Assembly (NCBI GenBank): GCA_902547215.1
Contig: CACCNI010000003.1
Coordinates: 1 to 64,000 of the forward strand
Reading direction: 5' to 3'
Source: an uncultured Pelagibacteraceae bacterium
Lineage (GTDB): Bacteria; Pseudomonadota; Alphaproteobacteria; Pelagibacterales; Pelagibacteraceae
Length of the DNA: 64,000 nt
The notes beneath the pieces were generated by a model. That model was not told the origin of the DNA and did not search any database. It saw only the letters and a list, made by a program, of their open reading frames with translations. Position 1 is the stretch's first letter. Every line of letters starts with the position of its first letter. A program made the translations under genes and the position numbers. Shown here in pieces: positions 1 through 64,000 of this stretch.

Positions 1-374
1 TTGAAAAAATTCATTTTTTCTTTAAAAAAGAAATAAGAAATTAAAATTATAAAAATAGGTGAAGAAGTATAAATAATTCCCATGTTTATTATTGTAGTTG
101 TCTGACCAGCCATAAATGGAAAAGCTCCACAAACTCCGCATCCCATTAATCCTAAAAAGAAAAGTTCTTTATATTCTTTAAATAAAATTTTTTTTTTGTA
201 TAAAATTCTGTAATTGAACAGCATCAATAAAAGAAATACTGATAACCATCTCCAAAAAGCTAGGGATATAGGAGGAACAAATTCTACACCCCCTCTTGCA
301 ACTACAAGATTGCTCGCCATAAAAATAGGTTGGATAAAAAGAAGTGTGTAAGGTAAAAAATCCTTTTTTTTCAC
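1..374 (-). CDS. EamA/DMT-family membrane transporter, N-terminal part (runs off the window edge)
   Basis: Own reverse-strand translation from GTG at 374: MKKKDFLPYTLLFIQPIFMASNLVVARGGVEFVPPISLAFWRWLSVFLLLMLFNYRILYKKK..., typical of the EamA N-terminus. Confidence 0.75.
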   Translation of the reverse strand, partial: MKKKDFLPYTLLFIQPIFMASNLVVARGGVEFVPPISLAFWRWLSVFLLLMLFNYRILYKKKILFKEYKELFFLGLMGCGVCGAFPFMAGQTTTIINMGIIYTSSPIFIILISYFFFKEKMNFF

Positions 375-378
375 TTAG

Positions 379-558
379 TTACTTGGACTTGTCAAAAAAA
401 GCTTCGTAAATCATCATGGCAATTGCACAGCCCATTAATATATAAACAGGCAATACATCAAGAAAACCGATCATCATTGATCTTGTTAATGTAGTAGCTA
501 GTCCTATTAAAAAGAAGATCGCAAAAGACAACCCAACTAGTGTAGTAATTTTATTCAT
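379..558 (-). CDS. Small two-helix membrane protein (59 aa), unknown function
   Basis: Own translation MNKITTLVGLSFAIFFLIGLATTLTRSMMIGFLDVLPVYILMGCAIAMMIYEAFFDKSK; start overlaps the amidase stop; not in ORF track. Confidence 0.6.
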   Translation of the reverse strand: MNKITTLVGLSFAIFFLIGLATTLTRSMMIGFLDVLPVYILMGCAIAMMIYEAFFDKSK

Positions 559-1888
559 TAAATTTTTTACTTTCTTTTTCTAGCCAATTTGCAACACCTA
601 AAAATCTTTGATCATCGTATTTGTCACCAATTAACTGAAGTCCTAATGGTAAGTTATTTTCCCCCTGAAGTAAAGGAAGAGAAATTGCAGGTGTATGCAT
701 ATAGGACCAAACTCTATTGAAATCAGCACTTCCAGTGCTTTTCAAACCCTTGTCAGCTACACCTGTACTACAAGGACTTAATACTCCATGATAATCCTCA
801 AAAACTTCTTTGTATGATTCATAACTTCTACTCATAAAATCAACTGCATCCAGGTATTCTTTTGCAGAATGTTTCATTCCTCGAGAAATTGCTGTTTGCA
901 TTTCTTTTGAAAGTTTATTTTTAGATTTCTTATAATAAACTTGAAAATTATTTGCTAAATCAGTTTCGTGAACAATCCGATGATATTTATCAATATCTTT
1001 AAAATAAGAGGGTGTATCAAATACCTCAATATTTTTTTTAAAAGATTTTATAAAAAATTCAAAAGACTCTCTTGATTTTTTATCAATTTTTTTCCAACTT
1101 TCAGTTTTATAAAAAATAAATTTTGGATCAAACATTGGTCCTTTCTTACATTCCTCTAACATAAATTCAGATGAATAATGAATGGTCGCTTTATCATATG
1201 AGTCTTTTTTTATTAAAACTTTAGCTAATAACGCAACATCTTCTACAGTTTTTCCAAATACTCCAATATGGTCTAAATGATAGGATGTTCTTAAAACTCC
1301 ATTTCGTGAAATTAAACCATAGCTTGGTTTATAACCAACTACCCCACAGTAAGATGCAGGTCTTATTACTGATCCTCCTGTCTGAGATCCAATTGATAGT
1401 GGTGCCATGTGAGATGCTATAACAGCAGCAGAACCACTTGAGGATCCACCTGGTGTTCTAGAATAATCATGAGGGTTTCTGGTTTCTGGGGGAGCAAGAA
1501 ATGCAAGTTCCGATGTATTTGTTTTACCCATTATAAGGGCTCCAGCAGATTTTAATAAGTCTACTATTTCAGCATTTTGAGACTCAGTTTTACCTTTTCT
1601 TAAAACAGTTCCACATTCAGTTGGCATATCGTAGGTTCCAATTATATCTTTAAGTGCTACTGGAATACCATGAAGAGGACCAACTGACTTTCCAGATCGT
1701 CTATGTTCATCCGCCTCTTCAGCTTTTTCTAAAAGAAGTTTTTTGTCAAAATGTGCCCATGCCTTAACATCTTTTTCGAATTTATTTATTTGCTCAATAT
1801 ATGATTTACACAAATCAACTGAGTTTAAATCTGAATTTCTAATTTTTTCCGCAATTTCGGAAACTGATAATGAAAAGATATTGGACAT
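551..1888 (-). CDS. Amidase (amidase signature family, GatA/AtzF-like)
   Basis: GGSSSGSAAVIASHMAPLSIGSQTGGSVIRPASYCGVVGYKPS signature. Confidence 0.9.
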   Translation of the reverse strand: MSNIFSLSVSEIAEKIRNSDLNSVDLCKSYIEQINKFEKDVKAWAHFDKKLLLEKAEEADEHRRSGKSVGPLHGIPVALKDIIGTYDMPTECGTVLRKGKTESQNAEIVDLLKSAGALIMGKTNTSELAFLAPPETRNPHDYSRTPGGSSSGSAAVIASHMAPLSIGSQTGGSVIRPASYCGVVGYKPSYGLISRNGVLRTSYHLDHIGVFGKTVEDVALLAKVLIKKDSYDKATIHYSSEFMLEECKKGPMFDPKFIFYKTESWKKIDKKSRESFEFFIKSFKKNIEVFDTPSYFKDIDKYHRIVHETDLANNFQVYYKKSKNKLSKEMQTAISRGMKHSAKEYLDAVDFMSRSYESYKEVFEDYHGVLSPCSTGVADKGLKSTGSADFNRVWSYMHTPAISLPLLQGENNLPLGLQLIGDKYDDQRFLGVANWLEKESKKFNE

Positions 1889-1893
1889 TAAAT

Positions 1894-3255
1894 TTACTCT
1901 GCAAATAACACATCAGGTAACCATAAAGCTATACCAGGAAATATGTACATCAAAACCATTGCAAGAATTACTATCGCTAAGAAAGGCATTATACCTGTAA
2001 ATATTTGCATTAGCTCTACATTTCTACTCTGAACACCTTTTAAGTAGTAAGCAGACATTGCCATGGGTGGTGTTAAAAAAGAAGTTTGTAAATTCAAAGC
2101 AATTAACATTGCAAAGAAATAAGGGTTTACTCCAAAAAACTCAACAAGGGGTAAGAATATTGGAACAAATATAATTAAAATTTCTGTCCACTCAAGTGGC
2201 CATCCTAACAAAAAGATTATTATTTGTGTAATTACTAAAAATTGCCATGGTTGAATATCCATTGACTTAAAGAAAGTTTCAAAAACTTCATGTCCTCCAA
2301 GATATGAAAATACGGAAGCAAAGGTCCATGAACCTACAAACAACCACATTATCATTGCACTTGTTTTTGCAGTAAGAAAAACCGACTCTTTAAAGTTTTT
2401 CCATTTTAAAGATTTATAAAAATATGAAAGCACTAAAGCTCCAAAAGCGCCAACTGCTGCAGCCTCGGCTGGAGTGGCAAGTCCTGCCAAAATTGTACCG
2501 AGTACTAAAATTATCAAAGAAAATAATGGAACAAAAGATACTAAAACCTCTTTTAAAATTTCCGCTCTAGGAGGTATTTCCTCAGCGGCAGGTCTAGGTG
2601 CTAAAGATGGATTGAAATATGCTCTTATGATTACATAAAGAATGTACAATCCAGCTAACATTAAGCCTGGAAATATTGCAGCTGCAAAAAGTCTTAAAGG
2701 CGACAGCTGAGCTATAACAGCGTAAACAATCAACATAATGCTTGGTGGAATTAGTATTCCTAAACAACCTCCAGAACAAATCACACCTGATGCAAATTTT
2801 TTATCATACCCAGCTCTTATCATTGCTGGCCAAGCTAGAAGTCCCATTAAAGTAACAACAGCACCAATAATACCTGTTGCTGTCGAAAATAAAGCACAAG
2901 TTACAAGTGCTGCAACAGCCATTGATGCTGGCAGTCGATGAGATGCTAATCTTATCGCAAAAAATAATTTTGCTACAATTCCTGCTCTTTCAACGAGATA
3001 ACCCATAAAAAGAAACAAGGGGACTGCAGTTAAAACGGTGTTATCCATTATTGTATAAGTATTTTGAACTAATAAAGAAAATATCCGATTATCGAGTAAA
3101 TGATCCATTCTACTTGGATCAAAGTAAGCATAATAACCGAATCCAACTCCCATCGCTAATAAAGTGAATGCAATTGGAAAACCTAGTAAGACAGTAAATA
3201 GAAATAAGCTCATCATTAAAATTGCTATCTCAGGATTTGTAAGTTCAAATAACAT
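1894..3255 (-). CDS. TRAP transporter large permease (DctM family)
   Basis: 453 aa, multi-TM, DctM-like motifs (PLFLFMGYLVERAGI, GGCLGILIPPSIMLIVYA). Confidence 0.92.
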   Translation of the reverse strand: MLFELTNPEIAILMMSLFLFTVLLGFPIAFTLLAMGVGFGYYAYFDPSRMDHLLDNRIFSLLVQNTYTIMDNTVLTAVPLFLFMGYLVERAGIVAKLFFAIRLASHRLPASMAVAALVTCALFSTATGIIGAVVTLMGLLAWPAMIRAGYDKKFASGVICSGGCLGILIPPSIMLIVYAVIAQLSPLRLFAAAIFPGLMLAGLYILYVIIRAYFNPSLAPRPAAEEIPPRAEILKEVLVSFVPLFSLIILVLGTILAGLATPAEAAAVGAFGALVLSYFYKSLKWKNFKESVFLTAKTSAMIMWLFVGSWTFASVFSYLGGHEVFETFFKSMDIQPWQFLVITQIIIFLLGWPLEWTEILIIFVPIFLPLVEFFGVNPYFFAMLIALNLQTSFLTPPMAMSAYYLKGVQSRNVELMQIFTGIMPFLAIVILAMVLMYIFPGIALWLPDVLFAE

Positions 3256-3832
3256 CTGCTTGATTGTCCTTTTGTGAAGTCCTCATTAATACTTTTTCTG
3301 TTTCTTCAGCGTCTGCTGATAATCTTTCTGGCCAGTGACCTGTTTTAATACATATAATTGCTCTAAAAACTTCGCTAATACCCTGAATTGCTAATAACAA
3401 TCCAGACAACGGTATTATAGATTTTGCCATATAAATTTGTATTTGTGCTGGACTATTCCAGCTAGTTTCTTTTATTTTCCAAGCCAACGCTGCATATTCG
3501 TATCCATAAAATACTAAAGCTAAAATACCTGGAAAGAAAAAAATAAAATATAAAACTAAATCAATCCAACCTTGAACTCTTGTTGGAAATAATCTGTAAA
3601 TAACATCTCCTCTAACGTGCGCCTCAGTTGATAAACAATAAGCGCCTGCCATCATGAAAATTGCTCCGTACATTTGCAAACTAAAATCAAAATTCCACAA
3701 AGTTGGGCTGTTAAAAGCATAGGCCATTATTACTTCATAACACGTTCCACCCATTAAAATTACTATGCACCATGAAAAAGCCTTTCCCATTGATGCACTT
3801 AAAGTGTCTGCAAATTTTATGAAAGATTTCAT
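3245..3832 (-). CDS. TRAP transporter small permease (DctQ family)
   Basis: 195 aa, four TM segments, overlaps dctM by 11 nt. Confidence 0.88.
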   Translation of the reverse strand: MKSFIKFADTLSASMGKAFSWCIVILMGGTCYEVIMAYAFNSPTLWNFDFSLQMYGAIFMMAGAYCLSTEAHVRGDVIYRLFPTRVQGWIDLVLYFIFFFPGILALVFYGYEYAALAWKIKETSWNSPAQIQIYMAKSIIPLSGLLLAIQGISEVFRAIICIKTGHWPERLSADAEETEKVLMRTSQKDNQADVI

Positions 3833-3876
3833 AGTACTACTTTATGTTAAATTCTACCTATTAATCAAACAAAAAA

Positions 3877-3898
3877 AAGGGGGCCAAAGGGCCCCCTT
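3877..3898 (-). terminator. Rho-independent terminator between dctP-like and dctQ-like genes
   Basis: Perfect 9-bp stem AAGGGGGCC/GGCCCCCTT with AAAG loop, followed on the minus strand by an 8-T run (A run at 3871-3878). Confidence 0.85.
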
Positions 3899-3918
3899 AA
3901 TTTAATTAAGATAAATCT

Positions 3919-5073
3919 TTAGATTTTAACTTTTCCTAAAGGTCCGAACTCATTTTCATAAGCTAATCTGTAATTAGGCTGATTCATCAGTAAGTACTTC
4001 ATTACTCTCTTAGCGTATGCCTTTTGAGAATCGACGATTTTCTTAAAGAAAGCATCTTTCTTATTGAAATCACCGATAACTTTATCCCAACCTTTTAATT
4101 GTTGAGCTAAAATTTCATCAGACGTTTGGTAAACGTTTACTTTATGTTGATTCATTAGTTTAGATAAATCTGCTGAATATCTTACTAATGCTTTAAAGTA
4201 GTTATCTGTGTTTGCAGCATAAGCAGCATTTTTCAATATTGCTTGGTTTGCTGGTGACAGACCATTAAACGTTTTATTGTTAATTGGTATTTCAAACATC
4301 TCTTGTGATTGGTGGAAGCTTCCTAAGTGATAATGCTTAGAAACATCTTGCATACCAAATTGAGAGTCTGAAGTTGGGTTGTTAAACTCAGCTGCTTCAA
4401 TCAAACCAGTCTTCATGGCTGGCTGGATTTCACCACCTGGTAACTGTCTTACGACCATTCCCATTGCAGTAAGAACGTTAGTAGCAAGACCAACTGTTCT
4501 GTACTTCATACCTTTAACATCAGATACTTTTGTTACGTTCTTTTTAAACCAACCGAAAGGTTGAGCTGGCATAGGCATATGGAAAACACCTGTGTAGTCG
4601 AAACCTACTTTTCTCAGAGTTTCTTCATACAGTTTTCTTCCTCCACCGTACTCCATCCATCCCATAACTTCTTGAGATGACATTCCGTATGATGGTCCAG
4701 TTCCAAATAAAGATGCGGCTGGATTTTTACCATACCAATAAGCAGTTACCCAGTGTCCCATATCAACAGCACCTGAGCTTACAGCTTGACCGATCTCACT
4801 AGTTTTTACAACTGCTCCAACTGGTTGAAGATCGATTTTTAAAGAACCGCCAGACATGTCGCTAACCATTTTGCAATAGTCTCCTGCCATTTCAAAAAAG
4901 ATGTTAGCACCACTTGGCCAAGCAGCTTGCATTTTTAGAGTTTGTGGAGCTCCGAATGCAATGTTTGGCATTGCTACTGCTGCTGTTGCTGCTGCACCAG
5001 TTGCTGCCGCTGCCTTAAAGAACTTACGTCTTGAAGGAATTTTTCCCTTCAACGATTTTTTTTCTTTAATCAT
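3919..5073 (-). CDS. TRAP transporter substrate-binding protein, TakP-like, with twin-arginine signal
   Basis: Tat-like signal SRRKFFKAAAATGAAATAAVA; LKMQAAWPSGANIFFEMAGDYCKMVSDMSGG resembles the 2-oxoacid-binding TakP group. Confidence 0.88.
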   Translation of the reverse strand: MIKEKKSLKGKIPSRRKFFKAAAATGAAATAAVAMPNIAFGAPQTLKMQAAWPSGANIFFEMAGDYCKMVSDMSGGSLKIDLQPVGAVVKTSEIGQAVSSGAVDMGHWVTAYWYGKNPAASLFGTGPSYGMSSQEVMGWMEYGGGRKLYEETLRKVGFDYTGVFHMPMPAQPFGWFKKNVTKVSDVKGMKYRTVGLATNVLTAMGMVVRQLPGGEIQPAMKTGLIEAAEFNNPTSDSQFGMQDVSKHYHLGSFHQSQEMFEIPINNKTFNGLSPANQAILKNAAYAANTDNYFKALVRYSADLSKLMNQHKVNVYQTSDEILAQQLKGWDKVIGDFNKKDAFFKKIVDSQKAYAKRVMKYLLMNQPNYRLAYENEFGPLGKVKI

Positions 5074-5193
5074 TATTTTCTCCTCTTATTAAGTTAATTA
5101 ACTTGCAACTATTTAAGCACAATAATTAAAAAGAGTCCTACTGTTAATTCGCGCGTAGGTAATTTATTTACAACTATGAGTGGTATTATTTTA

Positions 5194-6147
5194 TTAATTT
5201 ACTTTATTTTTGCAAGAACCTGTTTGGAAAAATTCGCTGATATTATCAATAGCTAAATTTGCCATTGCGGTTCTAGTTTCTTTTGTAGCACTTCCCAAAT
5301 GAGGAAGGATAAAAGCACTTTTGTGTTTTAAATAACCAGGGTTTAGATTTGGCTCATTTTTATAAACATCTAAACCAACTGCATAAACTTTTCTTCTATT
5401 TAATGCATCAATTAAAGCTTCATCATCTACAATATCTCCCCTTGCAACATTGGTGACAACTGCGCCTTTTGGTAGAAGCTCTAAACTATCCTTATTGATT
5501 AAATTAATTGTTTCTTTTGAAGCAGGACAACAAACTGAGAGGACATCTGAAACAGACAACAAACCCTCTAATTTTTCATGATAGATGGCCCCTTGCTCTT
5601 TTTCGGAATTTAATTTTGATCTGTTATGATAATGAATAATCATTCCTAAAGATTTTGCAATTTTAGCAATTTTTTGACCAATTCTTCCCATTCCTAAAAT
5701 ACCTAATCTTGATCCTGTAAGCTGTTTTCCAATCAAATAGTCTGCTGACCACTTCCAGTCTCCAGCTCTTGCTCCATCTATTCCCTCTGAAGCTCTTCTG
5801 CATGCCCCAAGAATCAAAAGAATACCTATTTCTGCTGTAGCATCTGTTAAAACTTCTGGAGTATTTGTGACGATAATATTTCTTTTTTTTGCAGCCTCAA
5901 GATCAATATTACCAAATCCAACTGCAAAGTTGGAAAGAATTTTCACACTATCTGGTAACAAATTTATAGTTTCTTTGTCTAATTTATCAGTCAATGCAGA
6001 AAGAATACCATCACAACCTTGGCTCATTTCTATTAATTTTTTTTGAGAATATAATTCATCATTTGAATTTAGTTTCACATCATAAAGCTTTTTTAATTTT
6101 TCCTCATTCGAGTCAAGTAATTTTCTAGTAACTAGTATTTTTTTCAT
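5194..6147 (-). CDS. D-isomer 2-hydroxyacid dehydrogenase (glyoxylate/hydroxypyruvate reductase-like)
   Basis: LGILGMGRIGQKIAKIAKSLGM Rossmann motif; VTNVARGDIVDDEALIDAL; LPHLGSAT. Confidence 0.9.
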   Translation of the reverse strand: MKKILVTRKLLDSNEEKLKKLYDVKLNSNDELYSQKKLIEMSQGCDGILSALTDKLDKETINLLPDSVKILSNFAVGFGNIDLEAAKKRNIIVTNTPEVLTDATAEIGILLILGACRRASEGIDGARAGDWKWSADYLIGKQLTGSRLGILGMGRIGQKIAKIAKSLGMIIHYHNRSKLNSEKEQGAIYHEKLEGLLSVSDVLSVCCPASKETINLINKDSLELLPKGAVVTNVARGDIVDDEALIDALNRRKVYAVGLDVYKNEPNLNPGYLKHKSAFILPHLGSATKETRTAMANLAIDNISEFFQTGSCKNKVN

Positions 6148-6154
6148 GGTTTAA

Positions 6155-7528
6155 CTAATTTAAATCAAAAATTTTACCGGGATTCATTATGTTGTTTGGA
6201 TCCATAGTTCTTTTAATTAATTTCATTGTTGGAAGATTATCGGCGTGTTCTTTTTTTAGGTACTCCTTTTTATGTAACCCAACACCATGTTCGCCAGTAA
6301 TTGTTCCCTCAAGTTCTAATGTTTTCTCAATTAAAATGTCACTAAACTTTCTTATCTTTTCGTAAGTTTCTTTTTTTTCAGGATTGTAAGGGAGTAAAAC
6401 ATGAAAATTTCCATCTCCTAAGTGACCTACCATTGGAGCCCTTAATCCAAATTTTTTAACCTCTTCTTCCGCAAATTTTACACATTCAGTTATTTTTGAG
6501 ATTGGTAGACACACATCTGTTGAATAAACCCTGCCATTATCTATTAAAGCTTTAACTGAATAATATACATCCCATCTCGCTTTCCATAATTTATTTCTCT
6601 CTTCTAAACTTTTTGCCCACTTGAATGAACTTCCATTGTTATTTTTTGATAATTCCTCCACAGTTTTAATTGACTCTTTGTTTGAAATTTCTGAACCATG
6701 AAATTCAAAGAATAGTGTTGGAAGAGCTTTAACATCCTCTAATTTTGAATAATTAATACTTATTTCCATTTGATCTTTATTTAGCATCTCAATTCGTGCT
6801 ATTTGGATACCATATTGAATAACTTCTTGCGCAGTTTTCACTGCGTCTTCTAAAGATGGAAAATGACAAACAGCACTCATAATGCTTTCTGGAATGGGAG
6901 ACAATCTTAATTGAATTTCAGTTATAATTCCTAAGGTTCCCTCTGATCCCACAAATAAATTTGTTAAGTTGTATCCAGCGGAAGTTTTTTTTGTTCGTCC
7001 TCCTGTATTCATTATTTCGCCATTAGGAAGAACAACTGTTAAGCCAGTTATAACAGTTTTCATTGTACCGTATTTTACTGCCATTGTTCCAGAAGCAGAA
7101 GTTGAAGCCATACCTCCTATTGCAGCGTTTGCACCAGGGTCAATTGGAAAAAAAACCCCGTCCTCTCTCAAATAATCATTTAGTTGTTCTCTTGTCACGC
7201 ATGCTTGAACCCTGCAGTCAAAATCTTGGGTGTTAACACTTAAAATCTTATTCATTTTTTCTAAAGAAATTGTTATTCCTTTATCATTACCAACTACATT
7301 TCCCTCAAGGGATGTGCCAGTACCAAAAGGAACGACTGGTACTTTGTGTTCGTTGCAAAGCTTTAGTATTTTAGACACCTCTTCATTTGTTTCTGGGAAA
7401 ACAACTGCTTTCGATAAGATTGGATCGTAAGTATCTTCTCCTCTAGAATAATTTAAACGTGTAGACTCTGATTGAGAAAATCTGCCATTCAAAATTTTTT
7501 TTAATTCTTGTTGAAGAATGGTGTTCAT
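6155..7528 (-). CDS. FAD-binding oxidase, GlcD/D-lactate dehydrogenase family
   Basis: VPVVPFGTGTSLEGN, GTMKTVITGLTVVLPNGEIMNTGG, GEHGVGLHKKEYL, MDPNNIMNPGKIF. Confidence 0.9.
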   Translation of the reverse strand: MNTILQQELKKILNGRFSQSESTRLNYSRGEDTYDPILSKAVVFPETNEEVSKILKLCNEHKVPVVPFGTGTSLEGNVVGNDKGITISLEKMNKILSVNTQDFDCRVQACVTREQLNDYLREDGVFFPIDPGANAAIGGMASTSASGTMAVKYGTMKTVITGLTVVLPNGEIMNTGGRTKKTSAGYNLTNLFVGSEGTLGIITEIQLRLSPIPESIMSAVCHFPSLEDAVKTAQEVIQYGIQIARIEMLNKDQMEISINYSKLEDVKALPTLFFEFHGSEISNKESIKTVEELSKNNNGSSFKWAKSLEERNKLWKARWDVYYSVKALIDNGRVYSTDVCLPISKITECVKFAEEEVKKFGLRAPMVGHLGDGNFHVLLPYNPEKKETYEKIRKFSDILIEKTLELEGTITGEHGVGLHKKEYLKKEHADNLPTMKLIKRTMDPNNIMNPGKIFDLN

Positions 7529-7571
7529 AAGATTTGATATTATCTAATATTTTTTGGAAATACTATTAAAA

Positions 7572-8735
7572 CTATTTCAGCATTTTTTTTATATTTTCTA
7601 ATGCTTGAGAAATATTATCTCTTGATGCAGCAAAACTGAATCTAACATAATTTTGGCAAGTTTCGCCAAAAGCTGATCCTGGAACTATTGCTACTCCAGC
7701 TTCATGCATAGCCTTCCTCGCAAATTCAGCACCGTTCATGCCAGTTCCAATTACTTTAGGAAATGCATAAAATGCTCCACCTGGTAAGCTACATTCGACA
7801 CCTGGTAAATCATTTAAACCTTTATAAATTAAATCTCTCCTTTGAGTAAATTTTTCCATCATCGCATTGATTGAATCATCTGGTCCATCTAATGCGGCAA
7901 TACCAGCAAACTGAGCCGCAGCATTAACGCATGAAACGCTATTGATTAATAATTTATTAACGTGATCGATTAAGTGTTGAGGCCAAAAACTCCAACCAAG
8001 CCTCCAACCTGTCATTGAATAAGCTTTACTCCACCCCTCTAAAACTATTAATCTCTCTCTTAATTCTGGATAATGGAAAAACGATGGCATTTCTTTATTA
8101 TCAAAAATTTGTCTGCTATAAATTTCATCACTTAATATTGTTACATGTGGATATTTTTTTAAACCATCAGCTAGGAAATCAATATCTTTTTTTTCAACAA
8201 AGCTTCCTGTTGGATTGTTTGGATTAATTAAGACTAACAATCTAGTCTTGTCAGTAATTAAAGATAATATTTTATCTGGGTTGAATTTTAAGTCTTTATC
8301 CTCTGTTAAATCATAAGGTACAGATGTTGAGCCAGTATAGTTTATCATAGACTCATATATTGGAAACGCGGGTGTAGGATGTATTATTTCTGCTCCCGGT
8401 TCACCAAAACATTGGATAGCATAGCTCATAGTAGGTTTTCCACCTGGCATGATGAGAATTCTGTTAAAATCAATATCAACATTGTAACGTCTTTTTATCC
8501 ATCTTGTGACTGCCTGACGGCATTCAGGAATACCATTTGACATTACGTATCCATGATGTCCATCATCAAGTGCTTTCTTGGCTGCTTCAACAACATGTTT
8601 TGGAGTTTTAAAATCTGGTTGGCCTAATCCTAAATGGATCATAGGTTTACCTTGAGCCTCCAATTTTTTTGCCTCTGCAAGGACGGTAAATGCAGACTCG
8701 GTTCCTAACCTATCTAAGCTTCTAGCTAGTTTCAT
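7572..8735 (-). CDS. Class I/II pyridoxal phosphate aminotransferase
   Basis: NPNNPTGS and LEGWSKAYSMTGWRLGW (PLP lysine) motifs. Confidence 0.92.
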   Translation of the reverse strand: MKLARSLDRLGTESAFTVLAEAKKLEAQGKPMIHLGLGQPDFKTPKHVVEAAKKALDDGHHGYVMSNGIPECRQAVTRWIKRRYNVDIDFNRILIMPGGKPTMSYAIQCFGEPGAEIIHPTPAFPIYESMINYTGSTSVPYDLTEDKDLKFNPDKILSLITDKTRLLVLINPNNPTGSFVEKKDIDFLADGLKKYPHVTILSDEIYSRQIFDNKEMPSFFHYPELRERLIVLEGWSKAYSMTGWRLGWSFWPQHLIDHVNKLLINSVSCVNAAAQFAGIAALDGPDDSINAMMEKFTQRRDLIYKGLNDLPGVECSLPGGAFYAFPKVIGTGMNGAEFARKAMHEAGVAIVPGSAFGETCQNYVRFSFAASRDNISQALENIKKMLK

Positions 8736-8774
8736 AAAATTATTGTATAAATTTATTTAAAACTATTCAACTCT

Positions 8775-9926
8775 TTATCTTCTAAATCTTAAATTGTTTC
8801 TGTTGAGATCTGAAATTTTAGTACATCCCATTAATTTCATATTTCTTTGTAATTCCGCTTTGTATTGTCCTAAAGCCCTTTCAACACCTGCTTGACCTGC
8901 TGCAGCTAAAGCGTAAAGATATAATCTTCCTCCTGCACAGGCCTTAGCACCAAGAGATAAAGCTTTTAACATATGTGTTCCTCTTTGAAATCCACCCTCA
9001 CATATAACATCTAATTTATCTCCAACTGCATCTACAATTTCTGCAAGTTGATCGAAAGGAGATCTTGAGCCATCAAGTTGTCTTCCTCCATGGTTTGAAA
9101 CCATTATTCCAGTACATCCAATATCAACAGCCTTTTTTGCATCCTCAACGCTCATAATTCCTTTTAATGCAAAGTGACCTCCCCATTGAGAACAAAGTTT
9201 TTCTGCATCTTTCCAATTCATAGATTGATCTAACATAGTAGAAAAATAATTTCCGATTGAAGAATTCGTACTCGTACCTTCCTTAACGAAATCTTGAAGA
9301 TGAGGTAGTTCAAACTTACCTTTTGTTAAGTAGTTAATTCCCCACATTGGTTTAGTGGCAAAACTAAATAAACTTGATAAGGTTAATTTAGGTGGGGAAG
9401 TAAAACCAGTTCTTAAATCCCTTTCACGGTTTCCTCCAGTAATAGTATCAACTGTCAAAGCCATAACATCAAACTTTGCAGCTTTTGCTCTTTCTAAACA
9501 TGAGGTATTTAATCCTCTATCTTTATGAAAATAAAATTGAAACATCTTAGGAGTGTCAATCATTGAAGAGATTTCCTCTACACTCACCGTAGCTAAAGCA
9601 GAAACTCCAAACATCGTATTAAATTTTTGTGCCGCCTTTCCAACCGCTCTTTCCCCATCGTAGTGAAAAAGTCTTTGAAGTGCTGTAGGTGAACAATAAA
9701 AAGGTAGATCAAGTTTTTTTCCAAATATAGTTGTTGATAGATCGACGTTCTCAACCCCTCTTAAAACATTAGGAACTAAATCAACATCATCAAACGCACT
9801 CGTATTTCTTGCGTAAGTAATTTCGTCATCTGCAGCTCCATCTATATAATGAAAAATCGGTGAAGGAAGTTTTTTCTTAGCAAGTTTTCTAAAATCACGA
9901 AAATTATGACAATTTGAAAGTTTCAT
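8775..9926 (-). CDS. FMN-dependent alpha-hydroxy-acid oxidase/dehydrogenase (LldD/glycolate oxidase family)
   Basis: VSNHGGRQLDGSRSPFDQL and GAKACAGGRLYLYALAAAGQAGVERAL motifs. Confidence 0.92.
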   Translation of the reverse strand: MKLSNCHNFRDFRKLAKKKLPSPIFHYIDGAADDEITYARNTSAFDDVDLVPNVLRGVENVDLSTTIFGKKLDLPFYCSPTALQRLFHYDGERAVGKAAQKFNTMFGVSALATVSVEEISSMIDTPKMFQFYFHKDRGLNTSCLERAKAAKFDVMALTVDTITGGNRERDLRTGFTSPPKLTLSSLFSFATKPMWGINYLTKGKFELPHLQDFVKEGTSTNSSIGNYFSTMLDQSMNWKDAEKLCSQWGGHFALKGIMSVEDAKKAVDIGCTGIMVSNHGGRQLDGSRSPFDQLAEIVDAVGDKLDVICEGGFQRGTHMLKALSLGAKACAGGRLYLYALAAAGQAGVERALGQYKAELQRNMKLMGCTKISDLNRNNLRFRR

Positions 9927-9935
9927 AAGATTATA

Positions 9936-10457
9936 TTAGAAACTTTTCATGAAATTAAACATGTAACTATCTGCCCCAGGATTCTTATCGTCTAAACCAG
10001 CATTAGACAAATGACTTTGTGAATAGCCCAGTTTAGTGCCTGGACGAAGATCTAGGGATAGTTGAAGTTCAGATTTAAATTCTAGGGGCGAACCTAAATC
10101 TTTTCCATCACCCATTGAGTATAAACCAGGTGAGAAACTTGGAGTTAAATTTAATTTACCAATTTTATATTCCGCTTGAACCCCGGTATAAAGATATGTT
10201 GTTGAATCTGCTGTCATCATGAACCCAGTTATTGGACTTAACTTTCCTAAAAAGGTATCCCTGAATAGGTCTTCATTCGAATGTTGTATACCAAGTAGTT
10301 CTGAACTTTTTTTAGAACTGGTGTTGATATCAAATACTCCTGAAAAGAAATTAAACTGATGGCTATCAGAAGGTTTCGGCTCATCAGCATTAATGTTTTT
10401 TTTCAATCCAAAAAGTATTAAAAAAACCACTAAAATTTTAATTATACTCTTATTCAT
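9936..10457 (-). CDS. Acyloxyacyl hydrolase / lipid A 3-O-deacylase (PagL-like)
   Basis: Signal peptide, outer-membrane beta-strand pattern, C-terminal LGYSQSHLSNAGLDDKNPGADSYMFNF. Confidence 0.75.
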   Translation of the reverse strand: MNKSIIKILVVFLILFGLKKNINADEPKPSDSHQFNFFSGVFDINTSSKKSSELLGIQHSNEDLFRDTFLGKLSPITGFMMTADSTTYLYTGVQAEYKIGKLNLTPSFSPGLYSMGDGKDLGSPLEFKSELQLSLDLRPGTKLGYSQSHLSNAGLDDKNPGADSYMFNFMKSF

Positions 10458-10858
10458 ATTTTTCTAAAAATTTTTTTCGCTATTATGACACCTCCAATTA
10501 AAAATAACAATAAGGGCAAAGACCACAATAAAAGGGTATTTCGGGATATACCAGGGTCATATACTATCCACTGACCATATTTTTCAATGAGAGATGAAAA
10601 TACTTCATCTTTGGTTTTTCCACTCTCTAATTCGCCTTTAATATATTTTTTCATACTTTCAGCAAAATCTGAGTTAGACTCGTGAATAGTTTGACCCTGA
10701 CAAATTAAACAACGTAAATTTTTAGTAATATTTATAGTTTGCTCCTCAGAAAAAGAAGATGATATAGCAGTATTATTAAAGCTTAAACAAGTTAAAATAA
10801 AAATTATTAAGATTTTAATTTTTAGTAATCTTTTTAATTTCATAAACATCCTCATCAT
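10454..10858 (-). CDS. ccmH: Cytochrome c-type biogenesis protein CcmH
   Basis: LRCLICQGQTIHESNSDFAESMK CxxC motif; position at end of ccm operon. Confidence 0.9.
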   Translation of the reverse strand: MMRMFMKLKRLLKIKILIIFILTCLSFNNTAISSSFSEEQTINITKNLRCLICQGQTIHESNSDFAESMKKYIKGELESGKTKDEVFSSLIEKYGQWIVYDPGISRNTLLLWSLPLLLFLIGGVIIAKKIFRKI

Positions 10859-11357
10859 TTAATGGACCAACATATTTTTTCAATACTTTATTATCGTTAT
10901 TAATTAAAAATGTTTCTGGAACTCCGTAAGCACCAAAATTAATTGATATCGTTCCTTTTTTATCAACAAAGATTTCTTCAAATGGATTTCCGTATAATTT
11001 TAAAAAGTTTAAGGCATTTTTCTTTTTGTCTTTATAATTTATTCCAATCATCATAATCGTAGTATCATTTTTTAATTCTAGGAGTTTATCGCTTTCATCC
11101 CTACAAGGTTCACACCATGAGGACCAAATATTAATTAAATAAAAATTTTTTCCAGAAAGAAATTTTTCAAAATTTATCGTTTTTTCCTCAACTAATGTTT
11201 GAACTCTGAAATCAGTAAAAATATTATTGTCACTCATTTTCGGAGAATAAATTTTTTCTTTTTCTAGGGAGGATTTAAAAACAAAAAAAGAAATAACCAA
11301 AAATATTAATATGATTAAACTAAATATTGAATTCTTTATTTTTCTTAAAAATTGCAA
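10815..11357 (-). CDS. ccmG: Thiol:disulfide interchange protein DsbE/CcmG
   Basis: Thioredoxin-like NIWSSWCEPCRDE; operon context. Confidence 0.88.
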   Translation of the reverse strand: MQFLRKIKNSIFSLIILIFLVISFFVFKSSLEKEKIYSPKMSDNNIFTDFRVQTLVEEKTINFEKFLSGKNFYLINIWSSWCEPCRDESDKLLELKNDTTIMMIGINYKDKKKNALNFLKLYGNPFEEIFVDKKGTISINFGAYGVPETFLINNDNKVLKKYVGPLNDEDVYEIKKITKN

Positions 11358-13206
11358 ATAATCCCCCTAGCATAATTATTAAAGTTGAAATCCAAATCCA
11401 AATCATAAAAGGCTTCTGTTGATACCTTACATTAAAAAAGTTTTGATCTTTAATTATATTAATTGTTATAAATCTATCTTTAAACAATGTAGTTTTTATA
11501 GACGCTTCACTTGTCGCCATTTCTGGTTCATTATAAATTCTTATTTCAGGTCGTAGATTGATAATTTTATTTTTCTCATCAAGTACTTCAAAAAAACCAA
11601 TAATTGATTCGTAATTTTTTTCTTTTTCTACTGCGATTTTTTTAAAAATTATCTTTTCATTTTTCAGAACAAAACTTTCCCCAACTTGGATATTTTTGAT
11701 TGTCTCATTTGACAAAAAACTATTTAACAATATAGATATCAACAAGAGTGAAAATCCTGAGTGTGATAGTATTTGAGCAAAATTTTTTGTTCTCTGTCTT
11801 AATTGATCTAAACTTTTAAGAAGTAAATAAAAAAATCCAACAAATAATAAAAGAAGAAATACATTTTTTTTACCAATAAAATAAATCGTTATGAAAGAAA
11901 AAATTAGTGTCAAAAAAATAATCAAGAAATTTTTAAGTCCAATTTTAAAATTTGTTTTAATCCATCTCATACTTGGACCAATAGACATAAAAAGAGCAAA
12001 AGGAATAAGGAAAGGTAAAATAAGCTTATTATAAAACGGTGGTCCTACTGAAATTTGCTCATCCATTATTACGTCAAGAAATATTGGATAAATGGTACCT
12101 ATTAAGACAACGCTCAAAAAATATAATATGAACCAGTTATTTATTAAAACTGCAGTTTCCTTACTTAAAGGAAAAATTTCACTTTTTTGGATAAAGTTTT
12201 TATTTTCATAAATTGTAAAAATTACAAACGATAATAAAACTAAAACTAATAAAAATGTTAATATATAAATTCCCCTAGACGGGTCATTTGCGAAAGTGTG
12301 AACGGAATTTAAAATCCCAGATCTCACTAAGAATGTTCCAACCATACTTAATGCAAAAGTTATAATGCATAAAACAATTGTCCATTTCTTAAAAAGCTCT
12401 CTTTTTTCTAAGGTCACAATACAGTGAAGCAGTGCAGTTAAACTTAGCCACGGCATTAGTGATACATTTTCCACTGGGTCCCAAAACCAAAACCCACCCC
12501 ATCCAAGTTCATAGTATGCCCAAATCGAACCTAATAGAATTCCACCTGTTAAAAAAATCCAAGAAAATAAAATCCAAAATTTTATATTTTTAGCCCAACT
12601 TTTATTTACATAGTTTGAAATCATTGAAGCTAGTGCAGCTGAAAAAATTATCGATGTTCCAACATAACCTAAATATAAAATTGGAGGATGAATACCTAAT
12701 GCTGGATCTTGTAAAATAGGGTTAAGCCCAAGTCCTTCTGTTTGAACTGGAAAAATTTCATTAAAAGGATTTGATGTTTTTAAAACAAAAACAAAAAAAC
12801 CAATTATAATTATTTGATGGAATAATATAGTTAATCGCCTGTAACTACTTGGTTCATGTCTAGATTTAAAAATAAATCCTAATAACACACCAGTTAGAAC
12901 CAATAACCATAAAAGTAAACTACCTTCGTGGTTTCCCCAGGTTCCGGTAATTTTATAAAACAGGGGCTTTGTGGTATGAGAGTTGCTATAGACTGTCTCG
13001 TTACTAAAATCAGAAATTATAAAAGAATAAATTAACGAAATAAAAGAGATAAAAACAAAAAAAAATTGAAAACCAATTAGTCCTGTAGTTTTACTAGAAA
13101 TAACTGTATCGTTTCTTTTTATTTGAACTGAAGAATTAAAAAAAATAAAAATTGAAGTCAACAATCCAAAAATTAGTGAATAATATCCTAATTGTGAAAT
13201 AATCAA
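11320..13206 (-). CDS. ccmF: Heme lyase CcmF
   Basis: WWD domain WGGFWFWDPVENVSLMPWL, polytopic. Confidence 0.95.
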   Translation of the reverse strand: MIISQLGYYSLIFGLLTSIFIFFNSSVQIKRNDTVISSKTTGLIGFQFFFVFISFISLIYSFIISDFSNETVYSNSHTTKPLFYKITGTWGNHEGSLLLWLLVLTGVLLGFIFKSRHEPSSYRRLTILFHQIIIIGFFVFVLKTSNPFNEIFPVQTEGLGLNPILQDPALGIHPPILYLGYVGTSIIFSAALASMISNYVNKSWAKNIKFWILFSWIFLTGGILLGSIWAYYELGWGGFWFWDPVENVSLMPWLSLTALLHCIVTLEKRELFKKWTIVLCIITFALSMVGTFLVRSGILNSVHTFANDPSRGIYILTFLLVLVLLSFVIFTIYENKNFIQKSEIFPLSKETAVLINNWFILYFLSVVLIGTIYPIFLDVIMDEQISVGPPFYNKLILPFLIPFALFMSIGPSMRWIKTNFKIGLKNFLIIFLTLIFSFITIYFIGKKNVFLLLLFVGFFYLLLKSLDQLRQRTKNFAQILSHSGFSLLLISILLNSFLSNETIKNIQVGESFVLKNEKIIFKKIAVEKEKNYESIIGFFEVLDEKNKIINLRPEIRIYNEPEMATSEASIKTTLFKDRFITINIIKDQNFFNVRYQQKPFMIWIWISTLIIMLGGLFAIFKKNKEFNI

Positions 13207-13207
13207 T

Positions 13208-13624
13208 TTATTCTCCTAAAGATTTTTTGACTTCAGGTGGCATATAATTTTCGTCGTGCTTAGCCAAAATTTTATCCGCTACCAGAAATTTTTTATCGTT
13301 AAGAAATCCTTCTGCAACAACTCCTTTTTCTTCTTCAAATAAATTTGGAACTGTCCCAGAAAAAGTTACATATAATTCATTTTTAAAATCAGTAATTATG
13401 AAGTTAATTTTGTTATTATTCATCATTACTGAGTTTTTTTTTACCATACCTCCAACTCTAATTTTTTTGGATGAAATTTCTGACAAAAGATTTATTTCAC
13501 TTGGAGATTTAAAATATACAACATTATCCTTTAAAACTTCAAGAACTGTGTAGGTTGTGAGAGATATTAATGTAAGGAATACGAAGATGAATGAGAGTCT
13601 TAACTTAACTTTTTTGCTGTACAT
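13208..13624 (-). CDS. ccmE: Cytochrome c maturation protein CcmE
   Basis: Heme-binding [11 protein letters not shown] motif. Confidence 0.95.
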
Positions 13625-13633
13625 TAGTTTAAA

Positions 13634-13864
13634 TTAAATTTTTTGTGCAGCGTTACTTGAAACTAATACCTGATTAGTCCTTTGTTTGTAGGCCTCGGAA
13701 TATTTAATTTTTTCTAAATGATTAAATTTTAATTCGAATTTTTTGTTTTCTTTTATTAGTTGTCGATTGATTATTATATACAGTGTAAAAAAATTGATTA
13801 GCGTAAATGCAAACGCCGACCACACAAATAATCCATAACCATTCATTAAAAACAATTTAATCAC
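13634..13864 (-). CDS. ccmD: Heme exporter protein CcmD
   Basis: 76-aa single-TM protein between ccmC and ccmE (GYGLFVWSAFAFTL). Confidence 0.8.
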   Translation of the reverse strand: MIKLFLMNGYGLFVWSAFAFTLINFFTLYIIINRQLIKENKKFELKFNHLEKIKYSEAYKQRTNQVLVSSNAAQKI

Positions 13865-14568
13865 AATCTATCTAATCCTTTAGTCTTAATCTTTATCAAT
13901 TCTATATTATATTTCATTAAAAAAATTAGTACTGAGAATAGTGCAAATGCCGCAGTCATTAACAATAATGGCGTCAACATCGAAGAATGAATTGTGGTTT
14001 CGGAAAGAATTTTGACTGAAGATGGCTGGTGGAGACTTGCCCACCAATCTACAGAAAATTTAATTATAGGCACATTCACAAAACCAGTAATTGCTACTAA
14101 ACTTGAAACTTTTGTTGCTTTATCATTTTCAAATAATCTCCACGAAGCAATGTAAAGGATATAAAACAAAAAAAGCACTAACATTGAGGTAATTCTGGGA
14201 TCCCAGGCCCACCATGTTCCCCATGTTGGTTTACCCCAAATAGAACCTGTCACTAAAGCAATTAAGTTAAAAACCAAGCCTGAAGGTGCAAAACTTTTTG
14301 CAATGATTACAAAATTTTTATTTTTAAAAATAAAAATACCTAATGATAGGAAAGCTATAAATGAAAATATTCCTAAGGAAATCCATGCTGCAGGGACATG
14401 AACGTACATAATTCTTACTGCATCGCTCTGAATATAATCCTCTGGAGATAATATTAGAGACTCTAAAAGACCCAGGGTAAGGAAAATAACAAAAAGTGAG
14501 AATACAATTATTCTCGTTAACTTTGAGAGTGAAATTATTTTTAGTGTTTCAAAAATTTTGTTAAACAT
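13861..14568 (-). CDS. ccmC: Heme ABC transporter permease CcmC
   Basis: WGTWWAWDPRITSMLVLFLFYILYIA. Confidence 0.95.
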   Translation of the reverse strand: MFNKIFETLKIISLSKLTRIIVFSLFVIFLTLGLLESLILSPEDYIQSDAVRIMYVHVPAAWISLGIFSFIAFLSLGIFIFKNKNFVIIAKSFAPSGLVFNLIALVTGSIWGKPTWGTWWAWDPRITSMLVLFLFYILYIASWRLFENDKATKVSSLVAITGFVNVPIIKFSVDWWASLHQPSSVKILSETTIHSSMLTPLLLMTAAFALFSVLIFLMKYNIELIKIKTKGLDRL

Positions 14569-14604
14569 TTGTGTAATTGTAAGGATTTTATTATAAAGAA
14601 ATTA

Positions 14605-14662
14605 ACTGATCAAGAACGTTGAGGGAGATAATGTTGGGAAATATTTAACATCCTTGATCAGT
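14605..14662. other. Long-loop inverted repeat (candidate structured RNA or operator)
   Basis: Perfect 10-bp arms ACTGATCAAG (14605-14614) and CTTGATCAGT (14653-14662). Confidence 0.45.
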
Positions 14663-14730
14663 AAATATAATATAGACCAAAGGTATGTCTAAGATTTGAG
14701 AGAATTGTGTTTAAATGATGACCCTAGTAA

Positions 14731-15051
14731 CTAATTTGACTGTTTAAAGTAAGAAGAGCCTTTTTTCCCCGAAAATATCTCATTAATTAATGGATGTTTA
14801 ATCGGTTCTTTTGAATCGTCTTTAAGAAGATTTTGCTCAGAAACATATGCTTCATAAGTTACATCCTCATTTTCAGCTAACAAGTGATAAAATGGTTGAT
14901 CTTTTCTAGGTCTTACATTTTTGGGTATAGACTCATACCATTCTTCAGAATTATTAAACTCAAAGTCTACATCGTAAATAACACCTCTGAAATCAAAATG
15001 CTTATGCTTGACAACGTCACCGATTGAAAATTTTGCTTTTTGAACACTCAC
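14731..15051 (-). CDS. hspQ: Heat shock protein HspQ (YccV family)
   Basis: KFSIGDVVKHKHFDFRGVIYDVDFEF...QPFYHLLAENE...YVSEQNL. Confidence 0.88.
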   Translation of the reverse strand: MSVQKAKFSIGDVVKHKHFDFRGVIYDVDFEFNNSEEWYESIPKNVRPRKDQPFYHLLAENEDVTYEAYVSEQNLLKDDSKEPIKHPLINEIFSGKKGSSYFKQSN

Positions 15052-15129
15052 ACTAAATAATATGGGTATTTGAGATAAAAAATCAATAAAAAAATTATTA
15101 AAAGTTTATAAATCTGATAATATTAACTT

Positions 15130-15681
15130 GTGAATAAGTCGCTAATAAAATTTTTAACTGACTTTGGTCCATTAGTAATTTTCTTTTATTTTTACTATAA
15201 TTCTGGAAAAGATCTTCAGGTAGCTATACCTCCTCTTATAGTTGCGACAATAATTTCTATTTTAATTGTTTGGTTTTTTGAAAAAAAAATTCCTATGGTG
15301 CCTCTTATAGGAGGTATTCTTATAACTCTTTTTGGAGGATTAACTATCTACTTTAATAATCCGATTTTCATTTATATGAAGCCAACAATAATTAATATTT
15401 TATTTGGTTTATCCCTTTTTTTTGGAAAATATTTCACTAAGGAGCCTCTTTTGAAATTAATTTTGGGAAAATCACTACCTTTAAATGATGAAGGATGGAA
15501 TATTTTAAATTTTAGATGGATATGGTTTTTCTTTGGTTTGGCCATTTTGAATGAGCTTATTTGGCGAACTCAAACTGAGGAATTTTGGGTGAATTTTAAA
15601 GTGTGGGGTATGCTACCAATTACTTTTATTTTTACAGCTTTTCAAATTCCGTTAATTAAAAAATACTCTCAAAATGAATAG
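15130..15681 (+). CDS. Septation protein A family (YciB/IspZ)
   Basis: LTDFGPLVIFFYFYYNSGKDLQVAIPPLIVAT and NELIWRTQTEEFWVNFKVWG; GTG start. Confidence 0.88.
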   Translation: MNKSLIKFLTDFGPLVIFFYFYYNSGKDLQVAIPPLIVATIISILIVWFFEKKIPMVPLIGGILITLFGGLTIYFNNPIFIYMKPTIINILFGLSLFFGKYFTKEPLLKLILGKSLPLNDEGWNILNFRWIWFFFGLAILNELIWRTQTEEFWVNFKVWGMLPITFIFTAFQIPLIKKYSQNE

Positions 15682-16012
15682 AAATTTAAAATTAGTTATT
15701 AATAACTCTATAAAAAAATACGAAGAGAAATTTTTTTTTGAAAAAAGTGAACTTAAAATTATTTTAGATTTATACGCAAAAATGGTTTCAAACGGTTCAT
15801 GGAAAGATTATGGTCTTAATATTTCAAACAAACAAGTGAGTTTTAGTGTTTTTAAAAATGCTGCCGAAAACGCAATTTATAATATCTGCAAAAATTTCAA
15901 GCCAAATAGCAAGAACTTAAAGTATTGTATTACTGATAGCAGGGGCCGCATTTTAAAAAATTCACACGACCTTGAAAATTTGATTAATAAAATAAATTGG
16001 AAAAAACTTTAA
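15674..16012 (+). CDS. DUF2794 domain protein
   Basis: IILDLYAKMVSNGSWKDYGLNIS pattern. Confidence 0.7.
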   Translation: MNRNLKLVINNSIKKYEEKFFFEKSELKIILDLYAKMVSNGSWKDYGLNISNKQVSFSVFKNAAENAIYNICKNFKPNSKNLKYCITDSRGRILKNSHDLENLINKINWKKL

Positions 16013-16765
16013 TTATCTTCTTTGACCAAAAAGTCTTAGAAGCATGATGAATAGATTTATAAAGTCTAAGTAAAGTGTTAACGCACCCATTATTGCTTTT
16101 TTGCCAGATATTTCAACAGTATCTGAAGCTGAATACATATTTTTAATTTTTTGTGTGTCATATGCAGTCAGACCGACAAAAATTAAAACACCTAAAATTG
16201 AAATTACAAAATACATCATGGCAGATTTTAGAAAAATATTTACTAGTGAAGCGATTATAATTCCTATTAAGCCCATCATTAAAAATGAACCAAACTTAGT
16301 TAAGTCTCTTTTAGTTGTGTAACCATAAATACTCATAGCTCCAAAAGTTGCTGATGTAATAAAAAATACTCTTGCAACACTTACTCCTGTGTAAACTAAA
16401 AGTATCCATGATAAGGATAATCCCATTAAAGATGCAAATACCCAGAAAACAGTTTGTGCTTTTGCAGCTGACATTTTATTAATACCAAAACTCATATAAA
16501 AAACTATTGCTAAAGGTGCTAACATTATTACCCATTTTAAACCTGAAAAGAAAATTGCGTTACCGAAATTTGTAAATGAAGCTATCGTCCCTGCAGAATC
16601 TGTAACTACAGACATTTTAAATGAAATCAATGAAATTATACCAGTTAATAGCACTCCAGTTGCCATGTAGTTATATACTTTCAACATGTAAGCTCTTAAA
16701 CCAGCATCCCAGACTGCACTTTTTGCAGAAGTTGCTTGGAAGATGTTTTGTTTGTTAAAATCCAT
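16013..16765 (-). CDS. Bax inhibitor-1/YccA family membrane protein
   Basis: Seven TM; LRAYMLKVYNYMATGVLLTG; YLDFINLFIMLLRLFG. Confidence 0.92.
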   Translation of the reverse strand: MDFNKQNIFQATSAKSAVWDAGLRAYMLKVYNYMATGVLLTGIISLISFKMSVVTDSAGTIASFTNFGNAIFFSGLKWVIMLAPLAIVFYMSFGINKMSAAKAQTVFWVFASLMGLSLSWILLVYTGVSVARVFFITSATFGAMSIYGYTTKRDLTKFGSFLMMGLIGIIIASLVNIFLKSAMMYFVISILGVLIFVGLTAYDTQKIKNMYSASDTVEISGKKAIMGALTLYLDFINLFIMLLRLFGQRR

Positions 16766-16830
16766 GGTTTGAATATATTAATTTTACAAAAATTTTCAAT
16801 GGTCTAAAGGTACCAAAATATTATATTTTT

Positions 16831-17871
16831 ATGAATTATAAGAAACTAGGTAGTACAGACGTCGATGTGAGTACAATTTGTCTCGGAACCATGACTTGGG
16901 GAGAGCAAAACTCAAAGGCAGATGGTTTTGAGCAAATGGATTATGCAATTGATAATGGGGTAAATTTTTGGGATACAGCAGAAATCTATGCAATACCAAT
17001 GAGAAAAGAAACTTATGGTGAGACTGAAAACATCATAGGTGAATGGTTCAAAAAAACAAAAAAAAGAGAGAAAGTCATTTTAGCCACAAAAGTTTCGGGT
17101 CCTACTAGTAAGGAATATATAAGGGGCGGTGGATGCAGTTATGATCAAAAAAGTATGTCAGAGGCATTAGAGAAAAGTTTGAAGAGAATGCAAACTGATT
17201 ATATCGATTTATATCAATTACATTGGCCTGAAAGGAATACTAATTTTTTTGGTAAGCAAGGATATGAACATGATTCAAATGAAAAAAATTGGATTGCTTT
17301 TGAAGAGATTTTAGAAAGTTTAAAAAAATTTATAGACGCCGGGAAAATTCGATATGTAGGTCTTTCGAATGAGACTGCATGGGGTTTAGCAAAATGTCTA
17401 GAGCTTTCAAAGATAAAAAATTTACCTAAAATGATGTCTGTTCAAAATCCTTACAACTTACTCAATAGGACTTATGAGGTTGGTCTTGCTGAAATCTCGG
17501 TAAGAGAGCAAAGTGGTTTGTTGGCTTACTCTCCATTAGCTTTTGGTTACCTCACAGGAAAATATAGAAATAATAATATGCCAAAAGGTTCAAGAATAGA
17601 TCTTTTTAAAGATTTCGATCGTTATAATAATGAGAATGGCATTAAAGCTATTGAAGAATACTACAAAATTTCTCAAAAATTTAATTTGGATTTTGCCCAA
17701 ATGTCCATAAAATTTTGTGAAATACAGCCTTTTGTTACAAGTGTAATAATTGGTGCTACGACTATGCAACAGTTGAAAACAAATGTAGAAAGTGTAAATG
17801 TAAATTTAAATAATGAAATTATTAATGAAATTAACGAAGTTCAAAAAATATATCCAAACCCATGTCCCTAA
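16831..17871 (+). CDS. Aldo/keto reductase (Tas-like)
   Basis: LGTMTWGEQN, DTAEIYAIPMRKETYGETE, DYIDLYQLHWPERNTNFFG. Confidence 0.92.
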   Translation: MNYKKLGSTDVDVSTICLGTMTWGEQNSKADGFEQMDYAIDNGVNFWDTAEIYAIPMRKETYGETENIIGEWFKKTKKREKVILATKVSGPTSKEYIRGGGCSYDQKSMSEALEKSLKRMQTDYIDLYQLHWPERNTNFFGKQGYEHDSNEKNWIAFEEILESLKKFIDAGKIRYVGLSNETAWGLAKCLELSKIKNLPKMMSVQNPYNLLNRTYEVGLAEISVREQSGLLAYSPLAFGYLTGKYRNNNMPKGSRIDLFKDFDRYNNENGIKAIEEYYKISQKFNLDFAQMSIKFCEIQPFVTSVIIGATTMQQLKTNVESVNVNLNNEIINEINEVQKIYPNPCP

Positions 17872-18368
17872 TAAATAAAATCACAGTATTATTATTTTGT
17901 CTTTTTATAGTGTCAGAAGCCTCAGCTCAGGAAATTAAAAAAGTTGGCAAATTTAAAGACTGGGAAACAATAGTAGTTACAGATGGATCGAAGAAACTAT
18001 GCTTTGCTCAATCAAAGCCAGTCTTACAATCACCAAAAAAGAGTCCGAGAGAAGCAAGACTATTTATAAGTTTTAGACCGGCTGATAAAATCAAAGATGA
18101 GGTAAGTATTACGTCTGGTTACCAATATAACTCACAAAATTCTATTACAGCTAAATCTGGAAAAAATAAGATTAAGTTTGATGTTAAAAAAGAAAACTTT
18201 GCTTGGATAGGTGACACGGGTTTAGAAAGAAAGATGGTTAATGTTATGAAAAAGGGATCAAGAATTATGATCACAGGATATAATCAATCTGGATCTCAAA
18301 CAATCGACCACTACTCTCTGATGGGCTTCACAAAGGCTTACAATACTGCGAAAAAAAGCTGCGCTTAA
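17862..18368 (+). CDS. Invasion-associated locus B (IalB) family protein
   Basis: Signal peptide; FKDWETIVVTDGSKKLCFAQSKP; Cys-containing C-terminus. Confidence 0.8.
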   Translation: MSLINKITVLLFCLFIVSEASAQEIKKVGKFKDWETIVVTDGSKKLCFAQSKPVLQSPKKSPREARLFISFRPADKIKDEVSITSGYQYNSQNSITAKSGKNKIKFDVKKENFAWIGDTGLERKMVNVMKKGSRIMITGYNQSGSQTIDHYSLMGFTKAYNTAKKSCA

Positions 18369-18376
18369 TATCTTAA

Positions 18377-19561
18377 ATGAAAAAAAACAAAAAAATTGTT
18401 TTAGCCTACTCAGGCGGACTTGATACATCTATTATTTTAAAATGGTTACAGGAAAATTACGATAGTGAAGTAATTGCCTACACTGCAGACATTGGTCAAG
18501 AAATGGACCAAAAGAAAATTATCAAAAACGCAAAAAAACTTGGTGTTAAAAAAATAATAATCAATAATTTAAAAAATACGTTTGTAAAAGAATATGTCTT
18601 CCCAATGATTAGAGGTCACGCAGTTTACGAAGGGGTTTACCTTCTTGGGACATCGATTGCGAGACCGTTAATTGCAAAAGATCAAATTAAAGTTGCTAGA
18701 AAGTTTAAAGCCTTTGCTGTATCACATGGATCAACCGGAAAAGGTAATGACCAAGTTAGATTTGAACTTGGATATCATTACTTTGGTCCAAAAATAAAAG
18801 TGATAGCTCCTTGGAGAATTTGGAAATTAAAATCAAGAACTGATTTAATTAATTATGCAAAAAAACATAACATTCCAATTCCAAAAGATAAAAAAGGTGC
18901 CCCACCTTTTTCAGTAGATGACAATTTATTTCATACATCTACTGAAGGAAAAGTTTTAGAAAATCCAAAAAATTCAGCGCCAGAATTTATTTTTCAAAGA
19001 ACAACTTCACCTGAAAAAGCACCTAATAAACCTAGTTATATTTCCATAGGTTTCAAAAACAGTGATCCGATTAGTATTAATGGAAAAAAATTAACCCCAG
19101 AAAAACTTTTAGAAAAATTAAATCAGATCGGTGGAAAAAATGGTGTTGGAAGAGTTGATTTAGTTGAAAACAGATTTATTGGAATTAAATCAAGAGGTGT
19201 TTATGAAACACCAGGTGGGACATTACTTTTAATCGCTCATAGAGCAATGGAATCTGTGACATTAGATAAAGATACTATGCATAAAAAAGATTCTATTATG
19301 CCAAGATATGCAGAATTAATTTATAACGGTTATTGGTTTTCAAAAGAAAGATTTAAATTACAAAAAATAGTGGATCTAAAAAAAAATAAGGTAAATGGAA
19401 GTGTTAAGCTAAAACTTTACAAAGGTAATGTTACAATTCAATCGAGAATGACAAAAAGCAGTGCCTACTCCATGAAAAAAGTTTCTTTTGAAGAGAATAA
19501 AACTTTTAACAAAACTAATGTTGAAAGATTTATAAATTTCCATAAAAAAAAATTGAAGTAA
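18377..19561 (+). CDS. argG: Argininosuccinate synthase
   Basis: KKIVLAYSGGLDTSIILKWL; HGSTGKGNDQVRFELG. Confidence 0.97.
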   Translation: MKKNKKIVLAYSGGLDTSIILKWLQENYDSEVIAYTADIGQEMDQKKIIKNAKKLGVKKIIINNLKNTFVKEYVFPMIRGHAVYEGVYLLGTSIARPLIAKDQIKVARKFKAFAVSHGSTGKGNDQVRFELGYHYFGPKIKVIAPWRIWKLKSRTDLINYAKKHNIPIPKDKKGAPPFSVDDNLFHTSTEGKVLENPKNSAPEFIFQRTTSPEKAPNKPSYISIGFKNSDPISINGKKLTPEKLLEKLNQIGGKNGVGRVDLVENRFIGIKSRGVYETPGGTLLLIAHRAMESVTLDKDTMHKKDSIMPRYAELIYNGYWFSKERFKLQKIVDLKKNKVNGSVKLKLYKGNVTIQSRMTKSSAYSMKKVSFEENKTFNKTNVERFINFHKKKLK

Positions 19562-19565
19562 AAGT

Positions 19566-20705
19566 ATGAATTTTGAAGCTTCTAGAGCAAAAGCTATTGA
19601 TAAATTAAATAATTTTGTAGAAAAAAATCTTTCGGATTATTCAAAATTGAGAAACTTCGATTTTGGGCCTGATAAAAGAGATAACGTTTCTTGCTTATCG
19701 CCCTATGTTACTCATGGGGTTCTTAATGAAATTGAAATTATTAAAAAATCATTAACGAAGTTTTCCTTTTCAAGAAACGAAAAGTTTATACAGGAAGTTC
19801 TTTGGCGAACTTATTGGAAAGGTTGGCTTGAGTTAAGACCAAATGTATGGACCGATTATTTAGTAAGTTTAAATAATATAAGAGAGAAATTTAAAAATAA
19901 TAAAGAATACTTAAATGCGATAGAGGGAAATACTAATATCGAATGCTTTAATGAATGGGTAAAAGAACTAAAAGAAAACAATTACCTTCATAATCATACG
20001 AGAATGTGGTTTGCAAGTATCTGGATATTCACATTGGATTTGCCTTGGCAACTAGGCGCAGAACTTTTTATGCAACATCTTTATGATGGTGATGCTGCAT
20101 CAAATACACTTGGATGGAGATGGGTTGCTGGAGTACAAACTCAAGGAAAACATTATTTAGCAAGTGAATGGAATATCAAAAAATTTACCAATAATAGATT
20201 TAACAATATTAAATTGAATGAAAACGCGCCACCAAAAGTTTCTGAAAAGACGTACTCAATTATAAAACAAAATTTTGCTAATCCTCAAGATATTGATCAA
20301 GATAATTTATTGGTTTTTGAAAATAATCTCTCTCTTGAAACTACTGATTTTAAAGATAATAAATTTAAGAAAGTCTATTTAGTTTCAAATAATGAAAATA
20401 GATCTATAAAACTTAGTGAAAAAGTTATCAAATTTAAGTCTCTTTTATCTAAAGATCAGGAGCAAAGATTAAAAGATCGATCGATTGATTGTGAAATTAT
20501 AGATGTAAGTGAAGTTAAAAAAATAGGTGAAAATATTATCAGTTTATATCCCACGGTTGGTGAAAATTTAGATTATTTAAATTCAAATAACATTAAAGTT
20601 AACTTCTTGTACAGAAAGCTCGATCAGTATTCCTGGCAATATTGCAATAAAGGTTTTTTTAATTTTAAAAATTATATTCCGAAAATTATTACAATGTTCA
20701 CTTAG
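19566..20705 (+). CDS. FAD-binding cryptochrome/photolyase-family protein lacking the N-terminal antenna domain
   Basis: [12 protein letters not shown]-type and [34 protein letters not shown]-binding motifs; starts directly in the FAD-binding region. Confidence 0.82.
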
Positions 20706-20823
20706 ATGAACATCGTTTTGAACAGTATTTAACTTTATCCCAATTTAATCTCCATTTTTTTCTCCATTTAAATGGTCTTTGACAAACTGGACAAATTTTA
20801 GTTGGAAGGTTTTGTTTCTTCAT
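20698..20823 (-). CDS. DUF2256 zinc-finger-like micro-protein (41 aa)
   Basis: Own translation [41 protein letters not shown]; CPxCxRPFxWRKKW...YCSxRC is the DUF2256 pattern; not in ORF track. Confidence 0.88.
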
Positions 20824-21169
20824 TAAGTTGATGTTTATTTTTCAAAAAAAGAAAGTAAGCAACAAATTCATATAAATAATGAAAAATAATAAAAAAAGGT
20901 TTGAAACTAAATATTTTAGCTAAAAATTTATATTTTGGAATTTTAGACCAAATAATCACAAATGCTTTTGCACCACCTATAACTTCTCCATTGTCGATGA
21001 CATGCAATCTTCGTAGAAGCTCTGCTTGGGATTTTGAAGTCAAATTAATTGCTTCCTGATTATTTGTAATATCAACCCACTCTAAATTTTCATCAGAATT
21101 TTTTTTATAATGATCAATTTCCATTTTACAAATGTTACAGGAGTTATTGAAAAAAACCTTAATTGGCAT
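20798..21169 (-). CDS. DUF393 / DCC-family thiol-disulfide protein
   Basis: [18 protein letters not shown]-terminal CxxC motif. Confidence 0.82.
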
Positions 21170-22652
21170 TTGTATTTTCTTTAATAAATTTATCTGCTGC
21201 AGCCAGAATCATTTTTTTTCTAGGTGCATTCATTTTATCATAAATTCTGACCATCATCGATAGTCTTGGGTTTTTTAAAAAAAATTTTCTATTTTTATCG
21301 ATAAATCTCCAATAAAGACCATCCATAACATTACACCAATCACCCTTTTTAAAATCCATCATTTTTAAAAAATAACTTGACCCACAAATATATGGTTTGG
21401 TTGCAAATATTCCTCCGTCGCTAAAGAGCCCCATGCCGTAAACGTTTGGTGACATTACCCAGTCAGATGAATCAACAAACATTTCCATAAACCATCTATA
21501 AACAAAGATTGGTTTGATCTCGCAAAGGTTCATTATGTTTGATAAAATCATCAGTCTTTCAATATGGTGAGACCAGCCATAATCATTAGCATTTTTTATT
21601 GCATAATCTAAAGGAGGTAAACCTGTGTTTCCTTCATACCAACAAGGTTTCATTTTTCGATTATGTTTAAAGTAATTTCCAGTTTCTAATTTACTATGAA
21701 AATTTTGATAAATTCCTCTCATGAACTCGCGCCAACCAATTACTTGTCTAACATAGCCTTCCAAAGAATTAATTCTTATTTTTTTCTTTTTGTGACTTGT
21801 TAAAATTCTATCTAAAATAATTTCAGGTGTGATTATTCCTAAGTTTAAATATGGACTAAGTGCACTATGAAATAATACATTATTGCTTTGATCAACAGCA
21901 TCTTCATAATCCCCAAACAAATTTGATTTTTCTTTAATGAAAAAGTCTAATAATTTTATTACATCCTTAAATTCAGTTGCAAACCAGAAATTTTTTGTTG
22001 AACCAGGATGTTTTGAAAATTTTTTTTCTACAATTTCTTTTAAATTTTTTGTATGAGAAGTTTCATTTATTTTTGGGAAGGCTGGAATTTTAGTTCCTTT
22101 AGGAAGTTTTTTTCTATTATCTTCATCAAAACTCCATTTTCCTCCAACAGGGTCTTCACCATTCATTAAAATATTCATTTTTTTTCTTGTTTCTTTATAA
22201 AACACTGCCATGAAGGGTTTTTTTGATTTAGATAAATATTTTTTAAAATCATCTCTAGAATTTAAAAACATTGGGGTTTTGATTATATTTAATTTTATTT
22301 TATTTTTTTTTACAAAATCTAAAATTTTCTTCTCAAACGGTTTATCTTCTATTTCAAAAAAAGAAATTTCTTTAATTTTATTCTTTTTAACAATCTTTTG
22401 TAATTTTGTTAAATAATCACTTTTAAAATCAGCGCTATCAATCTTTGAATAAGTTAATTTAAAACTATTTTTCTTTAAATTATCTGCATACGATCGCATC
22501 GAAGATAAAAATAGTAATATTTTTAGTTTGTGATGTTTTTCATAAGTACATAGGCCATAATCTTCTGCCATAAAAAAAAGATGGTCATTTTTGAAGCGGC
22601 TTAAGTATTTTAATGGAAATAGTTGATTTCCAAGTGTAATAAACAATTTCAT
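21159..22652 (-). CDS. Cryptochrome/photolyase-related protein (FeS-BCP/PhrB-like, (6-4) photolyase lineage)
   Basis: ITLGNQLFPLKYL...FFMAEDYGLCTYEKHHKLKILLFLSSMRSYA; YVRQVIGWREFMRG; GWSHHIERLMILSNIMNL. Confidence 0.88.
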   Translation of the reverse strand: MKLFITLGNQLFPLKYLSRFKNDHLFFMAEDYGLCTYEKHHKLKILLFLSSMRSYADNLKKNSFKLTYSKIDSADFKSDYLTKLQKIVKKNKIKEISFFEIEDKPFEKKILDFVKKNKIKLNIIKTPMFLNSRDDFKKYLSKSKKPFMAVFYKETRKKMNILMNGEDPVGGKWSFDEDNRKKLPKGTKIPAFPKINETSHTKNLKEIVEKKFSKHPGSTKNFWFATEFKDVIKLLDFFIKEKSNLFGDYEDAVDQSNNVLFHSALSPYLNLGIITPEIILDRILTSHKKKKIRINSLEGYVRQVIGWREFMRGIYQNFHSKLETGNYFKHNRKMKPCWYEGNTGLPPLDYAIKNANDYGWSHHIERLMILSNIMNLCEIKPIFVYRWFMEMFVDSSDWVMSPNVYGMGLFSDGGIFATKPYICGSSYFLKMMDFKKGDWCNVMDGLYWRFIDKNRKFFLKNPRLSMMVRIYDKMNAPRKKMILAAADKFIKENTNAN

Positions 22653-22680
22653 AATCTATTTATAAATACTATTATAAGAT

Positions 22681-23397
22681 ATGTCAGGAAAATATTTAAT
22701 ATTTGGTGCGACAGGTTCTATCGGTTCAAATTTATCAAAAATGATGGCTGAAAATAATGAAGATGTTCAACTAATTGGAAGAGATGAAGAAAATTTAAAA
22801 AATATTTCTTCTGAAACAGGTTGTAAATATACTGTAGTAGATGTTCTTGACTCTGCAAAAATAGAAAGTTTAAAAAATGAATTTGCAGATGAGGAAATAA
22901 AAGGAATTGCATATTGTGTAGGTTCAATAGACCTTAAACCTCTAAGAATGGTAAAAAAAGACGACTTTCAAAAGTGTTTCGATTTAAATTTTTACCCAAT
23001 TGTAGATACAATTAAAAATTTCCAAGAAAGTTTAAAAAAAAATAGAGGCTCTGTTGTAATTTTTTCAACTGTTGCAGTCAGAAGAGGATTTACCAATCAT
23101 AGCATTATCGCTTCTGTAAAAGGAGCTTTAGAGGGATTGACTGTATCTTTAGCTGCTGAATTTGCCCCAAATATAAGAGTAAATTGTATTGCTCCAAGTT
23201 TAACTAAGTCCAAAATTGCTGAACCAATGCTGAAGAACAAACTTATCGCGGAGGGTATTGCTAAAGCACATCCCATGAAAAGAATTGGTGAAGGCAAAGA
23301 CGCAGCTGCAATGGCAAAGTTTTTATTAACTGATGAAAGTTCATGGATAACTGGTCAAATTATAGGCGTAGATGGTGGAAGATCAAAACTAACTTGA
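22681..23397 (+). CDS. Short-chain dehydrogenase/reductase
   Basis: FGATGSIGSNL; IFSTVAVRRG; C-terminal SSWITGQIIGVDGG. Confidence 0.9.
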   Translation: MSGKYLIFGATGSIGSNLSKMMAENNEDVQLIGRDEENLKNISSETGCKYTVVDVLDSAKIESLKNEFADEEIKGIAYCVGSIDLKPLRMVKKDDFQKCFDLNFYPIVDTIKNFQESLKKNRGSVVIFSTVAVRRGFTNHSIIASVKGALEGLTVSLAAEFAPNIRVNCIAPSLTKSKIAEPMLKNKLIAEGIAKAHPMKRIGEGKDAAAMAKFLLTDESSWITGQIIGVDGGRSKLT

Positions 23398-23450
23398 TCA
23401 AAATTATTAAAATACCTTTTTTGATAAAATAATATATTCTTAAAAATATT

Positions 23451-25136
23451 GTGAAAAAATATTCAGCAGAAGAGCTTTTTAAAATAGCATATGCTCATCT
23501 TCAAAAAAAAGACTTTAGGAAATCTTCAGGTCTCTTCGAAAAACTTATTAATGATTACCCAGAAAATCTTTCAATATTAAGAAATTTAACTCACTGCTAT
23601 ATTTACCTAGGAGAATTTGAAAAAGCAGAAACTACTATTCGAAAAATAATCAGTATCAAACCAGATGAACCTTTTATATATCAAACTCTTGCTTCAATAC
23701 TAAAAGATCAAGACAAATTAGAGGAAGCTACCTTAATTATAAATCAAGCCTTAGATAAAAATTTAATTAATAAAAAATGGGAGATACAAAAAAATTTATT
23801 TTTTCCTAAAATTCCTTCAAATAAGGAGGAAATTAAAATGTATAGAGAAAAAATTAAAAAAGAAATTGAAAAAATATTAAATGTAAGTTTTCTGACAAAA
23901 TTAGATTATGATAAAGATCAAATAATTATTCCACCCCATGTTGACCTATCATATAACGATTGGGATAATCTTGAATTAAACAAAAGAAATGTACTAGCAT
24001 TTAAAAAATTGTATGAGATTTTAAATGATGAGTCTTATATAGAAAAAGATATTAAAGGAAAAATAAAAATTGGAGTAATTTCTGAATTTTTAACAGATCA
24101 TACAATTGGTAAACTTTATAAAGATCTTATCTTCAGTCTTGATAAAAATAAGTTTGAAACTTTTATTTTTCACTCACAGAAAACTAGAGCTGGAGAAATA
24201 TTTGATGAATTTAAAGAAAAAGAGAAAGAAGGTATTTTAAAAAATGAAATTCTTCCAATAAAACTTTCAGAAAAAATTGAAGTGATTAAAAAATTCAGGT
24301 TAAATATAATTTTTTATCCTGACATTGGTTTATCTTTCGAATTTTATTATTTGGCTCTAATGCGACTAGCAAAATACCAAATTACCACTTTTGGCCACCC
24401 AGAAACGACAGGTAGTAATTCTATTGATTTTTATTTGATTTCAAAAAATTGTGTAAACGAAAATACGCAAAAACATTATTCTGAAAAATTACTTTTAATG
24501 AACTATTTGCCAATGATTTATCCCAAACCATTTACAAAAAAAAAACTCTCTCAAGATGAACTTAATAAAAAAAATATTTATTCTTGCCCACAGACTTTAA
24601 TTAAAATTCATCCTGACTTTGACCAAATAATCTTTGATATTCTTGAAAAAGATAAGAAAGGTATTGTTTATTTGATAAAAGATAGGAATAGGGTTTGGTA
24701 CAAAAAGTTAGTTAAACGATTTAACACAAATAAAAAATACGATTCAAAAAAAATTATTTTTATCGATCCTTTAAGTTATGAGGATTATCTTCTACATCTT
24801 GGAAGATCATCTGTTTTGCTGGATCCGCTTTTTTACGGTGCTGGAAATTCTTTTTTTGAATCTATGCTTTATGGTACACCAACTGTTACATTTCCTACCG
24901 ATCACATCAAATCAAGGTTAGTATTAGCCGCTTATAAGCAAATGGAAATTGAGCATCCTCCTGTTGCAACCAGTATTAAGAATTATGTAGACTTGGCCGT
25001 TAGTTATGCAAATAGAGACGATATTAGTGCTTTGAAAAATACTTATAAAACTGCGGCTGAAAAAAAGTTGTTTAATACAAAAAAAGCGGGCGAAGAATTT
25101 AACAAAATTATAAATAATTTATTTAATTTGACTTAA
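23451..25136 (+). CDS. TPR domain plus OGT-like (GT41-like) glycosyltransferase
   Basis: N-terminal TPR repeats (YIYLGEFEKAETTIRKIISIKPDEPFIYQTLASILKDQDKLEEA); KIKIGVISEFLTDHTIGKL; LLDPLFYGAGNSFFESMLYGTPTVTFP. Confidence 0.75.
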   Translation: MKKYSAEELFKIAYAHLQKKDFRKSSGLFEKLINDYPENLSILRNLTHCYIYLGEFEKAETTIRKIISIKPDEPFIYQTLASILKDQDKLEEATLIINQALDKNLINKKWEIQKNLFFPKIPSNKEEIKMYREKIKKEIEKILNVSFLTKLDYDKDQIIIPPHVDLSYNDWDNLELNKRNVLAFKKLYEILNDESYIEKDIKGKIKIGVISEFLTDHTIGKLYKDLIFSLDKNKFETFIFHSQKTRAGEIFDEFKEKEKEGILKNEILPIKLSEKIEVIKKFRLNIIFYPDIGLSFEFYYLALMRLAKYQITTFGHPETTGSNSIDFYLISKNCVNENTQKHYSEKLLLMNYLPMIYPKPFTKKKLSQDELNKKNIYSCPQTLIKIHPDFDQIIFDILEKDKKGIVYLIKDRNRVWYKKLVKRFNTNKKYDSKKIIFIDPLSYEDYLLHLGRSSVLLDPLFYGAGNSFFESMLYGTPTVTFPTDHIKSRLVLAAYKQMEIEHPPVATSIKNYVDLAVSYANRDDISALKNTYKTAAEKKLFNTKKAGEEFNKIINNLFNLT

Positions 25137-25971
25137 TTCTTTTGAAACAGTCTATTGTATTTTTTATCAAGCATGCAATTGTCATTGGCCCAACACCTCC
25201 AGGAACTGGAGTTAATGCTTTTGCCTTTTTTGAAACTTCCTCAAAATCTACGTCTCCAACTATTCCCTCGTCAGTCTTATTAATGCCTACGTCGATAATT
25301 ATCGAGTCCTTTTTCACCCAATCACCCTTTACTAATTTTGGGATACCTACTGCAGCAATTATAATATCAGCTTCTAGACATTCTGATTTTAAGTTTTTTG
25401 TTTTAGAATGAGTAATTGTGACCGTGCAATTTTCCTTAAGGAGCAGTTGAGCCATTGGTTTTCCATTTAAATTAGATCTACCTATAATCACAGCTTTTTT
25501 ACCACTTAAATTTGGCTCAACCTTTTTTAATAAAAGATAGCATCCAAGAGGGGTACATGGTACCGAGCTTTCGTAACCGGAAGATAAATTTCCTACATTC
25601 ACAGGATGAAAACCATCAACGTCTTTGCTTGGAATTATTGAGTCAATTATTTTTTTTTTATCAATGTGTTTTGGCAAAGGTAATTGCACAAGAATTCCAG
25701 AAATTGATTTATTTTCGTTTAAATCTTTTATTTTTTTTAAAACAATTTTCTCATCTACATCTTCTGGGTATTTTATTACATCCGAATTTAATCCCACTTC
25801 CTTTGCAGATTTTTCTTTATTTTTAACGTAAATTTGACTTGGTGCAAGTTCACCTATTAATATAACGGTTAGGCCGGGCACATCATTAAATTTTTTTTTC
25901 AGCTCATCAACTTCTTCCTTAAGTTTGAGTCTAAGTGAACCTGCTTCTTTTTTTCCATCTATTAAAATCAT
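25123..25971 (-). CDS. folD: Bifunctional methylenetetrahydrofolate dehydrogenase/cyclohydrolase
   Basis: ISGILVQLPLPKHI, KDVDGFHPVNVG, PCTPLGCYLLL, GRSNLNGKPMAQLLL, PVPGGVGPMT. Confidence 0.97.
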   Translation of the reverse strand: MILIDGKKEAGSLRLKLKEEVDELKKKFNDVPGLTVILIGELAPSQIYVKNKEKSAKEVGLNSDVIKYPEDVDEKIVLKKIKDLNENKSISGILVQLPLPKHIDKKKIIDSIIPSKDVDGFHPVNVGNLSSGYESSVPCTPLGCYLLLKKVEPNLSGKKAVIIGRSNLNGKPMAQLLLKENCTVTITHSKTKNLKSECLEADIIIAAVGIPKLVKGDWVKKDSIIIDVGINKTDEGIVGDVDFEEVSKKAKALTPVPGGVGPMTIACLIKNTIDCFKRIKSN

Positions 25972-25972
25972 T

Positions 25973-26260
25973 TTATATAATTGGTCTTATATAATATTCC
26001 ATACACATTTGCATAATCCATATCAACATAAGTAATATTATAGGTGAAATATCAAATGCACCAAGATTTGGTAAAAAAGCCCTTATTCTTTTTAAAAAAG
26101 GTTCAGTCATGCGGTATGTAAAATCTAAAACAGAATAAACAAATCTATTACTAGTATTAATTACATTAAAAGCTACTAACCAACTTAAAACAACGTTTGC
26201 AATCACTACGTATGAATAATATTTTAGAACGGTCATAGCAACTATGTAAATTATTATCAT
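25973..26260 (-). CDS. YggT family membrane protein
   Basis: 95 aa; FTYRMTEPFLKRIRAFLPNLGAFDISPIILLML. Confidence 0.9.
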   Translation of the reverse strand: MIIIYIVAMTVLKYYSYVVIANVVLSWLVAFNVINTSNRFVYSVLDFTYRMTEPFLKRIRAFLPNLGAFDISPIILLMLIWIMQMCMEYYIRPII

Positions 26261-27342
26261 TTTTTCTCTACGTAAATTGATTGACTAGGAAATGCAAACG
26301 ATGCTTTATTTTTTTCTACGATTTCTTTAATTCCTATAGCTAATCTTTCCTTAACTTTAAGCCATTCATTCCAACTACTTGTTTGGGTAAAACATCTAAC
26401 ATACATGTCGATGGAACTATCTGAAAATTTATCTACTCTTACCGCTAAACCAACTTTTGTATCAAAATCTTTGTTGTCTTTAATAAAATTTTCAATTTGA
26501 TCTCGTACATTTTTGAGTTGTTCTATAGTGGTGTCGTACTGAAGTGTAATTGTCCAGCTTATTAACCAATTTGTTGTTTGGCTGATATTTATCACAGCAT
26601 TTTCAGCAAATTGAAAATTTGGTATTATGGCTAAAGATTTATCAAACTTTCTTATTGTAGTTGATCTAAATCCAATTTTCTCAACAATGCCCTCAATGGT
26701 ACCTTCTACTAAAATCCAGTCACCCATTTTAAATCTTTTTTCAACTAAAACTAAAATTCCTGAAATTAAGTTTTTAAATAAATCTTGTGCACCTAGTGCT
26801 ACGGCAACACCGAACAAACCAAGCCCTGCTATAATTGGACCAATCTTTATTCCCCATAATTCTAGGACAGCTGCAGCTCCAAGTATAAAAATAAGTATCT
26901 TTAATGATTTAATTATCCAACCAATTAATTCTCGAGTTAAAATTCTATCTAGTCCACTTAGAATATAAGAAATTGGTTCTATTATCTGATGTATGATCCA
27001 AAATAACAATATAGTAATCAGAGTTCTATTTACATTATCAACAAATGAACTGGTTTCATCACTAAATGTCATATAATAACTTGCAAAAAAGAAACCTAGC
27101 ACTATTGGTAAAAATCTTGCTGGACCAACTAAAGATTTTACAAATGTATCATCTAATTTATTAGTTGTTTTTTTAGATATAATTTCCAATTTTTTAAGAA
27201 TTAATTTGCTAATAAGGCCTCTGAAAATTAAAAAAATTAAAAATATTCCTAAACCAATCAGAATTTGACCAATATCAATTCCAAGAATTCCCTGGTCCCA
27301 AACCGAAAGAAATAGATCTTTAAAATTTATAAAAACTTCCAT
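26257..27342 (-). CDS. MscS-family mechanosensitive ion channel
   Basis: GLGLFGVAVALGAQDLFKNLISGILVLVEKRFKMGDWI. Confidence 0.93.
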   Translation of the reverse strand: MEVFINFKDLFLSVWDQGILGIDIGQILIGLGIFLIFLIFRGLISKLILKKLEIISKKTTNKLDDTFVKSLVGPARFLPIVLGFFFASYYMTFSDETSSFVDNVNRTLITILLFWIIHQIIEPISYILSGLDRILTRELIGWIIKSLKILIFILGAAAVLELWGIKIGPIIAGLGLFGVAVALGAQDLFKNLISGILVLVEKRFKMGDWILVEGTIEGIVEKIGFRSTTIRKFDKSLAIIPNFQFAENAVINISQTTNWLISWTITLQYDTTIEQLKNVRDQIENFIKDNKDFDTKVGLAVRVDKFSDSSIDMYVRCFTQTSSWNEWLKVKERLAIGIKEIVEKNKASFAFPSQSIYVEKK

Positions 27343-27344
27343 AT

Positions 27345-28043
27345 CTAAATTTTATATAATAAAAATTCTTCTTCACCAGGATTAAATAAGAAGATTTTCT
27401 TCCATTTTAGCTCATTTAATACAGATGAAGTTTTTTCACCTATGCACATTAAATTGGTTTTCATCCAATAATCGTCCAGCTCGTATTTTTTTATCAAATT
27501 TAAAAAACTTAATGCACTATTTTGAGAATAAATATAAACAATATCTGGAATTTTTTTTTTAAGTTCACTTAAAAAATCAAAACTTATATCCTCAATATGA
27601 GAAACACTATAATTAATTAATCTTTTAACATTCAATCCTTCTTTAATTAAGTCTTTATCCAAATCATACGAAACTAATCCACCGCTGATATACAAGATTT
27701 TCTCAGTTTTTTTTTCTAAATTTTGCAAAATTAATTCTCGCAAATTTTTTACATTTCCACCGGCCGAAAATGTGTTATAGAAACCTTTTTGTTTTGCAGT
27801 TTTTTCTGTTGCATCACCTACACAAAAACATAAACTTTTTTTATCAAAATCTTTAGTATCCAAATTTCTAATTGCATTTGAGCTTGTAAAAATGATGATC
27901 TTATATTCTGAACTATTAAGTTTGGGATAATCTAGTTTATTTATTTTAATTAAAGGGAGGTGAGATACGGTGAAACCTTTATCTTTGAATCTCTTAATTA
28001 AATCTATTGAGTCTTCTAAAGGTCTAGTTAATAAAACATGCAT
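27345..28043 (-). CDS. hemD: Uroporphyrinogen-III synthase (HemD-like)
   Basis: VLLTRPLEDSIDLIKRFKDKGF...IIFTSSNAIRNL; adjacent to hemC. Confidence 0.82.
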   Translation of the reverse strand: MHVLLTRPLEDSIDLIKRFKDKGFTVSHLPLIKINKLDYPKLNSSEYKIIIFTSSNAIRNLDTKDFDKKSLCFCVGDATEKTAKQKGFYNTFSAGGNVKNLRELILQNLEKKTEKILYISGGLVSYDLDKDLIKEGLNVKRLINYSVSHIEDISFDFLSELKKKIPDIVYIYSQNSALSFLNLIKKYELDDYWMKTNLMCIGEKTSSVLNELKWKKIFLFNPGEEEFLLYKI

Positions 28044-28943
28044 TTATTTATTCATCTCGAACTGTTTTTTTAAATCATTGCCAGCTTTTTCAGCAATTTT
28101 TAGAGCTTCTTCTATTTTACATTCATCTTTATAAGTAAATTTTTTATTTCCATCGTCAGAAAATAATTCAGCTATAATACTTACATTATCACCTTTTATG
28201 TTTGCATATATACCAGCTGCAGTGTTGCAGTCACCCTCTAATACACTTAAAATTTTTCTTTCTATTTTTGACTCAATTGAGGTTTCAAAATGGTTAATTT
28301 TTGAAAGGATATTATTTAATTTTTCATCATCTTCTCTAGACTGTAGAACGATTGTTCCTTGACCTGCTGGAGGAACTATTTTCTTACATTCAAAAACCTC
28401 TGATATTCTATTTTCTATAGATAAAGATAATAGACCTGCCTTTGCTAAAATAATCGAGTCATATTGATCCTCATCTAATTTTTTAATTCTAGTGTCAATA
28501 TTCCCCCTAATCAATTTAAAGTTTAAGTCTGATCTTAAATGTTTTAACTGAAATTCTCTTCTTAATGAGGAAGTGCCAATTACTGAATTTTTTTTAATTT
28601 TATCAAGTGTTAAGTTTTCTTTATTTATTAAAACTTCTTCAGGATCATTTCTTTTAAGAAAACAATTGATTTTTAAACCCTTGGTTTTAATAGATGGAAC
28701 GTCTTTCAAAGAGTGAACAGCTACATCAATTTTTTTACTTAAAAGTTCTTTTTCAATATTTTTTATAAACTCTCCTTTGCCTCCAATTTCACTAGTCCTT
28801 CTATCTAAAACTAAATCACCCTCTGTAGTAATTTTTTTAATTTCTATTTCGATATCAAGTTCTTTAAGAAAAGCTTTTTTTGCAATTTCAGCATATTTTA
28901 ATGCTAATTTACTTCCACGGGAACCAATTATAAGTTTTTCCAT
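28044..28943 (-). CDS. hemC: Hydroxymethylbilane synthase
   Basis: IGSRGSKLAL, DVAVHSLKDVP, IGTSSLRREFQLKHLRSDL, LEGDCNTAAGIYA. Confidence 0.96.
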   Translation of the reverse strand: MEKLIIGSRGSKLALKYAEIAKKAFLKELDIEIEIKKITTEGDLVLDRRTSEIGGKGEFIKNIEKELLSKKIDVAVHSLKDVPSIKTKGLKINCFLKRNDPEEVLINKENLTLDKIKKNSVIGTSSLRREFQLKHLRSDLNFKLIRGNIDTRIKKLDEDQYDSIILAKAGLLSLSIENRISEVFECKKIVPPAGQGTIVLQSREDDEKLNNILSKINHFETSIESKIERKILSVLEGDCNTAAGIYANIKGDNVSIIAELFSDDGNKKFTYKDECKIEEALKIAEKAGNDLKKQFEMNK

Positions 28944-28993
28944 TTATTTAATTTTTTTATTTTTAGAGTAAATTACATTAATAAAAACCTTTT

Positions 28994-30064
28994 ATGAAAA
29001 AAAAAACAATCATTATTGGCATAGAAACTAGCTGTGATGAGACGGCCGTATCCATATTGAGAGACAATGGAAAAAAAAGACCAAAAATTTTATCAAATGT
29101 TGTTTCAAGTCAATTTGAAGTTCATAGAAAATTTGGTGGTGTAGTTCCAGATTTAGCTGCAAGGGCGCATCTTGATAAGATTGACATCATGACAAAGAAA
29201 GCTTTAAAAATTAGTAAAGTAAAATTGAAAAATATTGATGCTGTTGCAGCAACTGCTGGACCTGGTTTGATTGTTTGTTTATCTGTTGGTTTAAATTTTG
29301 CTAAAGCTTTATCTTTATCGTTAAAAAAACCTTTTATTGCTGTAAATCATTTAGAGGGACATGCCTTAAGTCCAAAATTAAATTTTGATATAAAATACCC
29401 ATATCTACTTTTTTTAATTTCTGGTGGACACACTCAATACTTAACTGTTAAAAAATTAGGTGACTACAAAAGGCTTGGTACAACGATAGATGATGCGCTT
29501 GGTGAAGCATTCGATAAAACAGCAAAACTTTTAAATCTTGGTTACCCAGGTGGACCTAAAATCGAAGAATTGGCAAGAAAAGGTGATGAGAATAGGTTTG
29601 TGCTACCAAAGCCTATTTTAAATAGAGGTGGATGTAATTTATCTTTTGCTGGTCTGAAAACAGCAATTTTAAGATTAAAAGAATTTATAAAGACGGACAA
29701 AGATAAAAACGATCTTGCAGCAAGTTTTCAAAAAACTATTCTTGATATTTTGTATAAAAAAACAAAAAAAGCTATTGAACAACATTTGGAACTTTATCCA
29801 AAAAATAGAACTTTGGTAGTTGCAGGTGGTGTTGCTGCTAATAAACAAATCAGAATTATTTTAAAGAAATTATGCAAAGATCAAAATTTTACAATTTACT
29901 TTCCTGATTTAAAATTGTGTACCGATAATGCAGCGATGATAGCGCTAGCAGGTTTGGAAAGGTACAAGAAGAAAAAATTTGATAAACATAATTTTGAGGC
30001 GAACCCAAGATGGCAATTAGACAATAAAGCAAAATTTCTTAAAGGCGCCGGGGTAAAAATCTAA
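28994..30064 (+). CDS. tsaD: tRNA N6-adenosine threonylcarbamoyltransferase
   Basis: IGIETSCDETAVSIL; NHLEGHALSP; LISGGHTQYL. Confidence 0.97.
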   Translation: MKKKTIIIGIETSCDETAVSILRDNGKKRPKILSNVVSSQFEVHRKFGGVVPDLAARAHLDKIDIMTKKALKISKVKLKNIDAVAATAGPGLIVCLSVGLNFAKALSLSLKKPFIAVNHLEGHALSPKLNFDIKYPYLLFLISGGHTQYLTVKKLGDYKRLGTTIDDALGEAFDKTAKLLNLGYPGGPKIEELARKGDENRFVLPKPILNRGGCNLSFAGLKTAILRLKEFIKTDKDKNDLAASFQKTILDILYKKTKKAIEQHLELYPKNRTLVVAGGVAANKQIRIILKKLCKDQNFTIYFPDLKLCTDNAAMIALAGLERYKKKKFDKHNFEANPRWQLDNKAKFLKGAGVKI

Positions 30065-30478
30065 ATGCAATATTGGTTAATAAAATCGGAGCCGGACGTA
30101 TGGTCTTTCACCCATCAGGAAAAAGCAGGTGTCAAAGGAGCGATATGGGATGGTGTAAGAAATTATCAAGCAAGAAATAATTTGAAAAAAATGAAAAAAG
30201 GTGATCTTTGTTTTTTTTACCATTCAAATATTGGAAAAGAAATTGTTGGTATTGTAGAAGTGATAAAAGAAGCTTTCTTAGATCCAACAGATAAAAAGAA
30301 GATGTTTGTGGCCGTGAAGGTAAGATTTAAACAAAAATTAAAAAATCCCATTAAATTAGAGGAAATTAAAAAAAATGGCTCTTTAACTGAAATACCCCTT
30401 ATTAAACAAAGCAGATTATCAGTAATGCCAATTGACTCTAAAAGCTGGAAAATATTAAATAAAATGGGTAATATTTAG
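30065..30478 (+). CDS. EVE domain-containing protein
   Basis: [15 protein letters not shown]...[27 protein letters not shown]. Confidence 0.93.
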
Positions 30479-30479
30479 T

Positions 30480-32585
30480 ATGCCAAAAAAATCAAGAAAA
30501 AAGAAAAAAGGGAAAAAGATTAAAAAAAGAAAACCTTCAAAGAGAAAAAAAAAGGTTTCTCGTAAAACAAAAAAGAGAACGTCTTTAAAGCCTAAAAAGA
30601 GAAAAATAAAGAGACAAGTAAAATCATCTGTTAGTCAGCCAAAAGAAGATGGTGAAAAAATTTATAAAACAAAATCTGAATGGATTAAAAAAGCTTTAGT
30701 TACAAAAAATTTATATGAAAAGAAATACAATCAATCTTTAAAAGAAAATGACTCTTTTTGGAGAAAAGAAGGAAAGAGAATAAGTTGGATCAAGCCTTAT
30801 TCTAAGATTAAGGACGTCAAATATAGTAAATCTGATGTGCATATTAAGTGGTTCTATGACGGAACTCTTAATGCTTCAGCAAATTGTATAGATAGGCATC
30901 TTAAAAACAATAAAGATAAGACTGCAATAATTTGGGTTGGGGATGATCCAAAAGTTCAAAAGAAAATAAGTTACAAACAACTACACTCGGAAGTATCTAA
31001 AATTGCAAACGGACTAAAAAATATTGGTGTTAAAAAAGGTGACAGAGTAACAATTTATTTGACTATGATACCTGAACTTGCATACACAATGCTAGCATGT
31101 GCGAGGATTGGTGCAATACACTCTATAATTTTTGGCGGATTTTCACCCGACAGTATCGCGGGTAGAATTAATGACTGTAACTCAGATTATGTTGTGACTG
31201 CTGATGAAGGGGTCAGGGGTGGAAAAACAATTCCATTGAAAGAAATTACAGATGAAGCTTTGTTGAGTTGCACCAATGTTAAAAAATGTGTTGTTGTTAA
31301 AAGAACAGGAAATAGAATTAATTGGAATGAAGACAGAGATGTTTGGTATCATGACATAACCAAAAATGTCCCTGCTGTGTGTGAACCTGAGGAGATGAAT
31401 GCGGAAGATCCTCTTTTCATTTTGTACACATCTGGTTCAACAGGTAAGCCTAAAGGTGTGCTTCATACTACAGGCGGTTATATGGTGTATGCCTCAATGA
31501 CCCATCAATACATATTTAATTATAAACAAAAAGATATTTATTGGTGTACTGCAGACATAGGTTGGATTACAGGACATAGCTATATCATTTATGGCCCTTT
31601 AGCTAATGGAGCAACGACAATTATGTTTGAAGGAATTCCAACTTATCCCGACAGCTCAAGATGGTGGCAAATTGTTGATAAATATAAAGTTAACATTTTT
31701 TATACAGCTCCTACTGCAATTAGAGCTTTAATGAGAGAAGGTGAAGGACCTGTCAAAAAAACTTCTAGAAAAAGCTTAAAACTTTTAGGCACTGTTGGAG
31801 AGCCAATCAACCCGGAAGCATGGGAATGGTATTTCAAAACAGTCGGTGACAGTAAGTGTCCAATTGTTGATACTTGGTGGCAAACTGAAACAGGTGGTAT
31901 ATTAATAAGTCCACAGACTGGAGCAATAGATCTTAAACCAGGATCTGCAACTAAACCATTCTATGGAATAAAACCTGTAATAGTTGATAAAGATGGAAAT
32001 GTTTTAAAAGGCGAAGCGCAAGGAAGATTATGTATTGCTCAATCATGGCCTGGTCAAATGAGAACTGTTTATGGAGACCACAATAGATTTATTGAAACAT
32101 ATTTTTCTCAATTTGATGGAAAATATTTTACTGGTGATGGATGTAGAAGAGATAAAGATGGTTATTATTGGATCACTGGAAGGGTTGACGATGTTATAAT
32201 CGTATCAGGTCATAATTTAGGGACTGCAGAAATAGAAAGTGCTTTCGTTGCTCATCCTAAGGTGGCGGAGGCTGCTGTTGTCGGTTATCCTCATGACATA
32301 AAAGGAAATGGTTTGTACTGTTATGTAACTCTTAACGTAGGTGAAAATCCAGACGGAGACTTAGAAAGAGACTTAAAACTTTGGGTAAGAAAACAAATTG
32401 GACCGATAGCAACACCTGATATAATTCATTTTTCACCAGGACTTCCAAAAACTAGATCTGGAAAAATAATGAGAAGAATTTTACGAAAGATTGCAGCAAA
32501 TGAACATGATCAACTTGGTGATACTACAACGTTGGCAGATCCTAGTGTTGTAAAAAGTCTTGTTGACGAAAGAAAAAATATTTAA
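30480..32585 (+). CDS. acs: Acetyl-CoA synthetase with about 55-aa Lys/Arg-rich N-terminal extension
   Basis: [60 protein letters not shown]. Confidence 0.93.
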
Positions 32586-33205
32586 AAATTAATTCTCTTT
32601 TCGAATTCTTCTTTGATATTATCCCACTTCAGTATCATAGAATTCAAAACAATTTTTCTATCCAAAGTTTTTAGTTCTTCAGCAATTGGCGCCCACTCAT
32701 ACAAAGCCAGAGCACTTTTATTAAATGGCAGAGAGCTAAAATATTTTTTCCAATCAATTTCTTCTAATCTTTTGTCAAAAGTGGCTTTACCTTTGGCGAT
32801 TACATCTTCTGGCATTCCATTCTTAAGTTCCTCATGCAAAATTTCTTCATATATCATTTTTGATTTTGCTGTATCTTCGTATTTAAAGAAATAATTAAGA
32901 TACGAAAAGCTGTAGAAAGTAAGATCTTGAAGAGCCACATAATAAATATTCCATTTTGCTTTATTTATTGAAGATAAAAAAACCTCATTATCAAAATGCA
33001 AAACGTATCTAGTTCCCATTCTCGTTTTTAAATAACTATAAAGAGTAACCTGGGTCACCCAAGCTGATTTTTGTTGAATAAATTTTTTGAGGTCGTCCAA
33101 ATTCCTCAGTTTGCTCTTAGGAAGCACTGCTTTGAACATTGCTCCTAAATAGAGTTTGAAATCAGCGAGACTTATATCTTTTAGATTGAATTTGTATTTT
33201 AGCAT
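32582..33205 (-). CDS. Conserved-looking hypothetical protein (207 aa)
   Basis: Long ORF with typical composition next to acs; no family recognised. Confidence 0.7.
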
Positions 33206-33327
33206 TATTTTCTACTACAAGTTGTCTAATTGTGTAAAAACACACTTAATTGTAACATTTTTAGGGGTTCCAATCTATGTCATTTTGGGTAATGTTTCGT
33301 CTTTTAACCTATAGGGAGGGAAAAAAA

Positions 33328-33591
33328 ATGTCAAAACAACAACAACACTGGGAAAAAACTAGAATGTTGCTATTCATAACGTTAGCAATCTGGTTCGTTT
33401 TCTCTATTGGCATCTTTTTCTTCGGCGCCGAGATGGAAGCGTCATCAATAAGACCACTAGGATATCCGTTGTCTTATTACATGACATGTCAAGGTTCTCT
33501 TGGAATTTTCGTAATACTAATTTTCTGGTTTGCGAATAGACAAGAAAAAATTGACGAGGAGTTCGGCTACACTGAAAGAGAGGATGACTAA
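33328..33591 (+). CDS. DUF4212 sodium/substrate symporter small subunit
   Basis: MSKQQQHWEKTRMLLFITLAIWFVFSIGIFFFG; strong SD (AGGGAGGG) before ATG at 33328, so the track start at 33277 is probably too early. Confidence 0.88.
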   Translation: MSKQQQHWEKTRMLLFITLAIWFVFSIGIFFFGAEMEASSIRPLGYPLSYYMTCQGSLGIFVILIFWFANRQEKIDEEFGYTEREDD

Positions 33592-35411
33592 TGTTTAAAG
33601 GTAAATTTATAGACAATCTTCCTAAGATTTATGGAACATATACCGGCGGGTTTATTGTTTTCATAATCTTAATGGCGATTGCTGAACAAGCTGGAATGTC
33701 GGCGAAGTTAATTGGTATTTTCTTTGTTGCGTTCACAGTTTTAATTTATGCGTTAATTGGTTACCTATCACGTACAATGCAAACAGATGCATATTACGTA
33801 GCTGGAAGACAGGTTCCAACAGTATTCAACGGAATGGCTACTGCAGCAGACTGGATGTCTGGTGCTTCATTCGTTGCGATGGCTGGAGGAATTTACTTCA
33901 AAGGTTATGGCTATATGGCATTGCTTGTTGGTTGGACGGGTGGATACGTTCTAGTTGCTTCGCTATTAGCACCGTACTTGAGAAAGTTTGGTTGCTACAC
34001 AGTTCCAGATTTTATTGGAACTAGATATGGTGGAAACATGGCTAGACTATCTGCGGTAATAGTCTTAACAGTTGCATCATTCACATACGTGACTGCGCAG
34101 ATAAACGCGACAGGAACAATTGCATCAGTTGCACTTGATATTCCTTTCGAGATTGCTGTGTACGTTGGTCTTGCAAGTATATTGATGTGTTCAATGCTTG
34201 GTGGAATGAGAGCAGTTACTTGGACGCAAGTTGCTCAGTACATTGTACTGATTATAGCATACTTGTTACCAGTTTTCTGGATCAGTAACAAAATGGGTGC
34301 AGGAGTATTTCCACACCTAATGTTAGCAGATGAAGTAGCAAGGATCGCTGAGTTAGAAGCTCAATTCGGTCTTGGTGAAGTTAAAAACTCTGCAGCTGAC
34401 CTAAAACAGGTACCAAAAGGACTATCTGGTATAACTAAAGCGCACGCAGAAGTTAACACAACACCTTGGAAATTTATTTCATTAGCGGTTTGTATGATGG
34501 CTGGAACAGCTTCATTACCACACGTTATGATGAGATATTTCACAACTCCAAGTGTGAAAGCTGCAAGAAGATCAGTAGGTTGGTCACTATTCTTTATATT
34601 CCTACTTTACTCTTCAGCACCAATGTTAGCGACTTTGTCTAAACTATCACTAATGGATCCAAACTTAGCTACTGGAATTATTGGTAAATCAATCACTGAA
34701 GTTCAAGCGATTGACTGGTATCAAAACTGGAACCAAGCAAACTTAATGTTTGTAAGCGACTTTAACGGAAATGGAACACTTGAATTAAACGAGTTTTTCA
34801 TGGGTGGTAAAGCCGTTGTATTGGCTACTCCAGAGATAGCAGGATTACCATATGTAATTTCTGGTCTAGTTGCTGCTGGAGGTATGGCTGCTGCCATGTC
34901 AACAGCTGACGGATTAGTGTTAGCGATATCAAATGCTCTATCGCACGACATTTACTATAAGATGATTAACCCTAAAGCAGAGACAGCGAAAAGACTTATC
35001 GTTGCAAGGGTATTACTTGTATTAATTGGTTTTGCAGGAGCAACAATTGCAGCTCTTGAGATTCAAGGTATCTTAGGTTCAGTCATCTGGGCTTTTGACT
35101 TTGCAATGTCAGGATTGTTCTTCCCACTTGTATTAGGAGTATGGTGGAAGAGAGCTAACGCTCAAGGAGCAGTCGCTGGAATGTTAGGTGGTTTAATCGC
35201 TGGTTCAGCATATCTAATTGCTGTAAGAAGTGGTTACCCTGGATTCTGGGGAGTTACTCAATTAACATTTGGTATTGTTGGATCTTTAGTAAGCTTAGTA
35301 TTAATGGTGGTAGTCAGCTTGATGACTAAAGCGCCTGATGCTGCTACTCAAAGAATGGTTGACGAAGTACGAATACCTAGCGGTAAAGCGATACTTGGTA
35401 AACAACACTAA
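33591..35411 (+). CDS. Sodium:solute symporter (ActP/VC_2705-like) with EF-hand-like insert
   Basis: YYVAGRQVPTVFNGMATAADWMSGASFVAMAGGIY; coupled to DUF4212 small subunit. Confidence 0.92.
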   Translation: MFKGKFIDNLPKIYGTYTGGFIVFIILMAIAEQAGMSAKLIGIFFVAFTVLIYALIGYLSRTMQTDAYYVAGRQVPTVFNGMATAADWMSGASFVAMAGGIYFKGYGYMALLVGWTGGYVLVASLLAPYLRKFGCYTVPDFIGTRYGGNMARLSAVIVLTVASFTYVTAQINATGTIASVALDIPFEIAVYVGLASILMCSMLGGMRAVTWTQVAQYIVLIIAYLLPVFWISNKMGAGVFPHLMLADEVARIAELEAQFGLGEVKNSAADLKQVPKGLSGITKAHAEVNTTPWKFISLAVCMMAGTASLPHVMMRYFTTPSVKAARRSVGWSLFFIFLLYSSAPMLATLSKLSLMDPNLATGIIGKSITEVQAIDWYQNWNQANLMFVSDFNGNGTLELNEFFMGGKAVVLATPEIAGLPYVISGLVAAGGMAAAMSTADGLVLAISNALSHDIYYKMINPKAETAKRLIVARVLLVLIGFAGATIAALEIQGILGSVIWAFDFAMSGLFFPLVLGVWWKRANAQGAVAGMLGGLIAGSAYLIAVRSGYPGFWGVTQLTFGIVGSLVSLVLMVVVSLMTKAPDAATQRMVDEVRIPSGKAILGKQH

Positions 35412-35423
35412 ATAATTACTTTC

Positions 35424-35455
35424 GAAGGGGCGAATTTTCGCCCCTTCAATCTTTT
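35424..35455 (+). terminator. Rho-independent terminator after symporter
   Basis: GAAGGGGCGAA/TTCGCCCCTTC 11-bp arms (35424-35447) followed by AATCTTTTT. Confidence 0.85.
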
Positions 35456-35462
35456 TAAAATC

Positions 35463-35813
35463 ATGTACGCAAACTTTCATCCAATGGTTTATTTAATCGA
35501 TTACGTCATGGGCGTAATTATGTGGACGCTTATTGGTAGAGTTGCGATGAACATATTTCAAAGAGAGGACTCTAATTTCTTCTTTATGAAGATATTTGTG
35601 AAGATGACTGATCCATTTCTTCGGATGTTTGCATTTATAACTCCATCCTTCATTATAAAGCCCTTAGTGCCACTTTATGTTGCTTGGTTCTTCTATATGT
35701 TTAGATTTTACTTAATGCCTTATCTATTAGGCTATTCTGTAATGGGAATGTTATCATTTCCATTAGAAAGTGAAATTGCTATTCAGATATACCAAATTTT
35801 CGGTAAAAATTGA
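35463..35813 (+). CDS. Small YggT-like membrane protein
   Basis: 116 aa, hydrophobic, MTDPFLRMFAFITPSFIIKPLVPLYVAWFFY resembles YggT layout. Confidence 0.6.
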   Translation: MYANFHPMVYLIDYVMGVIMWTLIGRVAMNIFQREDSNFFFMKIFVKMTDPFLRMFAFITPSFIIKPLVPLYVAWFFYMFRFYLMPYLLGYSVMGMLSFPLESEIAIQIYQIFGKN

Positions 35814-35856
35814 TTCAAAAAAAAAACAAAAATTGATACTAGTATTCTAAGTATCA

Positions 35857-36516
35857 ATGAAAAAAATTCAAATATCTCCATCAATTCTTTCAGCTGATTT
35901 CAGCAATTTGGAAAAAGATATAAAGAAACTTGAAACGGCAGGAGCAGACATGATTCATGTTGATGTGATGGATGGTCACTTTGTACCAAATATAACTATT
36001 GGGCCACCTGTTATAAAAGCTCTTAGAAGCAAAACTTCACTTCCATTTGACGTTCATTTAATGATTAGTCCAGTTCATAGATATATAAAAGACTTTGCAA
36101 ATGCAGGAGCAGATATTATTACAATTCATCCAGAGGCTACTCCTAATTTACAAGAGTCCATTGATGAAATAAAAAGTTTTAAAAAAAAAGTAGGCATATC
36201 TTTAAATCCAGATACTAAAATTGACGTTGTTGAAGATTATCTAGATAAAGTCGACTTAATACTTATCATGAGTGTTTATCCAGGTTTTGGGGGTCAAAAA
36301 TTTATATCTGATGTTTTAGAAAAAATTAAAAGTTTAAAAAATTTAAAAGATAAAAAAAAATTAAATTTTGATATTGAAGTTGATGGTGGAATTAATTTTT
36401 CAAATTTCAAATCAGTAATTGATGCTGGTGCAAATGTCTTGGTATCAGGGACTACAATTTTTAAAGAGAACAATGGAGATATAAAAAAGAATATAGATTT
36501 TCTAAAATCGATTTGA
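35857..36516 (+). CDS. rpe: Ribulose-phosphate 3-epimerase
   Basis: SILSADFSNLEKDIK, MIHVDVMDGHFVPNITIGP, VYPGFGGQKF. Confidence 0.97.
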   Translation: MKKIQISPSILSADFSNLEKDIKKLETAGADMIHVDVMDGHFVPNITIGPPVIKALRSKTSLPFDVHLMISPVHRYIKDFANAGADIITIHPEATPNLQESIDEIKSFKKKVGISLNPDTKIDVVEDYLDKVDLILIMSVYPGFGGQKFISDVLEKIKSLKNLKDKKKLNFDIEVDGGINFSNFKSVIDAGANVLVSGTTIFKENNGDIKKNIDFLKSI

Positions 36517-36522
36517 TTTATC

Positions 36523-38148
36523 ATGATAGCTAAAGAAAAATTTTTAAATAATTCTCTTTCTTATCTTTATAAACAAATTAGAAAAGTATATCTCAACTCA
36601 AATATTTATAACCGGAAAATATCTAAAGTATTTGACGGAGGCTTGAATTATGTTCCAAATTTGAGTTTACTAAATTGTATTATAAAATCAAAAGAGAGAA
36701 ATTTTAGGATTGAAGATTTTAGTCTTGAAGATGTTTGGAACAAAATTGATCTCAATGATAAAGATTTTAAAAAGATTCATAGTTTTTATTGGTTGTTTAC
36801 AATTAACTTAAAATCATCAAAAAAAATTACTCAAAATATAATATCGAACTGGATTGGAAATTATGAAAGCTATTCACCTAAAAGTTGGGAAACAGATACC
36901 TTGGCAAAAAGAATTATTTCATGGATTGCTAATAGCCAGATTACTTATGAAAACGCGACAGAAAATTATAAAATTTTATTTTCTAGAAACATTAAAAAGC
37001 AAGTAAATCATTTAATTAATGAGATTGATAACTCTCCAACTTTAAATGACAAAATGTTGGGGTGTGCTGCGATAATTCTTGCCAGTTTATCTTTTAATGG
37101 CCAAACAAAATATCTAGACTTTGGACTAAATTTGTTAAAAAAAATTATTAATTCATCTTTTGAGTTAGATGGATTCCCAAAATCTAGAAGTCCAAGACAA
37201 CTACTTTTTTACATGAAGTATTTGATATTTATAAGGGAACTTCTTAGAGACTCACAGAATGAAATTCCTGAATATTTAAATGAAATTATCTATTACTTAG
37301 GAAAATGTTATGCATTTTTCTTTAAAGAAAATGAAAAGAAATTTTTATTTAATGGCAATCAAGAAATAAATAATTGTGATTTTCAAAATTTTCTTAAAAT
37401 CCATGACTATAAATTTAAAAATAACTTAAATAATTTAGGTGGTTACGCAATTCTCTCACATAAAAAAAATTGTTTAGCTATGGATGTTGGTTCATCCCCA
37501 GAAAAGAAAAACTCATCAGAATATCAATCAGGGGCATTATCTTTTGAATTTTTTTATGACAATGAAAAACTCATTACTAATTGTGGGTACTATCAAGATT
37601 TTAAACATAAATTAAATATTATTTCAAAATCAACGGCATCACATTCAGCTATTTCAATTGATGATAGTTCTTCATGTTCTTTTTCAAAAAATCCTAATGG
37701 TCAAAACTTCCTCAAAAGTAACCTAAAAATATTCGATAAAAAAATAGAGGACGATCAAAATAAGTGGCATATTTCGGCAAAACATGATGGTTACCAAAAA
37801 AAATATGGCCTTAATATTCAAAGGGATCTTACTTTTTTCAAAAATGAAAACAGGTTTATTGGAACTGATAAAATTATATCCAAAAGAGGCTTTCAAAATT
37901 TAGAATATGAAATTCGATTTCATCTTATGCCCGGCACAAATGCAATTAAAACACAAGATCAAAAATCTATATTAATACAACTGAAAAAGTCTGGTTGGAA
38001 ATTCACTTGTGATAAAGAAATTTTTGATATTGAAAAAGGTCTTTATTTTGGGAGAAAAAACTCTTTTTCAGAAAATCTAAATATATTTATAAATGGGTTT
38101 ATCTCGAATGAAGAAGAAGAAATAAATTGGTCGATTGAAAAAATATGA
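36523..38148 (+). CDS. Heparinase II/III-like family protein
   Basis: 541 aa; WIANSQITYENATENY; AMDVGSSPEKKNSSEYQSGALSFEFFYDNEKLITNCG; rpe-purH neighbourhood. Confidence 0.8.
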   Translation: MIAKEKFLNNSLSYLYKQIRKVYLNSNIYNRKISKVFDGGLNYVPNLSLLNCIIKSKERNFRIEDFSLEDVWNKIDLNDKDFKKIHSFYWLFTINLKSSKKITQNIISNWIGNYESYSPKSWETDTLAKRIISWIANSQITYENATENYKILFSRNIKKQVNHLINEIDNSPTLNDKMLGCAAIILASLSFNGQTKYLDFGLNLLKKIINSSFELDGFPKSRSPRQLLFYMKYLIFIRELLRDSQNEIPEYLNEIIYYLGKCYAFFFKENEKKFLFNGNQEINNCDFQNFLKIHDYKFKNNLNNLGGYAILSHKKNCLAMDVGSSPEKKNSSEYQSGALSFEFFYDNEKLITNCGYYQDFKHKLNIISKSTASHSAISIDDSSSCSFSKNPNGQNFLKSNLKIFDKKIEDDQNKWHISAKHDGYQKKYGLNIQRDLTFFKNENRFIGTDKIISKRGFQNLEYEIRFHLMPGTNAIKTQDQKSILIQLKKSGWKFTCDKEIFDIEKGLYFGRKNSFSENLNIFINGFISNEEEEINWSIEKI

Positions 38149-39692
38149 ATTTAAAAAAAATTAATCGGGCTCTAATTTCAGTTTCTGACAAATCTGAACT
38201 TACAAAAATTTTAAAAGTTCTTAAAAAATTTAAAATTGAAATATTAAGTTCTGGAGGTACTTATAAAAAAATTAATAAACTAGGTTATAAAAGTATTGAA
38301 ATAAGTGATTTTACTAATTCTCCTGAAATATTAGATGGAAGGGTAAAAACCTTACATCCAAGGCTTTATGGAGGAATCTTATTCAAAAGGAACAATAAAA
38401 AACATCAAAAACAAATTAAAAAAATTAATATCAAGAAGATAGATTTAGTTATTGTAAATTTTTATCCTTTTGAAGATACGGTAAAAACAGGAAATGATAA
38501 GAAGATAATTGAAAATATCGATATTGGTGGACCAACTTTAGTTAGAGCAGCAGCAAAAAATTATGAGGATGTAACAGTCATTACGCACACAAGTCAATAT
38601 ATTGCGCTTCAAAATGAAATGAACAAATATAGGGGATCAACAACTCTTAATTTTAGAAAAATATTATCAAGAGATGCTTTTCTTGAAACTGGATATTACG
38701 ATACAAAAATTACTGACTATTTAAATAAAGCTAACAATGACTCTCCACCACCAAAAAAAAAATTAATTAGTGGAAATTTAGTTGAAAATTTAAGGTATGG
38801 GGAAAATCCTCACCAAAGTGCAAACGTCTACTCTTTAAACAAAGAAATAAATATAAAGCAACTAAATGGAAAAAAATTAAGTTACAATAATTATAACGAT
38901 ATTTTTACAGGTATATCCTTATCAAAATCATTTACTAAAAACTATTCGACGGTAATTATCAAACATGCAAACCCTTGTGGAGTTGCATTAGATAAAAGAA
39001 AAATCAATAGCTATCTTAAAGCATATGAGTGTGACCCTACAAGTGCTTTTGGAGGTATTATTTCATGTAATTATAAAGTTGATAAAACTGTTGCAAAAGA
39101 AATTTCAAGCAAGTTCTATGAAGTAGTTGTTGCTAACGGTTTTGAAAGTGGTGCTTTAAAAATATTAAAAAGGAAAAAAAATTTAAGGTTGATTGACTCT
39201 AGTTCATTGAAAGAACTTAATTTTGAACAAAATACATCAATTATGAATAATTTTCTTTCGCAAACTTCTGATACTAAGATATTCAAAAGAAGTGATTTTA
39301 AAGTTGTCTCTAAAGTAAGACCTTCAAATGAAATCCTGAACAATCTTTTGTTTACATTTAATGTATGTAGATTTGTAAAATCAAATGCAATAGTAATATC
39401 TCAAAATAATGCAACTATTGGAATAGGATCAGGACAACCAAGTAGGCTGGATAGCTGCAAGATTGCTGTGAGTAAAATGAAAAAGTTAAAAAAATTTGAT
39501 ACTAAAGAAAAAATTGTGGCTGCATCTGACGCTTTTTTCCCTTTCGTTGATGGAATTGAAACTTTAGTTCAAGCTGGTGTTGAGGCTATAATTCAACCAA
39601 GTGGATCAATTAGAGATAAAGAAATTATAAATTTTGCAAATAAAACAAATACTATTCTTGTCTTTTCAAAGACAAGACATTTTAAACATTAA
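38145..39692 (+). CDS. purH: Bifunctional AICAR transformylase/IMP cyclohydrolase
   Basis: ALISVSDKSELTKI, LDGRVKTLHPRLYGGIL, NLRYGENPHQSA, IKHANPCGVA. Confidence 0.97.
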   Translation: MNLKKINRALISVSDKSELTKILKVLKKFKIEILSSGGTYKKINKLGYKSIEISDFTNSPEILDGRVKTLHPRLYGGILFKRNNKKHQKQIKKINIKKIDLVIVNFYPFEDTVKTGNDKKIIENIDIGGPTLVRAAAKNYEDVTVITHTSQYIALQNEMNKYRGSTTLNFRKILSRDAFLETGYYDTKITDYLNKANNDSPPPKKKLISGNLVENLRYGENPHQSANVYSLNKEINIKQLNGKKLSYNNYNDIFTGISLSKSFTKNYSTVIIKHANPCGVALDKRKINSYLKAYECDPTSAFGGIISCNYKVDKTVAKEISSKFYEVVVANGFESGALKILKRKKNLRLIDSSSLKELNFEQNTSIMNNFLSQTSDTKIFKRSDFKVVSKVRPSNEILNNLLFTFNVCRFVKSNAIVISQNNATIGIGSGQPSRLDSCKIAVSKMKKLKKFDTKEKIVAASDAFFPFVDGIETLVQAGVEAIIQPSGSIRDKEIINFANKTNTILVFSKTRHFKH

Positions 39693-40027
39693 GAGATTTT
39701 ATCAATTTTTGCTGCAAGTATGAAATCACTTTCAGCCAGACCATTTATAGCATGTGTGAATATTTTTATCTTTGCATATCCCCAACCAAACCAAATATCA
39801 GGATGATGACCTTCGCTTTCAGCAATGCCTCCAACCTTGTTGACGAATTCCTGGCTTTCAAGAAAATTTTTAAATTTAAATTCTTTAATTAGATAATAGT
39901 TTTTACTTTCGTCAGGTTTTACATCCCAACCGTCAACTTTTTTTAGATACTTGTGTATCTCATCAATTTTGAAACTCGGAATTCCACCTTCACATGGAAT
40001 GCATTTTTTTTCTGCTAAATCGCTCAT
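39689..40027 (-). CDS. Pterin-4a-carbinolamine dehydratase
   Basis: MSDLAEKKCIPCEGGIP...VGGIAESEGHHPDIWFGWGYAKIKIFTHAINGL; start moved downstream because the track ORF runs into the tRNA. Confidence 0.93.
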   Translation of the reverse strand: MSDLAEKKCIPCEGGIPSFKIDEIHKYLKKVDGWDVKPDESKNYYLIKEFKFKNFLESQEFVNKVGGIAESEGHHPDIWFGWGYAKIKIFTHAINGLAESDFILAAKIDKIS

Positions 40028-40039
40028 AATTTCTTTAAA

Positions 40040-40114
40040 TGGAGCGGGCAATGGGACTTGAACCCACGACCTTCTCGTTGGCAACGAGACGCTCTACCAC
40101 TGAGCTATGCCCGC
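40040..40114 (-). tRNA. tRNA-Gly(GCC), CCA encoded
   Basis: Reverse strand GCGGGCATAGCTCAGTGGTAGAGCGTCTCGTTGCCAACGAGAAGGTCGTGGGTTCAAGTCCCATTGCCCGCTCCA; cloverleaf with GCC anticodon. Confidence 0.97.
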
Positions 40115-40227
40115 CTATTTAATTATCTTAAAGTTAAAGGCTTTTTTTAATTTAAGCAATAGGCAATATAGCGAAATTTATATTAAATTTTTAAGAAAGA
40201 TTTGTAGAGAAAATTTAGATAAATTTT

Positions 40228-40262
40228 ATAACCTGGGGCAGCATGCTAGAGCCCCAGGTTAT
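40228..40262. terminator. Strong stem-loop between tRNA-Gly and HNH ORF (possible terminator of the HNH ORF)
   Basis: 12-bp perfect arms ATAACCTGGGGC / GCCCCAGGTTAT, 11-nt loop AGCATGCTAGA; no clear U-tract. Confidence 0.55.
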
Positions 40263-40266
40263 GATC

Positions 40267-40686
40267 TTATTGCTCAAAGTGTGGTATTTGTAATTCGTAG
40301 TAATTTGCTACTTTCATGAAATCATGAAATAGTGAATGACAACTATTACAAAGAGCAATTACGTCTTTCATAGGCACTTCTTTAAATTTAACACCATGAT
40401 ATTTATTATGATGCGCACATTCAGATGGCCTACTACACAATGTACATTTTGGCATACATGCAAGCGTTAAACCAGAAACTTCCTTCCAATGGTCAGTTTG
40501 ATAGTAAGCTTTCAACGTAAGCATTTCACAAACAAAATGCCCTTCTTCTATTATTTTAGCTGCATCAGCTAATTTATTTAAAGCCAATGCTTCCTTTTTT
40601 CGATGAAACAAACTATTTGCTGCATTAAAAAGTTTATCGCTATTTAGAAGATTTTTTGCGTTGTCGTAGTCTTTCTTAGTTTTCAT
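40267..40686 (-). CDS. HNH-like zinc-binding (putative endonuclease) protein
   Basis: PKCTLCSRPSECAHHNKYHGV...VIALCNSCHSLFHDF: CxxC...HH...CxxC-H arrangement; strong SD AAAGGAGG. Confidence 0.7.
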   Translation of the reverse strand: MKTKKDYDNAKNLLNSDKLFNAANSLFHRKKEALALNKLADAAKIIEEGHFVCEMLTLKAYYQTDHWKEVSGLTLACMPKCTLCSRPSECAHHNKYHGVKFKEVPMKDVIALCNSCHSLFHDFMKVANYYELQIPHFEQ

Positions 40687-40997
40687 ATGTTTTACCTCCT
40701 TTCTCCTTTTAAAAAAAAGGCGATAAAACTAGAAATATTCTATTACAATTTTTATACTTACTGTCAAGAGAACGTTATTAACACTAAATGTGTACACGTT
40801 GATTAGATTTTTTTAGGTTGTAATTGTCATGCGAAATATTTATTGTTTTATCTGTTTTTTTATTTTTTTTTGAAATCTATAAGCGAAAAAAGTTATACAA
40901 GACTTTCCACAGTATTTTTTATTTAAAACTTTCAAACGAAAAACTATTTTTTTGCTCAAACTACCTTCATTTTAAGATCAGAGTGCGGTCAGATTTG

Positions 40998-41016
40998 GTA
41001 TAGATATTATCTATAC
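40998..41016. promoter_or_regulatory. 19-nt perfect palindrome upstream of LON-domain gene
   Basis: GTATAGATA T TATCTATAC, 20 nt before ATG at 41036. Confidence 0.4.
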
Positions 41017-41035
41017 TCTTTGCTACAATTTGTTA

Positions 41036-41680
41036 ATGAAAAACGAAACAAAACTACCCAAAAAGATACCAGTTTTTCCTTTATCAAATTTTATATTTTT
41101 TCCGAATACGAGTGCTCCTCTGAATATTTTTGAACCAAGATATATCCAAATGATAGATGATAGTATGAAGAGTGACAGGATTATTGGAATGATACAACCA
41201 AAAAAATCTGGGGATACAAAAAAACCTGATCTATTTAAAATTGGATGTATGGGAAAAATTACAAGTTTTAATGAGACTGATGATGGTAGGTATATAGTTA
41301 TCTTAAATGGTTTGATAAGATTTAAAATTATCAATGAAATTGAAAGTGATAAATCATATAGAATGTGTGAAGTTGATCATAAAGATTTTGAACAAGACCT
41401 TAGTGAGAAAAAGGAGCCTATTAAATTTTCAGATTTAAGACTTATCTTTGATAATTTAAGATCATTATTTGAAAAGCAGGGTTATTTGATTAATTGGAAA
41501 GAATTTGAAAAACAAGACTTAAGTCAAACAATTAATACTTTAGCGATGGCTTCCCCTTTTACGCTTGAAGAAAAACAAATGCTTCTAGAAACAAAGAATC
41601 TTAATTATAGAAAAGAAAAATTAGAACAAATAATTAACACATATCTTAAAGATAACTTTAGTAATAAAACTATTCAGTAA
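41036..41680 (+). CDS. LON peptidase substrate-binding domain protein
   Basis: KKIPVFPLSNFIFFPNTSAPLNIFEPRYIQMIDDSM...IGMIQPK. Confidence 0.92.
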   Translation: MKNETKLPKKIPVFPLSNFIFFPNTSAPLNIFEPRYIQMIDDSMKSDRIIGMIQPKKSGDTKKPDLFKIGCMGKITSFNETDDGRYIVILNGLIRFKIINEIESDKSYRMCEVDHKDFEQDLSEKKEPIKFSDLRLIFDNLRSLFEKQGYLINWKEFEKQDLSQTINTLAMASPFTLEEKQMLLETKNLNYRKEKLEQIINTYLKDNFSNKTIQ

Positions 41681-42769
41681 TTAAAAATTAAATCCCTTAT
41701 TTGCAAATTTCTCTGAAATTTTCTTTAAGAAAAAACTGTTATCTAAAGTCTCTGAAATTTTTTTGTTATCTAGTATTTTAAATCTGTTTTCTTTTTCAAA
41801 AAAAGTGTGGAGAAAATCAATGCCATACGCAAAAAAGAAATTATTATGTTTCCTGTCTTTTTCAAAAGCTATGATGGCAGTTGATAGCTCTAAACCTAGA
41901 TCTATATTCTTTTGAATTTGATTAGTTAAAGATTTTATATCTCTTACTGTCATGTTAAATCCCTGCCCTGCTAAAGGATGGACTTTATGAAGAGTGTCTC
42001 CAAAGGATAAAATATTTTTATGAGTATATTTTTTTGATAAAAAGAAATTTAACTTAAATTTATCTACATTAAAAAATTTTTTAATTTTATAAAATTTGTT
42101 ATATTTTTTAACAAGCTCTTTAAATTCATTTTCATTTATATCTAGCTTGTCGGTTACCGAATAAACTAAGGAAGTTTTTGAATTAGAAATTGGTAAGAAA
42201 GCTAAGGGGCCCCTTTTTGTAAAAATCTGAACTGATGTATTATTTTTTAATTTTTGATGATCAATCACAGAAATATAGGATGTGCTTTTGTAATCTTTTT
42301 TTATGTTTTGAAAAAAGAATTTTTTATTAATAATGTTATTTGTTTCTGAATTAACAAAAAATTGAAAATCTTTTTTCTTTAATAATTTTAAGTAATCAGA
42401 ATCCTTTTTGATATTGCTTTCTTTGAAATCTTTTCTTTTCTTTAATTTTTTATAAACACTGTCAAATAAAAGGTGATTTTTCACTATAAAGAAAAGCGAA
42501 TTTTTATTATCAAACTTTAAAAAAGTTTCTTTGGAGTCGTTTTTATAAAGTAAAATTTTACTTATTTTTTGACCAATTTTTTCAACATCTAAGTCGTACT
42601 TTTTCAAAAACTTAATATTTTCAAAAGATAATCCAATAGTCCTGTTATAGTTAATTTTTGCTAACTTATTTTTTTTTTGATGGTACAGATGAACTGATAT
42701 CCCTTTTTTAATTAAAACTTGAGATAAAATTAAGTTCGTTAAGTTTTTTCCAAATAAGCAAATTTTCAT
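41681..42769 (-). CDS. UbiH/UbiF-like FAD-dependent monooxygenase, divergent
   Basis: FGDTLHKVHPLAGQGFNMTVRDIKSLTNQI family motif; divergent N-terminal nucleotide-binding motif. Confidence 0.8.
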   Translation of the reverse strand: MKICLFGKNLTNLILSQVLIKKGISVHLYHQKKNKLAKINYNRTIGLSFENIKFLKKYDLDVEKIGQKISKILLYKNDSKETFLKFDNKNSLFFIVKNHLLFDSVYKKLKKRKDFKESNIKKDSDYLKLLKKKDFQFFVNSETNNIINKKFFFQNIKKDYKSTSYISVIDHQKLKNNTSVQIFTKRGPLAFLPISNSKTSLVYSVTDKLDINENEFKELVKKYNKFYKIKKFFNVDKFKLNFFLSKKYTHKNILSFGDTLHKVHPLAGQGFNMTVRDIKSLTNQIQKNIDLGLELSTAIIAFEKDRKHNNFFFAYGIDFLHTFFEKENRFKILDNKKISETLDNSFFLKKISEKFANKGFNF

Positions 42770-42829
42770 AAATATTTTTAATTTTAACAATAAATATTAA
42801 ATGATACAAAGTGATAAATTTGATTCTTT

Positions 42830-44884
42830 ATGAATTTAAAAATTAAGAATATCGATCTAAAAGCATTTATATTTAATCGCTTAATTGAAATTTTTGCAAT
42901 TGGGCTGTTGCTGTTGGCAATTTTACTGTCTTTGGCAGTGATGACTTACACACCGGATGATCCAAATTTTATATTTTCTGAGGGACAAAAAGTTAAAAAT
43001 TTGCTCGGAATTAATGGAAGTATAATATCAGACTTTTTTTTTCAATCGGTTGGATTAATAAGTTATTTCATTCCTATAACAATTATCTTTTCAGCAATTA
43101 ATATTTTTTTTAAAAAGACACCAAGTATTATTGTAAATAATATTTTTTTAGTAGTTTGCTATAGTTTAATCGGAACTTTCTTTTTAAGTGTTTTCTTAAC
43201 ATCACCATACTTTCTTTATATTAATGGAAATGGTGGATTTGTTGGTAATTTTTTAAATGAGTCAGTTTTTTTAAAACTTGAGTTCTTGGATAATAAAATT
43301 ACTTATTATTTTTCTTTAATAGCTTTTATTCTTTTATTTGTATTGAGTTTAAATCCAAATTCTTATTGGATTAAAATATTCATAAGAAAGAAAAAAGATG
43401 ATCAAGTAAAAGATCAAATCATAAGTCAAGATCCAAAATTTAAAGAAAAAGAAACTGTTCAAGAAACTTTTAACCTTAGTGAGTCCATTTCTGAGCCTAA
43501 AAAGGTAGGTGCTTTCAAACTTCCATCACTTGATTTCCTTAAGACTCCAGAAAAGAAAGTTAAAAATGCAAAAGAAGAAAAAAAAATTGATGCGGATTTT
43601 TTGGAAAAAGTATTGTTAGATTTTGGTGTACAAGGAAAAATAACGAAAATAAGTACGGGTCCAGTTGTTACACTTAACGAGTTTGAACCTGCTGCGGGAG
43701 TTAAAGTCTCAAAAATCGTAAACCTTTCAGAGGATATAGCGAGAAATACAAGCTCTGAGTCTGCGAGGATTTCTACAATTCCAGGATCTAGTACAATCGG
43801 TATTGAACTCCCGAATTCATTTAGAGACAATGTTATGTTAAGAGAAATAATATCTAGTCCAAAATTTAACAATAAAGATTTAAAATTACCGATAGCACTT
43901 GGTAAAAGTATTTCTGGTCAACCATTAATTGGAGATTTAACTTCAATGCCACATCTTTTGATTGCTGGTACCACCGGCTCTGGTAAATCTGTATGTATAA
44001 ATACGATTATTCTTTCATTGCTATACAGACACAAACCAGAAATTTGCAAGTTCATTTTAATTGATCCTAAGATGTTAGAGCTTTCGACATATGAAGGAAT
44101 TCCCCATCTATTATGTCCTGTGATAACTGAGGCAAAAAAAGCTGCTTCAGTTTTAGGTTGGGTAGTAAAAGAAATGGAAAATAGATACAAATTAATGACA
44201 AAAGTTGGTGTTAGAAATATTGATAGTTATAACGCTAAACACAAAATCTCTATGCCTTACATTGTAGTTATAGTAGACGAAATGTCAGATCTTATGCTTG
44301 TAGCCAGTAAAGATATTGAGAATTGTATTCAAAAACTCTCTCAAATGGCAAGGGCCGCAGGTATTCATATAATCATGGCAACGCAAAGACCTAGCGTTGA
44401 TGTAATTACAGGTACTATCAAAGCAAATTTCCCAACTCGTATATCTTTTCAAGTGTCTTCAAAAATTGATAGTAGAACAATTCTTGGAGAACAAGGTGCT
44501 GAACAACTATTAGGGAAAGGGGATATGCTTTTTATGTCTTCTGCTAATCGAATTACAAGAATTCATGCACCATTTGTCTCGGATAATGAAATTGAAAAAA
44601 TAAATTCTTTTCTTAAATCACAAGGAGATCCGGAATATGTTGATGAGATATTAAATTTATCTTCTGAAAGTCCATCTGATGATGGATCTAACGACTCTGA
44701 TCAAGATGATGAGCTTTACAATAAAGCCCTTGAAATAGTCAAATCTGAGGGAAAAGCATCAACCTCCTTTTTGCAAAGAAAACTTCAAATAGGTTACAAT
44801 AGGGCCGCGAGAATAATAGATATTATGGAAAGTAGAGGCATTGTCAGTAAAGCTAATCATGTTGGCAAAAGAGAATTGTTGTAA
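42830..44884 (+). CDS. ftsK: DNA translocase FtsK
   Basis: LIAGTTGSGKSVCINTIILSLLY, VIVDEMSDLM, C-terminal gamma-like winged helix. Confidence 0.95.
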   Translation: MNLKIKNIDLKAFIFNRLIEIFAIGLLLLAILLSLAVMTYTPDDPNFIFSEGQKVKNLLGINGSIISDFFFQSVGLISYFIPITIIFSAINIFFKKTPSIIVNNIFLVVCYSLIGTFFLSVFLTSPYFLYINGNGGFVGNFLNESVFLKLEFLDNKITYYFSLIAFILLFVLSLNPNSYWIKIFIRKKKDDQVKDQIISQDPKFKEKETVQETFNLSESISEPKKVGAFKLPSLDFLKTPEKKVKNAKEEKKIDADFLEKVLLDFGVQGKITKISTGPVVTLNEFEPAAGVKVSKIVNLSEDIARNTSSESARISTIPGSSTIGIELPNSFRDNVMLREIISSPKFNNKDLKLPIALGKSISGQPLIGDLTSMPHLLIAGTTGSGKSVCINTIILSLLYRHKPEICKFILIDPKMLELSTYEGIPHLLCPVITEAKKAASVLGWVVKEMENRYKLMTKVGVRNIDSYNAKHKISMPYIVVIVDEMSDLMLVASKDIENCIQKLSQMARAAGIHIIMATQRPSVDVITGTIKANFPTRISFQVSSKIDSRTILGEQGAEQLLGKGDMLFMSSANRITRIHAPFVSDNEIEKINSFLKSQGDPEYVDEILNLSSESPSDDGSNDSDQDDELYNKALEIVKSEGKASTSFLQRKLQIGYNRAARIIDIMESRGIVSKANHVGKRELL

Positions 44885-45429
44885 TGAGAACAATTTTTTT
44901 GATTTTAATCATTTTTTTTATATTCGCTCAAAAACATGCTTACACAGAACCTAAAATTATTAAAAAAATTTCTGAGATTGAAAATTTTACATTTGATTTT
45001 GAACAACTAATTAAAGATAAAAAAGAAACTGGTAACTGTATTATTTCATTCAATAATAAAATGATGTGCAAATACGATAAGACTGGGAAGTTAATCGTAT
45101 CTAATGGAAAAACACTTTTGATCAAAAACAAAAGCTCAAATTTTGCGAATACTTATAAAACTGAAAATACTTACTTTAAATATTTTCTTAATAAAGAATT
45201 TTTAATCTCGAAAATTGCGGGAAATGTAGTCGAAAAAGAACAAAATTTTCTTCTATTAATTAATGATCAAAGTAATCAATTAAGTATTTTTTTTGATAAA
45301 AAAAATTACTTTATTAAAGGCTGGGAAACTATTGATTTATATGGCAACAGAGTAAGGTCAAATATTATTGTTAAAAATATTAATCAAGAGTTGTCTGATA
45401 ATATTTTTAATCTTAATCTTTATAACTAG
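44884..45429 (+). CDS. Outer-membrane lipoprotein carrier LolA-like
   Basis: Signal peptide; IENFTFDFEQLIKDKKETGNCIISFNNKMMCKYD; follows ftsK as in many Alphaproteobacteria. Confidence 0.8.
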   Translation: MRTIFLILIIFFIFAQKHAYTEPKIIKKISEIENFTFDFEQLIKDKKETGNCIISFNNKMMCKYDKTGKLIVSNGKTLLIKNKSSNFANTYKTENTYFKYFLNKEFLISKIAGNVVEKEQNFLLLINDQSNQLSIFFDKKNYFIKGWETIDLYGNRVRSNIIVKNINQELSDNIFNLNLYN

Positions 45430-45935
45430 CTAGCTCTGATATTAAGGTTTTCTTCTTTAAAAATTTTCATCCCTCTTGCTAAATAATTTTTTATCGCATT
45501 AGGATGATCTAATGTACAAGTGTGAACCCACATTCTTTTAATTTTTTTTTCAAAAGATTTTAAAATTGCAATTGTTAAAGCATAACCACCAACTCCTTTA
45601 CCAAAATAATCTTCAAACAAACCTAAGTATGCAAGTTCTGTTTCATTTTTTTCTGGATGATGTATAAGTTCAAAATATCCAACTAAATCTTCGCCATTCT
45701 TTATTACGTAAGTATCTAGATTTTTATTTGAGACATAATTTGACCACTGAAGATCTGTCCAAATCAATCTATCAGTCCATCGATATTTCTTACCAATTTG
45801 TTTATAGAAAAACTTGTTCAGTTGAAAGTCTGGTTTTGTTTTTTTCACGGAATAATTATCTTCTGGCTTATCTTTTTTAATTAGATCATTGATATTTTTT
45901 AATTCCAAAAAATTTCTTTTTACACTAATTATCAT
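45426..45935 (-). CDS. GNAT family N-acetyltransferase
   Basis: GLFEDYFGKGVGGYALTIAIL; HTCTLDHPNAIKNYLARGM. Confidence 0.9.
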   Translation of the reverse strand: MIISVKRNFLELKNINDLIKKDKPEDNYSVKKTKPDFQLNKFFYKQIGKKYRWTDRLIWTDLQWSNYVSNKNLDTYVIKNGEDLVGYFELIHHPEKNETELAYLGLFEDYFGKGVGGYALTIAILKSFEKKIKRMWVHTCTLDHPNAIKNYLARGMKIFKEENLNIRAS

Positions 45936-46297
45936 TGAACCATTCTTCCTACTTTTTCACCACCAAACAAATGAAAGTGCAAATGAGGAACTTCTTGTCC
46001 ACCATTTTCTCCAACATTTGATAAAGTCCTAAATCCGTCATTATCAATACTTGAAATTCCAATTTTTTTTGCAACAGTTGAAATTCCTTTCATAAGTCCA
46101 ACTATTTCGTCTGAACTGGCTTTAGATGTAAAATCCTCTAAATTTACATATTTACCTTTTGGAATTACCAAAGCATGAATTTTTTTTTGTGGATTTATAT
46201 CATGAAAAGATAAAACAAATTCATCCTCATAGATTTTTTTGCATGGTATCTCGCCTCTCAGGATTTTTGCAAAAATGTTATTATCGTCGTAGCTCAT
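45932..46297 (-). CDS. HIT family protein (HinT-like)
   Basis: NIFAKILRGEIPCKKIYED; GGQEVPHLHFHLFGG. Confidence 0.95.
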   Translation of the reverse strand: MSYDDNNIFAKILRGEIPCKKIYEDEFVLSFHDINPQKKIHALVIPKGKYVNLEDFTSKASSDEIVGLMKGISTVAKKIGISSIDNDGFRTLSNVGENGGQEVPHLHFHLFGGEKVGRMVQ

Positions 46298-46566
46298 TTT
46301 TTTCTTTTATCTAGTTCTTTCATAACATCTTCCATTTTGACATTATTTGCTTCGAGATACACAATCAGATGATACAGTACATCGGCTGTCTCATGAACTT
46401 TATTTGTATTATTTTCCACAGCCTCAATTAATTCTTTAACTTCCTCTTTTACCTTTTCTACTGACAATTCTTTATTAGCTAATAATTTATTTGTATAAGA
46501 TTCGCTTTGAGGTTTAGTCTTCCTCTCTCTTACCATTAAAATAATATCTTCCAGAGTTTTAAGCAT
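46294..46566 (-). CDS. hisE: Phosphoribosyl-ATP diphosphatase
   Basis: 90 aa; KVKEEVKELIEAVENN...ETADVLYHLIVYLEANNV; his operon. Confidence 0.93.
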   Translation of the reverse strand: MLKTLEDIILMVRERKTKPQSESYTNKLLANKELSVEKVKEEVKELIEAVENNTNKVHETADVLYHLIVYLEANNVKMEDVMKELDKRKK

Positions 46567-46567
46567 A

Positions 46568-47323
46568 TTATGTTCTAACAGGAATTCCTTTAGACTCCAA
46601 ATATTGCTTTGCTTCTTTCACTGAGTATTTACCATAATGAAAAATTGATGCTGCAAGAACTGCACTAGCTTTACCTGATTTAATACCCTCTACTAAGTGA
46701 TCAAGATTTCCAACACCACCAGATGCAATTAAAGGAATATTTACCTTGGAAGATATTTTAGACATTAACTCAATATCGTAACCAACCTGTGTTCCATCTC
46801 TATCCATTGAAGTAACTAACAACTCACCAGCTCCGCTATCTTCCATTTTTTTAGCATATTCCAATGCATCAATGCCGCTATTGTTTCTTCCTCCATGAGT
46901 GAAAACTTCCCACTTATTTCCGTTTTTTTTTGCATCTATTGCAACAACAATACATTGGGAACCAAATTTTTTAGAACTATCAACCACGACTTTGGAATTT
47001 TCTACTGCAGCAGTATTAATTGAAACTTTGTCAGCTCCACAGTTCAATAATTTATTAATATCATCAACACTTCTTACTCCACCGCCTACTGTTAGAGGCA
47101 CAAAACATTTCTTTGAAGTCTTCTCGACAACCTCATAAATAGTATCCCTATTCTCATTTGAAGCAGTAATATCTAAAAAACAAATTTCATCTGCTCCACC
47201 ATCACTATAGATTTTTGCTTGCTCAACAGGATCGCCAGCATCTTTCAGATCAACAAAGTTTATACCCTTAACTACACGACCATTTTTAACGTCTAAGCAG
47301 GGTATAATTCTATTTTTAAGCAT
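46568..47323 (-). CDS. hisF: Imidazole glycerol phosphate synthase subunit HisF
   Basis: [30 protein letters not shown]. Confidence 0.97.
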
Positions 47324-48032
47324 CTTCTTTAGCCAGCTCCTCTAATTTAATATCACCATCGTATATTGCTTTGCCAACTATAACACCTTCAATATTTTTT
47401 AATGTCTTAGCTTTTTTGATATCCTCTATTGATGATACACCACCAGAAATTATTACAGGACAATTGGAAATTTCAGCAACCTTTAATGTTTCCTCAAAAT
47501 TTGGACTTTCTTTTGTACCATCTTTATTAATATCAGTAAAAATTAGTCTACTAATACCGTAGTCATTTACTTCAGTTAAAAAATCTAAAGTTGATATGCC
47601 TGAACTTTCTTTCCAACCTGATAACGAGAGTTTTCCATCTTTTGCATCCAAACCTAATGCAATTTTTTTTGGAAATTTCTTACAAGCCTTTTTCAAAAAA
47701 TTTTTATCTTTAATGGCCGCACTTCCTAGGATTATTTTATCTACACCTATATCAGCATATTCTTGAATACTATCAAAATCTCTCACGCCTCCTCCTACCT
47801 CTACTTTAAAATCAAATTTACTCACGATCTCTTTGATGATATCAAGATTAACTGTTTCTCCCGCCAAAGCTCCATCAAGATCAACAATGTGTAAATTTTT
47901 AAACCCTTTGTCAATAAATTGTGTTGCCTGTTCGACTGGTGACATTTGGTATTCTGTCTTTTGACTAAAATCACCTTTAATTAATCTTACACACTTTTTA
48001 TCTTTAATATCAATTGCTGGAAATATCTTCAT
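47316..48032 (-). CDS. hisA: ProFAR isomerase HisA
   Basis: [33 protein letters not shown]. Confidence 0.96.
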
Positions 48033-48659
48033 TTATAAATTTATAAAGTTGTTGATTATTTTTAATCCAGTTTTATCGCTTTTTTCTGGATGAAATTGGG
48101 TGCCAAAAATATTTTCTTTTTCAACTGCGCAAACATGTTTTGACGAATAGTCAGTTGTTGCTGATATTGAATTTTTGTCAGTTGGGACAAACTCATAACT
48201 GTGAACAAAATACATGTGTGATTTATCTTTTATATCTTTAAAAATTTTACTACCTTTAACTATGTTTATTTGGTTCCATCCAATGTGGGGAAGCTTATAT
48301 TTGCCATTTTGATTATCTATTTTTGTAACTTTGCCTGAGATCCAGCCCAATCCCTTTGTCTCTGACTCCTCATATCCAACATCAGCGAACATTTGTAATC
48401 CAACACATATTCCAAGAAGAGGTTTTTTCTTATTCATTACAAATTCATTTAGACTGTCGACAAGTCCTTTAATAGATTGTAATGCATCCACACAACTTTT
48501 AAATGATCCCTGGCCTGGTAACACAACTTTGTCCGTGGATTTAATTTTGCTTATATCAGAAGTTACTTCAATTTTAACTTTATTTTCAGCTACTTCTTTA
48601 AATGAGTTAATAACAGAGCTTATGTTCCCTGATTTGTAATCAACAATTGTTACGTTCAT
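48033..48659 (-). CDS. hisH: Imidazole glycerol phosphate synthase subunit HisH
   Basis: IVDYKSGNISSV; LPGQGSFKSC; LLGICVGLQMFADVGYE; FGTQFHPEKS. Confidence 0.97.
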   Translation of the reverse strand: MNVTIVDYKSGNISSVINSFKEVAENKVKIEVTSDISKIKSTDKVVLPGQGSFKSCVDALQSIKGLVDSLNEFVMNKKKPLLGICVGLQMFADVGYEESETKGLGWISGKVTKIDNQNGKYKLPHIGWNQINIVKGSKIFKDIKDKSHMYFVHSYEFVPTDKNSISATTDYSSKHVCAVEKENIFGTQFHPEKSDKTGLKIINNFINL

Positions 48660-48665
48660 TAATTT

Positions 48666-49256
48666 TTATAAAGAGCCCTTAGTAGATGGCACGACTTTTT
48701 TATTTTTTGGATCTATTTCTAATGCAGCTCTAAGTGATCTTGCTAAACCTTTAAAACACGATTCTACTTTGTGGTGACTATTGTCTCCATATAAATTCTC
48801 AATATGTAATGTAATTCCTGCAGATTGTGAAAAAGCTTGAAACCATTCCTTAAAAAGTTCTGTGTCCATTTCTCCAAGTTTTTCTACTTTCAAATCCACT
48901 TTCCAAATTAAGTACGGTCTGTTTGAAACGTCTAATGCAACTCTAGTTAAAGTTTCATCCATTGGTATCATTGCGTGAGCATATCTTTTAATTCCTATGA
49001 ATTTTTTTGATGCTTTTTTGAGACATTCACCAATAGCAATACCAGTATCTTCTGTTGTATGATGAAGATCTATGTGTGTGTCTCCTTTTGCTTTTACCTT
49101 TAAATCAATCGATGAATGTTTAGAAAGTTGTTCAAGCATATGGTCAAGAAAACCTATACCAGTATCAATTTTGTATTGACCTTTTCCGTCTATATTTAAT
49201 TCAACGTCAATTTTTGTTTCTTTTGTTTTTCTTGTTATTGATGCTTTTCGCTTCAT
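48666..49256 (-). CDS. hisB: Imidazoleglycerol-phosphate dehydratase
   Basis: [37 protein letters not shown]. Confidence 0.97.
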
Positions 49257-49345
49257 ATATACCTACGTATATCTGTATTATTTAGTCATATCAACAAAAC
49301 TAATTTACCACTTGAAGATTGGAAATTAGTATCCATTTATATCTC

Positions 49346-49861
49346 ATGACAACAATTGTATTAGTAAGAAAAAAAAATGACGTAGTTGTGGCAAGCGATG
49401 GCCAGGTCAGCATGGGAAATACTGTAATTAAAAGCAATGCAAACAAAGTTCGTAAAATTGAGAAACGAAATGTGATTGCAGGTTTTGCAGGATCAACGGC
49501 AGATGCATTAACCCTTTTTGAACGATTAGAAGCTAAACTTGAAAAACATGCTGGAAATTTAACTAGAGCTGCAGTCGAACTTGCGAAGGATTGGAGAACC
49601 GATAAATATTTAAGGCGACTAGAAGCGTTAATGGCAATTGGTGATAAAGAAAAAAGTTTTATTATTTCAGGAACTGGAGATGTTTTAGAACCTGAAGGAG
49701 ATGTTATTGGAATCGGATCTGGTGGAAACTACGCTCTTGCAGCTGCAAAGGTTTTAATGGATACAGAATTAAACGCTGAAGAAGTTGCGAAAAAAGCAAT
49801 TAAAGTTGCAGCTGATATTTGTGTTTTTACAAACGATAACGTTAGAATTGAGAAAATATAA
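49346..49861 (+). CDS. hslV: ATP-dependent protease subunit HslV
   Basis: [41 protein letters not shown] at 49346 preferred over track TTG at 49319. Confidence 0.96.
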
Positions 49862-51225
49862 TGGAAAAGTCAAACATTAAATCATTCCCAAAAAAAAATG
49901 CTGAGGAGAAAAAAAATGATATAGACTCTCTTTCACCAAGAGAGATTGTATCTGAATTAGACAGATACGTTGTAGGTCAAAATAAAGCTAAAAGAGCTGT
50001 TGCTATTGCTCTTAGAAATAGATGGAGAAGACAAGCTTTAAAAGGTGAAATGAGAGATGAAGTTTTACCAAAAAATATATTAATGATTGGGCCAACTGGT
50101 GTTGGTAAAACTGAAATATCAAGAAGGCTTTCAAAATTAGCTGAGGCACCTTTTGTTAAAGTTGAGGCTACAAGATTTACAGAAGTTGGTTACGTTGGAA
50201 GAGATGTAGAACAAATTATTAGAGACTTGCTAGAAATTGCAATTGCAATGGAAAAGGTTAAAAAAAGAAAAGAAGTTCACGCGAAAGCACAAAAACTTGC
50301 AGAAGAAAGAGTTTTAGATGCGCTTGTAGGAAATAAAGCGAGTGTAGCAACAAGAGAAAGTTTTAGAAAGAGACTTAGAAACGGAGATTTAGACGACAAC
50401 GAAATTGAAGTTCCAGTTAATGAAAGTGGAAACATGCCAAGCTTTGAAATACCTGGAATGCCTGGAGCAAATGTTGGAATGATTAATATTGGTGATATGC
50501 TCGGTAAATCAATGGGCAACAAATCAAAAAAGAAAAAGATGACTGTTAAAGAGTCTCATGAAATCCTATTAAATGAAGAGGCTGATAAACTTATTGAACA
50601 AGATAAAATTATTAAATCTGCAAAAAATGTAACTGAAAATAACGGAATTGTTTTCCTAGATGAAATTGACAAAATTTCTGCAAGAACTGACAGGGTTGGT
50701 GGTGATGTATCAAGAGAAGGAGTTCAGAGAGATTTGTTACCATTAATAGAAGGTACTACTGTAAGTACAAAGTATGGACCAGTAAAAACAGATCATATAT
50801 TATTTATAGCATCAGGAGCTTTTCAACTTGCTAAACCTTCAGATTTACTTCCTGAATTACAAGGAAGATTACCAATAAGAGTTGAACTTGATGCATTAAA
50901 CAGTTCTGACTTTAAAAGAATTTTGAAAGAGCCAGATAATAGTTTAATTAAACAGTATAAGGCATTATTAAAAACTGAAAATGTTGATTTGGAATTCTCA
51001 GAGGATGGGATTGATACTATTGCTAATCTAGCAAGCGAAGTAAACTCTTCTGTCGAAAATATTGGTGCAAGAAGACTTCACACTATAATTGAAAGAGTTT
51101 TAGATGAAATTAGTTTCACAGCAACAGACAGATCAGGTGAAAAAATAGTAATTGATTCAAAGTATGTAAAAGAGAATCTTGGACAATTAGTAAAAGATAA
51201 CGATTTATCTAAATTTATTCTTTGA
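49861..51225 (+). CDS. hslU: HslU ATPase subunit
   Basis: [51 protein letters not shown]. Confidence 0.97.
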
Positions 51226-51627
51226 TTTCAAATAAACATTAAAAGAACCTAAATTCTTTTCACCAGTATCATCAATGTTTTTAATCTTTTTCATAAGTTC
51301 AGCATTGGAATTAATAAATTCAGGTATAGAGTGCTTTAAAATGCTTAATTCGGATGATTTGTAGGGATCTTCAACGTGTTTCGATCTCATTCCTTTTCCA
51401 GTAATTATATTTACTATTGAAAATTGTTTCTCGAAACATTCATTAATAGTTTTTTCAACAAATTTATTTGCTTGGTCCAGACCATAACCATGTAAATCTA
51501 TAACGAATGTAGATTTATTTTTGCTTATTGAAGACTCTTTTAATTCATCTTTAGGATTTATCTTATCTTTACTTTTTATAAATTTATTCCAGTCCTTAAG
51601 ATCTTTATCTGATAGTTTTTTGTTCAA
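51205..51627 (-). CDS. Smr domain protein
   Basis: [36 protein letters not shown]. Confidence 0.92.
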
Positions 51628-51630
51628 TTA

Positions 51631-52218
51631 TTAAATATTAGTCTCAACTAGTATCCAATTAGGATCATTAGAATTTAAGTTTCTCGAGAATCTCCAAGTA
51701 TCATAAACTTTTTTAACTTTCTCTGGGTCACCTGTAAGAATCTTTGAATTTTTGTCCCTATTACACGAAATAATTTCACTTATAAAATCTACTGTAACTT
51801 CAAGCACATTGTCTTTTTGCTCATGGTTTTTAATTTCTGCCGAGTTTATTCCAATAAAAGTTGTCTCCGACTTTATCCCATTTTTTTCTCTATTAGAAAT
51901 AGCTTCCTGAAATTGATTTAAAACTTTTCTATCTAATAAGTTTTTAATCTCTTTTATTGATCCTTTTGAAAAATTTGTGATTATAGTTTCGTAAGCAACT
52001 TTTGCCCCTTCAATAAAATCTTTTTTGGCACTCTCATCAAAATTTCTGTAATTTGGTTTTTTTGCAGACTTTATCTCTGGCATTTCATGTGGAAAGCTAT
52101 TAGAAATATCATCTTCATAACCTGATCTTTTACCTAAGATTCCTCTTAATCTTAGAAAAATAAATCCAGCTATCATTGCTAATAAAATAATATCAAGGTA
52201 TTCAAAACTATAATTCAT
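51631..52218 (-). CDS. Tim44/TimA-like domain protein
   Basis: N-terminal TM; FIEGAKVAYETIITNFSKGSIKEIKNLLDRKVLNQFQEAI; VYDTWRFSRNLNSNDPNWILVET. Confidence 0.9.
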   Translation of the reverse strand: MNYSFEYLDIILLAMIAGFIFLRLRGILGKRSGYEDDISNSFPHEMPEIKSAKKPNYRNFDESAKKDFIEGAKVAYETIITNFSKGSIKEIKNLLDRKVLNQFQEAISNREKNGIKSETTFIGINSAEIKNHEQKDNVLEVTVDFISEIISCNRDKNSKILTGDPEKVKKVYDTWRFSRNLNSNDPNWILVETNI

Positions 52219-52276
52219 ACTTAAATAATATTTACTCTATTGCTATATTTCAACAAGCAATTTACATTAAAGACAA

Positions 52277-52702
52277 ATGAACACAGTGCTTTTATTGATA
52301 ATTTTGATCCCAATTTTAGAAATTTATTTATTTATTAAAATTGGAAGTCAAATTGGAGCATTTACTACAATCTCTTTAATATTTGTTACGGCTATAATTG
52401 GTGTTTATTACGCGAGGTACGAAGGCTTAAATACCTTGAAATCTGGTGTTACTCAAATTTATAAAAATCAGATGCCTTTATTTGAGCTAATGTCTGGTGC
52501 TGCGTTAGCAGTTGCTGCATTTTTATTAATTTTACCTGGATTTGCCACAGACTCGTTAGGTTTTTTAATTATTTTTCCATTAACTAGAAAAATAATTTTT
52601 CAATTATTATCGAAAAAAACAAAAAGTGAAGTTCATACTAAAGATGATTTGATTGAAGGAGAATATGAAGATAAGGATAACGAAAATGACAAAAAATTAT
52701 AA
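52277..52702 (+). CDS. FxsA family protein
   Basis: PILEIYLFIKIGSQIGAFTTISLIFVTAIIGVYYAR; LLILPGFATDSLGFLI. Confidence 0.92.
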   Translation: MNTVLLLIILIPILEIYLFIKIGSQIGAFTTISLIFVTAIIGVYYARYEGLNTLKSGVTQIYKNQMPLFELMSGAALAVAAFLLILPGFATDSLGFLIIFPLTRKIIFQLLSKKTKSEVHTKDDLIEGEYEDKDNENDKKL

Positions 52703-53108
52703 AATTCTAACTTCATATGTCAAAGACATTTCTTCAAAAATATCTGGTACGGAAAACTTTATATATCTGAAGGATAATATTCCAAAATATTCTTTAGGAA
52801 TAGACATAAACTCTTTGCCACTTAAGAATAATATGGCTGAAGTGAATATAAGATTAATTTTTGACAACAAAACTGATGAAGATAAAAAAGCATATTTTGA
52901 AATGACGCACACTACAGTTGTAAGAGTTGAGGAGTCCGCTGTAAATAAGGATCAATTAAAAAAAATTTTTTTAAGTGATGTGCCTACTGAAATGTACCCT
53001 GAAATAGAAAAAAAATTTTTTGAAATTGTTAAATCAATAGGTTATCCGGAAATAAAATTAGAAAAGAAAATAAATTTTCAAGAATTGTTTGAAAAAAATC
53101 AGAAGTAG
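52686..53108 (+). CDS. secB: Protein-export chaperone SecB
   Basis: VYVKDISSKISGTENF-type N-terminus; GIDINSLPLKNNMAEVNIRLIF; ATG at 52686 (MTKNYKILT) preferred. Confidence 0.85.
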   Translation: MTKNYKILTSYVKDISSKISGTENFIYLKDNIPKYSLGIDINSLPLKNNMAEVNIRLIFDNKTDEDKKAYFEMTHTTVVRVEESAVNKDQLKKIFLSDVPTEMYPEIEKKFFEIVKSIGYPEIKLEKKINFQELFEKNQK

Positions 53109-53764
53109 TTTTTTTTGAGAGATTTTTTAAGAAAATTTTGATGCTCTTTACGCTCTTCTGTGGTGGGTCCAATAACTTTTTTGCAAAAATTAATTATCGC
53201 ATTTTCATTATTTCCTGCTTCATATTTTTTTTCTGAGAAATTTAGTTTCGGTTCTTTTTGGTCGATTAAGTTTACATAAACTTTTGATAATAATTCACAG
53301 TCAATTAATGCAGTATGTAATTTTCTTTTAGAGTTATCGACTCTAAATCTTTTACATAACGCGTCTAAACTAATTTGAGAACCTGGAAATTTCTCTCTTG
53401 CTATATCCAATGTATCAATAACTTGATCCTTTAGAATTGTTTTTTTTCCAGATAATTTCAATTCATTATTTAAATGAGATAAATCAAACTGAGCGTTGTG
53501 TATAATCAATTTTTTGTCACCTATAAATTTTAGAAAATCATCTGCTATTTCTGAAAATTTTTTTTTGTCAGATAAAAATTCATCTGAATACCCGTGTACT
53601 TTAAATGCTTCCTCTGAAACTTTTCTTTGGGGGTTCAAATAACAGTGGAAACGATTAGAAGTTAAAATTTGATTATCAAGTTCTATGCAACCTATCTCAA
53701 TTATTCGATGTCCATTTTCAACTGAAAGACCAGTTGTTTCTGTATCTAAAACAATTTCTTTCAT
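53099..53764 (-). CDS. dnaQ: DNA polymerase III epsilon subunit
   Basis: EIVLDTETTGLSVENGHRIIEIGCIEL; HNAQFDLSHLN. Confidence 0.96.
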   Translation of the reverse strand: MKEIVLDTETTGLSVENGHRIIEIGCIELDNQILTSNRFHCYLNPQRKVSEEAFKVHGYSDEFLSDKKKFSEIADDFLKFIGDKKLIIHNAQFDLSHLNNELKLSGKKTILKDQVIDTLDIAREKFPGSQISLDALCKRFRVDNSKRKLHTALIDCELLSKVYVNLIDQKEPKLNFSEKKYEAGNNENAIINFCKKVIGPTTEERKEHQNFLKKSLKKNYF

Positions 53765-54333
53765 TTTCCAATTCTTTTCATAATCAATTTTATATTTTTT
53801 TTGGCTGTGTTTCTAACAAAATTATTTTTTATAACATAAGTTGATTTTTTTTTCTTTAATTTTGCTGGTAGTTGATTTCTTCTAAGAATATTTATCAACT
53901 TTGGATTGTTATTTTTTCTTCTGTTAAGTTTTTGTTTAATCTTTTTTTTATTTGCATCAACAAAGATTATAATATCCCTTTTTGTATTTAATCTGTTTTC
54001 TAAAAACAAAGGTACATCCAAGACAACAAATTTTTTCTTTTTGTTTTTTTTAAAGAAATTTTGCATTTTTTTTCTGACTATTGGGTGAATTATTTTACCT
54101 AAAACATCCAAGTTTTTCTGTTTCTGGAAAATTATTTTAAGTAGTTCCTCTTTTTTTAGAGGAAAGTTGCTTACTTTATCAGGAAATTTTTTCTTAACTT
54201 TTCTAAATAAAAATTTATCTTTTTTGTAAAGGTTTGAAACTACTAAATCAGCATCAAAAATTGGGTACCTAAATAATTTTGAAAAGAATGTCTTTCCTGA
54301 TCCAATATCCCCAACTAGTGCAATTCTTCTCAT
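53761..54333 (-). CDS. coaE: Dephospho-CoA kinase
   Basis: IALVGDIGSGKTFFSKLF; FDADLVVSNLY; VLDVPLFLENRL. Confidence 0.92.
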   Translation of the reverse strand: MRRIALVGDIGSGKTFFSKLFRYPIFDADLVVSNLYKKDKFLFRKVKKKFPDKVSNFPLKKEELLKIIFQKQKNLDVLGKIIHPIVRKKMQNFFKKNKKKKFVVLDVPLFLENRLNTKRDIIIFVDANKKKIKQKLNRRKNNNPKLINILRRNQLPAKLKKKKSTYVIKNNFVRNTAKKNIKLIMKRIGK

Positions 54334-55118
54334 TTTAAGATTTCTATTGTTTCTTCATCAATCTTAGGTAATACCTTATTCCACAATGCAAATGATTGAT
54401 GGGCCTGATATATAAACATCATTCTACCATTTTCTGTTTTATTACCACTAAGCTTTGCCTCTTTTAGAAAATTTGTTTCACCCGGATTGTAAATTACATC
54501 ATAAAAAAATTTATTATTACCAAATTTATTTAAATCCAAGTCAAGATTCTCTTTGTTCAAACCGACACTTGTTGCATTAATAACTATATCAAACTCAGGG
54601 ATATCGCCCCACTTTTGGATTGTAATATCATTAAAGGTTTCTTTTATTTTTTCTGCTTTCTCATATGTCCTATTAGTTAAATGAATATTTTCACATCCCA
54701 TGTTTTTGAGCGCAAGAATAATGGAGGGACTAACTCCGCCCGCCCCTATTATAAGTGCTTTCTTTCTTTTAACGTCATAATTGATGTACCTTAAAGCTAA
54801 CTCAAATCCGACAATATCTGTATTGTGACCTATTATTTTGTCTTCCTCAGTACAAATAGTATTCACAGAGTTAGTTTTTTTTGCCTCAGAACTAAGACTA
54901 TCCAAAAACGGAATTATTGAATTTTTAAATGGGACTGTAACATTGACACCATTTATTTCTGATTTTCTAATACTCTCAATTAATTTTGGGATTTCTTTTT
55001 CTTTAAGAAGTTTTTTTTCGTAAATTGCTTCAATCTTATTTTTTTTGAGCCAAAAGTTATGAAGTTTTGGAGATAAAGAGTGATCAATTGGATTTCCTAT
55101 TACACAAAATTTTTTCAT
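54330..55118 (-). CDS. aroE: Shikimate dehydrogenase
   Basis: FCVIGNPIDHSLSPKLHNFW; GVNVTVPFK; IIGAGGVSPSII; INATSVGL. Confidence 0.96.
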   Translation of the reverse strand: MKKFCVIGNPIDHSLSPKLHNFWLKKNKIEAIYEKKLLKEKEIPKLIESIRKSEINGVNVTVPFKNSIIPFLDSLSSEAKKTNSVNTICTEEDKIIGHNTDIVGFELALRYINYDVKRKKALIIGAGGVSPSIILALKNMGCENIHLTNRTYEKAEKIKETFNDITIQKWGDIPEFDIVINATSVGLNKENLDLDLNKFGNNKFFYDVIYNPGETNFLKEAKLSGNKTENGRMMFIYQAHQSFALWNKVLPKIDEETIEILK

Positions 55119-55699
55119 TTAATATTTTCCAAATATTTTCTAATATTTCTAATCGGCAGACCCATTATTGTATCAACGTCTCCCTTAATTTCACTGAATA
55201 ATTTTTTTCCTTCCCCTTCTATTTGATAAACATTGTAAGAATATAAGTTTTTATCAGAAATTTTACTTAAATATTCCTGAAGTTCTTCTTGAGTGAAGTT
55301 TTTCATTTTCATCTCAGCTTTTTCAGTATAATTCCAAATCATTTTTCCATCTAAAGATATACAGACTGAACTTATAAGAAAATGAGATTTACCGTTTAGT
55401 GAACTTAAAATATTCATGGCTTCTGTTCTATTTGTTGGTTTTGAGATAAGTTTGCCGTTTAAATCAATTACACTATCTGCGCCTAAAACTATTTCTCCTA
55501 TTTTTTTTTGACTAACCTTATTCGCTTTTAATTCAGCTAAATTTTTAGATATAAGTTCTGGTGTTGCTCCTTGGTTTATTAAGGATTTCTTCACTTCATC
55601 TTCATCTAAATTGGAGGGTTCAACAGTACATTTTATATTGTTTTCATCTAATATTTTTTTTCTTACTTCGCTCTTTGATGCCAAAATTATTGACTTCAT
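55115..55699 (-). CDS. maf: Maf-family nucleotide pyrophosphatase
   Basis: IILASKSEVRKKIL; EIVLGADSVIDL; YQIEGEGKKLFSEIKGDVDTIMGLPI. Confidence 0.94.
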   Translation of the reverse strand: MKSIILASKSEVRKKILDENNIKCTVEPSNLDEDEVKKSLINQGATPELISKNLAELKANKVSQKKIGEIVLGADSVIDLNGKLISKPTNRTEAMNILSSLNGKSHFLISSVCISLDGKMIWNYTEKAEMKMKNFTQEELQEYLSKISDKNLYSYNVYQIEGEGKKLFSEIKGDVDTIMGLPIRNIRKYLENIK

Positions 55700-56517
55700 T
55701 TTTGGTTAAAAATATCATGTATTTTAAGAACTGATGCAGCTGTTTCTTCTACGGATTTTCTTGTTACATCAATACTTGGCCATTTATATTTCTGAAAAAG
55801 TTTCCGTGCATCCTCCATTTCTTTTTGTACAATATCTAAACTTGTGTATTCAGTACTTTCGTTATCTTTAATGGATTGCATTCTATTTTTACGTAAATCT
55901 ATAAGCCTGTCAGGTTCTGCTGTCAGTCCAACTACACATTTTTTTTGAGGATTCTCTTTTAGTATATTAGGAACTGAGTTCTCATTCACCAAGGGTATAT
56001 TTGATATTTTCATTCCTTTGTTTGCGAGATAAATCGAAGTTGGGGTCTTGCTTGTTCTGCTTACACCTAAAAGGATGATATCAGATTTTTCTATATCCTC
56101 TACTGAATTTCCGTCATCGTGATTCATTGTAAATTGTATGGCTTCAATTTTTTTATAATATTCATCGTCCATGATATGTTGTCTGCTTGGAACATTAAGT
56201 GCTTTTTGATCTAAAAGTTTTGAAAAGCTAATTATTAAATCTCCTAATATTCCAAAGCATGGAATATTTTTTGAACTACACTCGTTTGATAAATGTCTAG
56301 CTAATTTGTTATCAACTATTGTATATAATACTATGGCATTTCTGTTTTTTCCCGAGACTTCGAGGATTTTGGAAATTTGGTTTTCTGTTCGTGTAAAAGA
56401 ATAAAAGTGCGTTTTATACTTAAAATTTTTGAATTGAGCTTTAATTGCAAGGAATATTCTTTCTAATGTTTCTCCAGTTGAGTCAGAGATAAGGTATATA
56501 TCATATGTATTAATCAT
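55696..56517 (-). CDS. PPSR family kinase/pyrophosphorylase (DUF299)
   Basis: DIYLISDSTGETLERI; DIILLGVSRTSKTPTSIYLANKGMK. Confidence 0.95.
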   Translation of the reverse strand: MINTYDIYLISDSTGETLERIFLAIKAQFKNFKYKTHFYSFTRTENQISKILEVSGKNRNAIVLYTIVDNKLARHLSNECSSKNIPCFGILGDLIISFSKLLDQKALNVPSRQHIMDDEYYKKIEAIQFTMNHDDGNSVEDIEKSDIILLGVSRTSKTPTSIYLANKGMKISNIPLVNENSVPNILKENPQKKCVVGLTAEPDRLIDLRKNRMQSIKDNESTEYTSLDIVQKEMEDARKLFQKYKWPSIDVTRKSVEETAASVLKIHDIFNQK

Positions 56518-56796
56518 GTATAAAAAGTATATCTATATGTATAAGTCGCTTCATAAAATTAACAAAAACTCTATTCAAAGATTTTAATGTATAAGTACTC
56601 ATTTATATACATTTTAAACCATGTTGATAAATATTATACTTTTTAGATTAAAAAATGATAATTAATTAAAACTCAAAGAATTCTAAGGTAAATTTAATAA
56701 ATCTTATGTGAAAAAGCTGTTATAAACTTGTTAAAAAACATTAACTACCGTTATTAACAATACATACTACAAACAATATAGATAATATTTAATTAT
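56518..56796. other. Probable chromosomal replication origin (oriC)
   Basis: 279-nt AT-rich gap between divergent PPSR and hemE, the conserved alphaproteobacterial oriC neighbourhood; DnaA-box-like TTATCAACA (minus, 56622-56630) and TTATTAACA (plus, 56752-56760). Confidence 0.55.
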
Positions 56797-57804
56797 ATGA
56801 ATACCCTTATACAAGATTGCATAAATAATAAATCTTCCAAGACACCTATATGGTTAATGAGACAGGCGGGGAGATATTTGCCAGAATTTAGATCTATAAG
56901 AGAAAAAAATCAAGATTTTATCAAACTATGTTTGAATACTAAATTATCATCTGAAATAACAATACAACCAATTGATAGATTTGATTTTGATGCTGCTATA
57001 ATTTTTTCTGACATTCTGTTAGTTCCATATGCACTTGGTCAACAAGTAAAATTTAAAAAAAATTTTGGACCTGATTTAAAGGAGGTTGATTTAAATATAT
57101 TAAACGATGTTAAAAAAGAAGACTTTCTTAAAAAACTAAATCCTGTCTATGAGACAATTAAAGAAACGAAGAAAAAATTATCTATAAGAAATAAAGATAC
57201 TATAGGTTTTGTTGGGGCTCCATGGACCCTCTTACTATACATGCTGAACAGAAAGTCTCCCAAGGAGGGAAATTTTAATATTTTTCCAAAAGATAAATAT
57301 ATTAATAATATTTTGATTAAGTTAGATGAATTCTTAAAAATACATATTGAAGCCCAAATTAAAAGTGGTGCATCTATAATTCAGATCTTTGACAGTTGGG
57401 CCGGACTTCTTCCAGAAAAAGATCTAGATTATTTCGTTTATAAACCAATCAAAAGCTTAGTTGATTTTATTAGACAAAAAAAAACAATCTCAATTTGTTT
57501 CCCAAGAAACATCAATAGTTACAAAAAATTTGTAGATAATGTAAATCCCGACATAATCAGTATTGATTATAATGTTGATCCTTTAATTATCAGAGATACT
57601 ATTGATATTCCTGTACAAGGAGGTCTTGATCCAAAAATTTTACTTCAAAACAAAGAAATTGTGAGAAACGAGGTGACAAAATATTTAAAAACTTTCGATA
57701 AAAAAAGATATATATTCAACTTAGGACATGGAGTTCTACCGGAAACAAATCCGGATATCGTTAGATATTTAGTAGACGAAGTTAGGAGTTTTAATGGACA
57801 GTAA
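56797..57804 (+). CDS. hemE: Uroporphyrinogen decarboxylase
   Basis: TPIWLMRQAGRYLPEFRSIRE; FVGAPWTLLLYML; FNLGHGVLPET. Confidence 0.97.
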   Translation: MNTLIQDCINNKSSKTPIWLMRQAGRYLPEFRSIREKNQDFIKLCLNTKLSSEITIQPIDRFDFDAAIIFSDILLVPYALGQQVKFKKNFGPDLKEVDLNILNDVKKEDFLKKLNPVYETIKETKKKLSIRNKDTIGFVGAPWTLLLYMLNRKSPKEGNFNIFPKDKYINNILIKLDEFLKIHIEAQIKSGASIIQIFDSWAGLLPEKDLDYFVYKPIKSLVDFIRQKKTISICFPRNINSYKKFVDNVNPDIISIDYNVDPLIIRDTIDIPVQGGLDPKILLQNKEIVRNEVTKYLKTFDKKRYIFNLGHGVLPETNPDIVRYLVDEVRSFNGQ

Positions 57805-58795
57805 TCATCCCCAAGTAAACTTTGGAAAAACTGGTGTTTTATTAATTAATCTTGGAACACCAGACTCTACAGGCTGGTGGGATATAAGAAAATACTTAAA
57901 AGAATTTTTATCAGACAGACGCGTTATTGAAGTAAACCCTTTTTTATGGAAAATTATTTTAAACTTATTTATTCTAACTTTTAGACCCTCTAAAACAGCA
58001 AAAGCTTATAAAGAAATATGGATGAAGAAAGAAAATACTTCTCCTTTACGATATTACACAATCAAACAGACCGAAAAGGTTAAGTCTATTATATCAAATG
58101 AAAACTTAATCGTTGATTATGCAATGCGATATGGAAATCCAAGCATAAAGAGTAAAATGTTAGATTTACAAGAAAGCGGATGTGAAAATATTATAATACT
58201 TCCTCTGTATCCACAGTATGCAGCAGCAACAACAGCTACAGTTTGTGATGAAGTGTACAGGACGCTAATGAAAATGAGATGGCAGCCCAGTCTACAAATT
58301 ATACCTCACTATGAATCTGAACCGCTATATATTCAAGCAATCGTGAATTCAATAAACCACAAACTTAATAGCATTAATTGGAAACCTGATTTAATATTAG
58401 CCTCTTACCACGGTATACCAAAAAAATATTTCGATAAAGGTGATCCATATCACTGCTATTGTCACAAAACCTCCAGATTAATTAAAGAAACGTTCAATAA
58501 AGACATTCCCATTTTAACAACTTTTCAATCAAGATTCGGCCCACAAGAATGGCTTCAACCTTACACGGATAAAACTTTGGAAAATTTACCCAAAGAGGGA
58601 AAAAAAAATATTTTAGTAATTTCTCCTGGTTTCTCCTCTGATTGTGTTGAAACCCTTGAGGAAATTTCTATTCAAGGAAAAGAAAGCTTTTTAGAATCTG
58701 GAGGGGAAAAATTTGATACAATTCCTTGCTTAAATGATAATGAAGATCATATTAAATTATTAGTACATTTAATCAATAAAAGCATAAGAAAATGA
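57794..58795 (+). CDS. hemH: Ferrochelatase
   Basis: GVLLINLGTPDSTGWWDIRKYLKEFLSDRRVIE; SYHGIPKKYFDKGDPY. Confidence 0.97.
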   Translation: MDSNHPQVNFGKTGVLLINLGTPDSTGWWDIRKYLKEFLSDRRVIEVNPFLWKIILNLFILTFRPSKTAKAYKEIWMKKENTSPLRYYTIKQTEKVKSIISNENLIVDYAMRYGNPSIKSKMLDLQESGCENIIILPLYPQYAAATTATVCDEVYRTLMKMRWQPSLQIIPHYESEPLYIQAIVNSINHKLNSINWKPDLILASYHGIPKKYFDKGDPYHCYCHKTSRLIKETFNKDIPILTTFQSRFGPQEWLQPYTDKTLENLPKEGKKNILVISPGFSSDCVETLEEISIQGKESFLESGGEKFDTIPCLNDNEDHIKLLVHLINKSIRK

Positions 58796-59232
58796 ATTTT
58801 TATCTAATATTTAAATCGCTCCATTTAATTGCAGTAATTTCTTGGATGGCTGGATTGCTTTATTTGCCTAGAATATTCGTTTATCACACAGAAAATTCAT
58901 CAAATGTTGAGGTTTGTAAAGTTTTTAAAATTATGGAGAGAAAATTGTATTTCTACATAATGTATCCAGCAATGTTGCTATCATGGATATTTGGTCTTGC
59001 TTTAATACACTCTGTTGGTGCTGAATTACTAAGTGCACTTTGGATGCAAGTTAAATTCTTTTTAGTAGTTATTTTAACAGCCTATCATTTTTATCTTGGA
59101 TCATGTTTACGAGCTTTTAGAGATGACAGAAACACATCAAGCTCAAAATATTTTAGAATTATTAATGAAATACCAACTATACTGTTAATTTTGATCATAT
59201 TTTTTGCAATTTTAAAGCCATTAGGAGGTTGA
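58792..59232 (+). CDS. hemJ: Protoporphyrinogen oxidase HemJ (CopD/UPF0093 family)
   Basis: SLHLIAVISWMAGLLYLPRIFVYH; FFAILKPLGG. Confidence 0.93.
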   Translation: MNFYLIFKSLHLIAVISWMAGLLYLPRIFVYHTENSSNVEVCKVFKIMERKLYFYIMYPAMLLSWIFGLALIHSVGAELLSALWMQVKFFLVVILTAYHFYLGSCLRAFRDDRNTSSSKYFRIINEIPTILLILIIFFAILKPLGG

Positions 59233-59284
59233 AATATATTAAATTTATATTATATTAACCTAATCAAATTACTAAACTCCCCAC

Positions 59285-60556
59285 ATGAAAATCCAAGAAC
59301 TTAAAAAAAATACCCCAGCACAACTAATTGAACAGGCCGAAAAACTAGGTATTGAAAACGCAAGTACACTTAGGAAGCAAGAAATTTTATTTGCTATACT
59401 GAAAAAACTTGCTGAAAAAGGTGAAGAAATTACTGGAATGGGTGTTCTACAACTGCTTCAAGACGGATTTGGCTTTTTAAGGGCGCTAGAGTCAAATTAT
59501 TTACCAGGTGCAGACGATATTTACGTTAGCCCGAGTCAAATTAGAAAATTTGGTTTAAGAACAGGCGACACAGTTGAAGGACCTGTTAGAGCACCTAAAG
59601 AAGGAGAAAGATACTTTGCGTTGCTTCAAGTTAGTAAGATAAATCTTGAAGATCCTGAAAAATCTAGACATAAAATTGCTTTTGACAACTTAACTCCACT
59701 ATATCCAAACAAACAAATAGTTATGGAAGTTGAAACAACTACAGTTGAGAAAAAACCAAATTTAACCCCAAGATTGATCGATCTTGTAAGCCCAATTGGT
59801 AAGGGCCAAAGATCACTAATTATATCTCCACCCAAAGCCGGCAAGACAATGATATTACAAAGTATAGCTAACTCAATTACTGCCAACCATCCAGAATGTT
59901 ACTTGATGGTTTTGCTTATTGATGAAAGACCCGAGGAAGTAACGGATATGCAACGTACCGTTAAAGGTGAAGTAATAAGTTCAACTTTTGACGAGCCAGC
60001 GCAGAGGCACGTAGCGGTAGCTGAAATGGTTATAGAAAAAGCTAAGAGGATGACTGAGCATAAAAAAGATGTCGTTATTCTTTTAGATTCTATAACTAGA
60101 CTTGGAAGAGCATATAACGCTGTAGTTCCAAGTTCTGGTAAGGTTTTAACTGGTGGTGTCGACGCAAATGCCCTTCAAAGACCCAAAAGATTTTTTGGAG
60201 CAGCCAGAAATATTGAAGAGGGCGGATCTTTAACAATTATTGCAACCGCACTAATAGATACTGGCAGTAGAATGGATGAAGTTATATTTGAGGAATTTAA
60301 AGGAACAGGTAATAGCGAAACTATACTAGATAGGAAAATATCTGAAAAAAGAATATTTCCAGCAATTGATATTACTAAGTCTGGCACTCGAAGAGAAGAG
60401 CTTCTTTTTGATAAAAACGACTTGCAGAAAATGAATGTTCTAAGACGTATAATAGCCCCAATGGGATCAATGGATGCTATAGAATTTATAAACTCTAAGC
60501 TTAAAAATACTAAAAGTAATACAGAGTTTTTTAACTCAATGAACAAACCCTCCTAG
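59285..60556 (+). CDS. rho: Transcription termination factor Rho
   Basis: [58 protein letters not shown]. Confidence 0.98.
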
Positions 60557-60613
60557 ATTAAGACAAGCCTAATAATTCATTTAAATAAAACTTTAATTTG
60601 ATAATATTAGTTT

Positions 60614-62314
60614 ATGTCTGATGTGAATTTGTCAAAACTAAAAAAACTTTTCCAGGAAAAGAGATATTTTGATGTTATTTTAGATATAGAATCTTCAACA
60701 ACAGAAAAGAACAGATCTCCCGCTTTACATAATTTATTGGGAGTTTGTAGAGCATCTCAAAAGGGTAGAACAGACAGAGATACCAAATATGCACTCGAAG
60801 ATTTTGAAAAAGCTTTTTATAAAGATAACTTAGGTGAAATATCTCTGGAGGCATTGTGTAATCATATAAAATTATGTGCAGAAATGGGTCGAAAAGATTC
60901 AGAACTTTTAAAAAACATGCTTACTTCTCAAAAAATGTATTTAGAGGCAGAAAAAAAATTTTTTAAAAACGAGAGGTATTTATCTCATGGAATTGATTTA
61001 TACAAATATCTTTTTAAACATAAGGAAAAAATTTCTATGGTAGAAAAAATTCTCGATTTAAAAGGTTTAAATAAGCTTTTTGGTTCATCTTATATTACAT
61101 CTCAAATGTATTTAAGTAACTGGAGACAAAAAGATTTTGCTGAATTTCAAAAAAAATTTTCAAATATATTTCGGGTTTTAGATGCTAAAAAAATTTCAAA
61201 AATTGATATAACAAAAAAAAAAATAAATATCGGTTTTTTTTCTCCTGATTTTAGGCAATCTCATTCAATTACATATTTTTTGAAAGATCTTATTAAAGAC
61301 TTAAAACATACGAAATTTGAAACTTTTGGACTCTCTCTTTTAAAAACTAAACAACATGACGAGACCACAGATAAATTTTCGACCCTTTTTGATAATTGGT
61401 TTGAACTAGGTGATAAATCAGATCAAGAGATTATTGATGCAATTCAAAATTTAAATGTAGATATTCTAATCGATCTTGCTGGTTTGTGGTCCTCTAATAG
61501 GGTAAATATTTTTAATACGAGAATTTGCCCACTTCAAATAAGCTGGTTAGGTTTTAACAATTCTACCGGACTTAAAGAAATTGATTTTATTTTGGCTGAT
61601 ACTAATACTGTAAAAAATGAAGAAAAAGAATATGTGACAAAAATTTATAAACTTCCTAAAATATGGAATTCTCATTGTGGTTTTGAATATGAAAGAGTTT
61701 TCAATGAATTGCCTTTCAAAAAAAATAATTATTTTACATTTGGATCACTGAACAATTTTATGAAAATAAATGATGAAGTTATAAACACTTGGATTAAAAT
61801 TCTTAAGAAAGTAAAGAATTCAAAGTTAATTTTAAAATCATCCTTATTTCTCTGTGACGAGGTTTTGAAGAAAAAGTTTGAAAAAGAGGGTCTGATTAAT
61901 TCAATCGAGATCTTAAAAAAAACGGCAAGAAAAGATTTTCTGTCTCATATAAATCTTTACGACAAAATAGATCTGTGTCTTGATACTTTTCCATTTAATG
62001 GTGTAACAACAACTTTTGAAGCTTTATGGAAAAATGTACCTGTAATAACCAAGGTAGGATATAACTTTAACTCCAGGTGTGGTGAAAGCATTTTAAAAAA
62101 TGCAAACATCGAAAATTTTATTGCTACAAATAATGAAGATTATATTGAAAAGGCTGTCTATTACGCAAGTAATATAAACGAACTAGATAACACAAGAAAA
62201 AATCTTTTTAACAAAATTAGAGAAACCCCTTTATTTGATACTAAGGGATTTTGTAATGATTTTTGTGAAGCTTTAGAAAATATGCAAAAAATTATAAGTA
62301 GAAATTATAATTAG
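60614..62314 (+). CDS. OGT-like (GT41-like) glycosyltransferase with N-terminal helical/TPR-like region
   Basis: NIGFFSPDFRQSHSITYFLKDLI; LQISWLGFNNSTG; FTFGSLNNFMKINDEVINTWIKILKKVKNSKLILKS; FPFNGVTTTFEALWKNVPVIT. Confidence 0.85.
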   Translation: MSDVNLSKLKKLFQEKRYFDVILDIESSTTEKNRSPALHNLLGVCRASQKGRTDRDTKYALEDFEKAFYKDNLGEISLEALCNHIKLCAEMGRKDSELLKNMLTSQKMYLEAEKKFFKNERYLSHGIDLYKYLFKHKEKISMVEKILDLKGLNKLFGSSYITSQMYLSNWRQKDFAEFQKKFSNIFRVLDAKKISKIDITKKKINIGFFSPDFRQSHSITYFLKDLIKDLKHTKFETFGLSLLKTKQHDETTDKFSTLFDNWFELGDKSDQEIIDAIQNLNVDILIDLAGLWSSNRVNIFNTRICPLQISWLGFNNSTGLKEIDFILADTNTVKNEEKEYVTKIYKLPKIWNSHCGFEYERVFNELPFKKNNYFTFGSLNNFMKINDEVINTWIKILKKVKNSKLILKSSLFLCDEVLKKKFEKEGLINSIEILKKTARKDFLSHINLYDKIDLCLDTFPFNGVTTTFEALWKNVPVITKVGYNFNSRCGESILKNANIENFIATNNEDYIEKAVYYASNINELDNTRKNLFNKIRETPLFDTKGFCNDFCEALENMQKIISRNYN

Positions 62315-62334
62315 CTTAAATTTAATTTAGTAAA

Positions 62335-64000
62335 ATGATATTTGAGAGAAAAATTAAAGATCTAATAACTTTATTTAATAATAGAAAATACGAAAAACTA
62401 ATTTTTGAAACTGAAAGTAATTTTAATGACAAAGAAATTAATAGTCAGGTTTTGATGATTTTAGGTTTAGCCAGGATGAAGTTACCTAACCGTAATTTTA
62501 AAGATGTTTTGTTAGCAATAAAAAATTTCAAAAAAGGTTATATTCTAGAAAAAAAAAGTAAAATAGGATTAGAATGTTTAGTATACTATTTATATGGTGT
62601 TAGTGAAAAAGCAAAACAAGAAAACTCTTTGTCTCTAGATGAGTATGAAGATACAAAAAAATTTTTCTTAGAAGCGAAATCCAATTTCAATTATAATGAA
62701 AAGTTGTATCATGCTATTTCGTTATTAAATGTAAATACTACTAATGTTGATTTTAGACAAAATGTTTTAAAAGAATTAATAGATAAAGATTTCTATAAAG
62801 AAAAAACTTTAGTTTTCGAGTATATTTATAACAACAATTTAAGATATGACTGGTCGCAAAAGGAATTTTTTGATTTTACCAATAAGATAAAAGATAAATT
62901 ACAACTTATTAATTTACCTAAAATTCAGCAATTAAAAAAAAAAAAAATTAAAATTGGCTTTGTTTCATCAAATTTGGTTTCAGACCATTCAGTCACATAT
63001 TTTATAAAAGACTTGTTTAATTATAAAAATGAGAAATTTGAAACTCATATTTTTTCTGATTTAGAAACAAAACAAGAGGATGATACAACCGAAACAATTA
63101 AAAAGAGTGTTGACTTTTTTCATAACATTTCAAAAAAGAATAATGCCGAATTAGCCAGTTTACTAAGATCATTAGGTATTGATGTATTAATTGATATTAA
63201 TGGTTATTTGGGAAAAGGGAGAATTGAAATTTTTAATTCAAGAGTTTGTAGACTACAAATATCATGGATGGGGTATAATAACACTATAGGGTTAAACCAT
63301 AGTGATTATTTAATCGCAGATAAAAATTTAATATTAGAAAAGGAAAAAGCTCTTTATAAAGAAAAAATTATTTATTTGGATGAAATATGGAATTCACATG
63401 CGGGACTTAACATTCAGAGAAAATACAATCCATTGCCTTCACAAAATAGTGGTGCTTTTACACTGGGATCTTTTAACAATTACTTAAAAATTTCTGACGA
63501 CACTATTATAGTCTGGTCAGAAATACTTAGAAAAATTAAAAATAGTAAACTTATATTAAAATCATCAGTTTCATATTCAGAAATTCACTTTAAAAAACTA
63601 TTCGAAAATGAAGGCGTTTTGGATAGAGTTGTTTTTAAAAATAAGTCATCAAAACTCGAGGAACATATTAATCTTTATAAAGATATAGATCTTTGCTTGG
63701 ATACTTTTCCTTACACCGGTGTCACAACAACATGTGAAGCCCTATGGATGAATATACCAGTTATAAGTATGGCAGGGTTTAATTTTAATTCAAGATGTGG
63801 AGAGAGTATTTTAATTAATTCAAATCTAAAAGATTTGGTTGCAAAGAACAAAGATGATTATATTTCTAAAGTAGTTTCATTAGCTAATGACTCAGATAAA
63901 TTAAAAAAAATCAGAAAATTTATTTTTGATGAAGTTTTGAAAACCAATACCTTTAATACCAAGAAATTTGCAGCTAATTTTTGGAAATCAATTCTAGACA
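62335..64000 (+). CDS. Second, paralogous OGT-like (GT41-like) glycosyltransferase, truncated by window end
   Basis: Own translation from ATG 62335 (MIFERKIKDLITLFNNRKYEKLIFETESNF...): KIGFVSSNLVSDHSVTYFIKDLF, LQISWMGYNNTIG, FTLGSFNNYLKISDDTI, FPYTGVTTTCEALWMNIPVIS; not in ORF track. Confidence 0.85.
   Translation, partial: MIFERKIKDLITLFNNRKYEKLIFETESNFNDKEINSQVLMILGLARMKLPNRNFKDVLLAIKNFKKGYILEKKSKIGLECLVYYLYGVSEKAKQENSLSLDEYEDTKKFFLEAKSNFNYNEKLYHAISLLNVNTTNVDFRQNVLKELIDKDFYKEKTLVFEYIYNNNLRYDWSQKEFFDFTNKIKDKLQLINLPKIQQLKKKKIKIGFVSSNLVSDHSVTYFIKDLFNYKNEKFETHIFSDLETKQEDDTTETIKKSVDFFHNISKKNNAELASLLRSLGIDVLIDINGYLGKGRIEIFNSRVCRLQISWMGYNNTIGLNHSDYLIADKNLILEKEKALYKEKIIYLDEIWNSHAGLNIQRKYNPLPSQNSGAFTLGSFNNYLKISDDTIIVWSEILRKIKNSKLILKSSVSYSEIHFKKLFENEGVLDRVVFKNKSSKLEEHINLYKDIDLCLDTFPYTGVTTTCEALWMNIPVISMAGFNFNSRCGESILINSNLKDLVAKNKDDYISKVVSLANDSDKLKKIRKFIFDEVLKTNTFNTKKFAANFWKSILD

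Follow-up and report, generated by a model that had tools for sequence, protein, structure and literature searches.

The replication origin is bounded in both Caulobacter and Rickettsia by hemE and a COG1806 gene, an arrangement that is likely ancestral, and the origin gap measures 383 bp in R. typhi and over 400 bp in R. prowazekii and C. crescentus (PMC1914354). In E. coli the DnaA box consensus reads TTWTNCACA; C also occupies the position corresponding to its position 6 in TTCAC, the epsilonproteobacterial core (PMC5043019). DnaA-trios are 3'-NAN-5' repeats that lie near a DnaA box (PMC8287927). Within SAR11, the oriC of Pelagibacter ubique HTCC1062 was manually identified and its position appears on a published map (PMC4033161); in the literature searched, that map mention was the only one found, and no account of SAR11 oriC anatomy accompanied it there.

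SAR11 is among the most abundant marine bacterial groups, and origin-to-terminus read depth can serve to infer growth rates in situ. In fragmented single-cell genomes, such measurements can be anchored on a precise, conserved origin whose box (TTATNMACA) and array geometry are stated. We analyzed a stretch of 64,000 nucleotides (the window) containing an intergenic gap for which the initial annotation had proposed a replication origin. That proposal is strongly supported by synteny, conserved phased boxes, a switch in strand composition, parS and the gene order of genus g10, and we conclude that the gap is very probably the chromosomal oriC of this Pelagibacteraceae (SAR11) bacterium.

Gene neighborhood of the predicted origin

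The predicted oriC (56518..56796, no strand assigned) is an intergenic gap of 279 nt with 18% GC, bounded by the ATG starts of PPSR and hemE, which diverge from it; the coordinates, length and AT-richness given for it in the initial annotation were all verified. On its left lies PPSR (55696..56517, minus strand; Kinase-PPPase, Pfam PF03618, E 2.6e-89), assigned to COG1806, which we take to be the PPSR family, and on its right hemE (56797..57804, plus strand; URO-D, Pfam PF01208, E 3.2e-83). Pfam also agrees with the wider gene set named at the outset, comprising a dnaQ-type exonuclease, coaE, aroE (shikimate dehydrogenase) and maf on the minus side, and hemH (ferrochelatase), hemJ (UPF0093) and rho on the plus side. 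A search for structured RNA inside the gap returned zero Rfam matches.

The neighborhood becomes variable after rho, a few kb from the origin. Two tandem Glyco_transf_41-type genes occupy 60614-63999 (the first matching Pfam PF13844, the pair 39% identical, the second continuing beyond the window end) where the complete relative G012 has mnmE; among named relatives, mnmE follows rho in 38 loci and such a glycosyltransferase in 22.

The divergent PPSR-hemE pair is itself constant. Every one of the 30 loci in a first genus collection has it around 261-285 nt, as do 29 further loci of the genus and 77 of the 80 loci of a separate collection, the other three having no PPSR match in the available stretch; the collections (30 plus 29, and 80) share some organisms, and the synteny claim covers Pelagibacter-genus loci in which both genes are readable. 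In other genera of the family the gap is 264-288 nt, giving a range of 261-288 nt for this family, and a similar length (262-278 nt) is held in the sister family, in which hemE faces maf. The sister-family gaps (L131-L150), with maf instead of PPSR beside hemE, carry boxes that mostly have C at position 6, for example TTGCCCACA. The nearest among named records are uncultured Pelagibacteraceae single-cell genomes, one of which (L259) has a hemE 97% identical to that of the window.

DnaA boxes and their conservation

Exact matches to TTATNMACA in the window gap number two, and none of its boxes matches TTATCCACA. The first, TTATCAACA in the outer half of the gap (56622..56630, minus strand), lies exactly where it had been placed, and many relatives have TGTTNATAA at the same alignment position; its forward partner is a degenerate box, TTATATACA (eight of nine positions; 56603..56611, plus strand, offset -148). 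The second, TTATTAACA, is the terminal, hemE-proximal box and the anchor of the array; it is present on the plus strand as annotated, at 56751..56759 rather than 56752-56760, and is invariant in the five nearest relatives. Its description as a one-mismatch box does not hold, since it differs from TTATCCACA at two positions and from TTATNCACA at one. Three degenerate reverse boxes between these two were overlooked: TTTTTAACA (8/9) at 56729..56737, TTTATAACA (7/9) at 56718..56726 and TTTTTCACA (8/9) at 56707..56715, all on the minus strand, at offsets -22, -33 and -44 from the terminal box, and all the same in the five nearest relatives. Once the relatives are aligned, these candidate DnaA sites are the most informative ones.

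Within the window the boxes carry modest significance. Across its full length TTATNAACA was seen 12 times against 9.1 expected (not significant), and one-mismatch boxes 19 times against 21.3 expected (no enrichment). The chance of two exact TTATNMACA matches in the gap is about 0.014 from gap shuffles and about 0.002 from window density, probabilities that we judge post hoc; the two boxes by themselves are weak evidence for an origin.

Across relatives the picture is much sharper. The 59 gaps of the genus hold 174 exact TTATNMACA sites, where dinucleotide shuffles give 10.4 (sd 3.1); in 15 gaps less than 70% identical the count is 43, and first-order Markov samples give 2.7. In the aligned gaps box-like sites recur at set positions: of 134 gaps, 122 have a forward terminal box (nine or eight of nine positions of TTATNMACA), and reverse boxes are found at -22 in 71 (35 exact), at -33 in 73 and at -44 in 98 (42 exact), with a forward box at -148 in 30. 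The reverse-box peaks fall at exactly -22, -33 and -44, a spacing of one helical turn (11 bp). In the complete genomes G012 and G065 the gap is the place of maximum TTATNMACA density (three in 290 bp and four, respectively; runner-up two). Alignment, which the initial annotation had put forward as a check on its motifs, thus finds boxes kept in both sequence and position across the genus.

Two other motifs were counted in the gaps. The GTTAA-N6-TTAAC palindrome is present in the window, at 56730-56745 instead of about 56731-56746, and occurs in 1 of the 59 gaps; we rejected it as a conserved palindrome or CtrA site. The CtrA site pair TTAA-N7-TTAA is found in 23 of the 59 gaps, a raw count in very AT-rich sequence. 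A genome-wide origin finder requiring a strict box plus four [CA]TA repeats gave no match at the gap in G012 or G065.

Strand composition and parS

We compared the position of the gap with the strand-composition switch in these two complete relatives, which belong to different genera. The gap lies at 1.262 Mb in G012, where a two-arm fit gives 1.291 Mb (GC) or 1.231 Mb (TA) for the origin, and at 1.090 Mb in G065, where the fit gives 1.072 Mb (GC) or 1.133 Mb (TA). The skew check named in the initial annotation therefore came out in favor of an origin, the gap lying between or adjoining the GC and TA switch points, within about 45 kb, although the minima themselves extend over tens of kb. The bin that holds the gap is outscored by between 8 and 29 of the 1343 or 1160 1-kb bins and ranks in the top 1-2.5%. 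The chromosome skew of the source genome is unreadable because the assembly, of which the window is contig 3, is 67% complete (795 kb in 31 contigs). Local GC skew in the 64-kb window has its minimum near 28 kb, away from the gap; it tracks gene orientation and was rejected as an origin test, being non-diagnostic over 64 kb.

The distance from the gap to the sole parS-like site with at most one mismatch is 7 kb in G012 and 17 kb in G065. These near-perfect sites, one per genome, are at 1254719 and 1107034, respectively, and in G012 parA- and parB-like open reading frames (named from sequence) adjoin the site.

Alternative explanations

The conserved elements might instead form a divergent promoter or regulatory region for hemE and PPSR, with TTMACA as a -35 element and the TA-rich tract as the hemE -10. 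Both genes need a promoter; in most gaps about 37-43 nt separate the end of the terminal box from the hemE start, and a single base distinguishes TTAACA or TTCACA from TTGACA. Against this, a promoter scan gave no excess over shuffles and no promoter at the terminal box or TA-rich tract, and an 11-bp reverse-box array, a length-constrained 280-nt gap and a genome-maximal box density are unneeded for a hemE promoter. Genus g10 bears on the question directly, for there hemE is gone and the box cluster is still beside PPSR. In G067 hemE and hemH are at 718-720 kb, 577 kb from PPSR and rho; the 360-nt gap between PPSR (to 141322) and rho (from 141682) carries TTATNMACA at 141322, 141334 and 141546, and G075 has an equal PPSR-rho spacing. 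Boxes that stay when hemE leaves speak against a hemE promoter as the cause of their conservation, and we consider a promoter reading of the conserved elements very unlikely; the gap may serve both as origin and as promoter region. The hemE matches in g10 (G067 and G075) have 33-34% identity, and a search of G075 for a two-box spacing pattern returned one unrelated palindromic place.

The clustered boxes could also act as DnaA-titrating or regulatory sites, and a related reading makes the gap a place close to the origin where DnaA is bound for regulation or titration, with replication starting at another gap in the broad skew minimum. The tens of kb spanned by that minimum leave room for this, and dnaA is 63-70 kb away; nevertheless, no comparable TTATNMACA cluster exists elsewhere in G012 or G065, and the same gene pair flanks the Caulobacter origin, which is experimentally verified (PMC1914354). 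We hold this reading to be even less probable than the promoter. That the gap is AT-rich spacer DNA in which a short, degenerate motif turns up by chance, as the unenriched TTATNAACA count and a second box two positions off TTATCCACA might suggest within the window, is contradicted by the 174 against 10.4 boxes in relatives, their fixed positions and their invariance in the nearest relatives, and can be dismissed.

Predicted unwinding side and initiation

With the gap read as oriC, the terminal box would face the unwinding side. Past it, on the plus strand, a DnaA-trio-like tract (CATACTACAAACAATA; 56763..56778), degenerate in this lineage, precedes the AT-rich stretch before hemE. Genus-wide, T recurs at every third base past the terminal box, at offsets 6, 9, 12 and 15, with a T fraction of 0.77 in phase and 0.02 and 0.16 out of phase, a strongly phased period that resembles DnaA-trios, in a form that is degenerate in this lineage. 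The published search asks for a run of three or more DnaA-trios no farther than 16 bp from a DnaA box (PMC8287927); the window has a run of two, and strict membership in the basal unwinding system was rejected. Among the genus gaps, runs of at least three occur in 61% (chance 50%) and of at least four in 47% (chance 19%), the former barely above chance and the latter above it.

From this layout we predict DnaA binding, melting and initiation at the gap as follows. DnaA-ATP would bind the forward box at 56751 and the reverse boxes at 56729, 56718 and 56707, one helical turn apart, with the outer boxes near 56603-56630 as probable additional binding sites. Growing beyond the terminal box, the DnaA oligomer would then engage a single strand of the T-periodic, AT-rich tract (about 56763-56796) and open the tract just upstream of hemE, an opening that would let helicase load in both directions.

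Position 6 of the box and its predicted recognition by DnaA

Position 6 of the TTATNNACA sites in the 59 gaps is A in 132 cases, C in 42 and T or G in 12; about three quarters of the boxes thus carry A where the canonical TTWTNCACA has C. The A-for-C substitution remarked on for the two window boxes extends across the boxes of relatives. Genome-wide in G012 the corresponding counts are 270 for A or C and 209 for T or G, and we infer from the comparison that A and C are both selected in the gap and that T and G are not. A lineage-specific DnaA box, raised in the initial annotation, stands in this softer form, in which either A or C occupies position 6.

The source genome encodes dnaA. The DnaA domain IV motif is SNRDHTT in the genus (ANRDHTT in two), SGRDHTT in G065 and GGRDHTT in the sister family, and E. 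coli DnaA (1j1v) also has GGRDHTT. In the source genome (G000, locus L125) and its relatives, SN or AN replaces GG before the RDHTT DNA-recognition motif. That this residue change tracks the use of position 6 is suggestive only. A Pelagibacteraceae DnaA with shifted DNA recognition, its GG before RDHTT changed to SN or SG where the sister family has GG together with boxes mostly of the C6 form, is a tentative idea that we think rather unlikely; if true, the A6 boxes in the rigid 11-bp array would be full-strength sites, not weak ones.

Comparison with known origins

The gap is best described as an ordinary chromosomal oriC, an element of well-known kind, and the relaxed lineage-specific DnaA box together with the phased array is its only new part; as a short sequence it is suited to DnaA binding tests. 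The HTCC1062 oriC, which has a position on a published map, belongs to the same clade (PMC4033161). With the basal unwinding system of Bacillus subtilis and other bacteria the gap shares a terminal box that faces a tract with periodic T (3'-NAN-5' when read on the opposite strand) followed by AT-rich DNA, whereas its trios are partly broken, with a run of two in the window where three are required (PMC8287927). The likeness to the Caulobacter and Rickettsia oriC extends to the hemE and COG1806 flanks, an intergenic, AT-rich location with several DnaA boxes and, in SAR11 relatives, a dnaA gene at a distance with parAB/parS close by. The SAR11 gaps seem to have no consistent CtrA site pair, and they differ from these origins in their length of about 280 nt, where theirs are nearly 400 nt or more, and in boxes of the form TTATNMACA that allow A at position 6.
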